The position numbers and the translations under genes are program-made. The notes below the pieces were generated by a model, which saw only the letters and a list, made by a program, of their open reading frames with translations, was not told the DNA's origin and did no database searches. DNA of 52,561 nucleotides from Halorubrum sp. Hd13 (GTDB lineage: Archaea > Halobacteriota > Halobacteria > Halobacteriales > Haloferacaceae): positions 41,327 to 93,887 of the forward strand of contig NZ_NHOY01000042.1 in assembly GCF_002252755.1 (NCBI RefSeq). The letters are read 5' to 3'. Shown here piece by piece: positions 1 to 52,561 of the stretch (the stretch's first letter is position 1; every line of letters starts with the position of its first letter).

Positions 1-206
1 AGCGGGTCGGCCCGGAGGGCACCGATGTCGACCCCGACGACCGGCCCGAGTACGTCCCCGACGACGTGGGCGCGTCGCCCGCGGCCGACTCCGATTCAGC
101 CACCGACACCGACCCCCGCCCCGCGTGGCGCTGTCGCGACTGCGGGCGCTGGTTCTGGAAGGGCGGCCACTGGGAGTCGGTCGCGGCGCGGCTCGACGAC
201 CTCTGA
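1..206 (+). CDS. Mut7-C RNase domain protein, C-terminal part (5' end outside window)
   Basis: Only the last 67 codons are present, read in the frame starting at base 3 and ending at TGA 204-206. The tail carries a Cys-x2-Cys followed by an aromatic and Gly-Gly-His-Trp segment (RCRDCGRWFWKGGHW), which matches the zinc-binding end of Mut7-C domains, PIN-like predicted ribonucleases. An acidic Asp/Pro/Ser-rich linker precedes it, as is common in haloarchaeal versions. The catalytic N-terminal half and the first zinc cysteine pair lie outside the window, so activity cannot be judged. The family call rests on the C-terminal motif alone. Confidence 0.7.
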   Translation, partial: RVGPEGTDVDPDDRPEYVPDDVGASPAADSDSATDTDPRPAWRCRDCGRWFWKGGHWESVAARLDDL

Positions 207-277
207 ACCGCGACCCGCGGGACGCCCGGCGCCCCCGAGCGTAACCGGTTTGCCCGCGTGCCGCCAACGGTCCGCCA

Positions 278-967
278 ATGAACCGCGAACAGGCGGTCGA
301 CCGGCTGGCGACCCTCGTCGACCGGGTCGAGAACGAGACGATGCCGGTCCCCGTCCGCGAGGTGTGGGCGTTCGGCGACGTCGCGCTCGGCCTCGACCCC
401 GTCGAGCGCCTCGACGTCTACCTCACCAAGGACGTGATCATGGGCGGCGACGCCGACGCGGCGGCGGCGTTCGAGGCCGAGTACGGCGTGAAGGGGGTCG
501 GCACCTCCGTGCGGGCCGAGTGGGCCGAGGCGCACCCGGATCGCGTGCGCGCGAGCGACAACGGGTACGCCGCCCCCGAGAAGTGCCTCGCCGCCGAGCT
601 CGTCGGCGACAGCGAGGGACGTAGTCCCTCTGGCAGCCGGACGCAGTCCGGCGACGACGAGCCGATCCACTTGGAGGTGTGTAACGCGAGCTTCGAGGAC
701 AACGTGCGCCAGCGCCTGAAGGGGGCGCTGGCCCGCGACGCGTACGAGGAGGTGCTCGACCCGCGCGGGGTCTGCCTGTGGGTCGACGGCACCCGCGACG
801 AGGAGGCCTTCGACCGCCTGCGGGCGGGCTCGCTCGCGATGCCGACGCTCCCGGCCGCGCTCGGGATGCTCGGCGCCGACGAGGACGTGGCCCGCGAGGC
901 GGCGGACGTGCTCAAGCGGCGCCGGGCCGAGCAGGAGGGGTCGTCGGTGCGCGGCGACATGGTGTAG
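278..967 (+). CDS. Conserved haloarchaeal protein (DUF7095-like), possible NTase-like fold
   Basis: The product has 229 residues; I do not know a proven function. From memory it resembles the haloarchaeal DUF7095 family. Residues 33-49 (GDVALGLDPVERLDVYL) look like the Gly-x-x-x-x-Gly plus acidic strand of nucleotidyltransferase-like folds, but I cannot identify the usual Asp-x-Asp pair with certainty. The start ATG follows the Mut7-C stop by 71 nt on the same strand. Around residues 112-128 an odd Ser/Gly/Arg-rich segment is encoded by two adjacent perfect hairpins (bases 615-652), probably an inserted mini-element. The C-terminus is charged and helical. Confidence 0.75.
   Translation: MNREQAVDRLATLVDRVENETMPVPVREVWAFGDVALGLDPVERLDVYLTKDVIMGGDADAAAAFEAEYGVKGVGTSVRAEWAEAHPDRVRASDNGYAAPEKCLAAELVGDSEGRSPSGSRTQSGDDEPIHLEVCNASFEDNVRQRLKGALARDAYEEVLDPRGVCLWVDGTRDEEAFDRLRAGSLAMPTLPAALGMLGADEDVAREAADVLKRRRAEQEGSSVRGDMV
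615..652. repeat. Pair of palindromes inside a coding region
   Basis: AGGGAC-GTA-GTCCCT (615-629) is followed 6 nt later by GCCGGAC-GCA-GTCCGGC (636-652). Both are perfect inverted repeats with 3-nt loops. They encode a Gly/Arg/Ser-rich stretch that does not look like the rest of the protein. The pattern suggests an in-frame insertion of a small palindromic repeat. Confidence 0.65.
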
Positions 968-1059
968 GCGGCGGACGCCGACGGCGCCGCTCCGCCTCCG
1001 CTCGGGCCGCGTTTGGCCGCCACCCGACGGTTTTTTGCTCGGTTCGCCGTGTGGACGGT

Positions 1060-2214
1060 ATGCCAACGCCCACCGACCGCGTCCGGCGCGCGGAACGCTC
1101 GCGGATCCGGGTGATGTTCGACCTCGCACAGCGTCACGGCGGCGACCTCGTCCGGTTGGAGGTCGGCGAACCCGACTTCGACACGCCAGCGCACGTGATC
1201 GACGCCGCCGCGAGCGCCGCCCGCGACGGCGCGACCCACTACACCTCAAACGCGGGGCTCCCCGCGTGTCGGCGGGCCATCAGCGACACGCTCGCCGCCG
1301 AGTACGGCGTCGAGCACGACCCGGACGAGGTCGTCGTCACCGTCGGCGGGATGGAGGCGCTCCACCTGGCGGTCCTCGCGGCGGTCTCGCCCGGCGAGGA
1401 GCTGCTCGTCCCGGGCCCGACGTGGCCTAATTACAAGACGCAGGCGACGCTCGCGGACGGGCGCTTCCGCGAGGTCCCCATGCCCGCGGAGACGGGGTTC
1501 GCCCTCGACGCGGACCGCGTGATCGACGCGATGAGCGACGACACCGCGGCGGTCGTGCTCACGACGCCCTCGAACCCGACCGGCCGCGTCTTCGACCGCG
1601 ACGAGTGCCGTGCGGTCGTCGAGGCGGCGGCCGACCACGACGCGTACGTGATCGCCGACGAGGTGTACCTCGGGCTCACCTACGACGGGCCCGCCCAGGG
1701 GATCGCCGCGTACACCGGCCGCCCGGACCACGTGCTGACGGTCGGCTCCTGCTCGAAGCGGTACGCGATGACCGGGTGGCGGCTCGGCTGGCTCGCGGGC
1801 GACCGGGAGATGATAGACGCGGTCGCGACGGTCCGCGAGTCGACCACGGCCTGCGCGTCGAGCGTCGCGCAACACGCCGCGATCGCCGCCTTGACCGGCC
1901 CGCAGGAGCCGTTCGAGGAGATGTACCGGGCGTTCGAGGAGCGTCGCGACCTCGTCGTCGACCGCGTCGACGCCATCGACGGGCTCTCGGCTCCCCGCCC
2001 CGAGGGCGCGTTCTACGCCTTCCTCGACCCCGGCATCGACGCGCCCGCGATCGAAGTCGCGAAGTACCTCCTGCGGGAGCACGGCGTCGTGCTCGCGCCG
2101 GGCGACGGCTTCGGCGACACGGCCCCCGGGCGGCTCCGCCTCTCGTTCGCGAACTCCGTCGACCGGCTGGAGGAGGGGTTCGACCGGATCGAGGCGGGAC
2201 TGGCGGAGTACTGA
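1060..2214 (+). CDS. PLP-dependent class I/II aminotransferase
   Basis: The product has 384 residues and a fold-type I aminotransferase layout. Asn172 sits in SNPTG, Asp200 and Tyr203 in IADEVY, and the Schiff-base Lys233 in SCSKRYAMTGWRLG; a C-terminal Arg that could bind carboxylate lies in GRLRLSF. The family transfers amino groups between amino acids and 2-oxo acids (aspartate, alanine or aromatic). Substrate cannot be told from sequence. The ATG at 1060 was chosen because family members begin just before the RVRRAERSRIRVMFD segment. The open frame runs 94 codons further upstream but overlaps the previous gene and reads like antisense filler. A T-run at 1031-1036 lies 24 nt upstream and may be part of the promoter. 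Confidence 0.93.
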   Translation: MPTPTDRVRRAERSRIRVMFDLAQRHGGDLVRLEVGEPDFDTPAHVIDAAASAARDGATHYTSNAGLPACRRAISDTLAAEYGVEHDPDEVVVTVGGMEALHLAVLAAVSPGEELLVPGPTWPNYKTQATLADGRFREVPMPAETGFALDADRVIDAMSDDTAAVVLTTPSNPTGRVFDRDECRAVVEAAADHDAYVIADEVYLGLTYDGPAQGIAAYTGRPDHVLTVGSCSKRYAMTGWRLGWLAGDREMIDAVATVRESTTACASSVAQHAAIAALTGPQEPFEEMYRAFEERRDLVVDRVDAIDGLSAPRPEGAFYAFLDPGIDAPAIEVAKYLLREHGVVLAPGDGFGDTAPGRLRLSFANSVDRLEEGFDRIEAGLAEY

Positions 2215-2278
2215 CTAAATATCATTGGCATACACTTTTGTACCCTATTTTGAACCTGAACCAAGTCGCTAAACAAAA

Positions 2279-2827
2279 TCACGAACTTCCCCACTTGTCA
2301 ACGCTATACAGGACGTAGCTAGCCAACCCAAGGACAACAAACCAAAATGTCATCGCAGTAGCAAGTGTAAAGAACTCTGCTTGATTGATTGAACCGTAGG
2401 TACTAGCCGGAAAAACAAGTAGAGTAGCCCAGAGCAACCAAAATGGCAAAGTGAGAAGTCCCCAAATAATTGTGCTTAGGATTATTACAGTTGAATAGCC
2501 CCACCTGTCAGGGTCAAAAGTAGCAGAGAGATGTTTCAATACTGCCTGGAGACGATATTTAGTAGGAATTAAGATATCCCCATTCAGTTGATATGCTTTC
2601 CGCTGCCCCCCGTATGACTGGAGTACGTTTTCTTCGGTCAAATCTTCAAGATAATTCCGGATCTGACCTTCTCCAATATTTAATTTATCTCCGAGGGCCG
2701 CGTTGACTTCTGAAGTGTCAAATCTCCTATCAGGTTTTGTCAAGAACCATTTGATTATAACCTTCTTCTTTCTACCTGTTCTTTCTTTTACACTATACTC
2801 TTGTAGAACCTCATCTGCACCGCGCAT
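2279..2827 (-). CDS. Winged-helix domain membrane protein, unknown function
   Basis: The product has 182 residues. Residues 1-85 form a predicted winged helix (RKKKVIIKWFLTKPDRRF followed by a recognition-helix-like segment and an FLEDLTEENV-like wing region). Residues 110-175 hold two or three hydrophobic segments (around 112-130, 130-147 and 154-172). DNA binding at the inner membrane or signalling is possible, but no family is recognised. Codon use is AT-rich, unlike neighbouring genes. Upstream, an inverted repeat CTATGT-N11-ACATAG (2840-2862) could be an operator. The gene reads toward the aminotransferase, so the two are convergent. Confidence 0.65.
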   Translation of the reverse strand: MRGADEVLQEYSVKERTGRKKKVIIKWFLTKPDRRFDTSEVNAALGDKLNIGEGQIRNYLEDLTEENVLQSYGGQRKAYQLNGDILIPTKYRLQAVLKHLSATFDPDRWGYSTVIILSTIIWGLLTLPFWLLWATLLVFPASTYGSINQAEFFTLATAMTFWFVVLGLASYVLYSVDKWGSS

Positions 2828-2839
2828 TTCAAAAACACC

Positions 2840-2862
2840 CTATGTGAACCGTTTTTACATAG
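2840..2862. promoter_or_regulatory. Inverted repeat upstream of the winged-helix gene
   Basis: CTATGT (2840-2845) and ACATAG (2857-2862) form an inverted repeat with an 11-nt spacer. It lies 13-35 nt upstream of the minus-strand start at 2827, in the range where an autoregulatory operator would sit. Confidence 0.35.
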
Positions 2863-2953
2863 ATGAAACGGCAGTTTGAGTACATACAATCGGTTTCATT
2901 TATTAATTGTCTCATACATATATCATCTCTGATGACCATTGTTGAATTATCAT

Positions 2954-3094
2954 ATGGAGGTGTATCAACCAGAATTTCAGCACGCAGGATTACAAGAATT
3001 TGGGTGTGGCCCAGACCGCCACCAAACCACGGAAAGAGTAGCTACTAGCCAACCTCTGCTTGACTCCACCAATCAAACGACAACCTACGCATGA
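2954..3094 (+). CDS. Small hydrophilic ORF, 46 aa
   Basis: This ORF starts at ATG 2954 and stops at TGA 3092-3094. The stop overlaps the next ATG in the classical ATGA arrangement, which suggests translational coupling with the following small membrane protein. The product is Gln/Thr/Glu-rich and hydrophilic, with one Cys. A TATA-like stretch (ATACATATAT, 2914-2923) sits about 30 nt upstream, matching haloarchaeal promoters with very short leaders. I recognise no family. The ATGA overlap and promoter position are the evidence that it is real; its small size keeps confidence low. Confidence 0.4.
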   Translation: MEVYQPEFQHAGLQEFGCGPDRHQTTERVATSQPLLDSTNQTTTYA

Positions 3095-3249
3095 CAAACG
3101 TAATTAATCAAATTATTGCGACTGTCGTACTGATCGGACTACTAGCCTTCTGGATTGCCGGTTGGGCAATCTACGGGCAACCGTTAGGTGCCGTACCGTT
3201 CGCGTTTTGCGATATCCTTGGAATGGATTACTTTTCTGTCTGTAAATAA
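3091..3249 (+). CDS. Small single-span membrane protein, 52 aa
   Basis: ATG 3091 to TAA 3247-3249. Residues 8-28 (IIATVVLIGLLAFWIAGWAIY) form one clear transmembrane helix, followed by a short tail with Cys40 and Cys51. It overlaps the preceding 46-codon ORF by four bases. No known family is recognised. In AT-rich haloarchaeal islands such tiny membrane proteins often come from viruses or plasmids, but that is inference from context. Confidence 0.5.
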   Translation: MTNVINQIIATVVLIGLLAFWIAGWAIYGQPLGAVPFAFCDILGMDYFSVCK

Positions 3250-3458
3250 CAACACAGAGCAACAATATCTACTCTACCCTCTGGAACAATATTTTGCGTA
3301 AGTCGTTGCTGACTCGCTTGGTTTATACTCTATCCATATTTTGCACATTGCCCCTGGATAGTAAGCAACTCAGTAGACCGAGATACAAATCTCCTAGATC
3401 AACTAGACCGGATTACCTTTCGGTGTTTATTGATCTCAAAATCACATTACTTCTCTAA

Positions 3459-4187
3459 TCAGCGCATCAGCTCCCCGCCGTTCACGTTCAGCGTCTCGCC
3501 CGTGACGAATCCCGCGTCCCGGAAGTAGGCGGCCGCGTCGGCGATGTCCTCGGGCTGGCCGTACCGGTCGACGGGGATCGCGGCCAACTCCTCGCGCTTC
3601 TCCTCGGGCGTCCGGTCGCCCGTCATGTCCGTCTCCACGTGGCCGGGGGCGATCGCGTTCACCCGTATCTCGGGCGCGAAGTCGCCGGCGTGGCTCCGGG
3701 TGAGCGAGAGGAGTGCCCCCTTCGAGGCGGCGTAGTGGCACTCGACCGGCGCGCCGGTGTGCGCGAGGATGGAGGAGACGTTCGTCACCGACGGGCCGTC
3801 CTCCGACTCCCGGAGGTGCGGGAGCGCCGCCTTCGTGACGTTGAACGCGGAGTTGACGTTGACGTCCATGACCCGGTCGAAGTCGTCGGGACCGAGGTCC
3901 GCGGTGTACACGTGCTGGTCGATCCCGGCGTTGTTGACGACGTGGTCGACCCCGCCGAGGGCGTCGGCGGCGGTCTCCACGAGGTGGGCCGCCGCGTCGG
4001 GGTCCGAGACGTCGGCGCCTACGGCGACCGCCGCTTGCCCCCGGTCGCGGACCGCGTCGGCGACGGCCGCGGCGGCCTCGTCGCTGGTGCGGTAGTTGAC
4101 CGCGACGTCGTAGCCGTCGTCCGCGAACCGAAGCGCGATCGCTCGCCCGATACCCCTGGAGGACCCCGTCACGAGTGCGGCCGGCAT
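3459..4187 (-). CDS. SDR-family 3-oxoacyl-ACP reductase-like enzyme (FabG-like)
   Basis: The product has 242 residues, the normal length for a classical short-chain dehydrogenase. The cofactor motif TGSSRGIG is at 7-14 and NNAG at 85-88. The catalytic Ser is at 138/139, Tyr152 and Lys156 lie in YAASK, and VNAIAPGHVETDM follows. Arg12 after the glycine motif and NYR at 31-33 suggest NADP(H). Archaea lack a standard fatty-acid synthase, so the true substrate may be another 3-oxo/hydroxy acyl or alcohol compound. The gene is the last of a minus-strand series; the methyltransferase upstream ends 64 nt before this start. Confidence 0.9.
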   Translation of the reverse strand: MPAALVTGSSRGIGRAIALRFADDGYDVAVNYRTSDEAAAAVADAVRDRGQAAVAVGADVSDPDAAAHLVETAADALGGVDHVVNNAGIDQHVYTADLGPDDFDRVMDVNVNSAFNVTKAALPHLRESEDGPSVTNVSSILAHTGAPVECHYAASKGALLSLTRSHAGDFAPEIRVNAIAPGHVETDMTGDRTPEEKREELAAIPVDRYGQPEDIADAAAYFRDAGFVTGETLNVNGGELMR

Positions 4188-4250
4188 GTGTCTCGAGTCG
4201 ACCCGGTCCGACTTCGACCTTCCGGACGCGGCGGCGGAACGCCGCGTCCG

Positions 4251-5066
4251 TCAGTCCCCGGTCTCGACCCGTCCCACGGTCACGTCGAAGGGGACGCGCT
4301 CGACGCGCTCGTACTCGCCGGCGCCGATCGCCTCGACCACCTCGCGGCCCATCTCGCGCCAGCGCCGCCGGAGGTCGTCGTACGCGTCCACGGAGGTCGC
4401 GGCCACCAGCTCCTCGCGGTGGTCGGCGAGGCCGGCGCCGGACGCCTTCCGCGCCGCCGACGCCAGCGCGGGCTCCGCGTACGGGGCCGCCGTCCGCTTC
4501 TCGTGGACGTACCGGCGGGTGCGGAGGTCCTCGACGCCCGCCGCCGCGAACGCCTCCCGGACGCGGTCGCCGAGGGCGACGTCGGTGCCGACGCCCTCGA
4601 GGTACGCCTCGCGCGCCTCCCGCTCCAACCGCTCCTCGGCGTCGACGGTGGACGTCACCGTCACGTCGCCGTTGTCCGGTTCGATCGCGGCGACGAGGTC
4701 GGCGGAGACGCGCGCGAGCTCCCGGACCGCGGCGACCGGCTCGGGGAGGTTGATGAGGAGGGCCTGACAGACGGCGAGGTCGACGGCGCCGTCCGGGAGC
4801 GGGAGCCGGGTCGCGTCGCCGGCGACGTACGGGAGTCCCGTCTCCTCGCGGGCGACCGCGAGGAGGTCCGTGTCGGCGTCGACGCCGATCACGGTCGCGT
4901 CCGGCCTCGCCTCCGCGGCGAGGACGCGGGTGAGTTCGCCCGTGCCGCAGCCGACGTCGACGACGCGGCGGCGGCTCGCCAGCTCGAGGTCCGCGAGGGC
5001 CGCCCGGTCGTCGGCCCACATCCCCTGCCGGGTGTGTTCGAGGTACTCCGCGGAGAAGCGTCGCAC
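4251..5066 (-). CDS. Class I SAM-dependent methyltransferase
   Basis: The product has 271 residues. Motif I (VVDVGCGTGE, about 35-44) binds S-adenosylmethionine. An acidic residue after the second strand (GVDAD) and a motif II-like DLAVCQALL segment follow. The C-terminal half is helical and charged and probably gives substrate specificity; the substrate is unknown. The nearest resemblance is to UbiE/Methyltransf_25-type enzymes. Confidence 0.85.
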   Translation of the reverse strand: MRRFSAEYLEHTRQGMWADDRAALADLELASRRRVVDVGCGTGELTRVLAAEARPDATVIGVDADTDLLAVAREETGLPYVAGDATRLPLPDGAVDLAVCQALLINLPEPVAAVRELARVSADLVAAIEPDNGDVTVTSTVDAEERLEREAREAYLEGVGTDVALGDRVREAFAAAGVEDLRTRRYVHEKRTAAPYAEPALASAARKASGAGLADHREELVAATSVDAYDDLRRRWREMGREVVEAIGAGEYERVERVPFDVTVGRVETGD

Positions 5067-5132
5067 GGCACCGCGTTCGACGCGGGACGAATTAAACGTG
5101 GGGAAGCCGAGCGCCCGGGCGCGCTCCGACTC

Positions 5133-5603
5133 TCAGTCTTCGTCGCCCTCGCTGTCGCCGCCGCTCCCGAACCCGACGAGGTCCGAGAGCAGCGCGGCGG
5201 TGACGCCGGCGCAGTAGCCGACGAACGCGCCGGTCAGCCCGACCGCGGCGAAGGCCATCGTCACCCCGCCGATCGGGGAGTCGCCGGGGCCCACGCCCGG
5301 GACGCCGAAGACGGTCCCGACGACCACGAGCGCGGCGAAGACGACCGCGGGCACCGCGCCCACCGCGAGACACGCCGGGCCGCCGCAGCGCGCGTACCCG
5401 CCGACGGCCGCGATCGGCGCCGGCGCGTAGAACGCCAACAGCGGGACGAGCCGGTCGGTCAGCGCCGCCGCGGTCGGGAGACCCGCACGCTCGGCGACGA
5501 CCGCGACCGCCAGCGAGAGCGCCACCAGACCGGCGAATCCGCCGACCATCGTGAGGGCCAAGCGGCGCCGGCGACCGATGAGGAGCGCCTCAGTGGTGGT
5601 CAT
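5133..5603 (-). CDS. Haloarchaeal membrane protein, unknown function
   Basis: The product has 156 residues from ATG 5603. Hydrophobic segments at about 17-37, 53-72, 82-101 and 113-138 suggest four membrane helices, and the C-terminus is acidic and cytosol-like. The longer frame from 5630 was rejected: a TATA-like CTTTATG (minus strand, 5628-5634) lies 25 nt upstream of 5603, the usual spacing for a leaderless transcript. It overlaps no neighbour. I recognise no specific family; it resembles generic small haloarchaeal DUF membrane proteins. Confidence 0.7.
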   Translation of the reverse strand: MTTTEALLIGRRRRLALTMVGGFAGLVALSLAVAVVAERAGLPTAAALTDRLVPLLAFYAPAPIAAVGGYARCGGPACLAVGAVPAVVFAALVVVGTVFGVPGVGPGDSPIGGVTMAFAAVGLTGAFVGYCAGVTAALLSDLVGFGSGGDSEGDED

Positions 5604-5627
5604 ATCCGTGGATCTCGGCTCCGACCA

Positions 5628-5634
5628 CATAAAG
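5628..5634 (-). promoter_or_regulatory. TATA element of the 5603 gene
   Basis: On the minus strand this reads CTTTATG, 25 nt before ATG 5603. It supports a leaderless transcript and decides the start. Confidence 0.5.
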
Positions 5635-5708
5635 CCGCGTCGGACAATTGTAACTAAATTCGGGGGTTTCCTCCCCTTCGCTCCCGCGACGGCCCGGCCG
5701 CCCCGGGC

Positions 5709-6584
5709 TCACTCCGCGCGCAGTTCGCGGACGCGCTCGATGTTCCACGCGAAGCTCTTCCCGTTCTCGGTCGGCGTCTCCAGCGCCAGCGGCACGTCCG
5801 TCAGGTCCGGGTGGTTGACGATCCGCTCCATCCCGGCCTCGCCGATGTGGCCCTCGCCGATGTGGGCGTGCTCGTCCTTGTTGGTGCCGCAGGCGTGCTT
5901 CGAGTCGTTGAGGTGGATGTACTCCAGGTGTTCCAACCCGACGGCGTCGTCGAACTCGGCGACGGTCTCGTCGACCGCCTCGGGCGTCGAGAGGTCGTAG
6001 CCCGCCGCGAACGCGTGGGCCGTGTCGACGCAGACGTCGATGTCCGTCTCGGTGCGGTCGATGATCCCCGCGAGGTGTTCGAACTCGTCGCCGAGCTTCG
6101 TCCCGGCGCCCGCGTCGCTCTCGATGAGGATCGTGACGCCGTCGGGGACGTCGACGTCGTCGATGACGCTCGCGGCGTTGTCGAGGCCGCCCTCCACGCC
6201 GGCCCCCGTGTGCGCGCCGAGGTGAACGTTGACGTACGGAATGTTCAGCTTCGCGGCCGCGTCGACCTCCTTCTGCATGGAGTCGAGCGACTTCTCGCGG
6301 AGCCCCTCCTTCGGCGTACAGAGGTTGACGAGGTAGGAGGTGTGGATCACCCACGGCCCGACCAGGTCGCGTTCGGTCCCCTCGCGGAACTGCGCGGCCT
6401 CCTCGTCGCTGATGTCCGGGTCCTGCCACACCTGCGGGGAGTGCGTGAATATCTGTCCGCAGTTGCCGCCGAACTGCTTCTGTCTGAACACCGCGTTGGC
6501 GATGTTCCCGTACGGCGGCGTTTCGGGATCGTTCGACGCCCGCGAACCGGAGATCGAGACGTGCGCGCCGACCTTGAGACTCAT
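5709..6584 (-). CDS. nfo: Endonuclease IV (apurinic/apyrimidinic endonuclease)
   Basis: The product has 291 residues, the usual length for the family. It is a zinc-dependent TIM-barrel nuclease that cuts 5' of AP sites in base-excision repair. Metal ligands are visible in order: the N-terminal GAHVSI, HTSY near 80, NVHLGAHTG (around 119), ESDAG (around 155), [11 protein letters not shown] (around 187), [22 protein letters not shown] (His ligands around 225-245) and ALETPT near 270. The start [14 protein letters not shown] matches family N-termini. It is followed downstream by an unrelated membrane protein. Confidence 0.95.
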
Positions 6585-6656
6585 ACCGCTACAACGGGGG
6601 CGATTGAAAAAGCCCCTTCGGAACCGGTTGGTCCGGTTCCCCTCCCGTTCCGGCGA

Positions 6657-7619
6657 CTACGCGCCGTCGTTTCCCGGTCGGGTCCGGACCCAGCCGTCGT
6701 CGCGGTACTTCTCCTCGACGAGCTCCTCCGCCCGCGCGAGCTCCGCGCTCGACCACGAGCCGTCGCGGTCGAGCGCGACCGCGTCGGCCCGGCCGTTCTC
6801 GCCGTCCGCCTCGTCGCCACCGCCCTCGTCGCCGTCTCCGCCCGTCACCCACGCGACGAGCGCGTCTTCGACGGCCGCCGCGGCGTCCGCCCGGTCGGCG
6901 TCGGCCAACTCGTCCATGCCGACGACGCGCTCGCGGAACTCCTCGGGCGTGACCGGCGGATCGGAGAAGACCCCGAGGTGACGCTCCGCGTCGACGGCGA
7001 ACGTCAGCGAGCCGTGCTGGATCACGGCGTCGCGCTTGCGGTACTGGGCGTTGCCGGCTATCTTCCGGCGGTCCGTCGCGCCCTCGTCGCCGTCGCCGGC
7101 CGCGCCGCCAGCCTCCGTCGCGCCGTCGCCTTCCGCCTCCGCCGAACCGCCCGCCACCACGTCGTGAGCCGGATGCAGCTCCCGGAGATAGCAGGCGGGG
7201 CGGTACAGCTCCGGCACCGACTCCTCGACGTAGTCCGCGTCGATCCCGAGTCGGTCGAACGCGTCGAGGATCGGCTCGCAGAGGAGGTGGTAACAGTCGA
7301 GCAGCTCGCCCGGTACGTCCGCGGCCGGCACCGCGATCGAGTACGCGACGTCCCCGCGCCCGTCGTGGTAGATCCCGCCGCCGCCGGTCTGTCGGCGGGT
7401 CACGTCGATCCCCTCGCGCTCGCAGAACGCCCAGTCGACCGTCTCCGGGTCCTGCCGGTAGCCGAGCGTGAGACAGCTCGGCTCCCATCGGTACGTGCGG
7501 ACCGTCGCGGGGCCGCCCGCCGCCGCCGTCTCCGCCGCCACCTCGTCGAGCGCCATCTGCATCGGCCCCGGACGGGCCTCCTCCCGGATCAGCCGCCAGT
7601 CGCCCGTCGGCGCGGTCAT
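6657..7619 (-). CDS. Lipoate-protein ligase A family protein
   Basis: The product has 320 residues and belongs to the biotin/lipoate A/B ligase family. The substrate-binding RRQTGGGGIYH is at 75-85 and the conserved Lys186 in KIAGNAQ. The family attaches lipoate (or octanoate) to E2 and GcvH proteins. Residues 156-182 are a Gly/Ala/Asp/Glu-rich insert right before the catalytic lysine, and another acidic Gly-rich insert lies near 256-275. Both are typical haloarchaeal low-complexity loops. The C-terminal region after 200 resembles the accessory LplA domain. Exact substrate is unproven. Confidence 0.85.
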   Translation of the reverse strand: MTAPTGDWRLIREEARPGPMQMALDEVAAETAAAGGPATVRTYRWEPSCLTLGYRQDPETVDWAFCEREGIDVTRRQTGGGGIYHDGRGDVAYSIAVPAADVPGELLDCYHLLCEPILDAFDRLGIDADYVEESVPELYRPACYLRELHPAHDVVAGGSAEAEGDGATEAGGAAGDGDEGATDRRKIAGNAQYRKRDAVIQHGSLTFAVDAERHLGVFSDPPVTPEEFRERVVGMDELADADRADAAAAVEDALVAWVTGGDGDEGGGDEADGENGRADAVALDRDGSWSSAELARAEELVEEKYRDDGWVRTRPGNDGA

Positions 7620-7764
7620 GCGCGCCTCTCCGCCCGCCGTCCCGAAAGCGGTTGCGTTCGGACGACGACCCGGTCGAAACGGGATTTGCTATCGCGGAAT
7701 GAGATTTATCGCACCGCCTCGCGGAACGCGCGTCCCTTTTAGGAATCCCCGGAGTAGGGGGCGT

Positions 7765-8679
7765 ATGGTCCGAAACGTCGCCGGCGACATGGCGGAGCTC
7801 GAACCCGAGGACTTCTATCTCCTCTCGGGCGTCGAGCAGGGGATGCGATTCTCGGAGTGGGTCCGCCGGGACAAGATCCCCGACTACGCCGACCTGACGC
7901 GCGAGGAGGTGGACTACCGGATCGACCGGTGTCTCGACCGCGAACTGATCCAGCGGAAGACGATCCAGTACGAGGGGTACCAACTCACGTTCGAGGGGTA
8001 CGACGCCCTGGCGCTCCGCACGTTCTCCGAACGCGAGACCATCGACGGCGTGGGCTCGCCCCTGGGGTTCGGCAAGGAAGGAGACGTGTACGAGGCCCAG
8101 TCGTTCAAGCCGCTCGCCCTGAAATACCACCGCGAGGGATACACCAACTTCCGCGAGGTGAACCGCGAGCGCGAGTACACCGCCGACCGCGACCACGTCT
8201 CTTGGATGTACACCGCGCGCAAGGCGGCCGAGCGCGAGTACGAGGCGATGGAAGCGATGTACCCCGACGTGAGCGTCCCCCGCCCCGTCGACCACAACCG
8301 CCACGCCATCGTGATGGACAAGTTCGACGGCGCGGAACTCTCGCGCGCGAGACTCGAACCCGAACAGGCCTCCGCGGTCCTCGATTTAGTCCTCCGCGAG
8401 CTGGTCACCGCCTACGACCTCGGCTGGGTCCACGCCGACATGTCCGAACACAACGTCGCGGTCGCGGAGAGCGGCGTCACGATCTTCGACTGGCCGCAGG
8501 CGGTCCCCGTCGACCACGAGAACGCCGGCGAGTTCCTCGAACGCGACGTCGCGAACCTCCTGCGGTACTTCAGCCGGAAGTACCCCCACGAAGTCCCTCG
8601 AGACGCCGATATCGAGGGGATCGCCGGCGCTATCGCCGACGGCTCGTTCGAATCGGTCCGCGCGTTCGCGGAAGAGTAA
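7765..8679 (+). CDS. rio2: RIO2-type serine/threonine protein kinase
   Basis: The product has 304 residues. An N-terminal winged helix (about 10-90) precedes the RIO kinase fold, the RIO2 hallmark. The flexible P-loop GSPLGFGKEGDVYEA is at 97-111, ATP Lys120 in LALKYH, the catalytic loop HADMSEHN at 223-230 (Asp225) and the metal-binding FDWPQ at 241-245 (Asp242). RIO2 acts in late maturation of the small ribosomal subunit. ATG 7765 was chosen because the family starts with MVRNVAGDMAELEPED; the frame is open further upstream but runs into the promoter. Confidence 0.95.
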   Translation: MVRNVAGDMAELEPEDFYLLSGVEQGMRFSEWVRRDKIPDYADLTREEVDYRIDRCLDRELIQRKTIQYEGYQLTFEGYDALALRTFSERETIDGVGSPLGFGKEGDVYEAQSFKPLALKYHREGYTNFREVNREREYTADRDHVSWMYTARKAAEREYEAMEAMYPDVSVPRPVDHNRHAIVMDKFDGAELSRARLEPEQASAVLDLVLRELVTAYDLGWVHADMSEHNVAVAESGVTIFDWPQAVPVDHENAGEFLERDVANLLRYFSRKYPHEVPRDADIEGIAGAIADGSFESVRAFAEE

Positions 8680-8802
8680 ATCGCATAGCGCGATACGAAA
8701 TCGTTCGCCCCGTCCAGTCCACTGTTTCCGAATTCTGGAGTTATCGTCTTGTGGGAACTACTGGTGGATACTATAGTCTAATAAACACTATGATTAAATG
8801 TG

Positions 8803-9621
8803 ATGTACAAGGTGCTCGTTCCGGTCGACAGAAGTGAGAAACGCGCGTTCCACCAGGCACAGTACGTGTCACGGCTTCCGAACGCCCCCGACGATGTCGA
8901 GGCGACGGTGTCGTTCGTGGTGCCTCCCGATGAGTTCAACGACGCCGACACGATGGAGTTCTCGGACATCGACGCGGCCGTCGGGGCGGCCAACCTTCTC
9001 GAGGGCGAGGGCGTTTCCGTGACCCGAACCGTGGACGACGGCGGTATCTCGGACCAGATCGTCCGTTCCGCTGAGGGGCTCGAAGCCGACGAGATCGTTA
9101 TGGGCGGGCGCAAGCGGTCGGGCGTCTCCCGTGTGCTGCTCGGTAGCACGGTTCAGGACGTTATGCTCTCGGCCGAGCGGCCGGTTACCATCACGAGCGA
9201 GACGGCCGTGCCCGGCGAGGGGATCCGACAGGTTCTGGTACCGGTCGACGCCGACGTGGATCGCGCCCATCATCAGGCGGCGTACGTTGCGGGGCTGCCC
9301 GAGGCGGCGGAGACCGTTGAAGCGACGGTTCTCGTCGTGTTCCGTCACCAGGACTACAAGGGGGCCCCTCCCCACACGTTCGAGGAGATCAACGCGGCAG
9401 TCGAGGCGGCCGATGCCCTCGAGAACGAGGGGATCCCCGTCGAGCGTGTCGCCATCGGGGGCGAGGTGGCCCGGAAGATTCTCGACGTGGCGGCGGAACG
9501 CGATGCCGACAGCATCGTCATGGGCGGGCGTAAGCGGTCGGGGCTCCAAGAGGTACTCATTGGGAGCATCACGCAGGACGTCATGCTCTCGACCGAGCGG
9601 CCGGTCACTATCACCGGCTGA
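8803..9621 (+). CDS. Tandem universal stress protein (two UspA domains)
   Basis: The product has 272 residues made of two UspA domains (about 1-132 and 141-272). Each starts with K/Q-VLVPVD and ends with a Gly-rich nucleotide loop (VMGGRKRSG, then LLGST or LIGSI plus VQDVML/TQDVML) and RPVTIT, the ATP-binding type. UspA proteins buffer stress responses or regulate transporters. ATG 8803 is preferred over GTG 8800 directly before it. A TATA-like CTAATAAAC (8779-8787) sits about 20 nt upstream. The gene is less GC-biased at third positions than its neighbours, and it precedes a remnant of a TrkA-C domain. Confidence 0.92.
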   Translation: MYKVLVPVDRSEKRAFHQAQYVSRLPNAPDDVEATVSFVVPPDEFNDADTMEFSDIDAAVGAANLLEGEGVSVTRTVDDGGISDQIVRSAEGLEADEIVMGGRKRSGVSRVLLGSTVQDVMLSAERPVTITSETAVPGEGIRQVLVPVDADVDRAHHQAAYVAGLPEAAETVEATVLVVFRHQDYKGAPPHTFEEINAAVEAADALENEGIPVERVAIGGEVARKILDVAAERDADSIVMGGRKRSGLQEVLIGSITQDVMLSTERPVTITG

Positions 9622-9698
9622 CCTCGGTCGAGCGCCGTCCCACGTCAACAGTAGTCACGATCATCGCGCGCAATGCTGTACACTGTTGGTCTGAGCAA

Positions 9699-9885
9699 TC
9701 CGGTATCGAGCAGATCAAAGTCGCCGAGGACGCCCCGGTAGCCGGACATACGCTCGCGGAGATCAGCCTCCCGAGAGGGAGCCTTGTCATCTCGGATCGG
9801 AACCGAACACGGATAGCACGTGCCGATATGGAACTCGAACGCGGCGAGTATAACATCGCCGGCGCCGAGTCCGGAACGGTAGACC
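9699..9885 (+). pseudogene. TrkA-C (RCK_C) domain remnant
   Basis: One open frame reads IEQIKVAEDAPVAGHTL followed by AEISLPRG, SLVIS and LERGEYNIAG. This order matches TrkA-C (RCK_C) ligand-binding domains of potassium transporters, but no start, N-terminal RCK domain or transporter is present. The frame runs without a stop into the flavoprotein remnant at 9886. Because TrkA-C and UspA often pair with cation transporters, this may be what remains of a Usp-transporter operon. Confidence 0.55.
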
Positions 9886-10264
9886 GCGAGGCCGGACGGG
9901 CCACGGTGGACGGCCTCTACGCGGCCGGATGGATGACGAACGAGACGGTCCACCAGGCGGTCGTGAGCGCGGGCCACGACGCGCGCGCGCCGCCGTCTCG
10001 CTGATCCGGGACGGCGTCGCCGCGCGTTATTGGCCCGCCGTCGCCGACCACTACGTCGACTGGGTCGTTCGCGAGGGGCGATACGCGGGCGACGCTCGCT
10101 GTCGGGAGGTTCGACGTGCGTTCCACGAGACGGCTCGGCCCCACAGCCTCGCCGACGTCGACGACGCCGACGCCGAGTCGCTGCTGGAGACGGTCCGCTC
10201 GGAGTTCACCGAGTCGGTCGCGGTGGCGCTCGCGCCGACGACCGACGCCTCCTCCACCCCCTAG
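9886..10264 (+). pseudogene. Truncated, frameshifted TrxR-like flavoprotein (third paralogue)
   Basis: The frame gives GRATVDGLYAAGWMTNETVHQ and then AVVSAGHDAR, matching the last FAD-binding segment of the flavoprotein at 16816 (GRTGVDGLYAAGRLAEKPHQ). The frame breaks in a CG-dinucleotide run (9980-9990). Removing one CG unit restores AAVSLIRDGVAARYW and the C-terminal tail VDWVVREGRYAGDARCREV to TAG 10262-10264. The FAD GxGxxG N-terminus is absent. It is therefore dead twice over: 5' truncated and frameshifted. It lies 0.5 kb upstream of the iron locus that carries two intact relatives. Confidence 0.7.
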
Positions 10265-10560
10265 CTGAAGCGGACGATCGTCGGCGAGACGACCGCGCGT
10301 CGGAACGAAGTCATCGCGGTCGCGGAGGCGCTCGCCCGCGAGGCGGAGCACCTGTCCGAGGCCGCCGACGTCGTCGACGAGGTCACCGGGCGCGTCGTCG
10401 CCCTCGACGAGACGCCGCTGACGGCGCTCGGTTTCGACGCGCTCGGGCGTGGATGTACGCCGCGCTCTTCGCCCCGGAGGACGATCGTGGCGCCGACGGA
10501 CCCGACAAACGCCCGTCGAACGAGGTCGGCGGCGAGATCCGAGGGGGCGAACGATGACCG
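10265..10560 (+). pseudogene. Unidentified coding remnant
   Basis: In frame after the TAG at 10262-10264 the translation keeps a protein-like character (an Arg/Glu/Ala-rich helical stretch with AEALAREAEHLSEAADVVDE and then DETPLTALGFDALG). It has no start codon, and from about 10440 the composition becomes nonsense-like. It resembles haloarchaeal helical DUF proteins but I cannot name a family. It is best read as the end of the decayed block that begins at 9699. From 10560 to 10735 I see nothing. Confidence 0.4.
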
Positions 10561-10735
10561 GCGCCCCGCGGTACCTGTCGACCGTGTACATCCGCGGACA
10601 CCGGGACGAGGCGCCGATCCAGACGAGCGCTGTGGACGAGGCGCCGGACCGGCCGCCGAGCGTCTCGCCGACAAAGCGCGCTCGACCGGCCGTTCCGACC
10701 GGTTCCGGCCGCCGGCTTCCCGTTTCGGCGAAGTG

Positions 10736-10749
10736 TTAGGCGAGCCTAA
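10736..10749. promoter_or_regulatory. DtxR-like iron box A of operon 1
   Basis: TTAGGC-GA-GCCTAA is a perfect 6+6 inverted repeat upstream of the TATA-like element. It matches the core of DtxR/IdeR operators (TTAGGTTAGCCTAA-type), which act in haloarchaea through Idr/SirR-like repressors. Confidence 0.75.
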
Positions 10750-10762
10750 GATCCGAAACCGA

Positions 10763-10768
10763 TTTAAT
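10763..10768 (+). promoter_or_regulatory. TATA element of iron operon 1
   Basis: TTTAAT, preceded by a BRE-like CGAAACC, lies 22 nt before ATG 10791, consistent with a leaderless transcript. It sits exactly between the two iron boxes. Confidence 0.55.
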
Positions 10769-10770
10769 CC

Positions 10771-10786
10771 TTTAGGGTGGCCTAAA
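10771..10786. promoter_or_regulatory. DtxR-like iron box B of operon 1
   Basis: TTTAGG-GTGG-CCTAAA is an inverted repeat placed between the TATA element and the start codon, 4 nt before ATG 10791. Bound repressor here would block transcription start. Its centre is 36 bp from the centre of box A. Confidence 0.75.
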
Positions 10787-10790
10787 TCGT

Positions 10791-12059
10791 ATGGAACCAG
10801 ACGCGGACCGATCCCCCGCGACGCGACGCGACGCGATCAGGTACTGCGGCGGCGTCGCCGGCGCGGGACTGCTCGCCGGGTGCGCCGGGACCGATCCGGC
10901 GCCGGACGGTGCCGAGGGAGACGACGGCTCGGCGAGCGGCGGTTCGAACGGGAGCGGTTCGGCCGACGGCGACGGTGCCGGCGGCGAGGACGGCTCGTAC
11001 ACGGCCGAGATGGCGCCGGCCGGCGAGGTCGCGTTCGCCGCGGTTCCGGAGGACGTCATGGTGTACAGCCTGCTGTACGCCGACCTCGCGGTCGCGCTCG
11101 GTCACGGCGGCGCGGTGAACTCGCTCGGCTTCGACGCGAACGCGGGCGGGAACACGTTGGACGCCTACTACGCGCGCCTCGACGGCGTCTCCTTCGACGC
11201 CGAGGGGCTCACGCAGCTCAACTCCGGCTCGGGCGGCGGCATCTCCGTCGACCGCGAGCTCCTCTACGAGCTCGACAGCGACCTCCACCTCGCGGACCCG
11301 TGCCTGTTCGCGTCCTTCGACGGCTGGAGCGCGGCCGACGTGGCCGAGGTCCGCGACAACGTCGCGCCGTGGTTCGGGAACGTCTACAGCCGCCGGCACT
11401 CGGACCCCCCGGAGCCGTGTCGCGACGACTACGAGTACTACGCGCTCCCCGAGATCGGCGAGCGCGTCGCCGCCGCCTTCCGCGAGACGGAGCGCTTCGC
11501 CGCGCTCGACGCGGTCCGCGAGGACCTGATCGAGACGATCCGGAGCGACCTCCCGCCGGCCGAGGAGCGCCCGACGGTCGCCGCCCTCATCTACATGGAC
11601 GGGACCTACTACCCCTCCCGGACCGACGGGTCGGGCTTCGCGAACGCGCACGTCCGTCCGTTCGACGTCCCCGACGCCTTCGCCGCGGACGAGGTCACCT
11701 ACGAGACGGCCTACGACCACGAGCGGCTGCTGGAGGTCGACCCCGACGTCATTCTCCACCAGTACGGGATCGCCTCCTACTACGACGTCGGCGCGGTCCG
11801 CGAGGAGCTGGCCGACCACTCGGTCGCCGGCCGGCTCTCCGCGATCGAGAACGACCGCTTCTACCCCTCCGGAACCCCGGTGCAGGGGCCGATCATGAAC
11901 CTGTTCCAGCTGGAGATGACGGCGAAACAGCTGTTCCCGGGTCGGTTCGGCGAGTGGCCCGGCTACGAGCACGGCGACGACTACCCGGCGATTCCGCCGG
12001 CCGAACGGCTGTTCGACCGCGAGGAGGTCGCCGCGATCGTCTCCGGAGGCGCGGAATGA
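10791..12059 (+). CDS. Iron-siderophore ABC transporter substrate-binding lipoprotein (SBP1)
   Basis: The product has 422 residues. The N-terminus has twin arginines (Arg12-Arg13, RRDAIRY) and a lipobox LLAGC with Cys31, so export by Tat and lipid anchoring at the outer membrane face are likely. A Gly/Asp/Ser-rich linker (about 33-65) precedes a class III (FecB/BtuF-like) binding domain; VDPDVILHQYG and GPIMNLFQLEMTAKQLFP near the end are typical. It should deliver an iron chelate to the permease encoded two genes downstream. SBP2 at 15243 is a close relative. Two DtxR-like boxes flank its TATA element. It overlaps the next gene by ATGA. Confidence 0.9.
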   Translation: MEPDADRSPATRRDAIRYCGGVAGAGLLAGCAGTDPAPDGAEGDDGSASGGSNGSGSADGDGAGGEDGSYTAEMAPAGEVAFAAVPEDVMVYSLLYADLAVALGHGGAVNSLGFDANAGGNTLDAYYARLDGVSFDAEGLTQLNSGSGGGISVDRELLYELDSDLHLADPCLFASFDGWSAADVAEVRDNVAPWFGNVYSRRHSDPPEPCRDDYEYYALPEIGERVAAAFRETERFAALDAVREDLIETIRSDLPPAEERPTVAALIYMDGTYYPSRTDGSGFANAHVRPFDVPDAFAADEVTYETAYDHERLLEVDPDVILHQYGIASYYDVGAVREELADHSVAGRLSAIENDRFYPSGTPVQGPIMNLFQLEMTAKQLFPGRFGEWPGYEHGDDYPAIPPAERLFDREEVAAIVSGGAE

Positions 12060-13063
12060 GCGCCGCCGTCGATCGCGACGTCGTCGTGGTCGGCGGCGGT
12101 CCGGCGGGCTGCTCGGCGGCGGTGTTCGCGGCGCGGGAGGGGCTCGACGTCGCGGTCTTCGACCGCGGTCGGTCCTCCCTCGCGCGCTGTGCGCACCTGG
12201 AGAACTACCCCGGATTCCCCGCCGGCGTCGACGTCGAGACCTTCGCGGAGCTGCTCCGCTCGCACGCGGAGCGGGCGGGGTGTTCGGTCGTCTCGGACCT
12301 CGTCGAAGACGTCGAACGCCGAGCCGGAGACGGGGATGACGCCGCCGGCCTCCGCGTCACGCCGCAGGAGGGCGAGCCGGTCACCGCCCGCCGCGTGGTC
12401 GCGGCGACGCGGTACGGCGGCGAGTACCTCCGCGGGCTCGACGACGACGAGGCGATGTTCGCGGTCCACGAGCACGGCGACGAGACCCACGAGGGCTTCG
12501 ACCGCGAGTACGCCGACCGCGACGGGACGACGCCGGTCGACGGGCTCTACGTCGCGTCGCCGTCGGCGGCCGACCGCCAGGTCGTCACGGCGGCCGGCCG
12601 GGGCGCCCGCGTCGGGAAGCGGGTCGTCGCCGACGCGCGGATCGACGACGGCTGGTGGCCCGCGGCGGCCGAGGGCGTCGACTGGCTGCGTCGCGAGGCC
12701 GCGGTCGACGACGAGTGGACCGACCGCGAGCGGTGGGTCGAGTGGTTCGACGCGGAGCACGCCGACGCCCCCGTCGACCCGGACTCGGACCGGTTCGCCC
12801 GCGTCCGCGAGGCCGCGATCGACGCCTCGCTGTCGTCGTACGTCGACGCGGACGAGGCCGAATCGCTGGCGGCCGCCGGGCGGCGCGCGCTCGCGGCACA
12901 CCTCGACCCGGCCGCGGTCGTCGACGCCCACGGCGCCGACGCCCTGCTCGACGCGATGGACGACGAGGCGATCGCGGCGCACGCGACCGAATTGAACGGC
13001 GGGCGGGAGGCGGCCGACGGAGCGAGGGGAGACGGAGCGGCGGCCGACCAGGGGGCGCGATGA
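12056..13063 (+). CDS. FAD-dependent oxidoreductase, TrxR-like without NAD(P)H domain (Flavo1)
   Basis: The product has 335 residues. VVVVGGGPAGCSAAVFAA (9-26) is the FAD dinucleotide loop and LENYPGFPAGV (48-58) a thioredoxin-reductase signature. VDGLYVASPSAADRQVVTAAGRG (161-183) is the final FAD contact segment. Between ARRVVAATRYGG (111-122) and residue 160 there are only about 38 residues, so the central NAD(P)H domain (normally about 120 residues) is missing, and no CxxC is seen. The remaining roughly 145 C-terminal residues are acidic and helical, of unknown role. It overlaps SBP1 and the permease by ATGA, so it belongs to the uptake operon. Reduction of ferric chelates is a plausible but unproven role. 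Confidence 0.85.
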   Translation: MSAAVDRDVVVVGGGPAGCSAAVFAAREGLDVAVFDRGRSSLARCAHLENYPGFPAGVDVETFAELLRSHAERAGCSVVSDLVEDVERRAGDGDDAAGLRVTPQEGEPVTARRVVAATRYGGEYLRGLDDDEAMFAVHEHGDETHEGFDREYADRDGTTPVDGLYVASPSAADRQVVTAAGRGARVGKRVVADARIDDGWWPAAAEGVDWLRREAAVDDEWTDRERWVEWFDAEHADAPVDPDSDRFARVREAAIDASLSSYVDADEAESLAAAGRRALAAHLDPAAVVDAHGADALLDAMDDEAIAAHATELNGGREAADGARGDGAAADQGAR

Positions 13064-14238
13064 GCGGCGAGCGGTCCGCGGTCGGCGGCGGGGCGTCGAC
13101 GAGCCGGTCGGCCGGGACCGACCGCTTCGGCTGGCTGCTCGACCCGAAACTCGTGAGCGTCGCGGTCGGGAGCCTCGCGGTGGTCGTCGTCGCGGGCCTC
13201 GTGCAGGTGAGCTTCGGCGCCTACTCGATGACGGTCGGCGAGGCGTGGCGGGCCGTCCTCGACCCCGCGGTCCTCCTCGACCCGCGGTGGCTGCTCAACT
13301 TCCTCGTCGGCGAGGAGCTGATGCGGGCGATCACGGGCTTTCAGGGCGAGCTGCCGGAGCTGTCGCACGGCACGCTGATCGTCTGGAACATCCGCCTACC
13401 GCGGGTGATCGTCGGGGCCATCGTCGGGATGAACCTCGGCGTCTCGGGCGCGATCTTCCAGGCGGTCACCAGGAACGAGCTCGCGAGCCCGTTCATCCTC
13501 GGCGTCTCCTCCGGCGCCGGGCTGATGATCCTGCTGACGCTGGTCGTGTTCGGAGGGCTCTCTGCGTTCCTCCCGCTGATCGCGGCGCTGGGCGGCGCCG
13601 TCGCGTTCCTGATCGTGTACGCCATCGCGTGGAAGAACGGGACGAGCCCCGTCCGGCTCGTGCTCGCGGGCGTGATCGTCGGGACCGTCTTCGGGAGCCT
13701 CCAGACGGCGCTGTTCTTCTTCGCCGACGACATCGGCGTCGTCCAGTCGGCGATCCAGTGGACGACCGGCTCGCTGACCGGGACGGACTGGGCGCAGGTG
13801 CGGCTGGCGCTCCCGTGGACGGTCGTCGCGGTACTGCTCTCGATCGCCGGATCGCGGCAGCTGAACCTGCTCCTGTTGGGCGAGCAGACCGCGAAGTCGC
13901 TCGGGATGTCGATAGAGCGCGTGCGGTTCGCGCTGTCGGGGGTCGCGGTGCTCGCGGCGGCCGCCAGCATCGCGGTGGCCGGCATCGTCAGCTTCGTCGG
14001 GCTGATCGTCCCGCACATGGTGCGGAACCTCGTCGGGAGCGATTACAAGCGGCTGATCGTCGGGTGCCTGTTCGTCGGCCCCGCCCTGATGGTCGCCGCC
14101 GACGTGGGCGCCCGGCTCGGGATGAGCGTCCTGACGGGCGCGGACGCGCAGATCCCGGTGGGGATCGTCACCGGGCTCGTCGGCGGGCCGTACTTCCTGT
14201 ACCTGATGCGGAGACGGCAGAACATGGGTGAACTCTGA
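13060..14238 (+). CDS. FecCD-type siderophore ABC transporter permease
   Basis: The product has 392 residues. A short hydrophilic N-terminus is followed by about ten hydrophobic segments. The family core is clear: NIRLPRVIVGAIVGMNLGVSGAIFQ (about 110-134), RNELASPFILGVSSGAG, and VAGIVSFVGLIVPHMVRNLVG, which includes the cytoplasmic coupling helix, followed by DVGARL. It forms the membrane channel with the ATPase that starts immediately after its stop (TGA then ATG at 14239). It is probably shared by SBP1 and SBP2 because the second operon has no permease of its own. Confidence 0.95.
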   Translation: MSGERSAVGGGASTSRSAGTDRFGWLLDPKLVSVAVGSLAVVVVAGLVQVSFGAYSMTVGEAWRAVLDPAVLLDPRWLLNFLVGEELMRAITGFQGELPELSHGTLIVWNIRLPRVIVGAIVGMNLGVSGAIFQAVTRNELASPFILGVSSGAGLMILLTLVVFGGLSAFLPLIAALGGAVAFLIVYAIAWKNGTSPVRLVLAGVIVGTVFGSLQTALFFFADDIGVVQSAIQWTTGSLTGTDWAQVRLALPWTVVAVLLSIAGSRQLNLLLLGEQTAKSLGMSIERVRFALSGVAVLAAAASIAVAGIVSFVGLIVPHMVRNLVGSDYKRLIVGCLFVGPALMVAADVGARLGMSVLTGADAQIPVGIVTGLVGGPYFLYLMRRRQNMGEL

Positions 14239-15150
14239 ATGTCCATCGAACGCACGAACGCGACGGATTCGGACGAACCGAGCGGCGCGAACGCGCCGAA
14301 CCGAACGACCGGCGAGCGCGCGGCGGGCGCCACCGACGCGAGCGACCTCGACGCGAGCGACCTCGACGCCGAGGGGCTCGTGTTGGGGTACCCGACCGCT
14401 CCGGAACCGGTCGTCGACGGCGCGTCGATCGCGGCCGAGCCGGGCGCGGTCACCGCCCTCGTCGGTCCGAACGGGTCGGGCAAGAGCACCCTGCTGAAGG
14501 GGTTGGCGAACCAGCTCGCGCCCGAGGACGGCTCCGTGCTCCTGGACGGACGCGACGTTCACTCGATGGACACGAAGGCGCTCGCCCGGAAGCTCGGGCT
14601 GCTGTCACAGGAGAGCACGTCGCCGGACAGCATCACCGTCGAGGACCTCGTCCATCACGGTCGGTACCCGCACCGCGGCTTCTTCGAGCGGACGACCGAG
14701 GCGGACGCTCGCGCGGTCGACCGCGCCATCGAGCTGGCGGGCTGCGGCCACCTCAGGGACCGCGAGGTCGGGAGCCTCAGCGGCGGGCAGAAGCAGCTCG
14801 CGTGGATCGCGATGGTCCTCGCGCAGGACACCGACGTGCTCCTCCTCGACGAGCCGACGACGTTCCTCGACTTACACCACCAGATGGAGGTGATGGAGAT
14901 CATCGAGACGCTGCGCGACGAGAGCGACGTGACGGTCGTCGTCGTGCTCCACGACATCGAGCAGGCCGCGCGGCTCGCCGACCGGATGGTCGCGCTCAAG
15001 GACGGCGAGATACGGGCCCGCGGCGCCCCGGGAGAGGTCGTCACCGAGGAGCTGCTCGCTGACGTGTTCCGCGTCGACACCGACGTGGTGCAGACCGAGA
15101 ACGGCCCCCGCGTCACCCCGTTGCGCGCCAGGCACGAGGGGTCGGAGTAA
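14239..15150 (+). CDS. Siderophore ABC transporter ATP-binding protein (FecE/FepC-like)
   Basis: The product has 303 residues. An extended acidic N-terminus (1-45) is likely species-specific, and DASDLDASDLDA is a short internal duplication. Walker A GPNGSGKST is at 76-84, Q-loop Gln124, signature LSGGQ 180-184, Walker B LLLDEP 201-206, and the switch histidine in VVLHDIE follows. It powers the permease encoded just upstream. It ends 92 nt before the next operon start; the promoter and iron boxes of operon 2 lie in that gap. Confidence 0.95.
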   Translation: MSIERTNATDSDEPSGANAPNRTTGERAAGATDASDLDASDLDAEGLVLGYPTAPEPVVDGASIAAEPGAVTALVGPNGSGKSTLLKGLANQLAPEDGSVLLDGRDVHSMDTKALARKLGLLSQESTSPDSITVEDLVHHGRYPHRGFFERTTEADARAVDRAIELAGCGHLRDREVGSLSGGQKQLAWIAMVLAQDTDVLLLDEPTTFLDLHHQMEVMEIIETLRDESDVTVVVVLHDIEQAARLADRMVALKDGEIRARGAPGEVVTEELLADVFRVDTDVVQTENGPRVTPLRARHEGSE

Positions 15151-15186
15151 CCCGACGCGTCCGGCCGACGACGACGTGGCAATATA

Positions 15187-15204
15187 TTTTAGTCCGACCT
15201 AAAA
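15187..15204. promoter_or_regulatory. DtxR-like iron box A of operon 2
   Basis: TTTTAG-N6-CTAAAA is an inverted repeat upstream of the TATA-like element. It is less perfect in the inner positions than the other boxes (left half lacks the second G). Its centre is 36 bp from box B, the same geometry as operon 1. Confidence 0.6.
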
Positions 15205-15212
15205 ACCGAAGT

Positions 15213-15220
15213 GGTTAAAC
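15213..15220 (+). promoter_or_regulatory. TATA element of iron operon 2
   Basis: GGTTAAAC lies 22-29 nt before ATG 15243 and between the two iron boxes. Confidence 0.5.
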
Positions 15221-15223
15221 ATC

Positions 15224-15239
15224 TTTAGGCTAGCCTAAA
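15224..15239. promoter_or_regulatory. DtxR-like iron box B of operon 2
   Basis: TTTAGGCTAGCCTAAA is a perfect 16-bp palindrome ending 3 nt before ATG 15243. It matches the DtxR/IdeR consensus core closely and covers the expected transcription start. Confidence 0.85.
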
Positions 15240-15242
15240 AAC

Positions 15243-16490
15243 ATGTCCAGAGACGACGCGGTACACGGGGATCCGACCCGCAGAGCGTTCGCGAAGTACG
15301 GCGGTACCGTCGCGCTCGGCGGTCTGCTCGCCGGCTGCACCGGCGGTGGCGACGGGGAGGGCGACGGCGCCGACGACGGCTCGGCCGACGGCAACGGCAC
15401 CGACGACGGCTCGGCCGACGGCGACGATTCTGACGGGTCCGGCGACACCGCCGAGAGCTACACGGCGTCGATCTCGCCGATGGGCGAGGTGACGTTCGAG
15501 TCGCCGCCGGAGACGGTGTTCACGCGGCTCACCCACCACGCGGACATGGCGTTCGCGCTCGGCCGGGGGAACGACGTCACCGCGCTGCACGCGCCCGACT
15601 ACTACGACGGGCTGTGGAACCAGTTCGTCGAGCGGCTCCCGGGCGTCTCGCTCGACTGGTCCGGGCGCTACTCCTCGTGGAAGCCGGACAAGGAGAAGCT
15701 GTACGAGCTCGACAGCGACGTCCACCTCGCGGACCCGGCGTGGATCACCCGACAGGACGCCTGGGACCGCGCGGACGTCGACGAGGTCGCCGAGAACGTC
15801 TCGCCGTGGTTCGGCAACTCCCTCAGCGACCGCCACCAGGAGCCGACGGACGAGTGGGCCGACGGCTACCAGTACTACGGCCTGTGGGAGCAGTTCGAGA
15901 CCGTCGCCGACGCGTTCCGGGAGCGCGAGCGCTACGAGGCGCTCGCGGAGGTCCGCGAGGGGCTTCTGTCGACGATCGAAGAGGGGCTGCCGCCCGAGGA
16001 GGAGCGCCCGACCGCGATCATGATCGCCGCCGCCGACATCGAGAGCATCTACGCGTACACGCTGAGCAACCCCGGCTTCCTCACGTCGCACACGCGCCCG
16101 CTCGGCCCGCGCGACGCGTTCGAGGGGAGCGTCGAGTCCGGCACGGTCGTCGACTTTGAGACGATGCTCGAGGCCGATCCCGACGTCATCCTCTACCTCG
16201 GCGGGATGGAGCCGGGGACGGACATGGCCGGGCGACGGACCGCCTTCGAGGAGGACGCCGTCGGCTCGGAGATCGCGGCGGTCCGGAACGACCGCATCCA
16301 CCCGCAGGGCGCCCGGTATCAGGGCCCGATACTGAATCTGTTCCAGCTGGAGATGACGGCGAAGCAGCTCTACCCCGACGCGTTCGGCGCGTGGCCGCGG
16401 TACGAGGAGGGTCCGTATCCGGCGATCCCCGAGAACGAGCGGCTGTTCGACCGGAAGCGCGTCGCGGACGCGATCAAGGGGGACCTGTAG
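15243..16490 (+). CDS. Iron-siderophore ABC transporter substrate-binding lipoprotein (SBP2)
   Basis: The product has 415 residues. Arg13-Arg14 and lipobox LLAGC with Cys32 predict Tat export and lipid anchoring. A long Gly/Asp/Ser linker (34-70) contains a DDGSADG unit twice. The binding domain resembles SBP1, for example YELDSDVHLADPAW, AENVSPWFGNSLSDRH and GPILNLFQLEMTAKQLYP. It has its own promoter with two iron boxes. No permease follows, so it probably feeds the FecCD/FecE pair of operon 1, perhaps with another chelate. The next ATG starts right after its TAG stop. Confidence 0.9.
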   Translation: MSRDDAVHGDPTRRAFAKYGGTVALGGLLAGCTGGGDGEGDGADDGSADGNGTDDGSADGDDSDGSGDTAESYTASISPMGEVTFESPPETVFTRLTHHADMAFALGRGNDVTALHAPDYYDGLWNQFVERLPGVSLDWSGRYSSWKPDKEKLYELDSDVHLADPAWITRQDAWDRADVDEVAENVSPWFGNSLSDRHQEPTDEWADGYQYYGLWEQFETVADAFRERERYEALAEVREGLLSTIEEGLPPEEERPTAIMIAAADIESIYAYTLSNPGFLTSHTRPLGPRDAFEGSVESGTVVDFETMLEADPDVILYLGGMEPGTDMAGRRTAFEEDAVGSEIAAVRNDRIHPQGARYQGPILNLFQLEMTAKQLYPDAFGAWPRYEEGPYPAIPENERLFDRKRVADAIKGDL

Positions 16491-16667
16491 ATGCGCGCCC
16501 GCGAGTGGACCGTGGCGGCGACCTACGGCGACCCGACCGACTACGACGTCCCGGCGCTGCCGACGTGGCGGGTCGAACGCGGCGCGTGCGGCGACCTCGC
16601 GTTCGCGGCGACCGACCGGGACGAGCCGTTCATCGCCGCCGCCAACCCGGTCCGGGTGCGGCGATGA
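16491..16667 (+). CDS. Small protein of the iron operon, 58 aa
   Basis: ATG 16491 directly follows the stop of SBP2, and the TGA at 16665-16667 overlaps the next ATG. The product has one Cys (Cys33), a Trp/Tyr-containing N-terminal half and a tail FIAAANPVRVRR. It reads like a compact beta-rich domain. I know no function. Its tight placement between a receptor and a flavoprotein suggests a partner of one of them. Confidence 0.6.
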   Translation: MRAREWTVAATYGDPTDYDVPALPTWRVERGACGDLAFAATDRDEPFIAAANPVRVRR

Positions 16668-16819
16668 GCGGGGCGAGGCCGGCCGCTCGACCGCGCATCG
16701 CGTCAGACCCGCGGGACCGAAGATCCTACCTCGCCTCGCCCGTGTCGACGGGTATGGAGCCGAATCAGCTACGGGCGGCGGACCGTTCCCGACGGAACCG
16801 ACGGGTGGTCGACCGATGA
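16664..16819 (+). CDS. Possible small basic ORF, 51 aa
   Basis: ATG 16664 overlaps the previous stop, and its TGA (16817-16819) overlaps the ATG of the flavoprotein at 16816, so both borders show ATGA coupling. The product is Arg-rich (end RSRRNRRVVDR) and of low complexity, with no recognised motif. It may only serve to carry ribosomes to the next gene, or may not be a gene at all. The internal ATG 16754 is an alternative start. Confidence 0.3.
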   Translation: MSGARPAARPRIASDPRDRRSYLASPVSTGMEPNQLRAADRSRRNRRVVDR

Positions 16820-17604
16820 CCGACGGGTCGACCCCCCCGCGCGACGTGGTCGTCGTCGGCGGCGGCGTCGCCGGGCTCTCGGCGGCCGTGTTCACGGCGC
16901 GTCAGGGGCTCGACACGCTCGTCGTCGACGGCGGCGCGTCGATCCTCCGGCGGAACGCCCACCTGGAGAACTTCCCCGGGTTCCCGCTCGGAGTCAACGC
17001 CCGCCGACTGCTCGACCTCCTCGGCGAGCAGGCCGAGGCCGCCGGCGCGGACCGACTCGACGCGCGGGTGACGCGGGTCGCCGCGATCGACTCCGGCGAC
17101 GCCGATTCCGGCGGTGACGGCGCCGTCCCGAGCGACGGCGCCCGGTTCGCCGTCGCCACCGACGGCGACGACCGGATCCGGACGCGGTACGTCGTCGCGG
17201 CCACGAAGAACGAGGTCGGCTACCTCGACGGCGTCGACGGCGTCGGGATCATCGAGCGCGGGAAGGCGTACGTCGACGTCGACGAGCGCGGCCGGACCGG
17301 CGTCGACGGGCTGTACGCGGCGGGGCGGCTCGCGGAGAAGCCCCACCAGGCCGCGGTGTGCGCCGGCCACGGCGCCGAGGTCGCGGTCACGCTGTTGGAG
17401 GACGACGACGCGCCCTTCTACCACGACTGGGTGACGCCGGAGGGGTACTTCACCGACCGGGGCCGCGAGGTGCCCCCGGGCTGCGAGGAGATCGGCGCCG
17501 ACGAGCGCCGCGAACGCGAGGCCGCCTCGCTGGACGCGACCCGCGAGCGGTTCGCGGAACCGCATCCCGACCCGCAAGAGACCCACCCGAGCCTGGAGGA
17601 GTGA
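16816..17604 (+). CDS. FAD-dependent oxidoreductase, TrxR-like without NAD(P)H domain (Flavo2)
   Basis: The product has 262 residues. VVVVGGGVAGLSAAVFTA (11-28) is the FAD loop, LENFPGFPLGV (50-60) the TrxR-like segment and VDGLYAAGRLAEKPHQAAVCAGHG (163-186) the terminal FAD contact. Only about 30 residues separate RYVVAATKNEVG (124-135) from the last FAD segment, so the NAD(P)H domain is absent, as in Flavo1; there is no CxxC. The tail has HDWVTPEGYFTDRGREVPPGC (203-223) with Cys223, which may touch flavin or iron. It is ATGA-coupled upstream and followed 24 nt later by the next gene. A decayed third copy lies at 9886-10264. Confidence 0.85.
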   Translation: MTDGSTPPRDVVVVGGGVAGLSAAVFTARQGLDTLVVDGGASILRRNAHLENFPGFPLGVNARRLLDLLGEQAEAAGADRLDARVTRVAAIDSGDADSGGDGAVPSDGARFAVATDGDDRIRTRYVVAATKNEVGYLDGVDGVGIIERGKAYVDVDERGRTGVDGLYAAGRLAEKPHQAAVCAGHGAEVAVTLLEDDDAPFYHDWVTPEGYFTDRGREVPPGCEEIGADERREREAASLDATRERFAEPHPDPQETHPSLEE

Positions 17605-17628
17605 CCGGATGCGGAGCGTGACCGCGAC

Positions 17629-18639
17629 GTGATCGGGACGACGCTGGCGGCTATCAGCGACCATATCGAGGCGCTCTCGTCGGAGACCGGCGAGTACTCG
17701 CTCGTCTGCGCCCGCTACGGCGACCGACCGGTCCCCGCGGCCGGGCTCCGGTTCGAGAGCCGGGCCGCCGCGCGCGCCGCCGCCCGCGCCACCGAGCAGT
17801 ACCGCGACGCGCTCCGCCGGTACGACCCGCAGGTCCCGTACTACGACGTGATCGTCCGGCAGGAGTACGCGGGCGACGAGGGCGTCGACCGCGGCGTCTG
17901 CGACGGGAGCGCCGACGGCGACGCCGGAAGCGGTCGGTCCGCCGGCGACGCGCACGACGTGCGGCGGTTCTCGGCGACCGAGGCGGCGGACTGGTCGCTC
18001 TCCGACCCCGCCGTGGGCCGCGACCCCGGACCGAACCCCGATTCGAGCCGCGACCCCGAACCGAGCCCCGTTCCGAGCCGCGACCTCGTCGGGTTCTGCC
18101 ACGACGCGGCGGCGGCGGTGTTCGAGGCCCTCTCGGCGGGCGACCACGACGCGGTCGAGTCGGCGGTCATGGACGCCTACTTCGCGTTCGCGGAGGAGCG
18201 GTCGGACCCGGACGGCCTCTGTCTCCGGCTCCTCGAAGCGATGGCGTTCGAGCTCCGCCGCGGCCTCGAGCCGACCGAACAGGCCGCGGTGCTGGCCGAC
18301 GCCGCGTCGCGGCTCCCCGTCGCGCCCGACGCGGACCCGGTCGCGGGGGCGTTCGAGCGCCTCGCCGGAGCGGGGGTCGTCGGGAGCTACGCGGCCGACT
18401 CGGGCGGCGACGAGCCGCCGGCCGAGTCGGTGGTCGTCCACGTGTCCGACTACGCGCTGACCCCCCGGGACGGGCGGTTCCCGACGCTTCCGGTCGCTCT
18501 CGAACTGTGCCGACACGGCGACCGGTCGCCCCCGCGGGCGGTCCGCGTCGACGCCGTGGAGGGGGGCTGGCGGCTCGGGATCGACACCGCGTCCGGCGAC
18601 GAGCCGTCGGGGCTGACGAGCGCGCCGATCCGCGAGTAG
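17629..18639 (+). CDS. Haloarchaeal protein of unknown function (DUF7551-like) in the iron operon
   Basis: The product has 336 residues and begins at GTG 17629. Nearby ATG 17609 and GTG 17619 both run into the same in-frame stop. The N-terminal block SLVCARYGDRPVPAAGLRF (about 24-42) followed by ARAAARATEQYRDALRRYDPQVPYYDVIV recalls a haloarchaea-only family (DUF7551 from memory). A Pro/Ser/Asp-rich linker with repeated RDP-type units (about 120-152) separates it from a helical second half (from about 155, with several Cys). It is the last gene of the iron operon. Function unknown; the context suggests iron handling or control. Confidence 0.7.
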   Translation: MIGTTLAAISDHIEALSSETGEYSLVCARYGDRPVPAAGLRFESRAAARAAARATEQYRDALRRYDPQVPYYDVIVRQEYAGDEGVDRGVCDGSADGDAGSGRSAGDAHDVRRFSATEAADWSLSDPAVGRDPGPNPDSSRDPEPSPVPSRDLVGFCHDAAAAVFEALSAGDHDAVESAVMDAYFAFAEERSDPDGLCLRLLEAMAFELRRGLEPTEQAAVLADAASRLPVAPDADPVAGAFERLAGAGVVGSYAADSGGDEPPAESVVVHVSDYALTPRDGRFPTLPVALELCRHGDRSPPRAVRVDAVEGGWRLGIDTASGDEPSGLTSAPIRE

Positions 18640-18644
18640 GTCGG

Positions 18645-18681
18645 CGTCGGCCTATTCGGCGTCGACCTATTCGGCGTCGGC
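18645..18681. repeat. Short tandem duplication around the TrmB stop codon
   Basis: A 15-bp unit, CTATTCGGCGTCGAC-like, occurs twice in a row at the 3' end of the minus-strand TrmB gene, so the last three or four codons and the stop are duplicated just downstream. It looks like replication slippage. Confidence 0.5.
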
Positions 18682-19779
18682 GGTGCCGCCGGACGCGTCC
18701 GCCTCGCCGGCCTCGTCCGCCTCTATCCGCACGAGGTCGGCCTCGACGTCCTCGACGAACGCGCCCTTCCCGCCGACGGTGACGGTGCCGTCGTCGGTCT
18801 CCACGACGAGCGAGTGCTGGACCGGGAACTCGTTGTTCGTCGGCTCGACCATCCCCTGTTTCGCCTCGACGACGCGTCCCACGAGCTCGACGGCCTCGTC
18901 GCTCTCCGTCCGTCTCCCGCCGACGGTTACGCGCGGCGTCTCGCCGGCGCGGAGCCGCAGGGTCGCCTGTAACACCGTGTGCCGGAAGTTCTCGTACTCC
19001 GCCGGGAGCGGCGCCGGCGGCGCGGTCGCGGCCTCGGTCGCGGCCGGCCAGTAGTTCCCGAGGAAGGAGCCGACGATGACGGGCGCGAGCTGTTCCTGCG
19101 AGAAGTGGATCGCCTGCCGGTCGGTGTCGGACCGCCGGAGCAGCTCGGGCGGGGCGACGACGCCGGCCGCCGAGTCCACGGTGAGGAGCGTGGGCATCGC
19201 CTCGCTCCACGTCCGAACGACGCTGGCGACGCCCTCGAGGTCGACCGCGTCGCCGCCGACGTCCCCGATCGGCGTCCCCTCGGCGTCGGAGACGACGAGG
19301 AGCACGAGCACGCCCCGGTCGACCGCGTCCGCGAGCGACTCCCGGACCTCCGGGAGGTGCTTGGCCGTGACCGACAGCGCGACCTCCGACTCCGCCCCGT
19401 CGAGCAGCGACCGGATCCGCTTGATGACCGTGACGCGGGACTTGATCACCTCGAACTGCTCGGCCCGCCGCTCCACCCGCGAGAAGCGCTCCTCCAGTCC
19501 GGGTCGGATCGCGTCGACGTCCGAGCGGAGCCGGTTTATCACCTCGTCGGGCGGGTTCGCGCGGATCGTCGTCGGCACGACGTGGTCGTTCACCTCTACG
19601 AACCCGCGGTCCGCGAGCGACTCGCTCACGCTGTAGACGTAGCGCTTCGACACGCCGGCGGCGTCCGCGATGGTGCTCGCCTTCGCCTCGCCGTGCTCCA
19701 AGAGACTCAGATACGTGTCGATCTCCTTGTCCGAGAGCCCGAATCGGCGGAGGAGATCGTTCAGCGTCCGGTCGTCCAT
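18667..19779 (-). CDS. TrmB-family sugar-responsive transcriptional regulator
   Basis: The product has 370 residues from ATG 19779; an in-frame TTG at 19785 is less likely. Residues 5-75 hold the TrmB winged helix (LLRRFGLSDKEIDTYLSLLEHGEAKASTIADAAGVSKRYVYSV), followed by a coiled segment (about 95-125) and a large C-terminal sugar-sensing region with FSQEQLAPVIVGSFLGNYWPA. TrmB proteins bind sugars and repress or activate sugar-use and gluconeogenic genes. The amylase 81 nt upstream and the glucoamylase beyond it are the likely local targets, by neighbourhood. Confidence 0.88.
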   Translation of the reverse strand: MDDRTLNDLLRRFGLSDKEIDTYLSLLEHGEAKASTIADAAGVSKRYVYSVSESLADRGFVEVNDHVVPTTIRANPPDEVINRLRSDVDAIRPGLEERFSRVERRAEQFEVIKSRVTVIKRIRSLLDGAESEVALSVTAKHLPEVRESLADAVDRGVLVLLVVSDAEGTPIGDVGGDAVDLEGVASVVRTWSEAMPTLLTVDSAAGVVAPPELLRRSDTDRQAIHFSQEQLAPVIVGSFLGNYWPAATEAATAPPAPLPAEYENFRHTVLQATLRLRAGETPRVTVGGRRTESDEAVELVGRVVEAKQGMVEPTNNEFPVQHSLVVETDDGTVTVGGKGAFVEDVEADLVRIEADEAGEADASGGTADAE

Positions 19780-19860
19780 ACGCAACAGAGGGCGAGGCGA
19801 CCACTTATAAGGGTCGGACGACGCGACGGACGCGGATACCGCGACCGGGGAGACGGGACC

Positions 19861-22272
19861 CTATCTGAGGACGGCCACGGCGTCGACGGCGACCTCGGTC
19901 CCGACCGCGCGGTCGGCGAACAGGTCGGTCTCGACTCCCTCCGGCACCGCGACGGTCGCCGGCTCGGTCGCGAAGTTGACGACGACGAAGAGGGCGTCGC
20001 CGTCCGCCTCGTCGGCGCCCTCGTTATCGCCGACCGCCGTCCGGGCGTACGCGGTCACCCGCTCCGGGTCGCCGTCGACGACGCGCACGTCCGTCGCGGG
20101 GCCGCTGAAGTCGACGGCGCCCTCGCGGAGGAGCGGCTCGCGCTCGCGGAGCGCGGCCAGGTCGCGGTGGAAGTCGGTGAGGTCGTTGTCGCCGTCGTGC
20201 CAGCGGACGGGGCCGCGGTACGTCTCGTTGCCGCGCTCCTGCCCGGCGTAGATCATCGGCGCGCCGGGGAGCGTGAAGACGGTCGCGGCGGCGGCCTTCA
20301 GGGCGTCTCGGCCGTACTCGGCGAGGTAGCGGTCCTCGTCGTGGTTCTCGACGTAGCGCATCTGCGCGCTCGGATCGTCGAAGCCGAGCCACGCGGCGCG
20401 GTCGAACGCGTCGCCGACCGCGCTCGCGGGGGCCTCGCCCGCGCCGACGTCGCGGAGGATCCCGTAGAGGGAGGTGTCGTAGTGGAGGTCGAACTCCCCC
20501 TCGCCGTAGAAGGGGTCGTGCGGGAGCGTCTCGTCGAGCAGGAGGACGTCGTCGGGGACGCGGTCGGCGACCTCCTTCCAGAACCCGTGCGGGACCCCCC
20601 ACGCCACGTCGGCGCGGAAGCCGTCGACGACGGCGGCCCACTCGTCGACTACGTCCAGCAGCCACGCCCGGACGGCCGGACTGTCGAAGTTGAGGTTGGG
20701 GATCCGCCGCCAGTTGAAGTAGTACTCCGGCATGTCGCCGGGGGCGAGCTCCGCCCAGTCGGTCCCGGTCACGTCGAAGGCGCCGTCGGCCCGGCGGTAG
20801 TGGTCGGCGTACGCGTCGACGCCGGCGGCGTGCATCTGGAACGCGGGGTGGTCGCGGGAGGTGTGGTTGATCACGAGGTCGAAGACCACCCGGATCCCGG
20901 CGTCGTGGCAGGTCTCCACGAGCGACTCGAACGCCTCGCGCGAGCCGAGGTCGCTCGCCGTCTCGTAGTAGTCGGTGACGTGGTAGCCGTGCTCGGTCGG
21001 CGAGGCGAGCACGGGCGTCAGCCACAGCGCGTCGACGCGCAGGCTCTCCAGATACGGCACCCGGCGCTCGATCTCGCGGAACGTCGTCGGGAGGGTGTCG
21101 CCCGCGAACGACCTGACGAACGCCTCGTATATCGTCGGCGCGTCGGCCCACTCCGGGGCGGCGTGAGGGTCGGTGACCGCGACCGGCGCGCCGCCACCGG
21201 CGACGCCTTCGGCCGTCGGCCGCTCGTCGACGCCGCCTCCGTCCGCCGTCCGCCTCTCGTCGCCGTTCCCGCGCCCGATGCGCACCGTCTCGGCCGCCCC
21301 GTACCGCTCCGCACGCGGGACCGCGTGAACTCGGAGGCCGTCGCCGTCGAGGGCGTCGTCGGGGACCGCTTCGAGCGGGACGGCGAGGGTAGCCCCGTCC
21401 GCCAACGACTCGATCCGCGTGACCGTCTCCGGGGCGGCGTCGCGGTCGTCGACGAGGAACTCGACGCCGACGCCGCGGTCCGCGGCGTCGACCTCGCCCC
21501 GCCCCCCTTCGCCCCCGCCGGCCGCGGGCGGCGCCTCGACGTCGGCCGTCAGGACGACCACCGATTCGGCGTCGCTACGGTCCTCGACCCGCCCGTCGAG
21601 CGAGAGTCGGGGGCGTCCGGGTCCCGGGACCTCGACGACGTCGCCGTGCTCGTTTCCGGGGTCGTCGTTGGCGACGAAGCTGAACCGGTGGCGCCCCGGC
21701 GGCACCCGGGTCTCGAGGACCCAGTCGTCGCCGTCGCGCTCGGGCCGGTCGCGGGCGAGGAGGCGCTCGTTGTGCGCCCACATCAGCGAGACGCGGTCGA
21801 CGGCGTCGTCGTCGACCGGGATGTCCGCGGCCGCGACGCGGAGTTCGGTCTCTCGGCGCTCGTCCGGGAATGCGCGCACGCGCTGGCGGTGCGTCCCGTC
21901 GGGCGCGTCGAGCGTCAGGACGTAGGTCCCCGGCGCGTCCGGCCGGAGGCGGAGGACCGGGGCGTCCGATCGGCTCGTCGCCCCGGAGACGAGGACCGGT
22001 GGTGTCCCCTCGGGTTCGTCTTCCGGTCGGTCACCCTCTCCGCGTCCGGTTCCCTCCTCGGACCCGCCGCCCTCCTCGGACCCGTCGCCCACCCCGGATT
22101 CGTCGCCCTTCCCGGATCCGCCGCCGCTCCCTATCGGTCCCTCGCCGACGGCGCTGTCGGCGGGCGCGTCGCGGACCGTCCACTCGTACGTACCGTCCGG
22201 ATCCGGGGACCGAGGCGCCAGCTCGACCGATTCGCCGACGCTCGTCGTCCGCGGAGGCCCGGGCTCGTGCAT
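19861..22272 (-). CDS. malA: GH13 alpha-amylase family glycosidase (MalA-like)
   Basis: The product has 803 residues from ATG 22272. Residues 40-92 are a Gly/Ser/Glu-rich insert. Beta-sandwich modules (about 95-330) lead to the catalytic barrel (about 378-690). DLVINH is at 465-470, the nucleophile Asp555 in GFRADVAW, acid/base Glu581 in LLLDETLPHD, and stabilising Asp645 in ENHDED. It should hydrolyse internal alpha-1,4 links of malto-oligosaccharides. No Tat or Sec signal is seen, so it is probably intracellular. The longer frame to 22323 would run into the divergent promoter. It is paired with the GH15 gene across a 103-bp shared promoter region. Confidence 0.88.
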   Translation of the reverse strand: MHEPGPPRTTSVGESVELAPRSPDPDGTYEWTVRDAPADSAVGEGPIGSGGGSGKGDESGVGDGSEEGGGSEEGTGRGEGDRPEDEPEGTPPVLVSGATSRSDAPVLRLRPDAPGTYVLTLDAPDGTHRQRVRAFPDERRETELRVAAADIPVDDDAVDRVSLMWAHNERLLARDRPERDGDDWVLETRVPPGRHRFSFVANDDPGNEHGDVVEVPGPGRPRLSLDGRVEDRSDAESVVVLTADVEAPPAAGGGEGGRGEVDAADRGVGVEFLVDDRDAAPETVTRIESLADGATLAVPLEAVPDDALDGDGLRVHAVPRAERYGAAETVRIGRGNGDERRTADGGGVDERPTAEGVAGGGAPVAVTDPHAAPEWADAPTIYEAFVRSFAGDTLPTTFREIERRVPYLESLRVDALWLTPVLASPTEHGYHVTDYYETASDLGSREAFESLVETCHDAGIRVVFDLVINHTSRDHPAFQMHAAGVDAYADHYRRADGAFDVTGTDWAELAPGDMPEYYFNWRRIPNLNFDSPAVRAWLLDVVDEWAAVVDGFRADVAWGVPHGFWKEVADRVPDDVLLLDETLPHDPFYGEGEFDLHYDTSLYGILRDVGAGEAPASAVGDAFDRAAWLGFDDPSAQMRYVENHDEDRYLAEYGRDALKAAAATVFTLPGAPMIYAGQERGNETYRGPVRWHDGDNDLTDFHRDLAALREREPLLREGAVDFSGPATDVRVVDGDPERVTAYARTAVGDNEGADEADGDALFVVVNFATEPATVAVPEGVETDLFADRAVGTEVAVDAVAVLR

Positions 22273-22375
22273 GCCGGTACCCGGGCGCCTCCCGGCTTGA
22301 GGGTTTCCGTTTCTCGAACACATGAATAATAATTACACCAAAACTTCATACGCGGAGGGGGCGTTTACCCGCGTA
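22273..22375. promoter_or_regulatory. Divergent promoter region of the amylase and glucoamylase genes
   Basis: This 103-bp gap contains the only AT-rich patch nearby (22321-22352, with ATAATAATTA and TTCATACG). It is placed to supply TATA elements for the plus-strand GH15 start at 22376 and perhaps the minus-strand GH13 start at 22272. Control by the adjacent TrmB is likely but no clear TrmB palindrome was identified. Confidence 0.45.
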
Positions 22376-24550
22376 ATGCAACTCCGCGACGCGCTCGACG
22401 ACTACAAGCGCAACACCGGACACGCCACCCGGTTTCCCGGCGAACGGCGGACCGTCACCGGACGGTTCACCGGCGGCGAGGGGCGGCTGGTCCACGTCGA
22501 CGAGGACGGGGAGCTCCGCGATTTCGGCTACCCGCTGACGGGACGGACCGGGCTGGTCCGCTCGCGGATCGGTCTCGCGATCGGCGACGAGATCGTCTGG
22601 CTCGACGAGACGCCCACCGAACAGCGGTACGTCGGTGACGCGACCCTGATCGAGACCGTCCACGAGGCGGACGCCGCCACCGTGACCCGCCGCGACGTCA
22701 CGATCGGGGACGCGCACCTCACGCGCGCGACGGTCGACGTCGGCGAGGACGGGCACGCGAACGTCGACCCCGACGCCCTCTCGCTCGTCGTCTACGCCCG
22801 GTTCGCTCCCGACGGCCGCGACGACCGCGTCGGCCAGCTCCGGTACGACGACGCGGTCGAGGTGTACCACGCCGACGAGCACGACTTCCTCGCGAGCGAC
22901 ACGGGGTTCCGCGACCTCCGCGGCCAGCTCCCGGCGACGTTCCCGGAGCTCCTCGAAGACGCGCCGACCGACCTCCCCCGCGACCGCGACGGCGACCGCT
23001 ACGAGGAGGAGCGGCTCTCCGGCGAGGTGATCGCCGAGGCCCCCTTCGAGGGCGGCGTCGCCGCCGTCGCGTCGCTCCTGACCGACCGCGCGGAGACGCC
23101 GCGGGAGGCGGCCCGCGCCCGGCTCGACGAGCTGTTCGCCGACCTCGACTCGGCTGACGCCCTCGCCGCGGCCGCGGACGAGACGACGCCCTCCGTCCCC
23201 GCGTCGGCGCCGGCCCGCGAGTCGCTCGTCGCCGACCTCCGCGTGCTCTCGCTGCTCTCTGCCGACTCCGGGCTCCGGATCGCCGGTCCCGACTTCGACC
23301 CGTTCTACGCGACCTCCGGGGGCTACGGCTACACGTGGTTCCGCGACGACGCGGAGATCTCGACGTTCCTGCTCGGCGCCGACGACCGGCTCGGGCTCGG
23401 GCTCGACGACTGGCACGCCCGCTCGGCCGCGATGTACGTCGCCACCCAGCGCCCGGACGGCTCGTGGCCCCACCGCGTCTGGCCGCGGAACGGCTCCCTC
23501 GCGCCCGGGTGGGCGAACGCCCGGATCGAGGACGGCCCCGACGTCGACTACCAGGCCGACCAGACCGGCAGCGTGATCGCGTACCTCGCGCAGGCGCGAG
23601 AGAGCGGTGTGGCCGTCCCCGACCTCGACGCGACCCTCGTCGCCGCGCTCGCCGGCCTCGACGAGACGCTCGAGGACGACGGTCGACCCGTCGTCTGTCA
23701 GAACGCGTGGGAGGACAGCGCCGGGCGGTTCGCCCACACCGCGGCGACGTTCCTGGAGGCGTACAGCGAGTTGGCGCTCCACGGCGACGGGCTCGACGCC
23801 GACGCGCTCGGCGCCGACTCGGACGCCGCCGGTACCCCCGACGGCGACGCGGGGGCGTCCGGTGGCGACCTCGACCCCGCCGCCCTCCCCGACGACCTCG
23901 CCGGCCACGCCAGGGGGCAGGCGATTCGCGTGTACGAGGCGCTCGACGACCTCTGGGTCCCCGAGCGCGGCTGTTACGCGCTCCGCGAGACGCCCGAGGG
24001 GGCGATCGACGACCGGCTCGACTCCTCGACGCTGTCGCTGGCGAGCGCGCACCGATCGTTCGACGGGCTCGGGGGGGCCGACGGGAGCGACGGGGCGGCC
24101 GGCGCCGTCGACGAGGAGCGGCTCGACCGGCTCGTCTCGCACGTTGAGACCGTCGTCGACGGGCTCGCGCACGAGAGCGACGAGATCGCCGGACTGATCC
24201 GGTACGAGGGCGACGCGTGGCGGCAGGCCGGCCAGCTCTCGGAGAAGGTGTGGACCGTCTCGACGGCGTGGGGCGCGAACGCCTGCGCGGAGCTCGCGGC
24301 CCTGCTCGAAGCGCACGAGGACCCGCGGGCCGACCGGATGGCCGAGCGCGCCCGCGATCTCCTCGCGCGCGTCTCGCCCGGCGGCTCGCTGTGCGAGTCG
24401 ACCAGCTACCTCCCCGAGCAGTTCTTCGACGACGGGACGCCGGACAGCGCGACCCCGCTCGGCTGGCCGCACGCCATCCGACTGGCGACCGTCGCGCTGC
24501 TCGACGACCGCGACCTGCTGACGACCGACGCCGTCGCGGCCGACGACTGA
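22376..24550 (+). CDS. GH15 glucan 1,4-alpha-glucosidase (glucoamylase)
   Basis: The product has 724 residues from ATG 22376. The open frame reaches ATG 22322, but the extra 18 codons are AT-rich and overlap the promoter, whereas MQLRDALDDYKRNTG looks like the family start. An N-terminal beta-sandwich domain (about 15-230) precedes the (alpha/alpha)6 barrel: GGYGYTWFRDDAEIS near 315-330, PDGSWPHRVWPRNGS near 358, DYQADQTGSVIAYL near 390 and LSEKVWTVSTAWGANA near 620. The enzyme releases glucose from chain ends. Two Gly/Asp-rich inserts (near 480 and 570) are haloarchaeal extras. With the GH13 enzyme it completes alpha-glucan breakdown. Confidence 0.9.
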   Translation: MQLRDALDDYKRNTGHATRFPGERRTVTGRFTGGEGRLVHVDEDGELRDFGYPLTGRTGLVRSRIGLAIGDEIVWLDETPTEQRYVGDATLIETVHEADAATVTRRDVTIGDAHLTRATVDVGEDGHANVDPDALSLVVYARFAPDGRDDRVGQLRYDDAVEVYHADEHDFLASDTGFRDLRGQLPATFPELLEDAPTDLPRDRDGDRYEEERLSGEVIAEAPFEGGVAAVASLLTDRAETPREAARARLDELFADLDSADALAAAADETTPSVPASAPARESLVADLRVLSLLSADSGLRIAGPDFDPFYATSGGYGYTWFRDDAEISTFLLGADDRLGLGLDDWHARSAAMYVATQRPDGSWPHRVWPRNGSLAPGWANARIEDGPDVDYQADQTGSVIAYLAQARESGVAVPDLDATLVAALAGLDETLEDDGRPVVCQNAWEDSAGRFAHTAATFLEAYSELALHGDGLDADALGADSDAAGTPDGDAGASGGDLDPAALPDDLAGHARGQAIRVYEALDDLWVPERGCYALRETPEGAIDDRLDSSTLSLASAHRSFDGLGGADGSDGAAGAVDEERLDRLVSHVETVVDGLAHESDEIAGLIRYEGDAWRQAGQLSEKVWTVSTAWGANACAELAALLEAHEDPRADRMAERARDLLARVSPGGSLCESTSYLPEQFFDDGTPDSATPLGWPHAIRLATVALLDDRDLLTTDAVAADD

Positions 24551-24644
24551 CCGGGGCGGTCGACGGCGCGAACCGATCGGGGGCGGTCGGCGGTGCAAGC
24601 CAGGAGCGCCGGCGAGACGACCCGGCCCGAACCGCGTCAGGGCC

Positions 24645-24875
24645 TCACGTCGCGTCCGCGAGCGCGGCACCGCCGATCTGCTGGACGACGTAGTAGACGA
24701 TTATCGAGACGGTGACCAGCGGGTCGGCGAACGGCAGCGCGATTCCGAGGTTCTGCAGGTTCGCGGTGAAAAACGGGGAGATCGACCGGTCTCGCCCGAT
24801 GCCGAACGCGCGTCGACAGCACGCCGTGAGCGCCGCGCCGACGCCGACGAGGAGGCCGGCGCCGGTCCGGATCCT
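24645..24875 (-). pseudogene. C-terminal remnant of a bile acid:sodium symporter/ACR3-type transporter
   Basis: In frame on the minus strand, 76 codons end at TGA 24645-24647. The stretch RRAFGIGRDRSIS, then ANLQNLGIALPFADPLVTVS and IIVYYVVQQIGGAAL, resembles the last two helices of BASS/ACR3-type transporters, where a QNxGLA-type motif is typical. There is no start; the frame begins right after the stop of the small gene at 24876. The rest of the transporter has been lost, probably by deletion. Confidence 0.5.
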
Positions 24876-25058
24876 CTACCGCCACTCGTCGCGCGGCACG
24901 CAGTCCGCCTCTCGGACCGTGATCCACCTGGTCGTCCGCTCGTCGGGATCGCGGTCCCGTTCGAAGAACGTCACCTCCCCGTCTCCAGAGCCGTCGTCGG
25001 TCCGTCGGCAGACGAGCTCCGGGCGCTCGGCACGGACACGCGTCGATGACGTGGACAT
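24876..25058 (-). CDS. Small haloarchaeal protein (DUF7511-like)
   Basis: The product has 60 residues. ELVCRRTDDG, then EVTFFERDRD and a terminal TTRWITVREADCVPRDEWR recall the haloarchaeal DUF7511 family, whose members end with a WIT...E-Arg segment. Function unknown. Its stop is followed without a gap by the transporter remnant. Upstream, 25104-25132 carries an inverted repeat in an AT-rich promoter patch. Confidence 0.6.
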   Translation of the reverse strand: MSTSSTRVRAERPELVCRRTDDGSGDGEVTFFERDRDPDERTTRWITVREADCVPRDEWR

Positions 25059-25103
25059 ACGTCACGATTCGCTGGGCATCGCATAATAACTGTTGATTTC
25101 GAT

Positions 25104-25132
25104 CACAACTATTGGAAATCACGACAGTTGTG
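25104..25132. promoter_or_regulatory. Inverted repeat CACAACT-N15-AGTTGTG
   Basis: Arms 25104-25110 and 25126-25132 are perfectly complementary in an AT-rich patch between the small gene starting at 25058 (minus) and the 3' end of hisF. A related AACTGTTG lies at 25088-25095. It could be an operator for the DUF7511-like gene or a terminator stem for hisF. Confidence 0.4.
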
Positions 25133-25175
25133 AATGGTAATTATTCTGTTCCGAGTAAGAACGACGGCCGTTCGG

Positions 25176-25994
25176 CTACAACCGGACGGGAACGCCGCGC
25201 TCGTCGAGGTACTCCTTCGTCTCCTCGATGGAGTAGTCGCCGAAGTGGAAGATGGAGGCCGCGAGCCCCGCGTCGGCGTTCGCCTCGGTGAACACCTCGT
25301 ACATGTCCTCTGGACCGCCGCAGCCGGAGGAGGCGATGACCGGGGTGGAGACGGCGTCGCAGACGGCCGTCATCAGCGGGATGTCGTAGCCGTCCTTCGT
25401 CCCGTCCATGTCGATGGAGTTGACGAACAGCTCGCCGGCGCCGCGCTCCTCGGCCTCTTTCGCCCACGAGACGGCGTCGACCCCGGTGCCCTCGCGGCCG
25501 CCCTTCTTCGTGCACTCGAACCACACCGTCTCGCCGTCGTCGTCCTCGTAGAAGTGCTCGCCGGCGTCGTCGCGTCGGCGGCGCGCGTCGACCGAGATGA
25601 CGATACACTGACTGCCGAATGCCGCGGCGCCCTCCTCGATGAGCTCGGGGCGTTCGAGCGCGCCGGTCGTGATCGACACCTTGTCCGCGCCCGCGCGCAG
25701 CGTCTCCTTGATGTCCGCCTTCGTGCGGATCCCGCCGCCGACCGTGAGCGGGATGAAACACTCGTCGGCGACCGCGTTCACCACGTCGAGCATCGTCTCG
25801 CGGCCCTCCGCGCTCGCGGTGATGTCGAGGAAGACGAACTCGTCGGCGCCGGCGGCGTTGTACTTCTTCGCCAACTCGACCGGATCGCCGGTGTACTCCA
25901 AGTTCTCGAAGTTGACGCCCGTGTACACCGCCGCGTCCCCGTCGTCGTCGAGGTCGACGTCGATACAGGGGATGATCCGCTTCGTGAGTCCCAT
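25176..25994 (-). CDS. hisF: Imidazole glycerol phosphate synthase cyclase subunit HisF
   Basis: The product has 272 residues, slightly longer than bacterial HisF because of an acidic loop (about 141-153). The catalytic Asp12 lies in IPCIDVD and Asp136 in ISVDARRR; phosphate loops VGGGIR (85-90) and ASSGCGG are present. It converts PRFAR plus ammonia (from HisH) to imidazole glycerol phosphate and AICAR in histidine synthesis. It stands alone here, as often in archaea. A TTTTAA element (minus strand, 26024-26029) about 30 nt upstream is the likely TATA. Confidence 0.96.
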
Positions 25995-26092
25995 TCGTTA
26001 CCGGCCGTAGACGACGGCGGAGGTTAAAAGGCGCGGGGACGGCGCGGATCGGCCGTCTGCCGTCCGCCGTCCGCCGCCCCTCCACCCGCCCG

Positions 26093-27121
26093 TCACTCCT
26101 CTCGCTCTCGCCGGTCGTACTTCGCCACGGCGCGGTCGGCGCGCTCCGAGATGCCGTTCGGGTTTCGGGCCGGGCTCCGGTCGCGGCCCCGGGCGACGAG
26201 CCCGTCCGAACCCCCGCTGGCGAGGCCGACGAGCACGTCGCGTCCGTTCGCGGCCCACCGGGAGGGCGTCGACTCGCCGCGGACCACGTCGGCGGCCGCG
26301 TCGACCGCGTCCGTCGCGGCGTGCGACCCGACCCGCGCCATCACCGTCGGCCGGACGCCGTAGTTTTTCAGGAGCCGGTACGCGAGCGCCCGGTACTTCC
26401 ATCCCCACTCGTGGGCGCTGCGACCCCCGTCGGCCGCGGTCGGACTCGGCAGCTCCTTGGTCACGCCGAGCGCCTCGCGCCACGCGATCTCGTGGCCCAT
26501 CCGGGCCAGCCGGTGGGCCGCGTCGCGCGCGCCGCCGGTCCGGAGGTACTCGTCGAAGCCGTCGATGTCCCGGAGCGTCTCCCGCCGGAAGGCGACGTTC
26601 CCGCCCGCGAAGTAGGTCACGTCGCGGCCCGCGATCGTCCGGCGCTCGGGCCCCACGGGGGGTTCGTCCGCGGCGTCGTCCCCGCTTCCGTCGCCGGCCT
26701 CCTCGTCGGCGCTAACCCGCTCTCCGTCGGCGCTAACCTGCTCTCCGTTGCCGCCGGCCTCTGGCCGTCGGGACGGCTCCGCCGGCGTCACCGGTCCCGT
26801 CACCGCGGCGGCGTCGGCGAGGCCGGCTCGGACGGCGCCGGGCCACTCCTCACCGATCCGGTTGTCGAAGTCGACCAGCGCCACCGCGTCGCCGGTCGCG
26901 ACCTCGATCCCCGCGTTGCGCGCGACGTTGACGGTTCGGTCCGAGATCTCCACGAGCACGTCGACGTCGTCGCGGTCGCGCACCATCCCGGTCGTCCCGT
27001 CCGCGGAGGGGCCGTTGGCGACGATCACCTCCGCCTCGGGAGCGTGCGTCGCCAGCGCGTCGAGGCAGGCGCCCAGCCGGTCCCGCCCGTTGAGCGTCGG
27101 TACGACGACCGAGAGGTCCAT
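26093..27121 (-). CDS. Family 2 glycosyltransferase
   Basis: The product has 342 residues. SVVVPTLNGRDRLGACLDAL (4-23) is the GT-A start, VDFD (83-86) is the metal-binding DxD equivalent, and FAGGNVAFRRETLRDIDGFDE (about 172-192) is the acceptor-region segment. An acidic insert (about 112-155) contains a duplicated VSADGE/VSADEE unit (imperfect DNA repeat, about 26712-26750). The family adds sugars for glycoproteins or glycolipids; acceptor and donor are unknown. A TTTTTAA box about 26 nt upstream (27147-27153) fits a leaderless start. Confidence 0.88.
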   Translation of the reverse strand: MDLSVVVPTLNGRDRLGACLDALATHAPEAEVIVANGPSADGTTGMVRDRDDVDVLVEISDRTVNVARNAGIEVATGDAVALVDFDNRIGEEWPGAVRAGLADAAAVTGPVTPAEPSRRPEAGGNGEQVSADGERVSADEEAGDGSGDDAADEPPVGPERRTIAGRDVTYFAGGNVAFRRETLRDIDGFDEYLRTGGARDAAHRLARMGHEIAWREALGVTKELPSPTAADGGRSAHEWGWKYRALAYRLLKNYGVRPTVMARVGSHAATDAVDAAADVVRGESTPSRWAANGRDVLVGLASGGSDGLVARGRDRSPARNPNGISERADRAVAKYDRREREE

Positions 27122-27204
27122 ACGGTCAGGTATCGGGACGAGGGATTAAAAAGAACTCCGTGCGAAGTCGACGGTCGACTCGCTCCGCCCGTCGCGCGGC
27201 GGCC

Positions 27205-27477
27205 TCAGACAGTCAGGTAGTAGACCTGCTTGCGCGCGTCCTTGAAGCTGTAGCGGGAGTCGACGAGCCCCTCCTCCTCCAAGCGGTTGAGCGCGTAGCG
27301 GACGGTCCGGTCGGGCAGAAGCGACTCCTCGGCAAGCCCGCCCTGCGAGAGCGGCGAGTCGCCCTCCAGTACCTTCGCGACGAGCTTGGCGCTAGGGGGT
27401 AGTTCGCGCAGGCGATCGCGGTACTCGCTCTCGGACAGGCGGTCTTGGTCGGCGGTCTCCGCTGGACTGGTACTCAT
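27205..27477 (-). CDS. Winged-helix transcriptional regulator (MarR/TrmB-like)
   Basis: The product has 90 residues. After a short acidic leader, LPPSAKLVAKVLEGDSPLSQGGLAEESLLPDRTVRYALNRLEEEGLVDSRYS forms helix-turn-helix plus wing; the Arg-rich end KDARKQVYYLTV is the wing strand. Such single-domain regulators are frequent in haloarchaea. A 20-bp palindrome lies 14-33 nt upstream (27491-27510), suggesting autoregulation. The target set is unknown. Confidence 0.85.
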   Translation of the reverse strand: MSTSPAETADQDRLSESEYRDRLRELPPSAKLVAKVLEGDSPLSQGGLAEESLLPDRTVRYALNRLEEEGLVDSRYSFKDARKQVYYLTV

Positions 27478-27490
27478 GTTATATCTGAAT

Positions 27491-27510
27491 CCTTTGCCTA
27501 TTGGTAAAGG
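27491..27510. promoter_or_regulatory. Palindromic operator candidate upstream of the winged-helix regulator
   Basis: CCTTTGCC-TATT-GGTAAAGG forms 8-bp arms with one mismatch, placed immediately upstream of the regulator start at 27477 in an AT-rich stretch. Position and symmetry fit a dimeric winged-helix protein. Confidence 0.55.
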
Positions 27511-27628
27511 TTAGCTACATATTGGGGAATCCGATTGGGATAATATAATGTGTTAATATCACGTCTCAGGCGAGCGATTATCCTGATCGATCGGGATATT
27601 TTCCCCGCTTCCCGCCGTACGCGTCTCC

Positions 27629-28021
27629 GTGATTCCCGAGTCTCACGTCGACATCTTCGAGCGCGAGTCGTACGCCCACCTCGCGACGGTGACTCCCGAC
27701 GGATTCCCGCACGTCACGCCGGTGTGGGTCGACCACGAGGACCGCGAGTACGTCCTCGTGAACACGGCCCGCGGGCGGCGGAAGGAGCGGAACGTCAGGC
27801 GAAACCCGAAGGTCGGAGTCAGCGTGCTCGATCCGGACGACCCGTACCGCTACGTCTCGGTCCGCGGCGAGGCGGAGCTGACCGAGGAGGGAGCGAAAGA
27901 ACACATCGACGAGCTCGCCCGGCGGTACTTCGACGTCGACGAGTACCCCCACCACGGTGAGGAGTCGGGGCCGCGGGTGATACTCAAGATCTCGGCCGAC
28001 GCCGTCTCGACGAGCGGATAG
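27629..28021 (+). CDS. PPOX-class (F420-dependent) pyridoxamine phosphate oxidase-like protein
   Basis: The product has 130 residues starting at GTG 27629. The split beta-barrel signature FERESYAHLATVTPDGFPHVTPVWV (about 10-34) and NTARGRRKERNVRRNPKVGVSV (about 45-66) match the F420-/FMN-binding PPOX group. It likely reduces or oxidises small substrates with F420. Neighbours give no further hint. Confidence 0.85.
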   Translation: MIPESHVDIFERESYAHLATVTPDGFPHVTPVWVDHEDREYVLVNTARGRRKERNVRRNPKVGVSVLDPDDPYRYVSVRGEAELTEEGAKEHIDELARRYFDVDEYPHHGEESGPRVILKISADAVSTSG

Positions 28022-28131
28022 CGGCCGATCGGAGCCGGCGAGCGCCGACCCCGCCGCGACCGGCGGATGCCGACGCCGTCCCCGACCGCATCCAGTACGG
28101 TTTTGTCGGTCGGGCGTGCAGTACTGACAAC

Positions 28132-28857
28132 GTGAAGGGACAGGACTGGTACCAGGCCGACGAGGTCGCGGAGGAGTACGAGGACGTCCGGTTCTCTGGC
28201 GGCGGGGAGCTCATCGACCGACGCGAGAAGGAGGCCGTCCTCTCGGCGCTCGGGCCGATCGAGGATGGGCACCGCGTGCTGGAGGTCGCCTGCGGCACCG
28301 GTCGGTTCACGACGATGATCGCCGACCGGGGCGCCGACATCGTCGGGATAGACATCTCCCGGGAGATGCTCGAACAGGGCCGCGCGAAGGCGGTCGAGGG
28401 GGGACTGTCGGACACCGTGGAGTTCGTTCGCGGCGACGCCTCGCGGCTCCCGTTTCCGGACGACCACTTCGACACGGTGGTCGCGATGCGCTTCTTCCAC
28501 CTGATGGACGATCCGGTTCCGTTCGCCCGCGAGCTACGCCGCGTCAGCGCCGATCAGGTGTTCTTCGACACGTTCAACCGTCGTAGCCTCCGGACGCTGT
28601 ACACCTGGCTGCTCCCGATGGGCTCCCGGCTCTACTCCGAGCGACAGGTCGTCGATATGCTCCGCGCGGCGGGCCTCACGCTCGCCGGCGAGGAGCACGA
28701 CTTCGTGCTGCCGTACGGCTTCTACCGCGAGCTTCCCGGCCCCGTCGCGAGGCCCTTCCGGGTCCTCGACGAGCTCGTCGGCAACACGATCCCGGGCGAC
28801 TACGTGGCGTCCGTCTCCTACTGGGACGCCCGCGTCTCGGCTGACGGGGACGACTGA
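28132..28857 (+). CDS. Class I SAM-dependent methyltransferase
   Basis: The product has 241 residues from GTG 28132. Motif I RVLEVACGTGRF is at 48-59, acidic GIDIS ends strand 2, and GDASRLPFPDDHFDTVVAMRFFHLM is the Methyltransf_11 core. The C-terminal cap is aromatic and probably binds a hydrophobic substrate. A TTTTGT stretch about 30 nt upstream may be the TATA element. Substrate unknown. Confidence 0.87.
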   Translation: MKGQDWYQADEVAEEYEDVRFSGGGELIDRREKEAVLSALGPIEDGHRVLEVACGTGRFTTMIADRGADIVGIDISREMLEQGRAKAVEGGLSDTVEFVRGDASRLPFPDDHFDTVVAMRFFHLMDDPVPFARELRRVSADQVFFDTFNRRSLRTLYTWLLPMGSRLYSERQVVDMLRAAGLTLAGEEHDFVLPYGFYRELPGPVARPFRVLDELVGNTIPGDYVASVSYWDARVSADGDD

Positions 28858-28927
28858 GTCGCCTCTCGGCACCGCCTCGCTTGAACGAGTCGCCCGTGCC
28901 CGCGGGCGCGAAACCGGACTGCGCGGC

Positions 28928-29305
28928 TCAGTACGTGTGGATGACTTCGCCGCACCGCAGGCACTCGATCGTGTCGCTCCGGAACAGCCGCTCCTTCTTC
29001 TCCGTCGGCCCGTTACACTCCGGACAGACGCCGAGGTTCCGCCCGTCCGCGACGCGGGCGGACAGATCGAGGAACCGATCCTCCAGCGTCTCGATCTGTT
29101 CGGACTGCGCTTCGACCACGGACTCGAGCTCCTCGATCGTCTCTTCCCGTTCCTCCAGCGCGGACGAGAGCTCCTCCACGCGGTCCTCGTACGTGTCGAG
29201 CGCCTCCACGTCGATGGCCGTCGTCTCCGCCTCCGTCTCGCGCTCCGTCGTTTCATCGGTCTCGTCCGTCGTTTCGGTCTCCGTCTCGGCCTCGTCGTTC
29301 GCCAT
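28928..29305 (-). CDS. Coiled-coil protein with C-terminal zinc ribbon
   Basis: The product has 125 residues. Residues 5-32 are Glu/Thr-rich and disordered, 36-85 a heptad coiled coil (ERVEELSSALEEREETIEELE-type), and 94-118 a zinc ribbon with Cys94, Cys97, Cys115 and Cys118. Such proteins are common in haloarchaea without a known job; binding to RNA, DNA or another protein is likely. The Thr-Glu repeats near the N-terminus come from a purine-rich DNA repeat. Confidence 0.75.
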   Translation of the reverse strand: MANDEAETETETTDETDETTERETEAETTAIDVEALDTYEDRVEELSSALEEREETIEELESVVEAQSEQIETLEDRFLDLSARVADGRNLGVCPECNGPTEKKERLFRSDTIECLRCGEVIHTY

Positions 29306-29496
29306 ACGGGTAGTACGGTCGCCAGACTGGTTTCATTTTGGGTCACTAGTAAGGTCCGTCCCCCCGGCGCCGGCGGACAACCCGCCGAGACCGCCGACGC
29401 TCGCGGCGCCGAATCCGGGAAACCCCGCCTGATCGGTGTTTCTTTCCAATTCAAAATAGTGATATATATTCTCGCTCAGACCCGGCCGGAGCGCGT

Positions 29497-29510
29497 ACCT
29501 TACTATGCTG
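29497..29510 (+). promoter_or_regulatory. Candidate upstream activator site of bop
   Basis: ACCTTACTATGCTG lies 43-56 nt before the bop ATG. From memory it resembles the Halobacterium bop UAS bound by Bat (ACC-n-ACTAGTT-like) in both position and sequence. The match is partial. Confidence 0.4.
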
Positions 29511-29525
29511 TGTCGAAGTTGATTG

Positions 29526-29533
29526 TTTTATGG
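29526..29533 (+). promoter_or_regulatory. TATA element of bop
   Basis: TTTTATGG, 20-27 nt before ATG 29553, would give a nearly leaderless mRNA, as in known bop genes. Confidence 0.55.
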
Positions 29534-29552
29534 GTGATACGTGTAGTTGCGT

Positions 29553-30329
29553 ATGGATCCGACAGTACTTCAAGCAGGGTTCGACCTCCTCGGCGATGGT
29601 CGGCCCGAAACGCTGTGGCTGGGTATCGGGACGATATTCATGCTCCTCGGGACGTTCTACTTCATCGCGAAAGGCTGGGGAGTCACGAACAAAGAGGCGC
29701 GTGAGTACTACGCGATCACGATCCTCGTGCCGGGGATCGCGTCGGCGGCGTACCTGTCGATGTTCTTCGGTATCGGGTTGACCGAGGTCGAAGTCGTCGG
29801 CCGGGGGACGCTCGACATCTACTACGCGCGGTACGCTGACTGGCTGTTCACCACGCCGCTGCTGTTGCTCGACCTCGCGCTCCTCGCGAAGGTCGACCGC
29901 GTGACGATCGGGACGCTCATCGGCGTCGACGCGCTGATGATCGTCACCGGCCTCGTCGGTGCGCTCTCACAGACGATGCTTGCGCGGTACTCGTTCTGGC
30001 TCATCAGCACGATCGCGATGATCTTCGTGCTGTACTACCTCGCCACGAGCCTCCGCAGCGCGGCGAAGGCGCGCTCGGCTGAGGTGGAGAGCACGTTCAA
30101 CACGTTGACCGTGTTGACGTTGGTCCTTTGGACCGCGTACCCGATCCTGTGGCTCGTCGGAACCGAAGGGGCCGGCATCGTGGGTCTCGGCGTCGAGACG
30201 CTCGGCTTCATGATCCTCGACGTGAGCGCGAAGGTCGGCTTCGGGCTCATCCTCCTGCGCAGTCGCGCCATCATGGGCGACACCGAAGCGCCGGAGCCGT
30301 CGGCCGGAGAGCCGTCTGCCGCCGATTAA
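29553..30329 (+). CDS. bop: Bacteriorhodopsin, light-driven proton pump
   Basis: The product has 258 residues and seven helices. With a constant offset of 11 from Halobacterium numbering, all key residues are present: Arg93 (82), acceptor Asp96 (85), Thr100 (89), donor Asp107 (96), Asp126 (115), release Glu205 and Glu215 (194, 204), Asp223 (212) and retinal Schiff-base Lys227 (216). Leu104 (93) fits a green-absorbing pigment. The tail EAPEPSAGE also matches classical bacteriorhodopsin. ATG 29553 is chosen over the in-frame ATG-like codon two codons earlier. Retinal-synthesis genes (brp/blh) and bat-type sensor genes are not in the window; a small membrane protein follows 51 nt downstream. Confidence 0.97.
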
Positions 30330-30380
30330 GGCCGTATCGACCGGTAACTACCCGACTCGCTGTGAGTCTTTTTATCAATA

Positions 30381-30605
30381 ATGTCAGACGACATCGATGA
30401 ATCGGTTGCCGTATTGAACGTTCGATCAGTCGTCGGTATCGTCGTCTGCTTCGTCGTCGCCGCCGGCGCGTTGTTCGCGTTGCCGACGCTCCAGAACCAG
30501 GGGTTGGAGTTCTCCACGGCGTTCTGGCTGATCTCCGCGGTGGAGTTAGTCACGGCACTCGGGATCGCCTACTTCGTCCTCAACTTACACGAGGAACGGG
30601 CGTAA
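30381..30605 (+). CDS. Small two-helix membrane protein downstream of bop
   Basis: The product has 74 residues. Hydrophobic segments at about 15-36 and 45-66 are joined by a short polar loop, and the N-terminus is acidic. It starts 51 nt after bop on the same strand, with a TTTTTATC stretch (30368-30375) just upstream, and ends 1 nt before the convergent AAA gene. It may be co-expressed with bacteriorhodopsin and help assembly, but no family is recognised. Confidence 0.65.
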   Translation: MSDDIDESVAVLNVRSVVGIVVCFVVAAGALFALPTLQNQGLEFSTAFWLISAVELVTALGIAYFVLNLHEERA

Positions 30606-30606
30606 C

Positions 30607-32670
30607 TCACCGCTGGAACGCGCCGTCCCGATCGGGAGCGTCCCCCACCGACGGCGTCGTTTCGGCCAACGCACGTTCGAAGTGATCCGCGTCGACGGTG
30701 AGATCCCCGTTTCTCCCGTCGTCGGTGATCGTGTCCTCGATGGCGAGCATCGCGGCCTCGCGGACCAGCGCGGCGAGGTCGCCGCCGCTGTACCCCGCCG
30801 TCCGCTCCGCCAGCGCGTCGAAGTCGACCGTCTCGGCCGTCGGGGTGTCACGGGCGTGGATCCGGAGGATCTCCCGCCGCGCCGGCTCGTCGGGAAGCGG
30901 CGTCTCGACGGTCTTCTCGATCCGGCCGGGGCGCAACAGCGCCTCGTCTATCATGTCCGGCCGGTTCGTCGCCGCGACGACGACGACGTCCGTCAGCGGT
31001 TCCAGCCCGTCCAGTTCGGTCAACAGCTGGGACACCACGCGCTCGCCGGCGCCGGTGTCGTCGCTCCGTCGCTTCGGGGAGATCGCGTCGACCTCGTCGA
31101 AGAAGACGACCGCCGGCGCGTTCTCCCGAGCCGTGGCGAACAGGTCCCTGACGGCCTGCTCGCTGGCCCCGACGTATCGGTCCAACAGCTCCGGCCCGTT
31201 CACCGAGATGAAGTTCGCGTCGCTGAGGCTGGCCGCGGCCCGCGCGAGGAGCGTCTTCCCGGTCCCCGGCGGGCCGTACAACAACACGCCCGACGGCGGC
31301 TCGATACCGGCTCGCTCGAAGCGGTCGGCGTACTCGAGCGGCCAGTAGACCGCCCGCACGATCTCGCGTTTGGCCGCCTCGAGCCCACCGACGTCGTCCC
31401 ACGCGACCGAGGGAAACTCGACCGCGACATCCCGAAGCCCGCTGGGCTCGACCACGTCCATCGCGTGGTCGACGTCGGACTGGCGGACCGCGGTTCGGCC
31501 GTCCCGGCGGATCGCCCGCTCCAGCGCCACGTCGACCAGCACCGTCACGTCGGCGAGGACGAACCCGTTGATCCGGGTCGCCGTCTCCGCGAAGTCGACG
31601 TCCATCGCGAGCGGCACGTCCCGCGCGACGCTCTCTAAGGCCTCCCGTCGGTCCGCGACGCTCAGCGGCGCGACCTCGACCTCGCGGTCGAACCGCCCGC
31701 CGCGTCGCAGCGCCTCCGGGACGCGCTCGGCGTCCGTGGTCACCCCGATCGCGACCGTCCCGTCCGCGGCCCGCAGTTCGTCGAGCGTCTCGCGGAGGCG
31801 ATCGCCGAGCGTCGCGGCGGCGCCGTCGTCGCCGAGGACCTCGAGGTCGTCTAAGAGCACCACCGCTCGGTCGGCGTCGCTCGCGGCCTCGACGACGCGG
31901 TCGAGGCGACGCTCGCGGTCGCCCGCGCCCTCGCCGCGGAGCCGCGCGGCAGAGGCCCTGACGAGGGTCGCGTCGACCGCGGCCGCGACCGCCTCGACGA
32001 GCGTCGTCTTCCCGGCGCCCCGCGGCCCGCGGAGGAGGAGCCCGAGCGTCGTCGGCCGGCCGGCCGCCGCGAACGACTCCCGCCCGTCGAGTCGGGTCGC
32101 GGCGGCCTCGCGGAGCTCCCGGAACGTCTCGGCGGGCACGACGCTGTCGGTCGCGGACACCGAGGGCTCGCTGACGACCGCCGCCGTCCCCTCGCCCGTC
32201 TCGACCTCGATCTCGGTCTCCTCGCTCGCGATCCCGGGCGAGGACGGCGCCACGTCTTCGACGACGAACGTCAGGTTCAGCGCGCCGCCCAGCAGCGTCG
32301 CCTCCACCTCGTCGCCGACCGAGACGGCCGTCCCGTCGAGGCGCCGCCGGAGGGCGGCCCCCGCGCGGGTGAGGTCCATCCGCTCGTCGAGGCGGAGAGT
32401 GACCGCGGACGCCGCGACGGCGTCGACCGGCTCGACCGTCACCGTGTCGCCGACCTCGGCGCCCGCGTTCCGGCGGATCGACCCGGGGAGACAGGCCCCG
32501 CCGGGGTCGCCGTCGACGCGCGCCGCGACGGCGACCGTCGTCCGACCGCCCCGAACGCTCACGGGGTCGCCGGGCTCGACGCCCAGCTCAGTCAACACGG
32601 TGGCAGAGAAGCCGGCGCGGCGGTCCCCGACAGACTCGGGGGCGTCCGCGACCGGCAGTCGAACGCTCAT
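30607..32670 (-). CDS. Cdc48/VAT-like AAA+ ATPase with two AAA domains
   Basis: The product has 687 residues. An N-terminal double-psi-barrel-like part (1-140) is followed by D1 (about 180-400) and D2 (about 420-687). D1 has Walker A GPRGAGKT (215-222), but its Walker B ends LLDDLE, with Asp where the catalytic Glu is expected. D2 is canonical: Walker A GPPGTGKT (466-473), Walker B FFDE (523-526) and ATNRPD...RPGR. D1 may bind rather than hydrolyse ATP. The family unfolds proteins for the proteasome. ATG 32670 is chosen by N-terminal similarity; ATG 32679 is three codons earlier. Confidence 0.9.
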   Translation of the reverse strand: MSVRLPVADAPESVGDRRAGFSATVLTELGVEPGDPVSVRGGRTTVAVAARVDGDPGGACLPGSIRRNAGAEVGDTVTVEPVDAVAASAVTLRLDERMDLTRAGAALRRRLDGTAVSVGDEVEATLLGGALNLTFVVEDVAPSSPGIASEETEIEVETGEGTAAVVSEPSVSATDSVVPAETFRELREAAATRLDGRESFAAAGRPTTLGLLLRGPRGAGKTTLVEAVAAAVDATLVRASAARLRGEGAGDRERRLDRVVEAASDADRAVVLLDDLEVLGDDGAAATLGDRLRETLDELRAADGTVAIGVTTDAERVPEALRRGGRFDREVEVAPLSVADRREALESVARDVPLAMDVDFAETATRINGFVLADVTVLVDVALERAIRRDGRTAVRQSDVDHAMDVVEPSGLRDVAVEFPSVAWDDVGGLEAAKREIVRAVYWPLEYADRFERAGIEPPSGVLLYGPPGTGKTLLARAAASLSDANFISVNGPELLDRYVGASEQAVRDLFATARENAPAVVFFDEVDAISPKRRSDDTGAGERVVSQLLTELDGLEPLTDVVVVAATNRPDMIDEALLRPGRIEKTVETPLPDEPARREILRIHARDTPTAETVDFDALAERTAGYSGGDLAALVREAAMLAIEDTITDDGRNGDLTVDADHFERALAETTPSVGDAPDRDGAFQR

Positions 32671-32748
32671 GTGCGGCATGGTCGTCGAGGGGTCCGCTCG
32701 TCGTCGGCGCTCGTCGACTCCATGTTTCGAGGTAAACGCGGGTCGCAC

Positions 32749-32787
32749 ATAGAAGCCACGACGGTTCAGGATAGAAGCCACGACGGT
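32749..32787. repeat. 17-bp direct repeat upstream of the AAA gene
   Basis: ATAGAAGCCACGACGGT occurs at 32749-32765 and 32771-32787 (22-bp period). Farther on, 32820-32875 has short GGTCCGGGTT and GCTCGGTTCGC direct repeats. They may be slippage products or promoter elements of the AAA gene. Confidence 0.5.
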
Positions 32788-32879
32788 CCGGACCCCGTCC
32801 CGGCTCGAATTATGCCCGCTCGGTCCGGGTTCGGTCCGGGTTCGATTCGCGCTCGGTTCGCGCTCGGTTCGCGTCGCCG

Positions 32880-33296
32880 CTACGCGGCCTCCTCGACGAC
32901 CTCGCCGACAGCGAAGTTGGACTTGACCTCCGTGATCTCGATCTTCACGCGCTCGCCGACCTCCGTGTCGGGAACGATGATCACGTAGCCGCGCTCGACC
33001 CGGGCGATGCCGTCGCCCTGCTTGCCGAGGTCCTCGATCTCGACGTACCGCATCTCGCCCGGTTCGACCGGGGGTTGAGGCCCGTCGTCGGCACGGGACG
33101 CGGAGACGTCGGCGCCGCCGTCGGTCTCGTCGCCCGTCTCGGCCTCCGAGCGGGAAATAAGCGCGACCCGATACGTCTCGCCCGGTTCCAGCGACCCGGT
33201 CTCGATCTCGCGGCGCGGGACGTCGACGACGTACTGGCCGTCCGCCTCGCGCACGTCGGCGCTGAACAGACAGAGGAGCTTCTCTGAGATCTCCAT
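32880..33296 (-). CDS. TRAM domain protein
   Basis: The product has 138 residues. The N-terminal half (MEISEKLLCLFSADV) carries a small conserved haloarchaeal segment; the C-terminal 60 residues (RYVEIEDLGKQGDGIARVERGYVIIVPDTEVGERVKIEITEV) are a TRAM (OB-fold) RNA-binding domain. Single TRAM proteins bind RNA and can act like cold-shock proteins. ATG 33296 is preferred over the start 30 codons upstream because the family starts MEISE. An acidic insert (62-80) is haloarchaeal. Confidence 0.88.
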   Translation of the reverse strand: MEISEKLLCLFSADVREADGQYVVDVPRREIETGSLEPGETYRVALISRSEAETGDETDGGADVSASRADDGPQPPVEPGEMRYVEIEDLGKQGDGIARVERGYVIIVPDTEVGERVKIEITEVKSNFAVGEVVEEAA

Positions 33297-33395
33297 AGTA
33301 GACTCCACCCGTACGTGGCGACGGACCAGTATAGTTGTACCGCCGATCCGGTAGACGCGGCGCCGACGCTCGCGGAGCGTCCCCATGGACTGGGA

Positions 33396-34046
33396 TCAGC
33401 CGTCGAGGAGCGCCTCGACCAGCGCCGCCTCCGCCTTCCGGAGGTGCGCCCCCGCCGTCGACGAGGAGCAGCCGACCGCCTCGGCGACGTCGGCCACCGA
33501 TCCCGTTCGCGGCACGTCGTAGTACCCGACGCGGCGCGCGGCGCGGAGGGCCTCCCGCTGGCGCTCCGTGAGTTCGACGCCGGCCAGCCGCCGACCGCCG
33601 CCGTACGATCCGATCCGGTCGATATCGACGTCGATCGGGTCCGGAACGGTCGCGAGCACGTCCCGGAGCTGATCGGGCGGGCCGATCACCCCGAACGACA
33701 TGCGTCCCTCCGAGCGGTACACCACGGGCGGCACGGAGACGAAATCGGTGTCGGCGAACGCCCCGAGGAACGCCTCCAGCGGCCCGCCGAGTCGCTCGTA
33801 CGCCTTGAGATAGAACGCGTCGTCGCCCGGGGCCGTCTCGAACCGGTCGATGGCGTCGATCGACCGCAGCCGGTCAAGGTACGGCTCGCGGGGAGCGACG
33901 ACGCGGAACAGCGTGACGAAGGTCTCGTCCGGGAGCCGCCGCCACGTGAGCATCTCGGTCCGCCAGCCGTCGCCCTCGTCGAGGAACCCGTGCATCGGAT
34001 GCCGGACCGACGGCGGGAACGTGATATCCACGTGCACGTATCGCAT
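33396..34046 (-). CDS. HTH-10 (Bat-type) helix-turn-helix regulator
   Basis: The product has 216 residues from ATG 34046. The N-terminal half resembles the sensory/N domain found in bacterio-opsin activator relatives. The C-terminal 65 residues (LTERQREALRAARRVGYYDVPRTGSVADVAEAVGCSSSTAGAHLRKAE) are the HTH-10 domain, whose relatives include Bat. No PAS or GAF domains are present, so it is a short family member. Lying 3.7 kb from bop, it is a candidate regulator of bop or of the adjacent P450, by context only. It is divergent from P450 across a 93-bp promoter gap containing AGTTAAAAATA (34077-34087). Confidence 0.86.
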   Translation of the reverse strand: MRYVHVDITFPPSVRHPMHGFLDEGDGWRTEMLTWRRLPDETFVTLFRVVAPREPYLDRLRSIDAIDRFETAPGDDAFYLKAYERLGGPLEAFLGAFADTDFVSVPPVVYRSEGRMSFGVIGPPDQLRDVLATVPDPIDVDIDRIGSYGGGRRLAGVELTERQREALRAARRVGYYDVPRTGSVADVAEAVGCSSSTAGAHLRKAEAALVEALLDG

Positions 34047-34139
34047 GGGAATCGTCCCGACGACCGACCGCCTATCAGTTAAAAATACCCGGACGCGTCC
34101 GTGCGAACTCTCAGCGGTTCGCGGCGCCGATCGATCCGT

Positions 34140-35714
34140 ATGAGCGAGACGACCGACGGAGACGGAGTCACTGCTCCGCGCGACGCGCCGCGACCGCCGG
34201 ACCCCGGCGGGATTCCGCTGTTCGGAAACGTCCACGAACTCGCGAGCGACGCGCTCGGGTTCTACGAACGGCGGTCGTCCGAGCACGGCGGGATCGTCCG
34301 CTACGACGTGTTCGGCACGGAGAGTTACCTCGTGACCGACCCCGACGCGATCGCGGCGATCCTCGTCGAGGAGCACGACCGGTTCGAGAAGGGCGAGATG
34401 CCCCGCGAGCGGCTCGGCGGGCTCCTCGGCGACGGGCTGTTCCTCGCCGAGGGAGACGCGTGGCGCGAGCAGCGAACGGCGATGCGGTCGGCGTTCTTCC
34501 GCGAGCGGGTGGCCGCGTACGGCGACGCGATGGTCGAGCACGCCCGCCGAACGGCGGCCTCGTGGGACGACGGCGACGTCGTCGACGTCCACGCCGCCGC
34601 GACCGACTACGCGTTCGCCGTCCTCGCCGAGAGCCTGCTCGGAAGCGACGTCGAGCGCGAGCGCGACACCGTCCGGGCGGCCGCCGAGAGCGTCACGGAG
34701 CGGTTCGACACGGGCCGGATCGCCTCCTTCCTCCCGGAGTGGATCCCGACCCCGACGAACCGGCGGTACCGGCGGCGAATCCGTGCGCTCCGGGCGACGA
34801 TCCGCGACCTCGTCGCCGAACGCCGCGCCGCCGGCCCGCCCGCGAACCCGGGCGCCGCGGACGACCTCCTCGGCACGCTGGTCGCGGCCGCCGAGCTCGG
34901 GGCCATCGACGACGACCAGCTCGTCGACAACGCGGTGACGTTCCTGTTCGCGGGCCACGAGACGAGCGCGCTCGGCCTGACGTACACGCTCTACTGCCTC
35001 GCCCGCCGGCCCGAGTTCCAAGCCCGGGTCCGCGCGGAGGTCTCGGCGCTCGACGCCGACCCGACGCCCGCGGACGTCCGGGAGTGTCCGGCGCTGACGG
35101 CGGCGGTGGACGAGGCGCTCCGGCTGTACCCGCCCGTCCACTCCTTCTTCCGCGAGCCGACCGAGCCGGTGACCCTCGGCGGCTACCGCGTTCCGGCCGG
35201 CGTCGTGCTGACGCTCTCGCCGTGGGCGGTTCACCGCGACGAGCGGTGGTGGGACGACCCAGAGACGTACCGGCCCGAGCGGTGGCTCCGGCAGACCGAC
35301 GGCGACGAGGCCACCGGTGACGAGGCCGCCGGCGGCGGGAGTGACGGCGACGAGGGCGACGCCTCAGGGACCGCTCGCGGTGACGACGGCGCCGGCCCGG
35401 CGGTCGGCGACCGCCCCGAATACGCGTACTTCCCGTTCGGCGGCGGCCCGCGCCACTGTATCGGGATGCGGTTCGCGAGACAGGAGCTCCGACTCGCGAC
35501 CGCGACGCTGCTCCGCCGGCTGCGGCTCGAACCCGTGACGACGGAGCTGTCGCTGCGGGCGAGCGCAAACACGCGGCCGACGCATCCGGTCCGACTGCGC
35601 GTCAGCGCGCTCGACGGACCGGGCGCATCGGCCGGGCGCGGCGACGGACAGCGGGATGTCCGTCGCGGGACTCGGACCGGACCCCGCCGGTCGCGGCTAC
35701 CGACTGACCCTTGA
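34140..35714 (+). CDS. Cytochrome P450
   Basis: The product has 524 residues. The I-helix oxygen motif AGHET is at 271-275, the K-helix Glu325-x-x-Arg328, and the heme ligand Cys440 lies in FPFGGGPRHCIG. A roughly 40-residue Gly/Asp/Ser insert (about 386-425) precedes the heme loop, and the Arg/Asp-rich tail after 495 is also extra. No N-terminal membrane anchor is seen, so a soluble enzyme is likely. P450s oxidise hydrophobic substrates; the substrate is unknown. Carotenoid or retinal-related oxidation would fit the bop neighbourhood only loosely. Electron donors are not encoded nearby. Confidence 0.93.
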   Translation: MSETTDGDGVTAPRDAPRPPDPGGIPLFGNVHELASDALGFYERRSSEHGGIVRYDVFGTESYLVTDPDAIAAILVEEHDRFEKGEMPRERLGGLLGDGLFLAEGDAWREQRTAMRSAFFRERVAAYGDAMVEHARRTAASWDDGDVVDVHAAATDYAFAVLAESLLGSDVERERDTVRAAAESVTERFDTGRIASFLPEWIPTPTNRRYRRRIRALRATIRDLVAERRAAGPPANPGAADDLLGTLVAAAELGAIDDDQLVDNAVTFLFAGHETSALGLTYTLYCLARRPEFQARVRAEVSALDADPTPADVRECPALTAAVDEALRLYPPVHSFFREPTEPVTLGGYRVPAGVVLTLSPWAVHRDERWWDDPETYRPERWLRQTDGDEATGDEAAGGGSDGDEGDASGTARGDDGAGPAVGDRPEYAYFPFGGGPRHCIGMRFARQELRLATATLLRRLRLEPVTTELSLRASANTRPTHPVRLRVSALDGPGASAGRGDGQRDVRRGTRTGPRRSRLPTDP

Positions 35715-35762
35715 CACCACTCACCAGACAGATATATGTCACTGAAAAATAATTCATCCGCC

Positions 35763-36857
35763 ATGGACCCGTCCTCCAACGCGTTTCGTCGTCGTATCGC
35801 CGTCGCTCTCGCCGTCGTCGCGCTCCTCTTCCCGCTCGCGACGGGGCTCGCGACGGCCCAGTCGGTGCAGGGAGCCTCCGGAACGATCGTCGTCGACGAG
35901 GGGGAGACGGTCGACGGGATCGACGGCGTCGCCGGGACGATCGTGGTCCGCGGCACCGTCGACGGCGACCTCTCGGGAGCGGCCGGTTCGATCCGCGTCG
36001 CGGAGACCGGCCGCGTCGACGGGAACGTCCAGGCCGCCGCCGGGACGATCGTGGTCGACGGGACTGTCGGCGGGAACGTCGAGACTGGCGCCGGCTCGTT
36101 CGAGCTGACCGACACCGGTCGGATCGGCGGATCGCTCGACGTCGGTGCGGGCTCGATAACGGTCGACGGCGCGGTCGACGGCGACGTTCGCGCGGCCGCC
36201 GACTCGGTCGTGCTCGGCCCGAACGCGGACGTCGGCGGCGAGTTCCGGTACGACGCCGAGACGTTCACCGAGAGCCCGGACGCGACGGTCGCCGGCGGCG
36301 TCGTCGAGGACACGAGTCTCCGCGGCGACACCGGGGTCGCGTTCGGCTCCGACCTCGCGCCGTCGTGGGTCGGGTCCGCCTACGGCGTCGCCGTCAACCT
36401 CGCGCTGGGCGCCGTGCTCCTGCTCGCGTTCCCCCGCTTCTCGCGTGGCGTCGCCGACCGCGTCGGCGGCGACTCGCTCCGCAGCGGCGGCGTCGGCCTG
36501 GTCGCGCTGATCGGGACGCCGATCCTCCTCGTCCTCGTGGCGGTCACGGTCGTCGGGATCCCGCTGGCGCTCGTCGGGATCGCGGCGTACGTCGTCGCGA
36601 TCTGGATCGGCTCCGTGTACGGTCGGTACGCCCTCGGGTCGTGGGTCCTCAACCGACTCGGCCGACCGAACCGGTGGGTCGCCCTCCTCCTCGGCGTCCT
36701 CGGGATCGCCGCGATCGGCCTCGTTCCGTGGGTCGGCGGCCTCGTCGACCTCCTCGTGCTGCTGCTCGGACTCGGCGCGCTCGCGCTCGGACTGCGCGAC
36801 CGGTACCGCGGCGCCCGCGGAGTCGCATCGGACCGCGGTTCCGTCGGTGCGGACTGA
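35763..36857 (+). CDS. Secreted/membrane bactofilin-like polymer-forming protein
   Basis: The product has 364 residues from ATG 35763. A signal peptide (about 8-34) ending near LATAQ precedes beta-solenoid-like repeats (about 37-170) with short GTIVV/GSI-VDG-xVDGDV units, resembling polymer-forming bactofilins. Four or five membrane helices follow (about 200-350). An upstream in-frame ATG 35736 is AT-rich in codon use, and a GATATAT TATA-like element (35729-35735) lies 27 nt before 35763, so the shorter start is favoured. The role may be cell envelope organisation, by family inference. The 3' end lies in the first unit of a 25-bp tandem repeat. Confidence 0.78.
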   Translation: MDPSSNAFRRRIAVALAVVALLFPLATGLATAQSVQGASGTIVVDEGETVDGIDGVAGTIVVRGTVDGDLSGAAGSIRVAETGRVDGNVQAAAGTIVVDGTVGGNVETGAGSFELTDTGRIGGSLDVGAGSITVDGAVDGDVRAAADSVVLGPNADVGGEFRYDAETFTESPDATVAGGVVEDTSLRGDTGVAFGSDLAPSWVGSAYGVAVNLALGAVLLLAFPRFSRGVADRVGGDSLRSGGVGLVALIGTPILLVLVAVTVVGIPLALVGIAAYVVAIWIGSVYGRYALGSWVLNRLGRPNRWVALLLGVLGIAAIGLVPWVGGLVDLLVLLLGLGALALGLRDRYRGARGVASDRGSVGAD

Positions 36858-36913
36858 CCGCGGTCCCGTCGGCGCGGACTGACCGCGGTCCCGTCGGCGC
36901 GGACTGACCGCGG
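36831..36913 (+). repeat. Tandem 25-bp repeat, 3 copies plus partial
   Basis: Units at 36831-36855, 36856-36880 and 36881-36905, then 8 bp of a fourth. The core is GACCGCGGTCCCGTCGGCGC plus GGACT. Unit 1 encodes the last residues (DRGSVGAD) and the stop overlaps unit 2. Units 2 and 3 are identical; unit 1 differs at two positions. Confidence 0.85.
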
Positions 36914-37041
36914 CGCTCGGGATCGAGGTCCCGGCTCGACGCTACGGCGTCGCGAACCGCGACCCTGCCCCGTCGCGCTCGCTTCCGGCAACCGCCGTCG
37001 CGGCACCAAGACCTTTCTCGCACCCTTCCGAACCGGACTGC

Positions 37042-37947
37042 ATGCCCGACATCGAGTTCCGACGCGGCGCCGTCTCGCCCCCGATCGTGACCCCGTTCGA
37101 CGCCGACGGCGACGTCGACGCCGACGCGCTCGCGGGCCACGTCGAGGCCCTCGTCGACGCCGGGCTCGACGGGATGGTCCCCTGCGGGACCACCGGCGAG
37201 TTCGCCAGCCTCACCGACGCGGAGCGCCGGACGGTCGTCGAGACGACGGTCGAGGCGGCCGACGGTCGGGTCCCCGTGATCGCGGGCGCGGCGGACACGA
37301 CCGTCTCGGGCGCCCTCGACCGGCTCCGGGCGGCCGACGCGGCCGGCGCGGACGCGGGGCTGGTCACGCTCCCGTACTACCACAACTCGACGGCGCCGGC
37401 GGGACAGCGGGCGTTCCTCGACGCGGTCGCCGACGAGACGCCCCTGCCGCTGTTCCTCTACGACATCCCGTCGACGGTCGGCGAGCCGATCGACCCCGAC
37501 GTCCTCGCCGCCGTGGCCGAGCGCGAGTCGGTCGTCGGGCTGAAGGACACGAGCGGGGATATCTCGGCGATCGACGTCGCCGTCGCCCGAACCCCCGAGG
37601 AGTTCACCGTGTTTCAGGGCGTCGACGCCCTGCTGTACCCGAGCGCGTCGCTCGGCGTCGACGGCGGGATCCACGCCCTCTCGCAGGTGATTCCGGAGGC
37701 CTTCATCGCGCTCGGCGAGGCCCTTCGCGAGGGCGACGACGACCGCGCGCTGACGCTTCACCGCCGGGCGATCGCGCCGCTGTTCGACCGGTGCGGGGAC
37801 CACGGGTTCGCGCCCGTCGCGAAGGTCGCGGCCGCGCACCGCGGGTTCATCCCGGACCCCCGCGTGCGCCCGCCGCTCACGCTCCCGGGCGAACCGGCGC
37901 GCGAGGCGATCGCCGCCGACGTCGACGCGGCGCTCGACGTCGTCTGA
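37042..37947 (+). CDS. DapA/KDG-aldolase family lyase
   Basis: The product has 301 residues with a TIM-barrel of the DHDPS/NAL superfamily. GTTGEF is at 49-54, Tyr140 in FLYDIPSTVG and the Schiff-base Lys168 in GLKDTSG. The arginine that binds the carboxylate of dihydrodipicolinate in true DapA (YN-x-P-x-R) is replaced (YDIPSTVG), so this is more likely a 2-keto-3-deoxy-gluconate-type aldolase or related enzyme. A second family member, with the DapA look, begins at 52183. Promoter details are unclear; the stop lies 28 nt from the convergent YkgJ gene. Confidence 0.82.
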   Translation: MPDIEFRRGAVSPPIVTPFDADGDVDADALAGHVEALVDAGLDGMVPCGTTGEFASLTDAERRTVVETTVEAADGRVPVIAGAADTTVSGALDRLRAADAAGADAGLVTLPYYHNSTAPAGQRAFLDAVADETPLPLFLYDIPSTVGEPIDPDVLAAVAERESVVGLKDTSGDISAIDVAVARTPEEFTVFQGVDALLYPSASLGVDGGIHALSQVIPEAFIALGEALREGDDDRALTLHRRAIAPLFDRCGDHGFAPVAKVAAAHRGFIPDPRVRPPLTLPGEPAREAIAADVDAALDVV

Positions 37948-37975
37948 GGCTCCGCCCGCGACGGCGAGGGCTCGC

Positions 37976-38767
37976 TCAGTCCCCGTCGACCGGCGTCCCG
38001 TCGGCCTCCTTCGGTCCCTCCGAGTCGAAGACGACGACGTCGCCGTCGGCGCGCTCGGCGGCTTCCGGGTCGTAGCCGTCGCGAACGCCGATCGCCTCCG
38101 CTAACTCGCGGACCGCGCGCTCCTTGAGCGACGCGGCGAGCGCCTCGGCGTCCTCGCGGGAGATGTCGCGGCCGAGCCCCTCGCACTCGTGGGCGCGGAC
38201 GACCCCCGCCTCGTCGACCGCCTCGCCCATCGGCTGGCTCGTCCCGTCGAGCGCGACGCTGAACGGGTACGTCCGACAGATGAGCGGTCTGTCGTCGTGG
38301 ACCGCGCAGGCGCCCGTTCCGTCCGTCTCCTCGTAGAAGGTGCAGTCGCCGCAGTCGTCGGTCGCGAGCGCCCACTCGAACGTCTCGCCAGTCGGTTCGC
38401 CCTCGTCGCCCTCGGAGAGGCCGAACGGCATCGGGCGGGCGACGTCGCGCCAGTCGTACGACTCGCCGAACCGCTCCTCGGCCGCGGCCGCGACTTCGCG
38501 GACCTCGTCCGGGAAGACCGTGGCCGTGTGGGGCTCACGGTCGGGGGCCTCGGCGTCGCCGCCGTGACACCCGGCGTCGCTCTCGCCGCTCCCGTCGCTC
38601 TCACCGACCCCCTCCCCGGCCGGCGCGCCGCCCGGTTCGTCGGGGGCGTAGCCGGTACAGCAGCCGCCGCAGCGCGTGCATTCGAAGCCGATCGCCTCGA
38701 TGGCGTCGGCGAGGTCGTCGACGGCGAGCTCGCGGGCCCGCGAGAGCTCGGCTTCGAGCGGCTCCAT
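37976..38767 (-). CDS. YkgJ-family cysteine cluster protein
   Basis: The product has 263 residues from ATG 38767. CTRCGGCC (30-37) and a later DCGDCTFY plus CAVHDDRPLICRTYPF are the zinc or iron-sulfur cluster motifs of the YkgJ (CxxCxxCC) family. An acidic insert (42-78) with one Cys lies between. The family is widespread and its function is unproven; a metal-binding redox role is likely. The frame is open 42 codons upstream but without family support. Confidence 0.85.
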   Translation of the reverse strand: MEPLEAELSRARELAVDDLADAIEAIGFECTRCGGCCTGYAPDEPGGAPAGEGVGESDGSGESDAGCHGGDAEAPDREPHTATVFPDEVREVAAAAEERFGESYDWRDVARPMPFGLSEGDEGEPTGETFEWALATDDCGDCTFYEETDGTGACAVHDDRPLICRTYPFSVALDGTSQPMGEAVDEAGVVRAHECEGLGRDISREDAEALAASLKERAVRELAEAIGVRDGYDPEAAERADGDVVVFDSEGPKEADGTPVDGD

Positions 38768-38854
38768 GCGGACCGCTAGCGGCGCGGTCGGGTTAACGTC
38801 GTCCCTTCTCGCGGTGCGACGAGCGGCGTCCGGACGCGCGGTTCGCCGCCGCCG

Positions 38855-38926
38855 TCCGCTGTCCGCCGCCGCTCGCCGTCCGCTGCCCGCCATCCGCTGT
38901 CCGCCGCCGCCCGCTGTCCGCCGCCG
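38855..38926. repeat. C-rich triplet-like repeat upstream of YkgJ gene
   Basis: CCGCTGTCCGCCGCCG occurs three times (about 38856-38871, 38894-38909 and 38911-38926) within a CCG-rich tract in the 204-bp gap between the YkgJ and DUF5788-like genes. I see no gene in the gap. Confidence 0.6.
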
Positions 38927-38971
38927 CCCGCGCCGAAGGAGCGAAGTGCGACCGCCGCCTACCAGACGGCC

Positions 38972-39418
38972 GTGAAGGAGTACGAACGGAAGGGGCTCCT
39001 CGAACGGGTGAACCGCGAGGCCGCGACGGTGGGCGCGGACATCCCCGAGGAGATCGAGGTCCAGGGGGAGCCGATCGAGCTGCGGTCGTTCGTCTTCGAA
39101 ATCAAGCGGCGCGACTCGGTCCCCTCGGGCGAGCGCGACCGCGTCGAGCGCGCGAAGCGGAACCTCCGCCGGGAGCGGTTGGCGCGGCTCGAACCGATCG
39201 AGGAGAACGAGGTGAGCTACGAGCGCGGCGAGGAGCTCGCGGCGTCGATCATCGGGATCGACCGCGCGCTGGAGGCGTTAGAGGGGCTCGACGCCCCCGA
39301 CCCGGAGACCGAGGAACAGCGCCAGAAGGCCGCAGACCGCAAGCGCTGGATGAGCTTCCTGAAGAAGGCGCTCGGTCGGGACGACGCTGGCGGGGCGAGC
39401 GGTCGGACGCGGTTTTAA
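38972..39418 (+). CDS. DUF5788-like haloarchaeal protein
   Basis: The product has 148 residues, starting at GTG 38972. VKEYERKGLLERVNREAATVGADIPEEIEVQGE is the conserved N-terminus of a haloarchaeal family I recall as DUF5788; charged helices follow, ending with RKRWMSFLKKALG. No enzymatic motif is seen and the function is unknown. It converges with the Rieske gene. Confidence 0.8.
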   Translation: MKEYERKGLLERVNREAATVGADIPEEIEVQGEPIELRSFVFEIKRRDSVPSGERDRVERAKRNLRRERLARLEPIEENEVSYERGEELAASIIGIDRALEALEGLDAPDPETEEQRQKAADRKRWMSFLKKALGRDDAGGASGRTRF

Positions 39419-39456
39419 ATCCGGAGGTGCTCCGATACGGACGTGATCCGCCCGTC

Positions 39457-39927
39457 TCAGTTCCCCGTGAAGTCGATCCGCGAGTCGCCGCTGTCGCCGT
39501 CGCGGCGCGAGTGGCCGAGCCTGACGAACTCGTAGGCGTCGTCGGCGAGGTAGACGCCGTCGCCGTCGACGGTCACGTCGACGCCCTCCAGCACGGCGCC
39601 CTCGCAGGGGCCGAAGTTGCAGTAGCCGCCGTCGGCCTCGAAGGTGGCGCCGTGCTTCTGACAGAACACCTCGCCGTTCCGCACGAAGGCCCCGTCGTCC
39701 TTGTCGATGCGCACGTCGGTCCAGTGCTGACAGTAGTTGCGGAACGCGCGCACCTCGCCGGTCGCCCGCGTGAGGATCGCCTCCGCCTCGGGGGCGCCGT
39801 CCTCTGATTCGCCCACGTCGCCCTCGCCGTCGTCGACACTCTCGGGGTCGACGGGCTGCAGCGTCACGAGCAGCGTGCTGTCCTCGGGAACCTCCTCGAC
39901 GGCGGCGATTCGACGGTCCGCGTTCAT
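39457..39927 (-). CDS. Rieske [2Fe-2S] domain protein
   Basis: The product has 156 residues from ATG 39927. The Rieske motif is complete: Cys66-x-His68 in NYCQHW and Cys89-x2-His92 in FCQKHG. It is a short ferredoxin-like version without a signal or anchor, so probably a cytosolic electron carrier, perhaps for an oxygenase; no partner oxygenase is adjacent. Residues 31-48 are an acidic insert. The long upstream open frame reads across the repeat element and was rejected. Confidence 0.9.
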   Translation of the reverse strand: MNADRRIAAVEEVPEDSTLLVTLQPVDPESVDDGEGDVGESEDGAPEAEAILTRATGEVRAFRNYCQHWTDVRIDKDDGAFVRNGEVFCQKHGATFEADGGYCNFGPCEGAVLEGVDVTVDGDGVYLADDAYEFVRLGHSRRDGDSGDSRIDFTGN

Positions 39928-40143
39928 AGGTGTTGGAAGGATAGGGCGGGTTTGAACGCTGTGATACCGGCGGGGATCAGACCGGGCCCTCGGATATCGT
40001 CGACCGGATACCGGCGGAGAATCACCCCGAAGCCCCAGCCGCTCGCTTATAAATCGGTGACGCCGCGATGACCGCCTCCGAAGCCCCAGCCGCTCGGTCG
40101 TATGTGGTTGACAGCAGCTCATCGACGAACACAGCCAAAGCCC

Positions 40144-40240
40144 CAGCCGCGAGGGCGGCGTACGCTCGCTGCGCTCCTCACTCGGTCGCTCTCGCTCCCT
40201 CGTTGCGGTGCTTTCGTCGCCTACGCCGCCCTCGCGGCTG
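40144..40240. repeat. Long inverted repeat (19-bp perfect arms)
   Basis: Left arm CAGCCGCGAGGGCGGCGTA (40144-40162) is the reverse complement of 40222-40240. With three mismatches the pairing extends to 40137 and 40247 (AAAG...CTTT). Confidence 0.85.
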
Positions 40241-40298
40241 CCCCTTTGAGCCCCCACCCGGCCGCACGGCACCGCAGCCTCACGCCTCCCCAGCCTCG

Positions 40299-40328
40299 TC
40301 GGCTCGGCGTTTACAAACGCCGAGCCGA
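40299..40328. repeat. 30-bp near-perfect palindrome
   Basis: TCGGCTCGGCGTTT, then AC, then AAACGCCGAGCCGA. A very stable hairpin in either strand; it could terminate transcription of pabC (minus strand, stop at 40426). Confidence 0.85.
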
Positions 40329-40425
40329 CTCCCTCGCGCGTGCTCCTCGCGCCCGAGGGGCGCTCGGAGGCACGCGCCCGCATCGCTCATTTATAAACCA
40401 GCATCGAGATCGGCCGTCGCTCGAC

Positions 40426-41337
40426 TCACAGCCGCTCGTCGTCGTAGTACCGCTCCTCCACGCGGCGGTCGAACAGCCGCGATATCAGGGTGGTGAGGGG
40501 GCCCTCGACCCCGTCGCCGTCCCCGTCGACCGCGAGGCCGTCGACAGTCTCGACGGGCCGTATCTCCCACGTCGAGTTGGTGAGGAACACCTCGTCGGCC
40601 TCGCGGACCGCGTCGGGGGCGTACGTCCCCTCTTCGACCGGAATCCCCTCGTCCTCGGCGATATCGATCACTGTCCGGCGGGTGACGCCGGGGAGGATCG
40701 GCCCGTCGAGCGAGGGGGTCTTGAGGGCGGTGCCGTCGGCGAAGAAGAGGTTCGCGGTCGCCCCCTCGGCGACGTTGCCGTCGGCGTCGAGCATGAGGGC
40801 CTCGTCCGCGCCCGTGACCCGGAGTTCGAGCCGGGCCAAGATCCCGTTGAGGTAGTTGTGCGTCTTCGCGTCGGCGGGGAGCGCTCGCGAGGACGGCTTC
40901 CGCGTTTTCGTCGTCTGGACCGCGGCCGGACCGTCGTGAACCGGCTCCGAGTCCACCCCGCCTCGGGGGAGCGGCTTCGCGATCACGACGACGGTCGGGT
41001 CGACCTCCGGTTTCGGGTCGAGCGTGCCGGGCTGGACGCCGCGGGTGACCGAGAGCTTGACGTACGCGTCGGCGAGGTCGTTGGCCGCGAGCGTCTCGTC
41101 GATCCGCTCCTTCAGGTCGCCGTCCGCGAGGCCGTGGTCGAGCCCGAGCGTCTCGCAGGTGTCGGCGAGCCGCGCCGCGTGGTCGTCCCACCGGAACACC
41201 TCGCCGCCGTAGGCGCGCATCGTCTCGAAGGCGGCGTCGCCGTAGGCGAACCCGCGGTCCTCGACCGAGACGGTCGCCTCGCTCGCGGGCACGACCTCGC
41301 CGTCGACGTGATATCGGAGCGACTCTCCCTCACTCAT
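40426..41337 (-). CDS. pabC: Class IV aminotransferase / aminodeoxychorismate lyase
   Basis: The product has 303 residues of PLP fold-type IV. Catalytic Lys158 lies in DAKTHNYLN; EGATANLFF and LPGVTRR are further family signatures. Branched-chain aminotransferases and D-amino acid transaminases share the fold, but its position after pabB and pabA (8-bp overlap with pabA) strongly suggests release of pyruvate from aminodeoxychorismate to give p-aminobenzoate for folate. It is the last gene of the operon; the hairpin-rich element follows. Confidence 0.85.
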   Translation of the reverse strand: MSEGESLRYHVDGEVVPASEATVSVEDRGFAYGDAAFETMRAYGGEVFRWDDHAARLADTCETLGLDHGLADGDLKERIDETLAANDLADAYVKLSVTRGVQPGTLDPKPEVDPTVVVIAKPLPRGGVDSEPVHDGPAAVQTTKTRKPSSRALPADAKTHNYLNGILARLELRVTGADEALMLDADGNVAEGATANLFFADGTALKTPSLDGPILPGVTRRTVIDIAEDEGIPVEEGTYAPDAVREADEVFLTNSTWEIRPVETVDGLAVDGDGDGVEGPLTTLISRLFDRRVEERYYDDERL

Positions 41338-42046
41338 CGGCGGTCCCCCGCTCGTGCGTCTCGCACGCCTCCACGAAGTTCGCCACCATCGCCTTTCCCC
41401 GCGGGGTGAGGATGCTCTCCGGGTGGAACTGCACGCCGACGTGCGGTTTCTCGCGGTGGCGCACGCCCATCACGACCTCGCGCTCGTCCTCGGTGCGGGC
41501 CGTCTCGACGACCTCGTCCGGCAGGTCGGCGCGCTCGACGCACAGCGAGTGATATCGCCCGACGCGGAGCCGGTCGGGGAGCCCCGCGAACACCCCGGAG
41601 CCGTCGTGGGTGATCGTCGACGGCTTCCCGTGGACGACCTCCGGTGCGTGACCCACCCGGCTTCCGCGGTTGGCGCACAGCGCCTGGTGACCGAGGCAGA
41701 CCCCGAGCACCGGCCGATCGAGGTCGAAGACGGCGGTCGAAACGCCCGCCTCGGCGGGGGTGCCCGGCCCCGGCGAGACGACGACGCCGTCCGGGTCGAG
41801 CGCGCGGATCCCGTCGAGGTCGACCGCGTCGTTCCGCCGGACCGCGACCGCGCCGGCGACCTCGCCGACGTACTGGACGAGGTTGTACGCGAACGAGTCG
41901 TAGTTGTCGACGACGAGCACCCGGGCGTCCGAATCCCCGACGCCCGATCGCCAGCCGCCTTCGGCGTCGGCGGCGTCGGTGGCGTCCACGGTGTCGGCGC
42001 GTACGGGAGCCCCGCCGTCGGCTCCGGGGGTCGACGCGTCAGTCAT
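41330..42046 (-). CDS. pabA: Aminodeoxychorismate/anthranilate synthase glutamine amidotransferase subunit
   Basis: The product has 238 residues. An acidic N-terminal extension (1-40) precedes a class I glutamine amidotransferase: nucleophile Cys117 in GVCLGHQ, and His208 and Glu210 in FHPES. It supplies ammonia to the chorismate-binding partner. It overlaps pabC and pabB by 8 bp each, showing tight operon coupling. A TrpG role cannot be excluded from sequence alone, but the neighbours favour p-aminobenzoate. Confidence 0.87.
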
Positions 42047-43829
42047 CGCCCGCCTCCGGCTCCTCCGCGTCGCTCGCGCTCCCGTCCCCGTCCACCGCCA
42101 TCTCGCCGGCGGCGAGCGCCTCGTCGATGGCGGTCACGAGCGCCCGCGCCTTGTCGAGCGTCTCCTCGTACTCCGCGTCGGGCTCGGAGTCGTGGACGAT
42201 CCCGGCCCCGACGCGCAGGTGGTACGCCGCGCCGTGCCGGACCAGGGTCCGGATCACGATGTTCAGCGTCGCGCGGCCGTCGAAGCCGGCGGCGAGCATC
42301 GAGCCGGTGTACGGCCCCCGGCGCGTCGCCTCCAGCTCGTCGATGATCTCCATCGTCCGCGGCTTCGGCGCGCCCGTGATCGTCCCGCCGGGGAAACACG
42401 CCGCGATCGCGTCCGCGAGCCCCACGTCCGGGCGCGCCTCGCCCTCGACGAGGCTGACGAGGTGCATCACCTCGCTGTACCGGTCCACGCGGCGGTACTC
42501 CGCGACGTCGACCGTGCCGAACCGCGACACCTTCCCGAGGTCGTTGCGCTCCAAGTCGACGAGCATCGCGTGCTCCGCGCGCTCCTTCGCGTCGTCGGTG
42601 AGCTCCGCCTCCAGGGCCGCGTCCGCCTCCGCAGTCTCCCCGCGCGGCCGCGTCCCGGCGATGGGCTCCGTCACGAGCCGGGCGCCCCGGTCGGCGTCGT
42701 CGGTCGGGATACGCTCCAAGAGGAGCTCCGGGCTCGCGCTCACGAGGTCGACGCCGGAGGGGAGCGTTCCCGCCGCGTCGCCGCCGTCTCGTCCGGTCTC
42801 CGCCTCCCGCGAGAACTCGATCAGCCCGGAGTACGGGGCCGGATTCACCTGCCGGAGCGCGTCGTACGCCTCCACCGGGTGGACGGCGGCGGGGGCGCGA
42901 AGGCGCTGCGAGACGTTCGCCTGGAAGGTGTCGCCGTCGCGGACGTACCCCTTCACGCGGCGGACCGCCTCGGCGTACCCCTCGCGGCCGACGCCGCTCT
43001 CGAAGGTCGCCGTCGATGCGTCCGGATCGGGCGCGGGGCCGACCTCGGGATCGCCCGTCTCGATCCGGTCGATCAGGCCGCCAGCCCGCGCCGCCCCTTC
43101 GTCGAACAGCGCGTCGAGGGCGTCGCGGTCGGCCGTCGGATCGTCGACTCCCGTCGGGACGCGCGGACAGGCGGTCACGCGGAGGGTAACGGACGACGCC
43201 TCGTCCGCGTCCTCGTCGTTTTCAGCGCTCTCGGCGCCCTCGGCGTCCTCAGCGTCGGCCACCGGGCACTCCCACGCCGCGACGCGGTCGAAGACGCCGA
43301 TCTGGAGCCGCGGGAGCCCGCGGTCGTCGACCGCGCCGGGGCCTGCCGGCGCGGACGCCGGAAACGACTCCAGCTCGCGGGCGACGTCGTAGGAGAGCCA
43401 GCCGAACGCGCCGCACGGGTAGGGGACCTCGCAGTCGCCCCGCGCGAGCCGCTCCCCGTCGAGGAGGCCCTGAAGCGCCGCGAGCGTCGGGCTCGGGTGG
43501 CGGTAGTCGCCGGTCGGGCTCCGGCGGCCGGCGTCCGGGCCGTCGGATGCGTTGCCGACCGAGGCGACGTCCTCGCCGCCCCCCGTCGCAACGACCGCCT
43601 CGTCCGAGACGGTCAGCCGCTCGACCGGGTCGACGCCGAAGTATCCCCAGCCTGACTGGCCGCCGGTGGTCTCGTAGCAGAACCCGCCGGGGCCGTCGCG
43701 GGCCCGGCGGTAGGCCGCGAAGGGATCGCCGACGGCGACCCGGAGCTCGACCGGGACCCGGGTCCCCGCGGGCGCCGCCGCGGCGACCTCCCGGAAGCCG
43801 TCCCGGTCGGTGTGTACCGATCGCTCCAT
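42039..43829 (-). CDS. pabB: Aminodeoxychorismate synthase component I (chorismate-binding)
   Basis: The product has 596 residues from ATG 43829. The N-terminal domain (about 1-290) contains [13 protein letters not shown] and acidic inserts. The chorismate-binding C-terminal domain has [49 protein letters not shown] and [12 protein letters not shown], all hallmarks of TrpE/PabB enzymes. It makes 4-amino-4-deoxychorismate with PabA. A GTG 7 codons upstream (43850) is an alternative start. Inserts near 160-240 are acidic, a haloarchaeal trait. Confidence 0.88.
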
Positions 43830-43875
43830 GTCACTCGGTTCGGCGCGCACGACGAAACAGTTGCGGTCGCCGGTC

Positions 43876-44475
43876 TCAGAACTCCTTCGCCCGGTCGATC
43901 CACGTCGCGGCGCGGCTCTCGCCGACGCTGGCGCCCTCCGCGACCGCGTCGACGTCGGCGGCCGCGAGCTGCTCGACGCTGTTGATACCGATCTCGGCGA
44001 GCCGCTCGGCGTAGGCGGGACCGATCCCCTTGAGCTCCTCGACGTCGGTGCCCGTCCCCTCGACCTCGACCGCCTCGTCGTCGGCTTCGACCGTCTCGTC
44101 GTCGGCTTCGACCGCCTCGTCGTCGGCTTCGACCGTCTCGTCGGCGGCTTCGACCGCCTCGTCGGCTTCGACCGCCTCGTCGGCGACCCCCGCCGCTTCC
44201 GCCGGCTCGGCCGCCTGGGACGGATCCTCGGCGGCGCCCTCCTCGTCGACCAGCGAATCGGTCGATGCGGCCGCCTCGGTCTCCGTGGCGGCCGGCTCGT
44301 CGGCGTCCGTTCCCTCGTCCGGGACCGCGTCGTCGGCGTCGCTCGCCGGTTCTGGTTCCGACTCCGATCCCTGTTCGGGGTCGCTCTCGACGGTCACTTC
44401 CGTCTCCGTTTCGTCGCGTTCGGCGCGGCCGGTCCCGAACCCGAGTTTCTCCTTGATTTTCTGCAGTAGGGCCAT
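43876..44475 (-). CDS. Helix-hairpin-helix protein with acidic heptad repeats
   Basis: The product has 199 residues. The N-terminus [14 protein letters not shown] is amphipathic and the middle (20-140) is acidic and low complexity. About 95-138 consists of tandem seven-residue units (consensus ADDExVE), and the C-terminal 55 residues ([28 protein letters not shown]) form a DNA-binding helix-hairpin-helix (Rad51-N/DUF4332-like). It could bind DNA. A TATTTAAAAACC stretch upstream (44499-44510) is the likely TATA. Confidence 0.8.
44070..44190 (-). repeat. 21-bp tandem coding repeats (heptads) in the HhH gene
   Basis: Near-identical 21-bp units alternate, encoding [14 protein letters not shown] and related heptads at least five times. 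Copy number is likely to vary between strains. Confidence 0.8.
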
Positions 44476-44603
44476 CGACGAAGCATACGAACGTGGGATA
44501 TTTAAAAACCCTCGCCGTCGGCCGTTCCCCGTCGCTTACCGCCCCTGGCGTCCGGCGACTCCGTCTCGCCTGTTTATAAGTTGCGTCGGTCCCTCCGGCG
44601 GAT

Positions 44604-45062
44604 ATGGACATCGTCAACCCGGTCATGTGGTCGCTCCACGTCGGCTTCGCGATCCTCTGGACCGGCAGCGTGCTGTTCGTCACCCTCGCCGTGCTGCCGC
44701 CGGCGCTCCGCGGCGACGTCGACGGCGACGCCCTCGGGGCGATCGTCGGCCGCCTCCGGTGGATCACTCGGATCGCCGCCCTCGCCTTCCTCGCGTCCGG
44801 CGGTCACATGGCCGGGACGCTGTACACGGTCGAGTCGCTCACCGGGACCGGCCGCGGCCACCTCGTGTTGACGATGATCGCGCTCTGGTTCCTGATCACC
44901 GGGCTCGTCGAGGTCGCGAGCGGGAAGCTCGCCGACGGGCTCGACGCCGGCAAGCTCCGCGAGCCGGCCCGCGACGCGAAGCCGTTCCTCTACGGCGCCG
45001 CCGGGCTCTCCGTGGCGCTCGTCGGTACCGCCGGGCTGCTGGCGACGCCCGGACTGATCTGA
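44604..45062 (+). CDS. CopD-like membrane protein
   Basis: The product has 152 residues. Four hydrophobic segments (about 7-31, 51-69, 80-101 and 128-150) are present. HVGFAILWTGSVLFVTLAVLPPAL resembles CopD/DUF2269-type proteins, with conserved-looking His12 and His68. The family has been linked to copper handling, but many members have no proven role. A TTTATAAG TATA (44573-44580) lies about 25 nt upstream. Confidence 0.75.
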   Translation: MDIVNPVMWSLHVGFAILWTGSVLFVTLAVLPPALRGDVDGDALGAIVGRLRWITRIAALAFLASGGHMAGTLYTVESLTGTGRGHLVLTMIALWFLITGLVEVASGKLADGLDAGKLREPARDAKPFLYGAAGLSVALVGTAGLLATPGLI

Positions 45063-45090
45063 CGGGGCCCGCCTCGGCCCCGCTCCGCGC

Positions 45091-45915
45091 TCACTCCAAC
45101 TCCGCCCGCAGCGCCGCGTTCATCGCGTCGACGGGCGCCTCCCGTCCGGTCCATATCTCGAACGCCTCGACCCCTTGGAACAGCAGCATCCACGCCCCGT
45201 CGACCGTCGTCGCGCCCGCGTCGGCCGCCTCCCGCAGGAGCCGCGTCTCGATCGGCGCGTACACCGCGTCGAGCACCGCCAGGTCGCCGTGGAGGTGCGC
45301 CGCGGGGACCGGCGTCTCGTCGGGGGCCTCCATCCCGACGCTGGTCGCGTTGACCAGCACGTCCGCTTCGGCGACGCGCTCGCCGAGGTCGTCGAGGCCG
45401 CCGCCGGTCGCCCCGGGGACCGCCTCGGCGAGGGAGACGGCGCGCTCCGCGGTTCGGTTCGTCACGGTCACGCTCGCGCCCGCGTCGGCCAGCGCGAACG
45501 CCGCCGCCCGGCCGGCGCCGCCGGCCCCGACGACGACCGCCTCTCGACCGTCGAGCGCGACGTCGTGGCGCGCGAACGCCCGTTTCACGCCGGCCGCGTC
45601 GGTGTTGTAGCCGCGGGGGCGGTCGGCGTCGCCGTCGCGCAGCGGCCCGAAGTCGACCGTGTTGACCGCGCCGATGCGCTCGGCGAGGGGGGCGGCGTCG
45701 ACCGCGTCGAGGACGTCGCGCTTGAACGGCACCGTGACGTTGAGGCCGGCCACGCCGAGGTCGGCCGCGCCGGAGACCGCCGCGGCCGCGGCGTCGGCGT
45801 CGGGCTCGAAGGTGACGTAGCGCGCGTCGATCCCGAGCGCCTCGTAGCCGGCCTCGTGGAGCGGCGGCGACAGCGAGTGCTCGACCGGGTTCCCGATCAG
45901 TCCGTACACGTTCAT
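45091..45915 (-). CDS. aroE: Shikimate dehydrogenase
   Basis: The product has 274 residues. Catalytic Lys65 lies in NVTVPFK and Asp106 in YNTDAAG. The dinucleotide loop GAGGAGRA and NRTAERA suggest NADP(H), and [19 protein letters not shown] is the C-terminal signature. It makes shikimate in aromatic amino acid synthesis, feeding chorismate used by the nearby pab genes. It converges with the CopD-like gene across a 28-bp gap. Confidence 0.95.
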
Positions 45916-46016
45916 GGGCGCTCACGCGGCCGCGACCGAGAAAAGTGGCGCGGTCGCAGTGGGTCGACCGCGGGAATAGGCGCGGTCGGGGTGCGGAGCC
46001 CTCGCCTCCCCGGCCC

Positions 46017-47144
46017 TCACTTCCCGTCCGTCTCCCGGTCCGCGTCGATGACGTCCTCCAGCGTCTCGGTCCCGACGTCGCTCGCGAGCTTGACGCCGAT
46101 CAGCGAGACGACGATTCCCGCGACGATGAACGCCGCGAGCCGCTGGACGGGCGTCACGCCCACGCCGATCGGCTCGAACGGGTCGATCACCGACTCCTGC
46201 GCGAGGAAGTAGCCCGCGAACCCGCGGACGACGAGCGAGACGGCGACGATGACGAACGGGAGGTTGAGGTAGGGGGTCCGGATCCCCTCGTCGCGGATCA
46301 GCTCGTCGAGGAGCCGCCCCACGGCCGCGGTCACGCCCCCGACCGCGAACCACGGGACGGCGGCGTAGGTGAACTCCATCGCCTCCACGAGCCGCGGGGC
46401 GCCCCCGAGCTCCGAGGCCGACAGCACGCCGAAGAACCCGCCCACCAGGGCGAGCCCGGCGGCGACGACGTACGTGACGATCGACACCTGACCGGCGTAC
46501 AGCGCCTCCCGAACGCGCTCCGGCATCCCGGCGACGAACCGGTCGATCGCGAGCCCCTTGTAGAGGAGCGCCGCGCCGAGCAGCCCCGCGACGCCCGCGA
46601 CCGCCTCGGCGGGGGAGAACCAGTAGAACAGCGCCGGCAACAGCAGGAGGGCGACCCCGAACGGCACGAGGATCGTCGACCGGAGCTGCTCGTCGGCGAG
46701 GAACTGCTTCAGCAGGTAGTACGTCGACTCGATGTCGCGGGCCTGGCGGACGACGACGCGGTCGACGGAGTCGACGGGGATCCGCGACTCCACGATCGGG
46801 AGCACCCGCTCGTCCTCCGCCGAGTCGACGACGACGACCGCGGCCCGGGGGTCGTACCGGTCCACGAGGTCGTCGAGCTGGGCGGCGATCGAGCGGTCGG
46901 CGCCGACGGCGGTGTCGCTCTCCGCCGACACGACCGCGACGACCGACTCCTCGCGCTCGTCCCGGAGGTCGCGGGCGACCCGAAGCGACTCGAGCAGACA
47001 GTTGACGCTGGCGTCCTCCGGGTCGCTGAGCCCGGCGTCGGTGACGAGCGACCGGACCGCCTCCCAGCCGGCGACCGGCATCGGGACGTTCGTGGCCCGG
47101 CCGATCGCCCCGGATCGGTCGATGCAGATGACCAGCGTCGTCAC
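46017..47144 (-). CDS. DUF373 family membrane protein
   Basis: The product has 375 residues. The N-terminal half (1-150) reads TLVICIDRSGAIG...NVPMPVAGWEAVRSLV, the archaeal DUF373 start. About six membrane helices follow between 155 and 360. The function is unknown. A TTTTTAT TATA-like box (minus strand, 47168-47174) lies about 25 nt upstream. The cytosolic half is predicted to be alpha/beta. Confidence 0.87.
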   Translation of the reverse strand: MTTLVICIDRSGAIGRATNVPMPVAGWEAVRSLVTDAGLSDPEDASVNCLLESLRVARDLRDEREESVVAVVSAESDTAVGADRSIAAQLDDLVDRYDPRAAVVVVDSAEDERVLPIVESRIPVDSVDRVVVRQARDIESTYYLLKQFLADEQLRSTILVPFGVALLLLPALFYWFSPAEAVAGVAGLLGAALLYKGLAIDRFVAGMPERVREALYAGQVSIVTYVVAAGLALVGGFFGVLSASELGGAPRLVEAMEFTYAAVPWFAVGGVTAAVGRLLDELIRDEGIRTPYLNLPFVIVAVSLVVRGFAGYFLAQESVIDPFEPIGVGVTPVQRLAAFIVAGIVVSLIGVKLASDVGTETLEDVIDADRETDGK

Positions 47145-47264
47145 GCCTCGACTCTCGATCCGCCCGGATAAAAAGTTCTCCGTCGGCGAGGGGTTCGCCG
47201 GGGCCGGGGCCGATTCCGGGCGGAGGCGGGGCCGTCGCGCGGCCTCCAGCAGCGGAGGCGCGGC

Positions 47265-48200
47265 CTACCGCAGTTCGACGTCGACCTCGCCCCCCTCGCT
47301 CGTGAAGGCGCTCGCGACGCCGCTGCCGGCGGCGAACGCCACGCGCTCCGCGCCGATGCCGAGCCGCTCCGCGAGCCCGCGGTCAGGCGTGAACTCGCGG
47401 ATCTCCGGCTCCGCGTCGATCAGCTCCGCGAGCCGGTCCTCGACGTCGTCCTCGGTGCCGAGCTCGTCGACGAGCCCTATCTCCAGGGCGTCGGTTCCGA
47501 GGTACACCCGCGCCTCGGTCTCCCGGATCGCCCCGGGGTCCATGTCGCGCCCCTCGCTGACGGTCTCGACGAACTGGTCGTAGTAGCCGTCGATGATCCC
47601 TTGGAGGTACTCCCGCTCGTCCTCCTCGATCTCGCGCAGCGGGACGCCGGCGTCCTTGTACTCGCCGGCGGTGAACTGCTCGTAGGATATCCCGAGCTTG
47701 TCGGCGAGTCCGGCCGCGTTCGGCCGGGAGCCGACGACGCCGATGGAGCCGACGAGGCTCGCGTCGCGCGCCCACAGCTCGTCGCAGCCGCTCGCGATCC
47801 AGTAGCCGCCGGAGGCGCAGGTGTCGGTCGCGTACGCGACCGTGGGGCCGTCGAAGCCGGCGGCCGCGCGCCGGATATCGTCGCTCGGGAGCACCTCGCC
47901 GCCGGGCGTGTTGAGCTCGACGACGAGCGCCTCGACGTCCTCGTCCTCGTCGGCCGCCTCGATCTGCTCGACGACGTCGTCGGCCGTCGTCCCGCCCGGT
48001 CCCGACAGCGGCGAGGGGCGGCCGCTCTTCCGGACGATCGGTCCGGAGACCGTCACCTTCGCCGCGTTGTACTCCTCGGCGTCACCGAACCGACCGCGGG
48101 TGAGCCGGGCGACGATCCGCCTGCCGGCCACCGTCGCCGTCGCACCGATCACGGCGGCCGCGAGGAGGTTCCGTCCGTCCGAACGCGCGTCGCTCTCCAT
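47265..48200 (-). CDS. sppA: Signal peptide peptidase SppA-type serine protease
   Basis: The product has 311 residues. An N-terminal membrane anchor (about 10-30) precedes the S49 protease core; nucleophile Ser130 in CASGGYWIASGCDELWA and general base Lys182 in TAGEYKDAG form the Ser-Lys dyad. It degrades leftover signal peptides or membrane peptides. TTTATAT (about 48223-48229) is the likely TATA. Asp/Glu-rich loops near 83-90 are haloarchaeal. Confidence 0.93.
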   Translation of the reverse strand: MESDARSDGRNLLAAAVIGATATVAGRRIVARLTRGRFGDAEEYNAAKVTVSGPIVRKSGRPSPLSGPGGTTADDVVEQIEAADEDEDVEALVVELNTPGGEVLPSDDIRRAAAGFDGPTVAYATDTCASGGYWIASGCDELWARDASLVGSIGVVGSRPNAAGLADKLGISYEQFTAGEYKDAGVPLREIEEDEREYLQGIIDGYYDQFVETVSEGRDMDPGAIRETEARVYLGTDALEIGLVDELGTEDDVEDRLAELIDAEPEIREFTPDRGLAERLGIGAERVAFAAGSGVASAFTSEGGEVDVELR

Positions 48201-48347
48201 ACCGTCGGTTGGGGGCGCGCCCGTTTATATGGTGGCGCTACGGGTCGCCGCGGGGACCGGCGCGAGCGACGACCGCCTCCGCCGCGCTCGGAGCCGTCGC
48301 TGGGAGAATCGGAAAAGCCGCAAAACCGGGGGAAATCGTCGTCCGAG

Positions 48348-49271
48348 TTACAGCAGGCCGGTCTTCTGGAGCTTCATCAGGTCCTCGGTGTCGAGCGTCT
48401 CGCCCTCCTTGAACTTCTGGTAGATCTCCTCGGCCTCTTCCTTCTCCTCCTCGCGCTTCTCCGCGCGCTCGTCCTTGCGCTCGCGCTCCTCCTCCTTGTC
48501 GAGCTCGCGCAGGCGCTTCTGGACGCGCACGAAGTCCTCGTGGTGTCGGTCGGCGGCCTCCTGGGCCTCCACGAACAGCTCGTGCATCTCGTCGGCCTCG
48601 TCGCGGATGTCGTCGGCCTCGCGGTAGGCCTCGATCATCTGGTTGTGGTGTTCCTGGGCCTTGTCCGCGAGCTCCGTCACCTTCTGGTGGTGCTGGGACG
48701 CCTCGGACCGGACCTCCTCGGCCTCCTCGACCAGCTCGTCGAGCTCGCTGGTGTCGTCGACCTTGTCCTTCTTCTCGGCGAGCTTCTCGCGCTTCTCGTC
48801 GATCTTCTCGATGAGCTCGCGCTCGTCCTCCGCGTCGAGAACCTCGGTCTGCTGTCGGAACTCGAGGTCCTCGATCTCCTCTTTGAGCTCCTCGATGGAC
48901 TTGCCGGAGCCGAGCTCCATGTCCTGTTTGAGCTCCTCGACCTCGTCGAACAGCTCGTTGGCCTCGGCGTTGAGCTCGTTGCGCTTGTCCTTGTGCTCCT
49001 GGACCTGCTCGTTGAGCTCGTCGCGCTTCTCGCGGTGTTCCTGGGCCTCGTCGACCTTCTCGCGCGTCTTCGCGTTGAGGTCGTCGCGCTTGGAGGCGCG
49101 CTCGGAGGCCATCTGGTTCAGCTCGTTGCGTCGGTCTCGCAGCTGACCGGCGCGCTTGATGAGCTGTCCCTTCGACCCGTTGTCGAGGTCGTCCTCGGAA
49201 AGGTCTACGTTGTCCGCTTCGTCCATCGGTTCGATGTCGTACTGATCGATGACTTCGTCTTTCGTTACCAT
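48348..49271 (-). CDS. Long coiled-coil protein, haloarchaeal/archaeal family
   Basis: The product has 307 residues, almost entirely Glu/Lys/Asp heptads (about 45-275), with an acidic N-terminus and a short C-terminal EGETLDTEDLMKLQKTGLL tail. The family is widespread in archaea and is sometimes annotated as phosphoserine phosphatase, which nothing here supports. It may act as a scaffold, possibly on the ribosome; I regard that as speculation. Its leader is unusually long and has its own small ORF (49275-49352). Confidence 0.8.
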   Translation of the reverse strand: MVTKDEVIDQYDIEPMDEADNVDLSEDDLDNGSKGQLIKRAGQLRDRRNELNQMASERASKRDDLNAKTREKVDEAQEHREKRDELNEQVQEHKDKRNELNAEANELFDEVEELKQDMELGSGKSIEELKEEIEDLEFRQQTEVLDAEDERELIEKIDEKREKLAEKKDKVDDTSELDELVEEAEEVRSEASQHHQKVTELADKAQEHHNQMIEAYREADDIRDEADEMHELFVEAQEAADRHHEDFVRVQKRLRELDKEEERERKDERAEKREEEKEEAEEIYQKFKEGETLDTEDLMKLQKTGLL

Positions 49272-49274
49272 TTT

Positions 49275-49352
49275 TTATCTCTCCATCACCGCTCCGGGGA
49301 TGGCTGGTGCTCGCCGTCGTGCGTCGGGCCGTTCACAAGAGCTCCCGTTCAT
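49275..49352 (-). other. Possible upstream ORF in the leader of the coiled-coil gene
   Basis: ATG 49352 to TAA 49277-49275 encodes 25 residues and ends 3 nt before the coiled-coil ATG at 49271. If the TATA at 49413-49421 is used, the mRNA would start near 49385 and contain this ORF. It could couple or control translation. No conserved sequence is recognised. Confidence 0.35.
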
Positions 49353-49412
49353 TTCAGCGTGCGATCCTACCAGCGCCGGAGGCGTTCTGGTACCAAATCC
49401 TACCGCCGGCCG

Positions 49413-49421
49413 ACATATAAA
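49413..49421 (-). promoter_or_regulatory. Strong TATA element, long leader of the coiled-coil gene
   Basis: The minus-strand sequence CTTTATATG with a BRE-like CGAAGT is the only good promoter between 49272 and 49559. It predicts a leader of about 110 nt, long for haloarchaea. A GGTGATGGAG Shine-Dalgarno-like stretch lies just before ATG 49271. The rest of this gap (49422-49559) shows only a weak 7-bp hairpin (49450-49456 with 49474-49480). Confidence 0.5.
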
Positions 49422-49559
49422 GACTTCGGTGAATCGGGTGTAACCCGGTAGCACGGGCCGTATACCCGCCGATCCGTGCTGACCGATCACACACCCATCA
49501 GTATTTATGAAACGTCTACCGGGCCCCCGCCGGACGGGCGCCGCGGTCTCACGCGGGAC

Positions 49560-50246
49560 TCACGACGCGTCGTCGCGGACCTCGTACGAGAGCACGACCC
49601 CGTCGTCGAACCGCTCCGCGTCAGTTAGGTCAAGCCGCGGGAACGCCTCGGTGAACCCCTCGCCGTCGGCGAGCGTCGGGGCGCCGCGACCGCCGATCAC
49701 CATCGACCCGACGTAGACGTGGAGCTCGTCGACGAGGTCGGCCGCGAAACAGGAGTATATCACCTCGCCGCCCCCCTCGACCATCAGGCGGTCGACGCCG
49801 CGGTCGGCCAGCGCCGCGAACCCCGCGGCGAGGTCGACGTGACCGTCGTCGGTCTCGGGTTCGACCGCGACGACCTCGGCGCCGGCCGCCTCCAGCGCCG
49901 CGCGGCGCTCCTCCGTCGTCGCCGCCGAGACGAGCAGGTACGTCGTCGCCGCGTCGTCGAGGATCCGGGCGTCGGTCGGCGTCCGCCCTCGCGAGTCGAC
50001 GACGACGCGGGCCGGATGGCCGGGGCGGCCGTTCCGCAGGCGCTGGACGCGGCGGTCCTCCTCGTCGAGGGTGAGGTGCGGGTCGTCGGCGAGCACCGTC
50101 CCGACGCCCACGAGCACCGCGTCCGCGGCGGCTCTGACGCGGTCGACCCGGTCGAAGTCCTCCGGGCCCGAGATGCGGAGCTGCTCCCGGCGCCGCGTCG
50201 CGAGCTTCCCGTCGACGCTCTGGGCGGCGTTGACGACGACGTGCAT
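49560..50246 (-). CDS. 2,5-diamino-6-ribosylamino-pyrimidinone 5'-phosphate reductase
   Basis: The product has 228 residues with a DHFR-like RibD C-terminal fold. MHVVVNAAQSVDGKLATRR is the family N-terminus, DAVLVGVGTVLADDPHLT the substrate/NADPH loop and LMVEGGGEVIYSCF the second cofactor site. It reduces the ribosylamino-pyrimidinone intermediate in archaeal riboflavin and F420 synthesis. It lies 64 nt downstream of the PUA gene on the same strand, possibly co-transcribed. Confidence 0.93.
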   Translation of the reverse strand: MHVVVNAAQSVDGKLATRRREQLRISGPEDFDRVDRVRAAADAVLVGVGTVLADDPHLTLDEEDRRVQRLRNGRPGHPARVVVDSRGRTPTDARILDDAATTYLLVSAATTEERRAALEAAGAEVVAVEPETDDGHVDLAAGFAALADRGVDRLMVEGGGEVIYSCFAADLVDELHVYVGSMVIGGRGAPTLADGEGFTEAFPRLDLTDAERFDDGVVLSYEVRDDAS

Positions 50247-50310
50247 ACGCGTGCGTGTCGCGGGCGGGGAATGGTCGTTTCGGTCGCCGACGGCGTCGCC
50301 GGCGGTTCCG

Positions 50311-50823
50311 TCACTCCGCGTCGCCGCCGCCGACCCCGTTCCGCACCTTCACCGCGACGCCGCTCGCGAACGCCTCGGCCTCCGCGCCGGAGAGCTCCGC
50401 GCGGCCGACCGCGAACAGCGCGTCCGCCTCGTCGACGACGAGCACCTCGTCGCCGGGGCGAATCCCGTCGTCGGCCGCGACCACGAACTTCGCGAAGGCG
50501 TTGCGCCCCTCGCGGACGAACGGCTCGCTCTCCTCGCCGACGACCATCCGGTGTCGCGGCTGGTCGAACGCCTCCCGCAGCCGCCGGCCGCCGGCGACCC
50601 CGAGCGTGAAGCGCCCGTCGGTGCCGTACGAGACGAGGCGGTCGCCCTCGGAGCTCCCGGGGGTGTCGTCGACGTCGCCGACGATGACCTGCCGCGGGCG
50701 GCCGCCGCTCGACCGGCGGACCGTCAACGGGTCGTCCGGGGGGAAGAGGGCGCGGCCCGCGCCGGCGCCGAACTGGTAGTCGGCGCCGGTCCGTAAGTCC
50801 GCCAGCGCGTCGGCGTCGGTCAT
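50311..50823 (-). CDS. PUA domain protein (archaeosine-related type)
   Basis: The product has 170 residues. The C-terminal 80 (FVREGRNAFAKFVVAADDGIRPGDEVLVVDEADALFAVGRAELSGAE) form a PUA RNA-binding domain. The N-terminal part resembles the C-terminal segment of archaeal tRNA-guanine transglycosylase-type proteins. RNA binding, perhaps in tRNA modification, is likely. Confidence 0.85.
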   Translation of the reverse strand: MTDADALADLRTGADYQFGAGAGRALFPPDDPLTVRRSSGGRPRQVIVGDVDDTPGSSEGDRLVSYGTDGRFTLGVAGGRRLREAFDQPRHRMVVGEESEPFVREGRNAFAKFVVAADDGIRPGDEVLVVDEADALFAVGRAELSGAEAEAFASGVAVKVRNGVGGGDAE

Positions 50824-50920
50824 ACCCGCACTGTTCCGGCCACGCGCAAAGCCGTTACGACACGGCGCGGCCGGATCCGCGACGCGGAACGACCCGGATC
50901 CGCGACACGGGGCGGCCGGC

Positions 50921-51817
50921 CTACAGCTCGATCCGGTCGACGATCGACTCCGACCCGTCCCTGTTGCTGTGGGTGTTGATCGCGATCGTCTGTATCTGGT
51001 CTTCCACCAGCGACCCCTCCATCTTCGCCTTCAGCAGCGAGTCCACCTGGTAGACGCCCGCGGCGTTGTTCATCCGGATCACGACCTGCGCGGGGGTCTC
51101 CTCGCCCTCCCGCAGCGAGACGCGCTGGATCGCCTGCGAGGAAACGGTGTTGATTCCGCGCCCGCCCTCCTCGTAGGGGACCCGCGAGCGCCCGCGCTCC
51201 ATGTCGAGCCCGTCGGCGATCCGAACGACCCCGGCCTCCAGCGTCAGCGGCTGCTCCTCCGTGTGGTGACAGAGGATGGCGTGGAGCACTTCCGCCTTCA
51301 CGCGCACCTGCTCCGGGACGTCGTAGAAGGAGGGGAGGAGGCGGTCGAGGAGGTCGGCCGCGAGCGGGATCGAGTAGTACGGATGATCGTGGCGGTGAAC
51401 GACGTGGCCGATGTCGTGGAGCGTCGCCGCGAGCGCGATGACCACCGGCTCGTCGGCCTCGTCGAGCCCCTGTTGGCGAGCGCCGTTGAACTCGACGCCG
51501 CCGTCCTTCAACAGGTCGTACAGCCGGAGCGCGCGGTCCCGCACGATCTCGACGTGCTTGGCGCCGTGGTCGTTGTACCCCTTCCGGTCGACGGGGTTGA
51601 CGTTCTGCGCCTCCAGGTACGCGGTGATCTCCGCGTCGGCGGCGATCCGGTCGAGCATCTCGTTGAGGCGGTCGTCGGGGAAGGCGTGGTCGGCCTCGGG
51701 GTCGTACTCGTGGCGGTCGGCGTCGGTGTCGGGACGGATATCCGGGTCGGTCGCGGCGCCGTCGCTCGGGGGGACGGGGTCGTCCGGGTCGGTCGACGAC
51801 TCGGCGGGATCGGTCAT
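50921..51817 (-). CDS. HD-domain metal-dependent phosphohydrolase
   Basis: The product has 298 residues from ATG 51817. An acidic N-terminus (1-45) is followed by KGYNDHGAKHVEIVRDRAL and LAATLHDIGHVVHRHDHPYYS, the HD metal-binding motifs, then ILCHHTE. HD proteins hydrolyse phosphodiesters or nucleotides; the substrate is unknown. The longer open frame to 51922 was rejected because CCTTTTAGG (minus strand, 51844-51852) about 27 nt upstream of ATG 51817 fits a TATA. Confidence 0.85.
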   Translation of the reverse strand: MTDPAESSTDPDDPVPPSDGAATDPDIRPDTDADRHEYDPEADHAFPDDRLNEMLDRIAADAEITAYLEAQNVNPVDRKGYNDHGAKHVEIVRDRALRLYDLLKDGGVEFNGARQQGLDEADEPVVIALAATLHDIGHVVHRHDHPYYSIPLAADLLDRLLPSFYDVPEQVRVKAEVLHAILCHHTEEQPLTLEAGVVRIADGLDMERGRSRVPYEEGGRGINTVSSQAIQRVSLREGEETPAQVVIRMNNAAGVYQVDSLLKAKMEGSLVEDQIQTIAINTHSNRDGSESIVDRIEL

Positions 51818-52182
51818 GAGATCGGTGAAGACGCGTCGGCGACCTAAAAGGTGTGCGTGCCCGGTCCGGGCGCGGCGTCCCGGGAGCGCGCCTCGCCGGG
51901 CGGCAGTTTCGACCACAGACACAACTTATAAGCGGTACAGGCGTCCAGTACGGGTGTGATCCGACCCGCGTCCGGACGCGGCTCGCCGAGGCCGTCAGCG
52001 ACGCGGCTCTTCTCGAAAAAACGCGCGTGAGCCGTCCGCCGGCGGGAGTGGCGACCCCGTCCCGGACGACCCCCGACCCGCGCGCACCGTTCGTTTCCCG
52101 ACCGACCGCAGACGACCACGAACACTGGCCGACCGCAGACGGCAGCAGCGTTCGACCGACCGCAGACACCCACAGCGCACCC
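51818..52182. other. 365-bp intergenic region with 27-bp-spaced repeats and a palindrome
   Basis: Between the divergent HD and dapA genes there is no confident gene. I see TTATAA (51926-51931), a possible 24-codon leader ORF (GTG 51956 to TGA about 52028-52030), a perfect 16-bp palindrome CCGCGTCCGGACGCGG (51966-51981), and three copies of CGACCGCAGAC at 52103, 52130 and 52157. These could control dapA. Confidence 0.6.
52103..52167 (+). repeat. Three CGACCGCAGAC repeats with 27-bp period
   Basis: Copies at 52103-52113, 52130-52140 and 52157-52167, spaced exactly 27 bp, ending 15 nt before the dapA ATG. The intervening sequences differ. Confidence 0.8.
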
Positions 52183-52561
52183 ATGACAGACGCGACCACC
52201 ACGACGCCCTACGGAGCCCGAACCGAGACGGACCGAGACCAGACGACCGAGCCCTTCGAGGGGGTGTACCCCGCGATGACGACCCCGTTCACCGACGATA
52301 ACGAGGTCGACCACGCGCAGCTCGCCGACAACGCCCGGCACCTCGAACGCGCGGGCGTCGACGGGGTCGTCCCGGTCGGCTCCACCGGCGAGTCGGCGAC
52401 GATGACTCACGACGAGCACGTCGACGTGATCGAGACGGTCCGGGACGCGCTCGACGACATCCCGGTCATCGCCGGCACCGGCTCCAACAACACCGCCGAG
52501 GCGCTCTCGCTGTCCCGGCGGGCCGCCGACGCGGGCGCCGACGGCCTCCTCCTCATCTCCC
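52183..52561 (+). CDS. dapA: 4-hydroxy-tetrahydrodipicolinate synthase, N-terminal part (runs off window)
   Basis: The first 126 codons are present. After an acidic, Thr-rich leader, GVYPAMTTPFTDDNEVD starts the TIM barrel. VPVGSTGESATMTHDEH (the GxTGE pyruvate site) and IAGTGSNNTAEALSLSRRA follow, all typical of DapA, the first step of lysine/diaminopimelate synthesis from aspartate semialdehyde and pyruvate. The catalytic Lys and Tyr lie beyond 52561. Its sequence resembles DapA more than the paralogue at 37042 does. Confidence 0.9.
   Translation, partial: MTDATTTTPYGARTETDRDQTTEPFEGVYPAMTTPFTDDNEVDHAQLADNARHLERAGVDGVVPVGSTGESATMTHDEHVDVIETVRDALDDIPVIAGTGSNNTAEALSLSRRAADAGADGLLLIS

Follow-up and report, generated by a model that had tools for sequence, protein, structure and literature searches.

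The REP/BIME elements and REPINs of bacteria are hairpin-forming repeats that occur in hundreds of intergenic copies, lie 3' of genes and are long-lived in their lineages (PMC8049555, PMC3116915), and these traits are shared by the haloarchaeal element described here. The likeness extends to inverted doublets: pairs of its hairpin P3 in inverted orientation, with a steady 34-39 bp between the 5' ends, were found in several haloarchaeal families. Unlike REP/BIME elements and REPINs, the element is much larger, modular and archaeal, and its hairpins follow a tandem-GA code. Within the haloarchaea, the MITEs, PATEs and SMRs of Haloquadratum walsbyi are likewise transposase-free repeats (PMC3119063), and a subset of the present element lies in a MITE-like unit; unlike the H. 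walsbyi repeats, the copy studied here has no IS-type ends, the copies are old and vertically kept, and P3 covaries across the class.

The window, a 52,561-nucleotide stretch of Halorubrum sp. Hd13, carries the element on its minus strand at 39994-40397, as delimited with an nhmmer profile built from 39 copies. It fills the spacer between a class IV aminotransferase gene (pabC-like; 40426-41337), which ends 5' of the element, and a Rieske-domain protein gene (39457-39927), which starts 3' of it, both on the minus strand; as the preliminary description had it, this spacer holds no gene call. In our reading it is a dispersed chromosomal repeat of the REP/BIME-like kind that most likely works as folded single-stranded DNA, the strand concerned being the minus strand of the window, and that persists by gene conversion together with occasional transport by a MITE; we give this interpretation about an even chance of being right.

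Modular anatomy and a covarying fold

The profile matched 40378-40092, and two further unit matches followed at 40093-40041 and 40042-39994. Alignment of copies gave a constant order on the minus strand, beginning at the 5' border with TTATAAA (40391-40397), a motif that 55 of 68 copies have immediately upstream of the core, with one mismatch at most. It is followed by hairpin P1 (40336-40377; GCGCGTGC...GCACGCGC), which has a conserved GA/GA internal mismatch and corresponds to the third hairpin reported earlier, and by hairpin P2 (40298-40329), which is very variable between copies. The latter had been described as a 28-base palindrome; the palindrome is there, but it is larger, with 15-bp perfect arms flanking 2 bases. 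A G-rich single-stranded linker with the conserved GAGGCTGGGGAGG (40249-40297) leads to GACTCAAAGGGGC, which opens the 113-nt hairpin P3 (40136-40248). P3 has an outer stem of CAAAG-GGG-CAG..CTG-GGG-CTTTG, inward of which Watson-Crick pairs are separated by tandem GA/GA in copies class-wide, and its apex (40188-40195) reads GC-GAGA-GC in the window and is mostly a GNA triloop elsewhere. The 19-bp perfect inverted repeat with a 59-nt loop noticed previously (40144-40162 and 40222-40240) belongs to this hairpin and extends to a pair of 30-nt arms at 87%.

Beyond P3 lie tandem units of 51/57 bp (GGCTGGGGCTTTGGAGG...TTTATAAGCGAGC; 39994-40093), one to several per copy and each with a TATA-like motif, in the window the TTATAAA-like sequence at 40047-40053; the preliminary description had rightly placed such motifs near both borders. 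The three direct repeats that it listed were likewise recovered, as AAGCCCCAGCCGC at 40030-40042, 40081-40093 and 40138-40150. The BOX elements of Streptococcus pneumoniae are likewise modular, dispersed and intergenic with one module in variable repeat number; they are unrelated in sequence and architecture and belong to a host of a different domain. The G runs of the linker and the P3 rim (GGGG, GGG, GGG, GGGG) are conserved in the window (40249-40297) and in its relatives, and might fold into a G-quadruplex, given the high potassium inside these cells. A promoter role for the Rieske gene was rejected, as the motif upstream of that gene, CACAGCGTTCAAAC, recurs before orthologues with and without the element.

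The suggestion that the region is too organised for a simple spacer was borne out by the minus-strand fold of P3, which reached a z score of -7.3 with RNA parameters and -5.1 with DNA parameters and was equalled by none of 200 shuffles. Across the P3 alignment, 95.1% of cells are paired and 24 of 37 pairs are altered on both sides, whereas shifting the partner by one column reduces pairing to 28-35%. Two-sided changes fill 288 cells against 78 in shuffles, a comparison that is not a probability, because the copies are related and exchange sequence. P1 and P2 behave similarly, and in the class-wide P3 set 29 of 37 pairs are altered on both sides. As a further caveat, alignments A3-A5 were fitted to the model. 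Because constant GA/GA mismatches separate the Watson-Crick steps, the full fold is available on the minus strand only. Secondary structure is thus conserved and covarying, as in a structured non-coding RNA gene, a property that RNA and single-stranded DNA have in common.

DNA or RNA as the working form

The apex loops of P3 and the scarcity of G·U pairs favour a DNA fold, short of proof. By the rule of Hirao and colleagues, a DNA mini-hairpin is unusually stable when its loop is GNA or GNNA and its stem has at least two G-C pairs (PMC4686876). The P3 apex has the same loop types as these d(GCGAAGC)-type hairpins, likewise on a short stem of G-C pairs; the published molecules are synthetic oligonucleotides (PMC4686876), whereas the haloarchaeal loop caps a 113-nt genomic hairpin. 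Among 139 Halorubrum apex loops, 82 are GNA, 18 ANC and 28 GNNA, and outside Halorubrum the apex is GNA in 35 of 41 copies with no tetraloops. G·U accounts for 1.8-2.7% of pairs (alignments A1, A2 and A4) against 5.4% for 26 tRNAs from the same genome. Its mirror image, the A·C mismatch, nearly equals it in frequency in A1 and A4. Were the working form indeed DNA, the element would show a loop rule known from DNA being applied in nature, with covariation, and would offer a handle on a putative single-strand DNA binding system in archaea.

These same observations must be weighed against a multi-copy structured RNA, in which a minus-strand transcript would carry P1-P3 as RNA, for example as a small RNA or a 3'-end element, a reading that we consider rather unlikely. 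The strand-specific purine-rich loops, tandem G·A and two-sided covariation would suit an RNA, as would the TATA-like motifs at the borders; GNA triloops are possible in RNA too, the GC-rich background somewhat lowers G·U, and the fold of P3 is at least as significant under RNA energy parameters as under DNA ones. On the other hand, the GNRA loop makes up only 4 of the 28 Halorubrum GNNA tetraloops and is found nowhere else, G·U is low with A·C nearly as frequent, and copies are oriented without bias with respect to tandem neighbouring genes (+E+ 27, -E- 26 in the complete Halorubrum genome G022). Rfam contributes no family either, with 0 matches above the gathering threshold in the window and, in permissive mode, one chance-level hit (E 1.5). 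A likeness of P1 to signal recognition particle RNA, seen by eye, was set aside without Rfam support.

Copy number, placement and spread

A dispersed repeat had been proposed, with a genome search and a comparison of relatives as checks, and both came out in its favour. Searching the window genome with the element produced 68 alignments at no fewer than 40 separate scored places, out of 187 candidate copies, and the element is present in all 52 genomes of the genus Halorubrum. In one complete Halorubrum genome sampled as 80 stretches of 20 kb (G022; 1.6 Mb), 101 copies were counted, about 63 per Mb, which extrapolates to about 190 copies per genome. With genes called by a codon-based caller made for this analysis, none of the 101 copies lies inside a gene. 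Among gaps of at least 80 bp, copies occupy 36 of 83 convergent gaps (43%) but 8 of 244 divergent ones (p=1.5e-17), and 53 of 457 tandem gaps.

The pattern is that of REP/BIME and REPIN families, whose extragenic palindromes are dispersed and lie mostly 3' of genes. The resemblance is one of behaviour and not of membership, because the RAYT that goes with those families is missing: the Y1 (HUH; PF01797) transposase had no match in G253, G279, G172 or G227, genomes with 89, 62, 87 and at least 12 P3 copies, respectively. Y1/RAYT was accordingly rejected as the mobiliser, its presence not tracking copy number and its absence extending to these four element-rich genomes, and the absence of the known REP mobiliser weighs against our preferred interpretation. 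The same scan for Y1_Tnp is what bears on PATEs, which are recognised by near-terminal palindromes in common with IS605-type transposons. So does the balance of orientations along replichores, where a lagging-strand model might predict a bias and none significant was detected in G022 (p=0.31).

The preference for convergent gaps also bears on a host-selected site of chromosome architecture or transcription end, such as a bidirectional terminator or a topoisomerase or nucleoid binding site between convergent genes. A copy in 43% of convergent gaps and counts per 20 kb that are more even than Poisson in G022 (variance/mean 0.64, p=0.005) are in keeping with such a site, although the convergent bias could also stem from selection against promoter damage, and the element has been lost at many loci and numbers only about 5 copies in some genera; we regard this explanation as improbable. 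If the working form is instead a folded single DNA strand, the strand would become exposed during replication or repair, or where cruciforms extrude near convergent gene ends; the hairpins would then fold and be bound by a putative protein, and copies would be tolerated, or used, chiefly where two gene ends meet. A truncated element of ~93 bp of the 5' end (L101, 8062-8155) lies with several kb on both sides free of called genes, possibly an rRNA operon region.

Outside the genus, a covariance model found P3 in 216 of 292 Halobacteria genomes, representing 61 of 77 genera, and rescoring of twelve genomes returned 5 to 89 P3 matches each. In other genera, the P3 sequence is changed at most stem positions while the fold is kept. 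No phage record matched the element, viral contigs gave 25 exact 15-mer matches but no P3 by the model, and plasmids gave six matches, all weak and partial. A bolder reading, which we consider rather unlikely, is that these are vertically kept, class-wide genomic single-stranded DNA hairpins, written in a code in which tandem G·A alternates with two Watson-Crick pairs and GNA triloops form the caps; a putative haloarchaeal protein would recognise them, and the host would use them at gene ends. For this element of ~190 copies in one Halorubrum genome, present in most haloarchaeal genera tested, there is no Rfam family, and no description turned up in the open-access library searched, including by the element's sequence strings, and the passages found of the Halorubrum lacusprofundi genome papers leave it unmentioned. 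Since it supplies many long palindromes, the element also affects the assembly and annotation of these genomes.

Age, turnover and mobility

Orthologous positions and orientation are kept across the genus. At EngB-MenC, the element or a remnant was found in the same orientation in every locus with MenC beside EngB, and at EndA, from another family, P3 is kept just upstream of the gene in nine loci from several genera. P3 orthologues at EngB nonetheless resemble one another no more than random paralogues do (median 0.852 against 0.861), and two-sided changes were found there in 23 of 37 pairs. In G022, moreover, three core pairs reach 99-100% identity within homologous but more divergent flanks, and since the cores are identical while the flanks diverge, these pairs indicate conversion and not fresh insertion. 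The economical reading of old positions with swapped cores is ectopic gene conversion between resident copies. At the ArgS-aRF1 and pabC/NfeD-Rieske loci many species have the element, while in others it is missing or decayed, several decayed copies being deletions between GGCTGGGG direct repeats. In one species, the inner part of P3 at the EngB locus (L122, 1232-1351) is inverted relative to the outer stem, as though recombination between the arms had flipped it.

This history has to be set against a non-functional mobile repeat, a MITE family that a resident transposase moves and whose structure would be retained solely to serve live source copies. The earlier suggestion of a MITE-like repeat holds for part of the family: about 14 of the 101 copies in G022 show signs, on the 5' or the 3' side, of belonging to a larger MITE-like unit, and several of these have GGCTCTGTTGAAA-type ends, IS-like and inverted, which probably resemble a known haloarchaeal insertion sequence family. 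One is a type II copy near 378 kb (L075, ~3063-3700), in which such ends are accompanied by an exact 8-bp duplication, AAATCGGT; further type II copies occur in L093, L095, L098, L104, L108, L409 and L415, and near-matches in place of an exact duplication are seen at other copies of the type. A MITE can thus carry the structured core, and presence or absence of the element at the pabC/NfeD-Rieske locus also suits mobility. Most copies have no such ends, however, and the window copy is among them, with no IS-related terminal inverted repeats and only palindromic TTATAAA ends; TTATAAA stands at both ends of the element at this locus and once at an element-free orthologue (L049). Together with the conserved sites and orientations, extending to several genera at EndA, and with the three converted core pairs, this makes a purely mobile family unlikely. 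Under our preferred interpretation of a REP/BIME-like element, the family would persist through ectopic gene conversion, in which one resident element acquires the core of another, and new sites would be reached through occasional carriage inside a MITE.

Repeats were also found nested in one another. One type II MITE-like copy sits inside a TATA-containing unit of another element. In addition, a repeat of two adjacent hairpins (for example GTCGCCGGCG..CGCCGGCTGCCAGAGG..CCTCGCTGG) is inserted within hairpins of the large element in L007, L010, L027, L028, L050, L055, L075 (near 3200), L077 (at 5277 and 6309), L111, L115, L123, L132 and L162. This nested double hairpin looks like a small mobile repeat targeting palindromes, in which it is similar to SMR-A of Haloquadratum walsbyi (PMC3119063).
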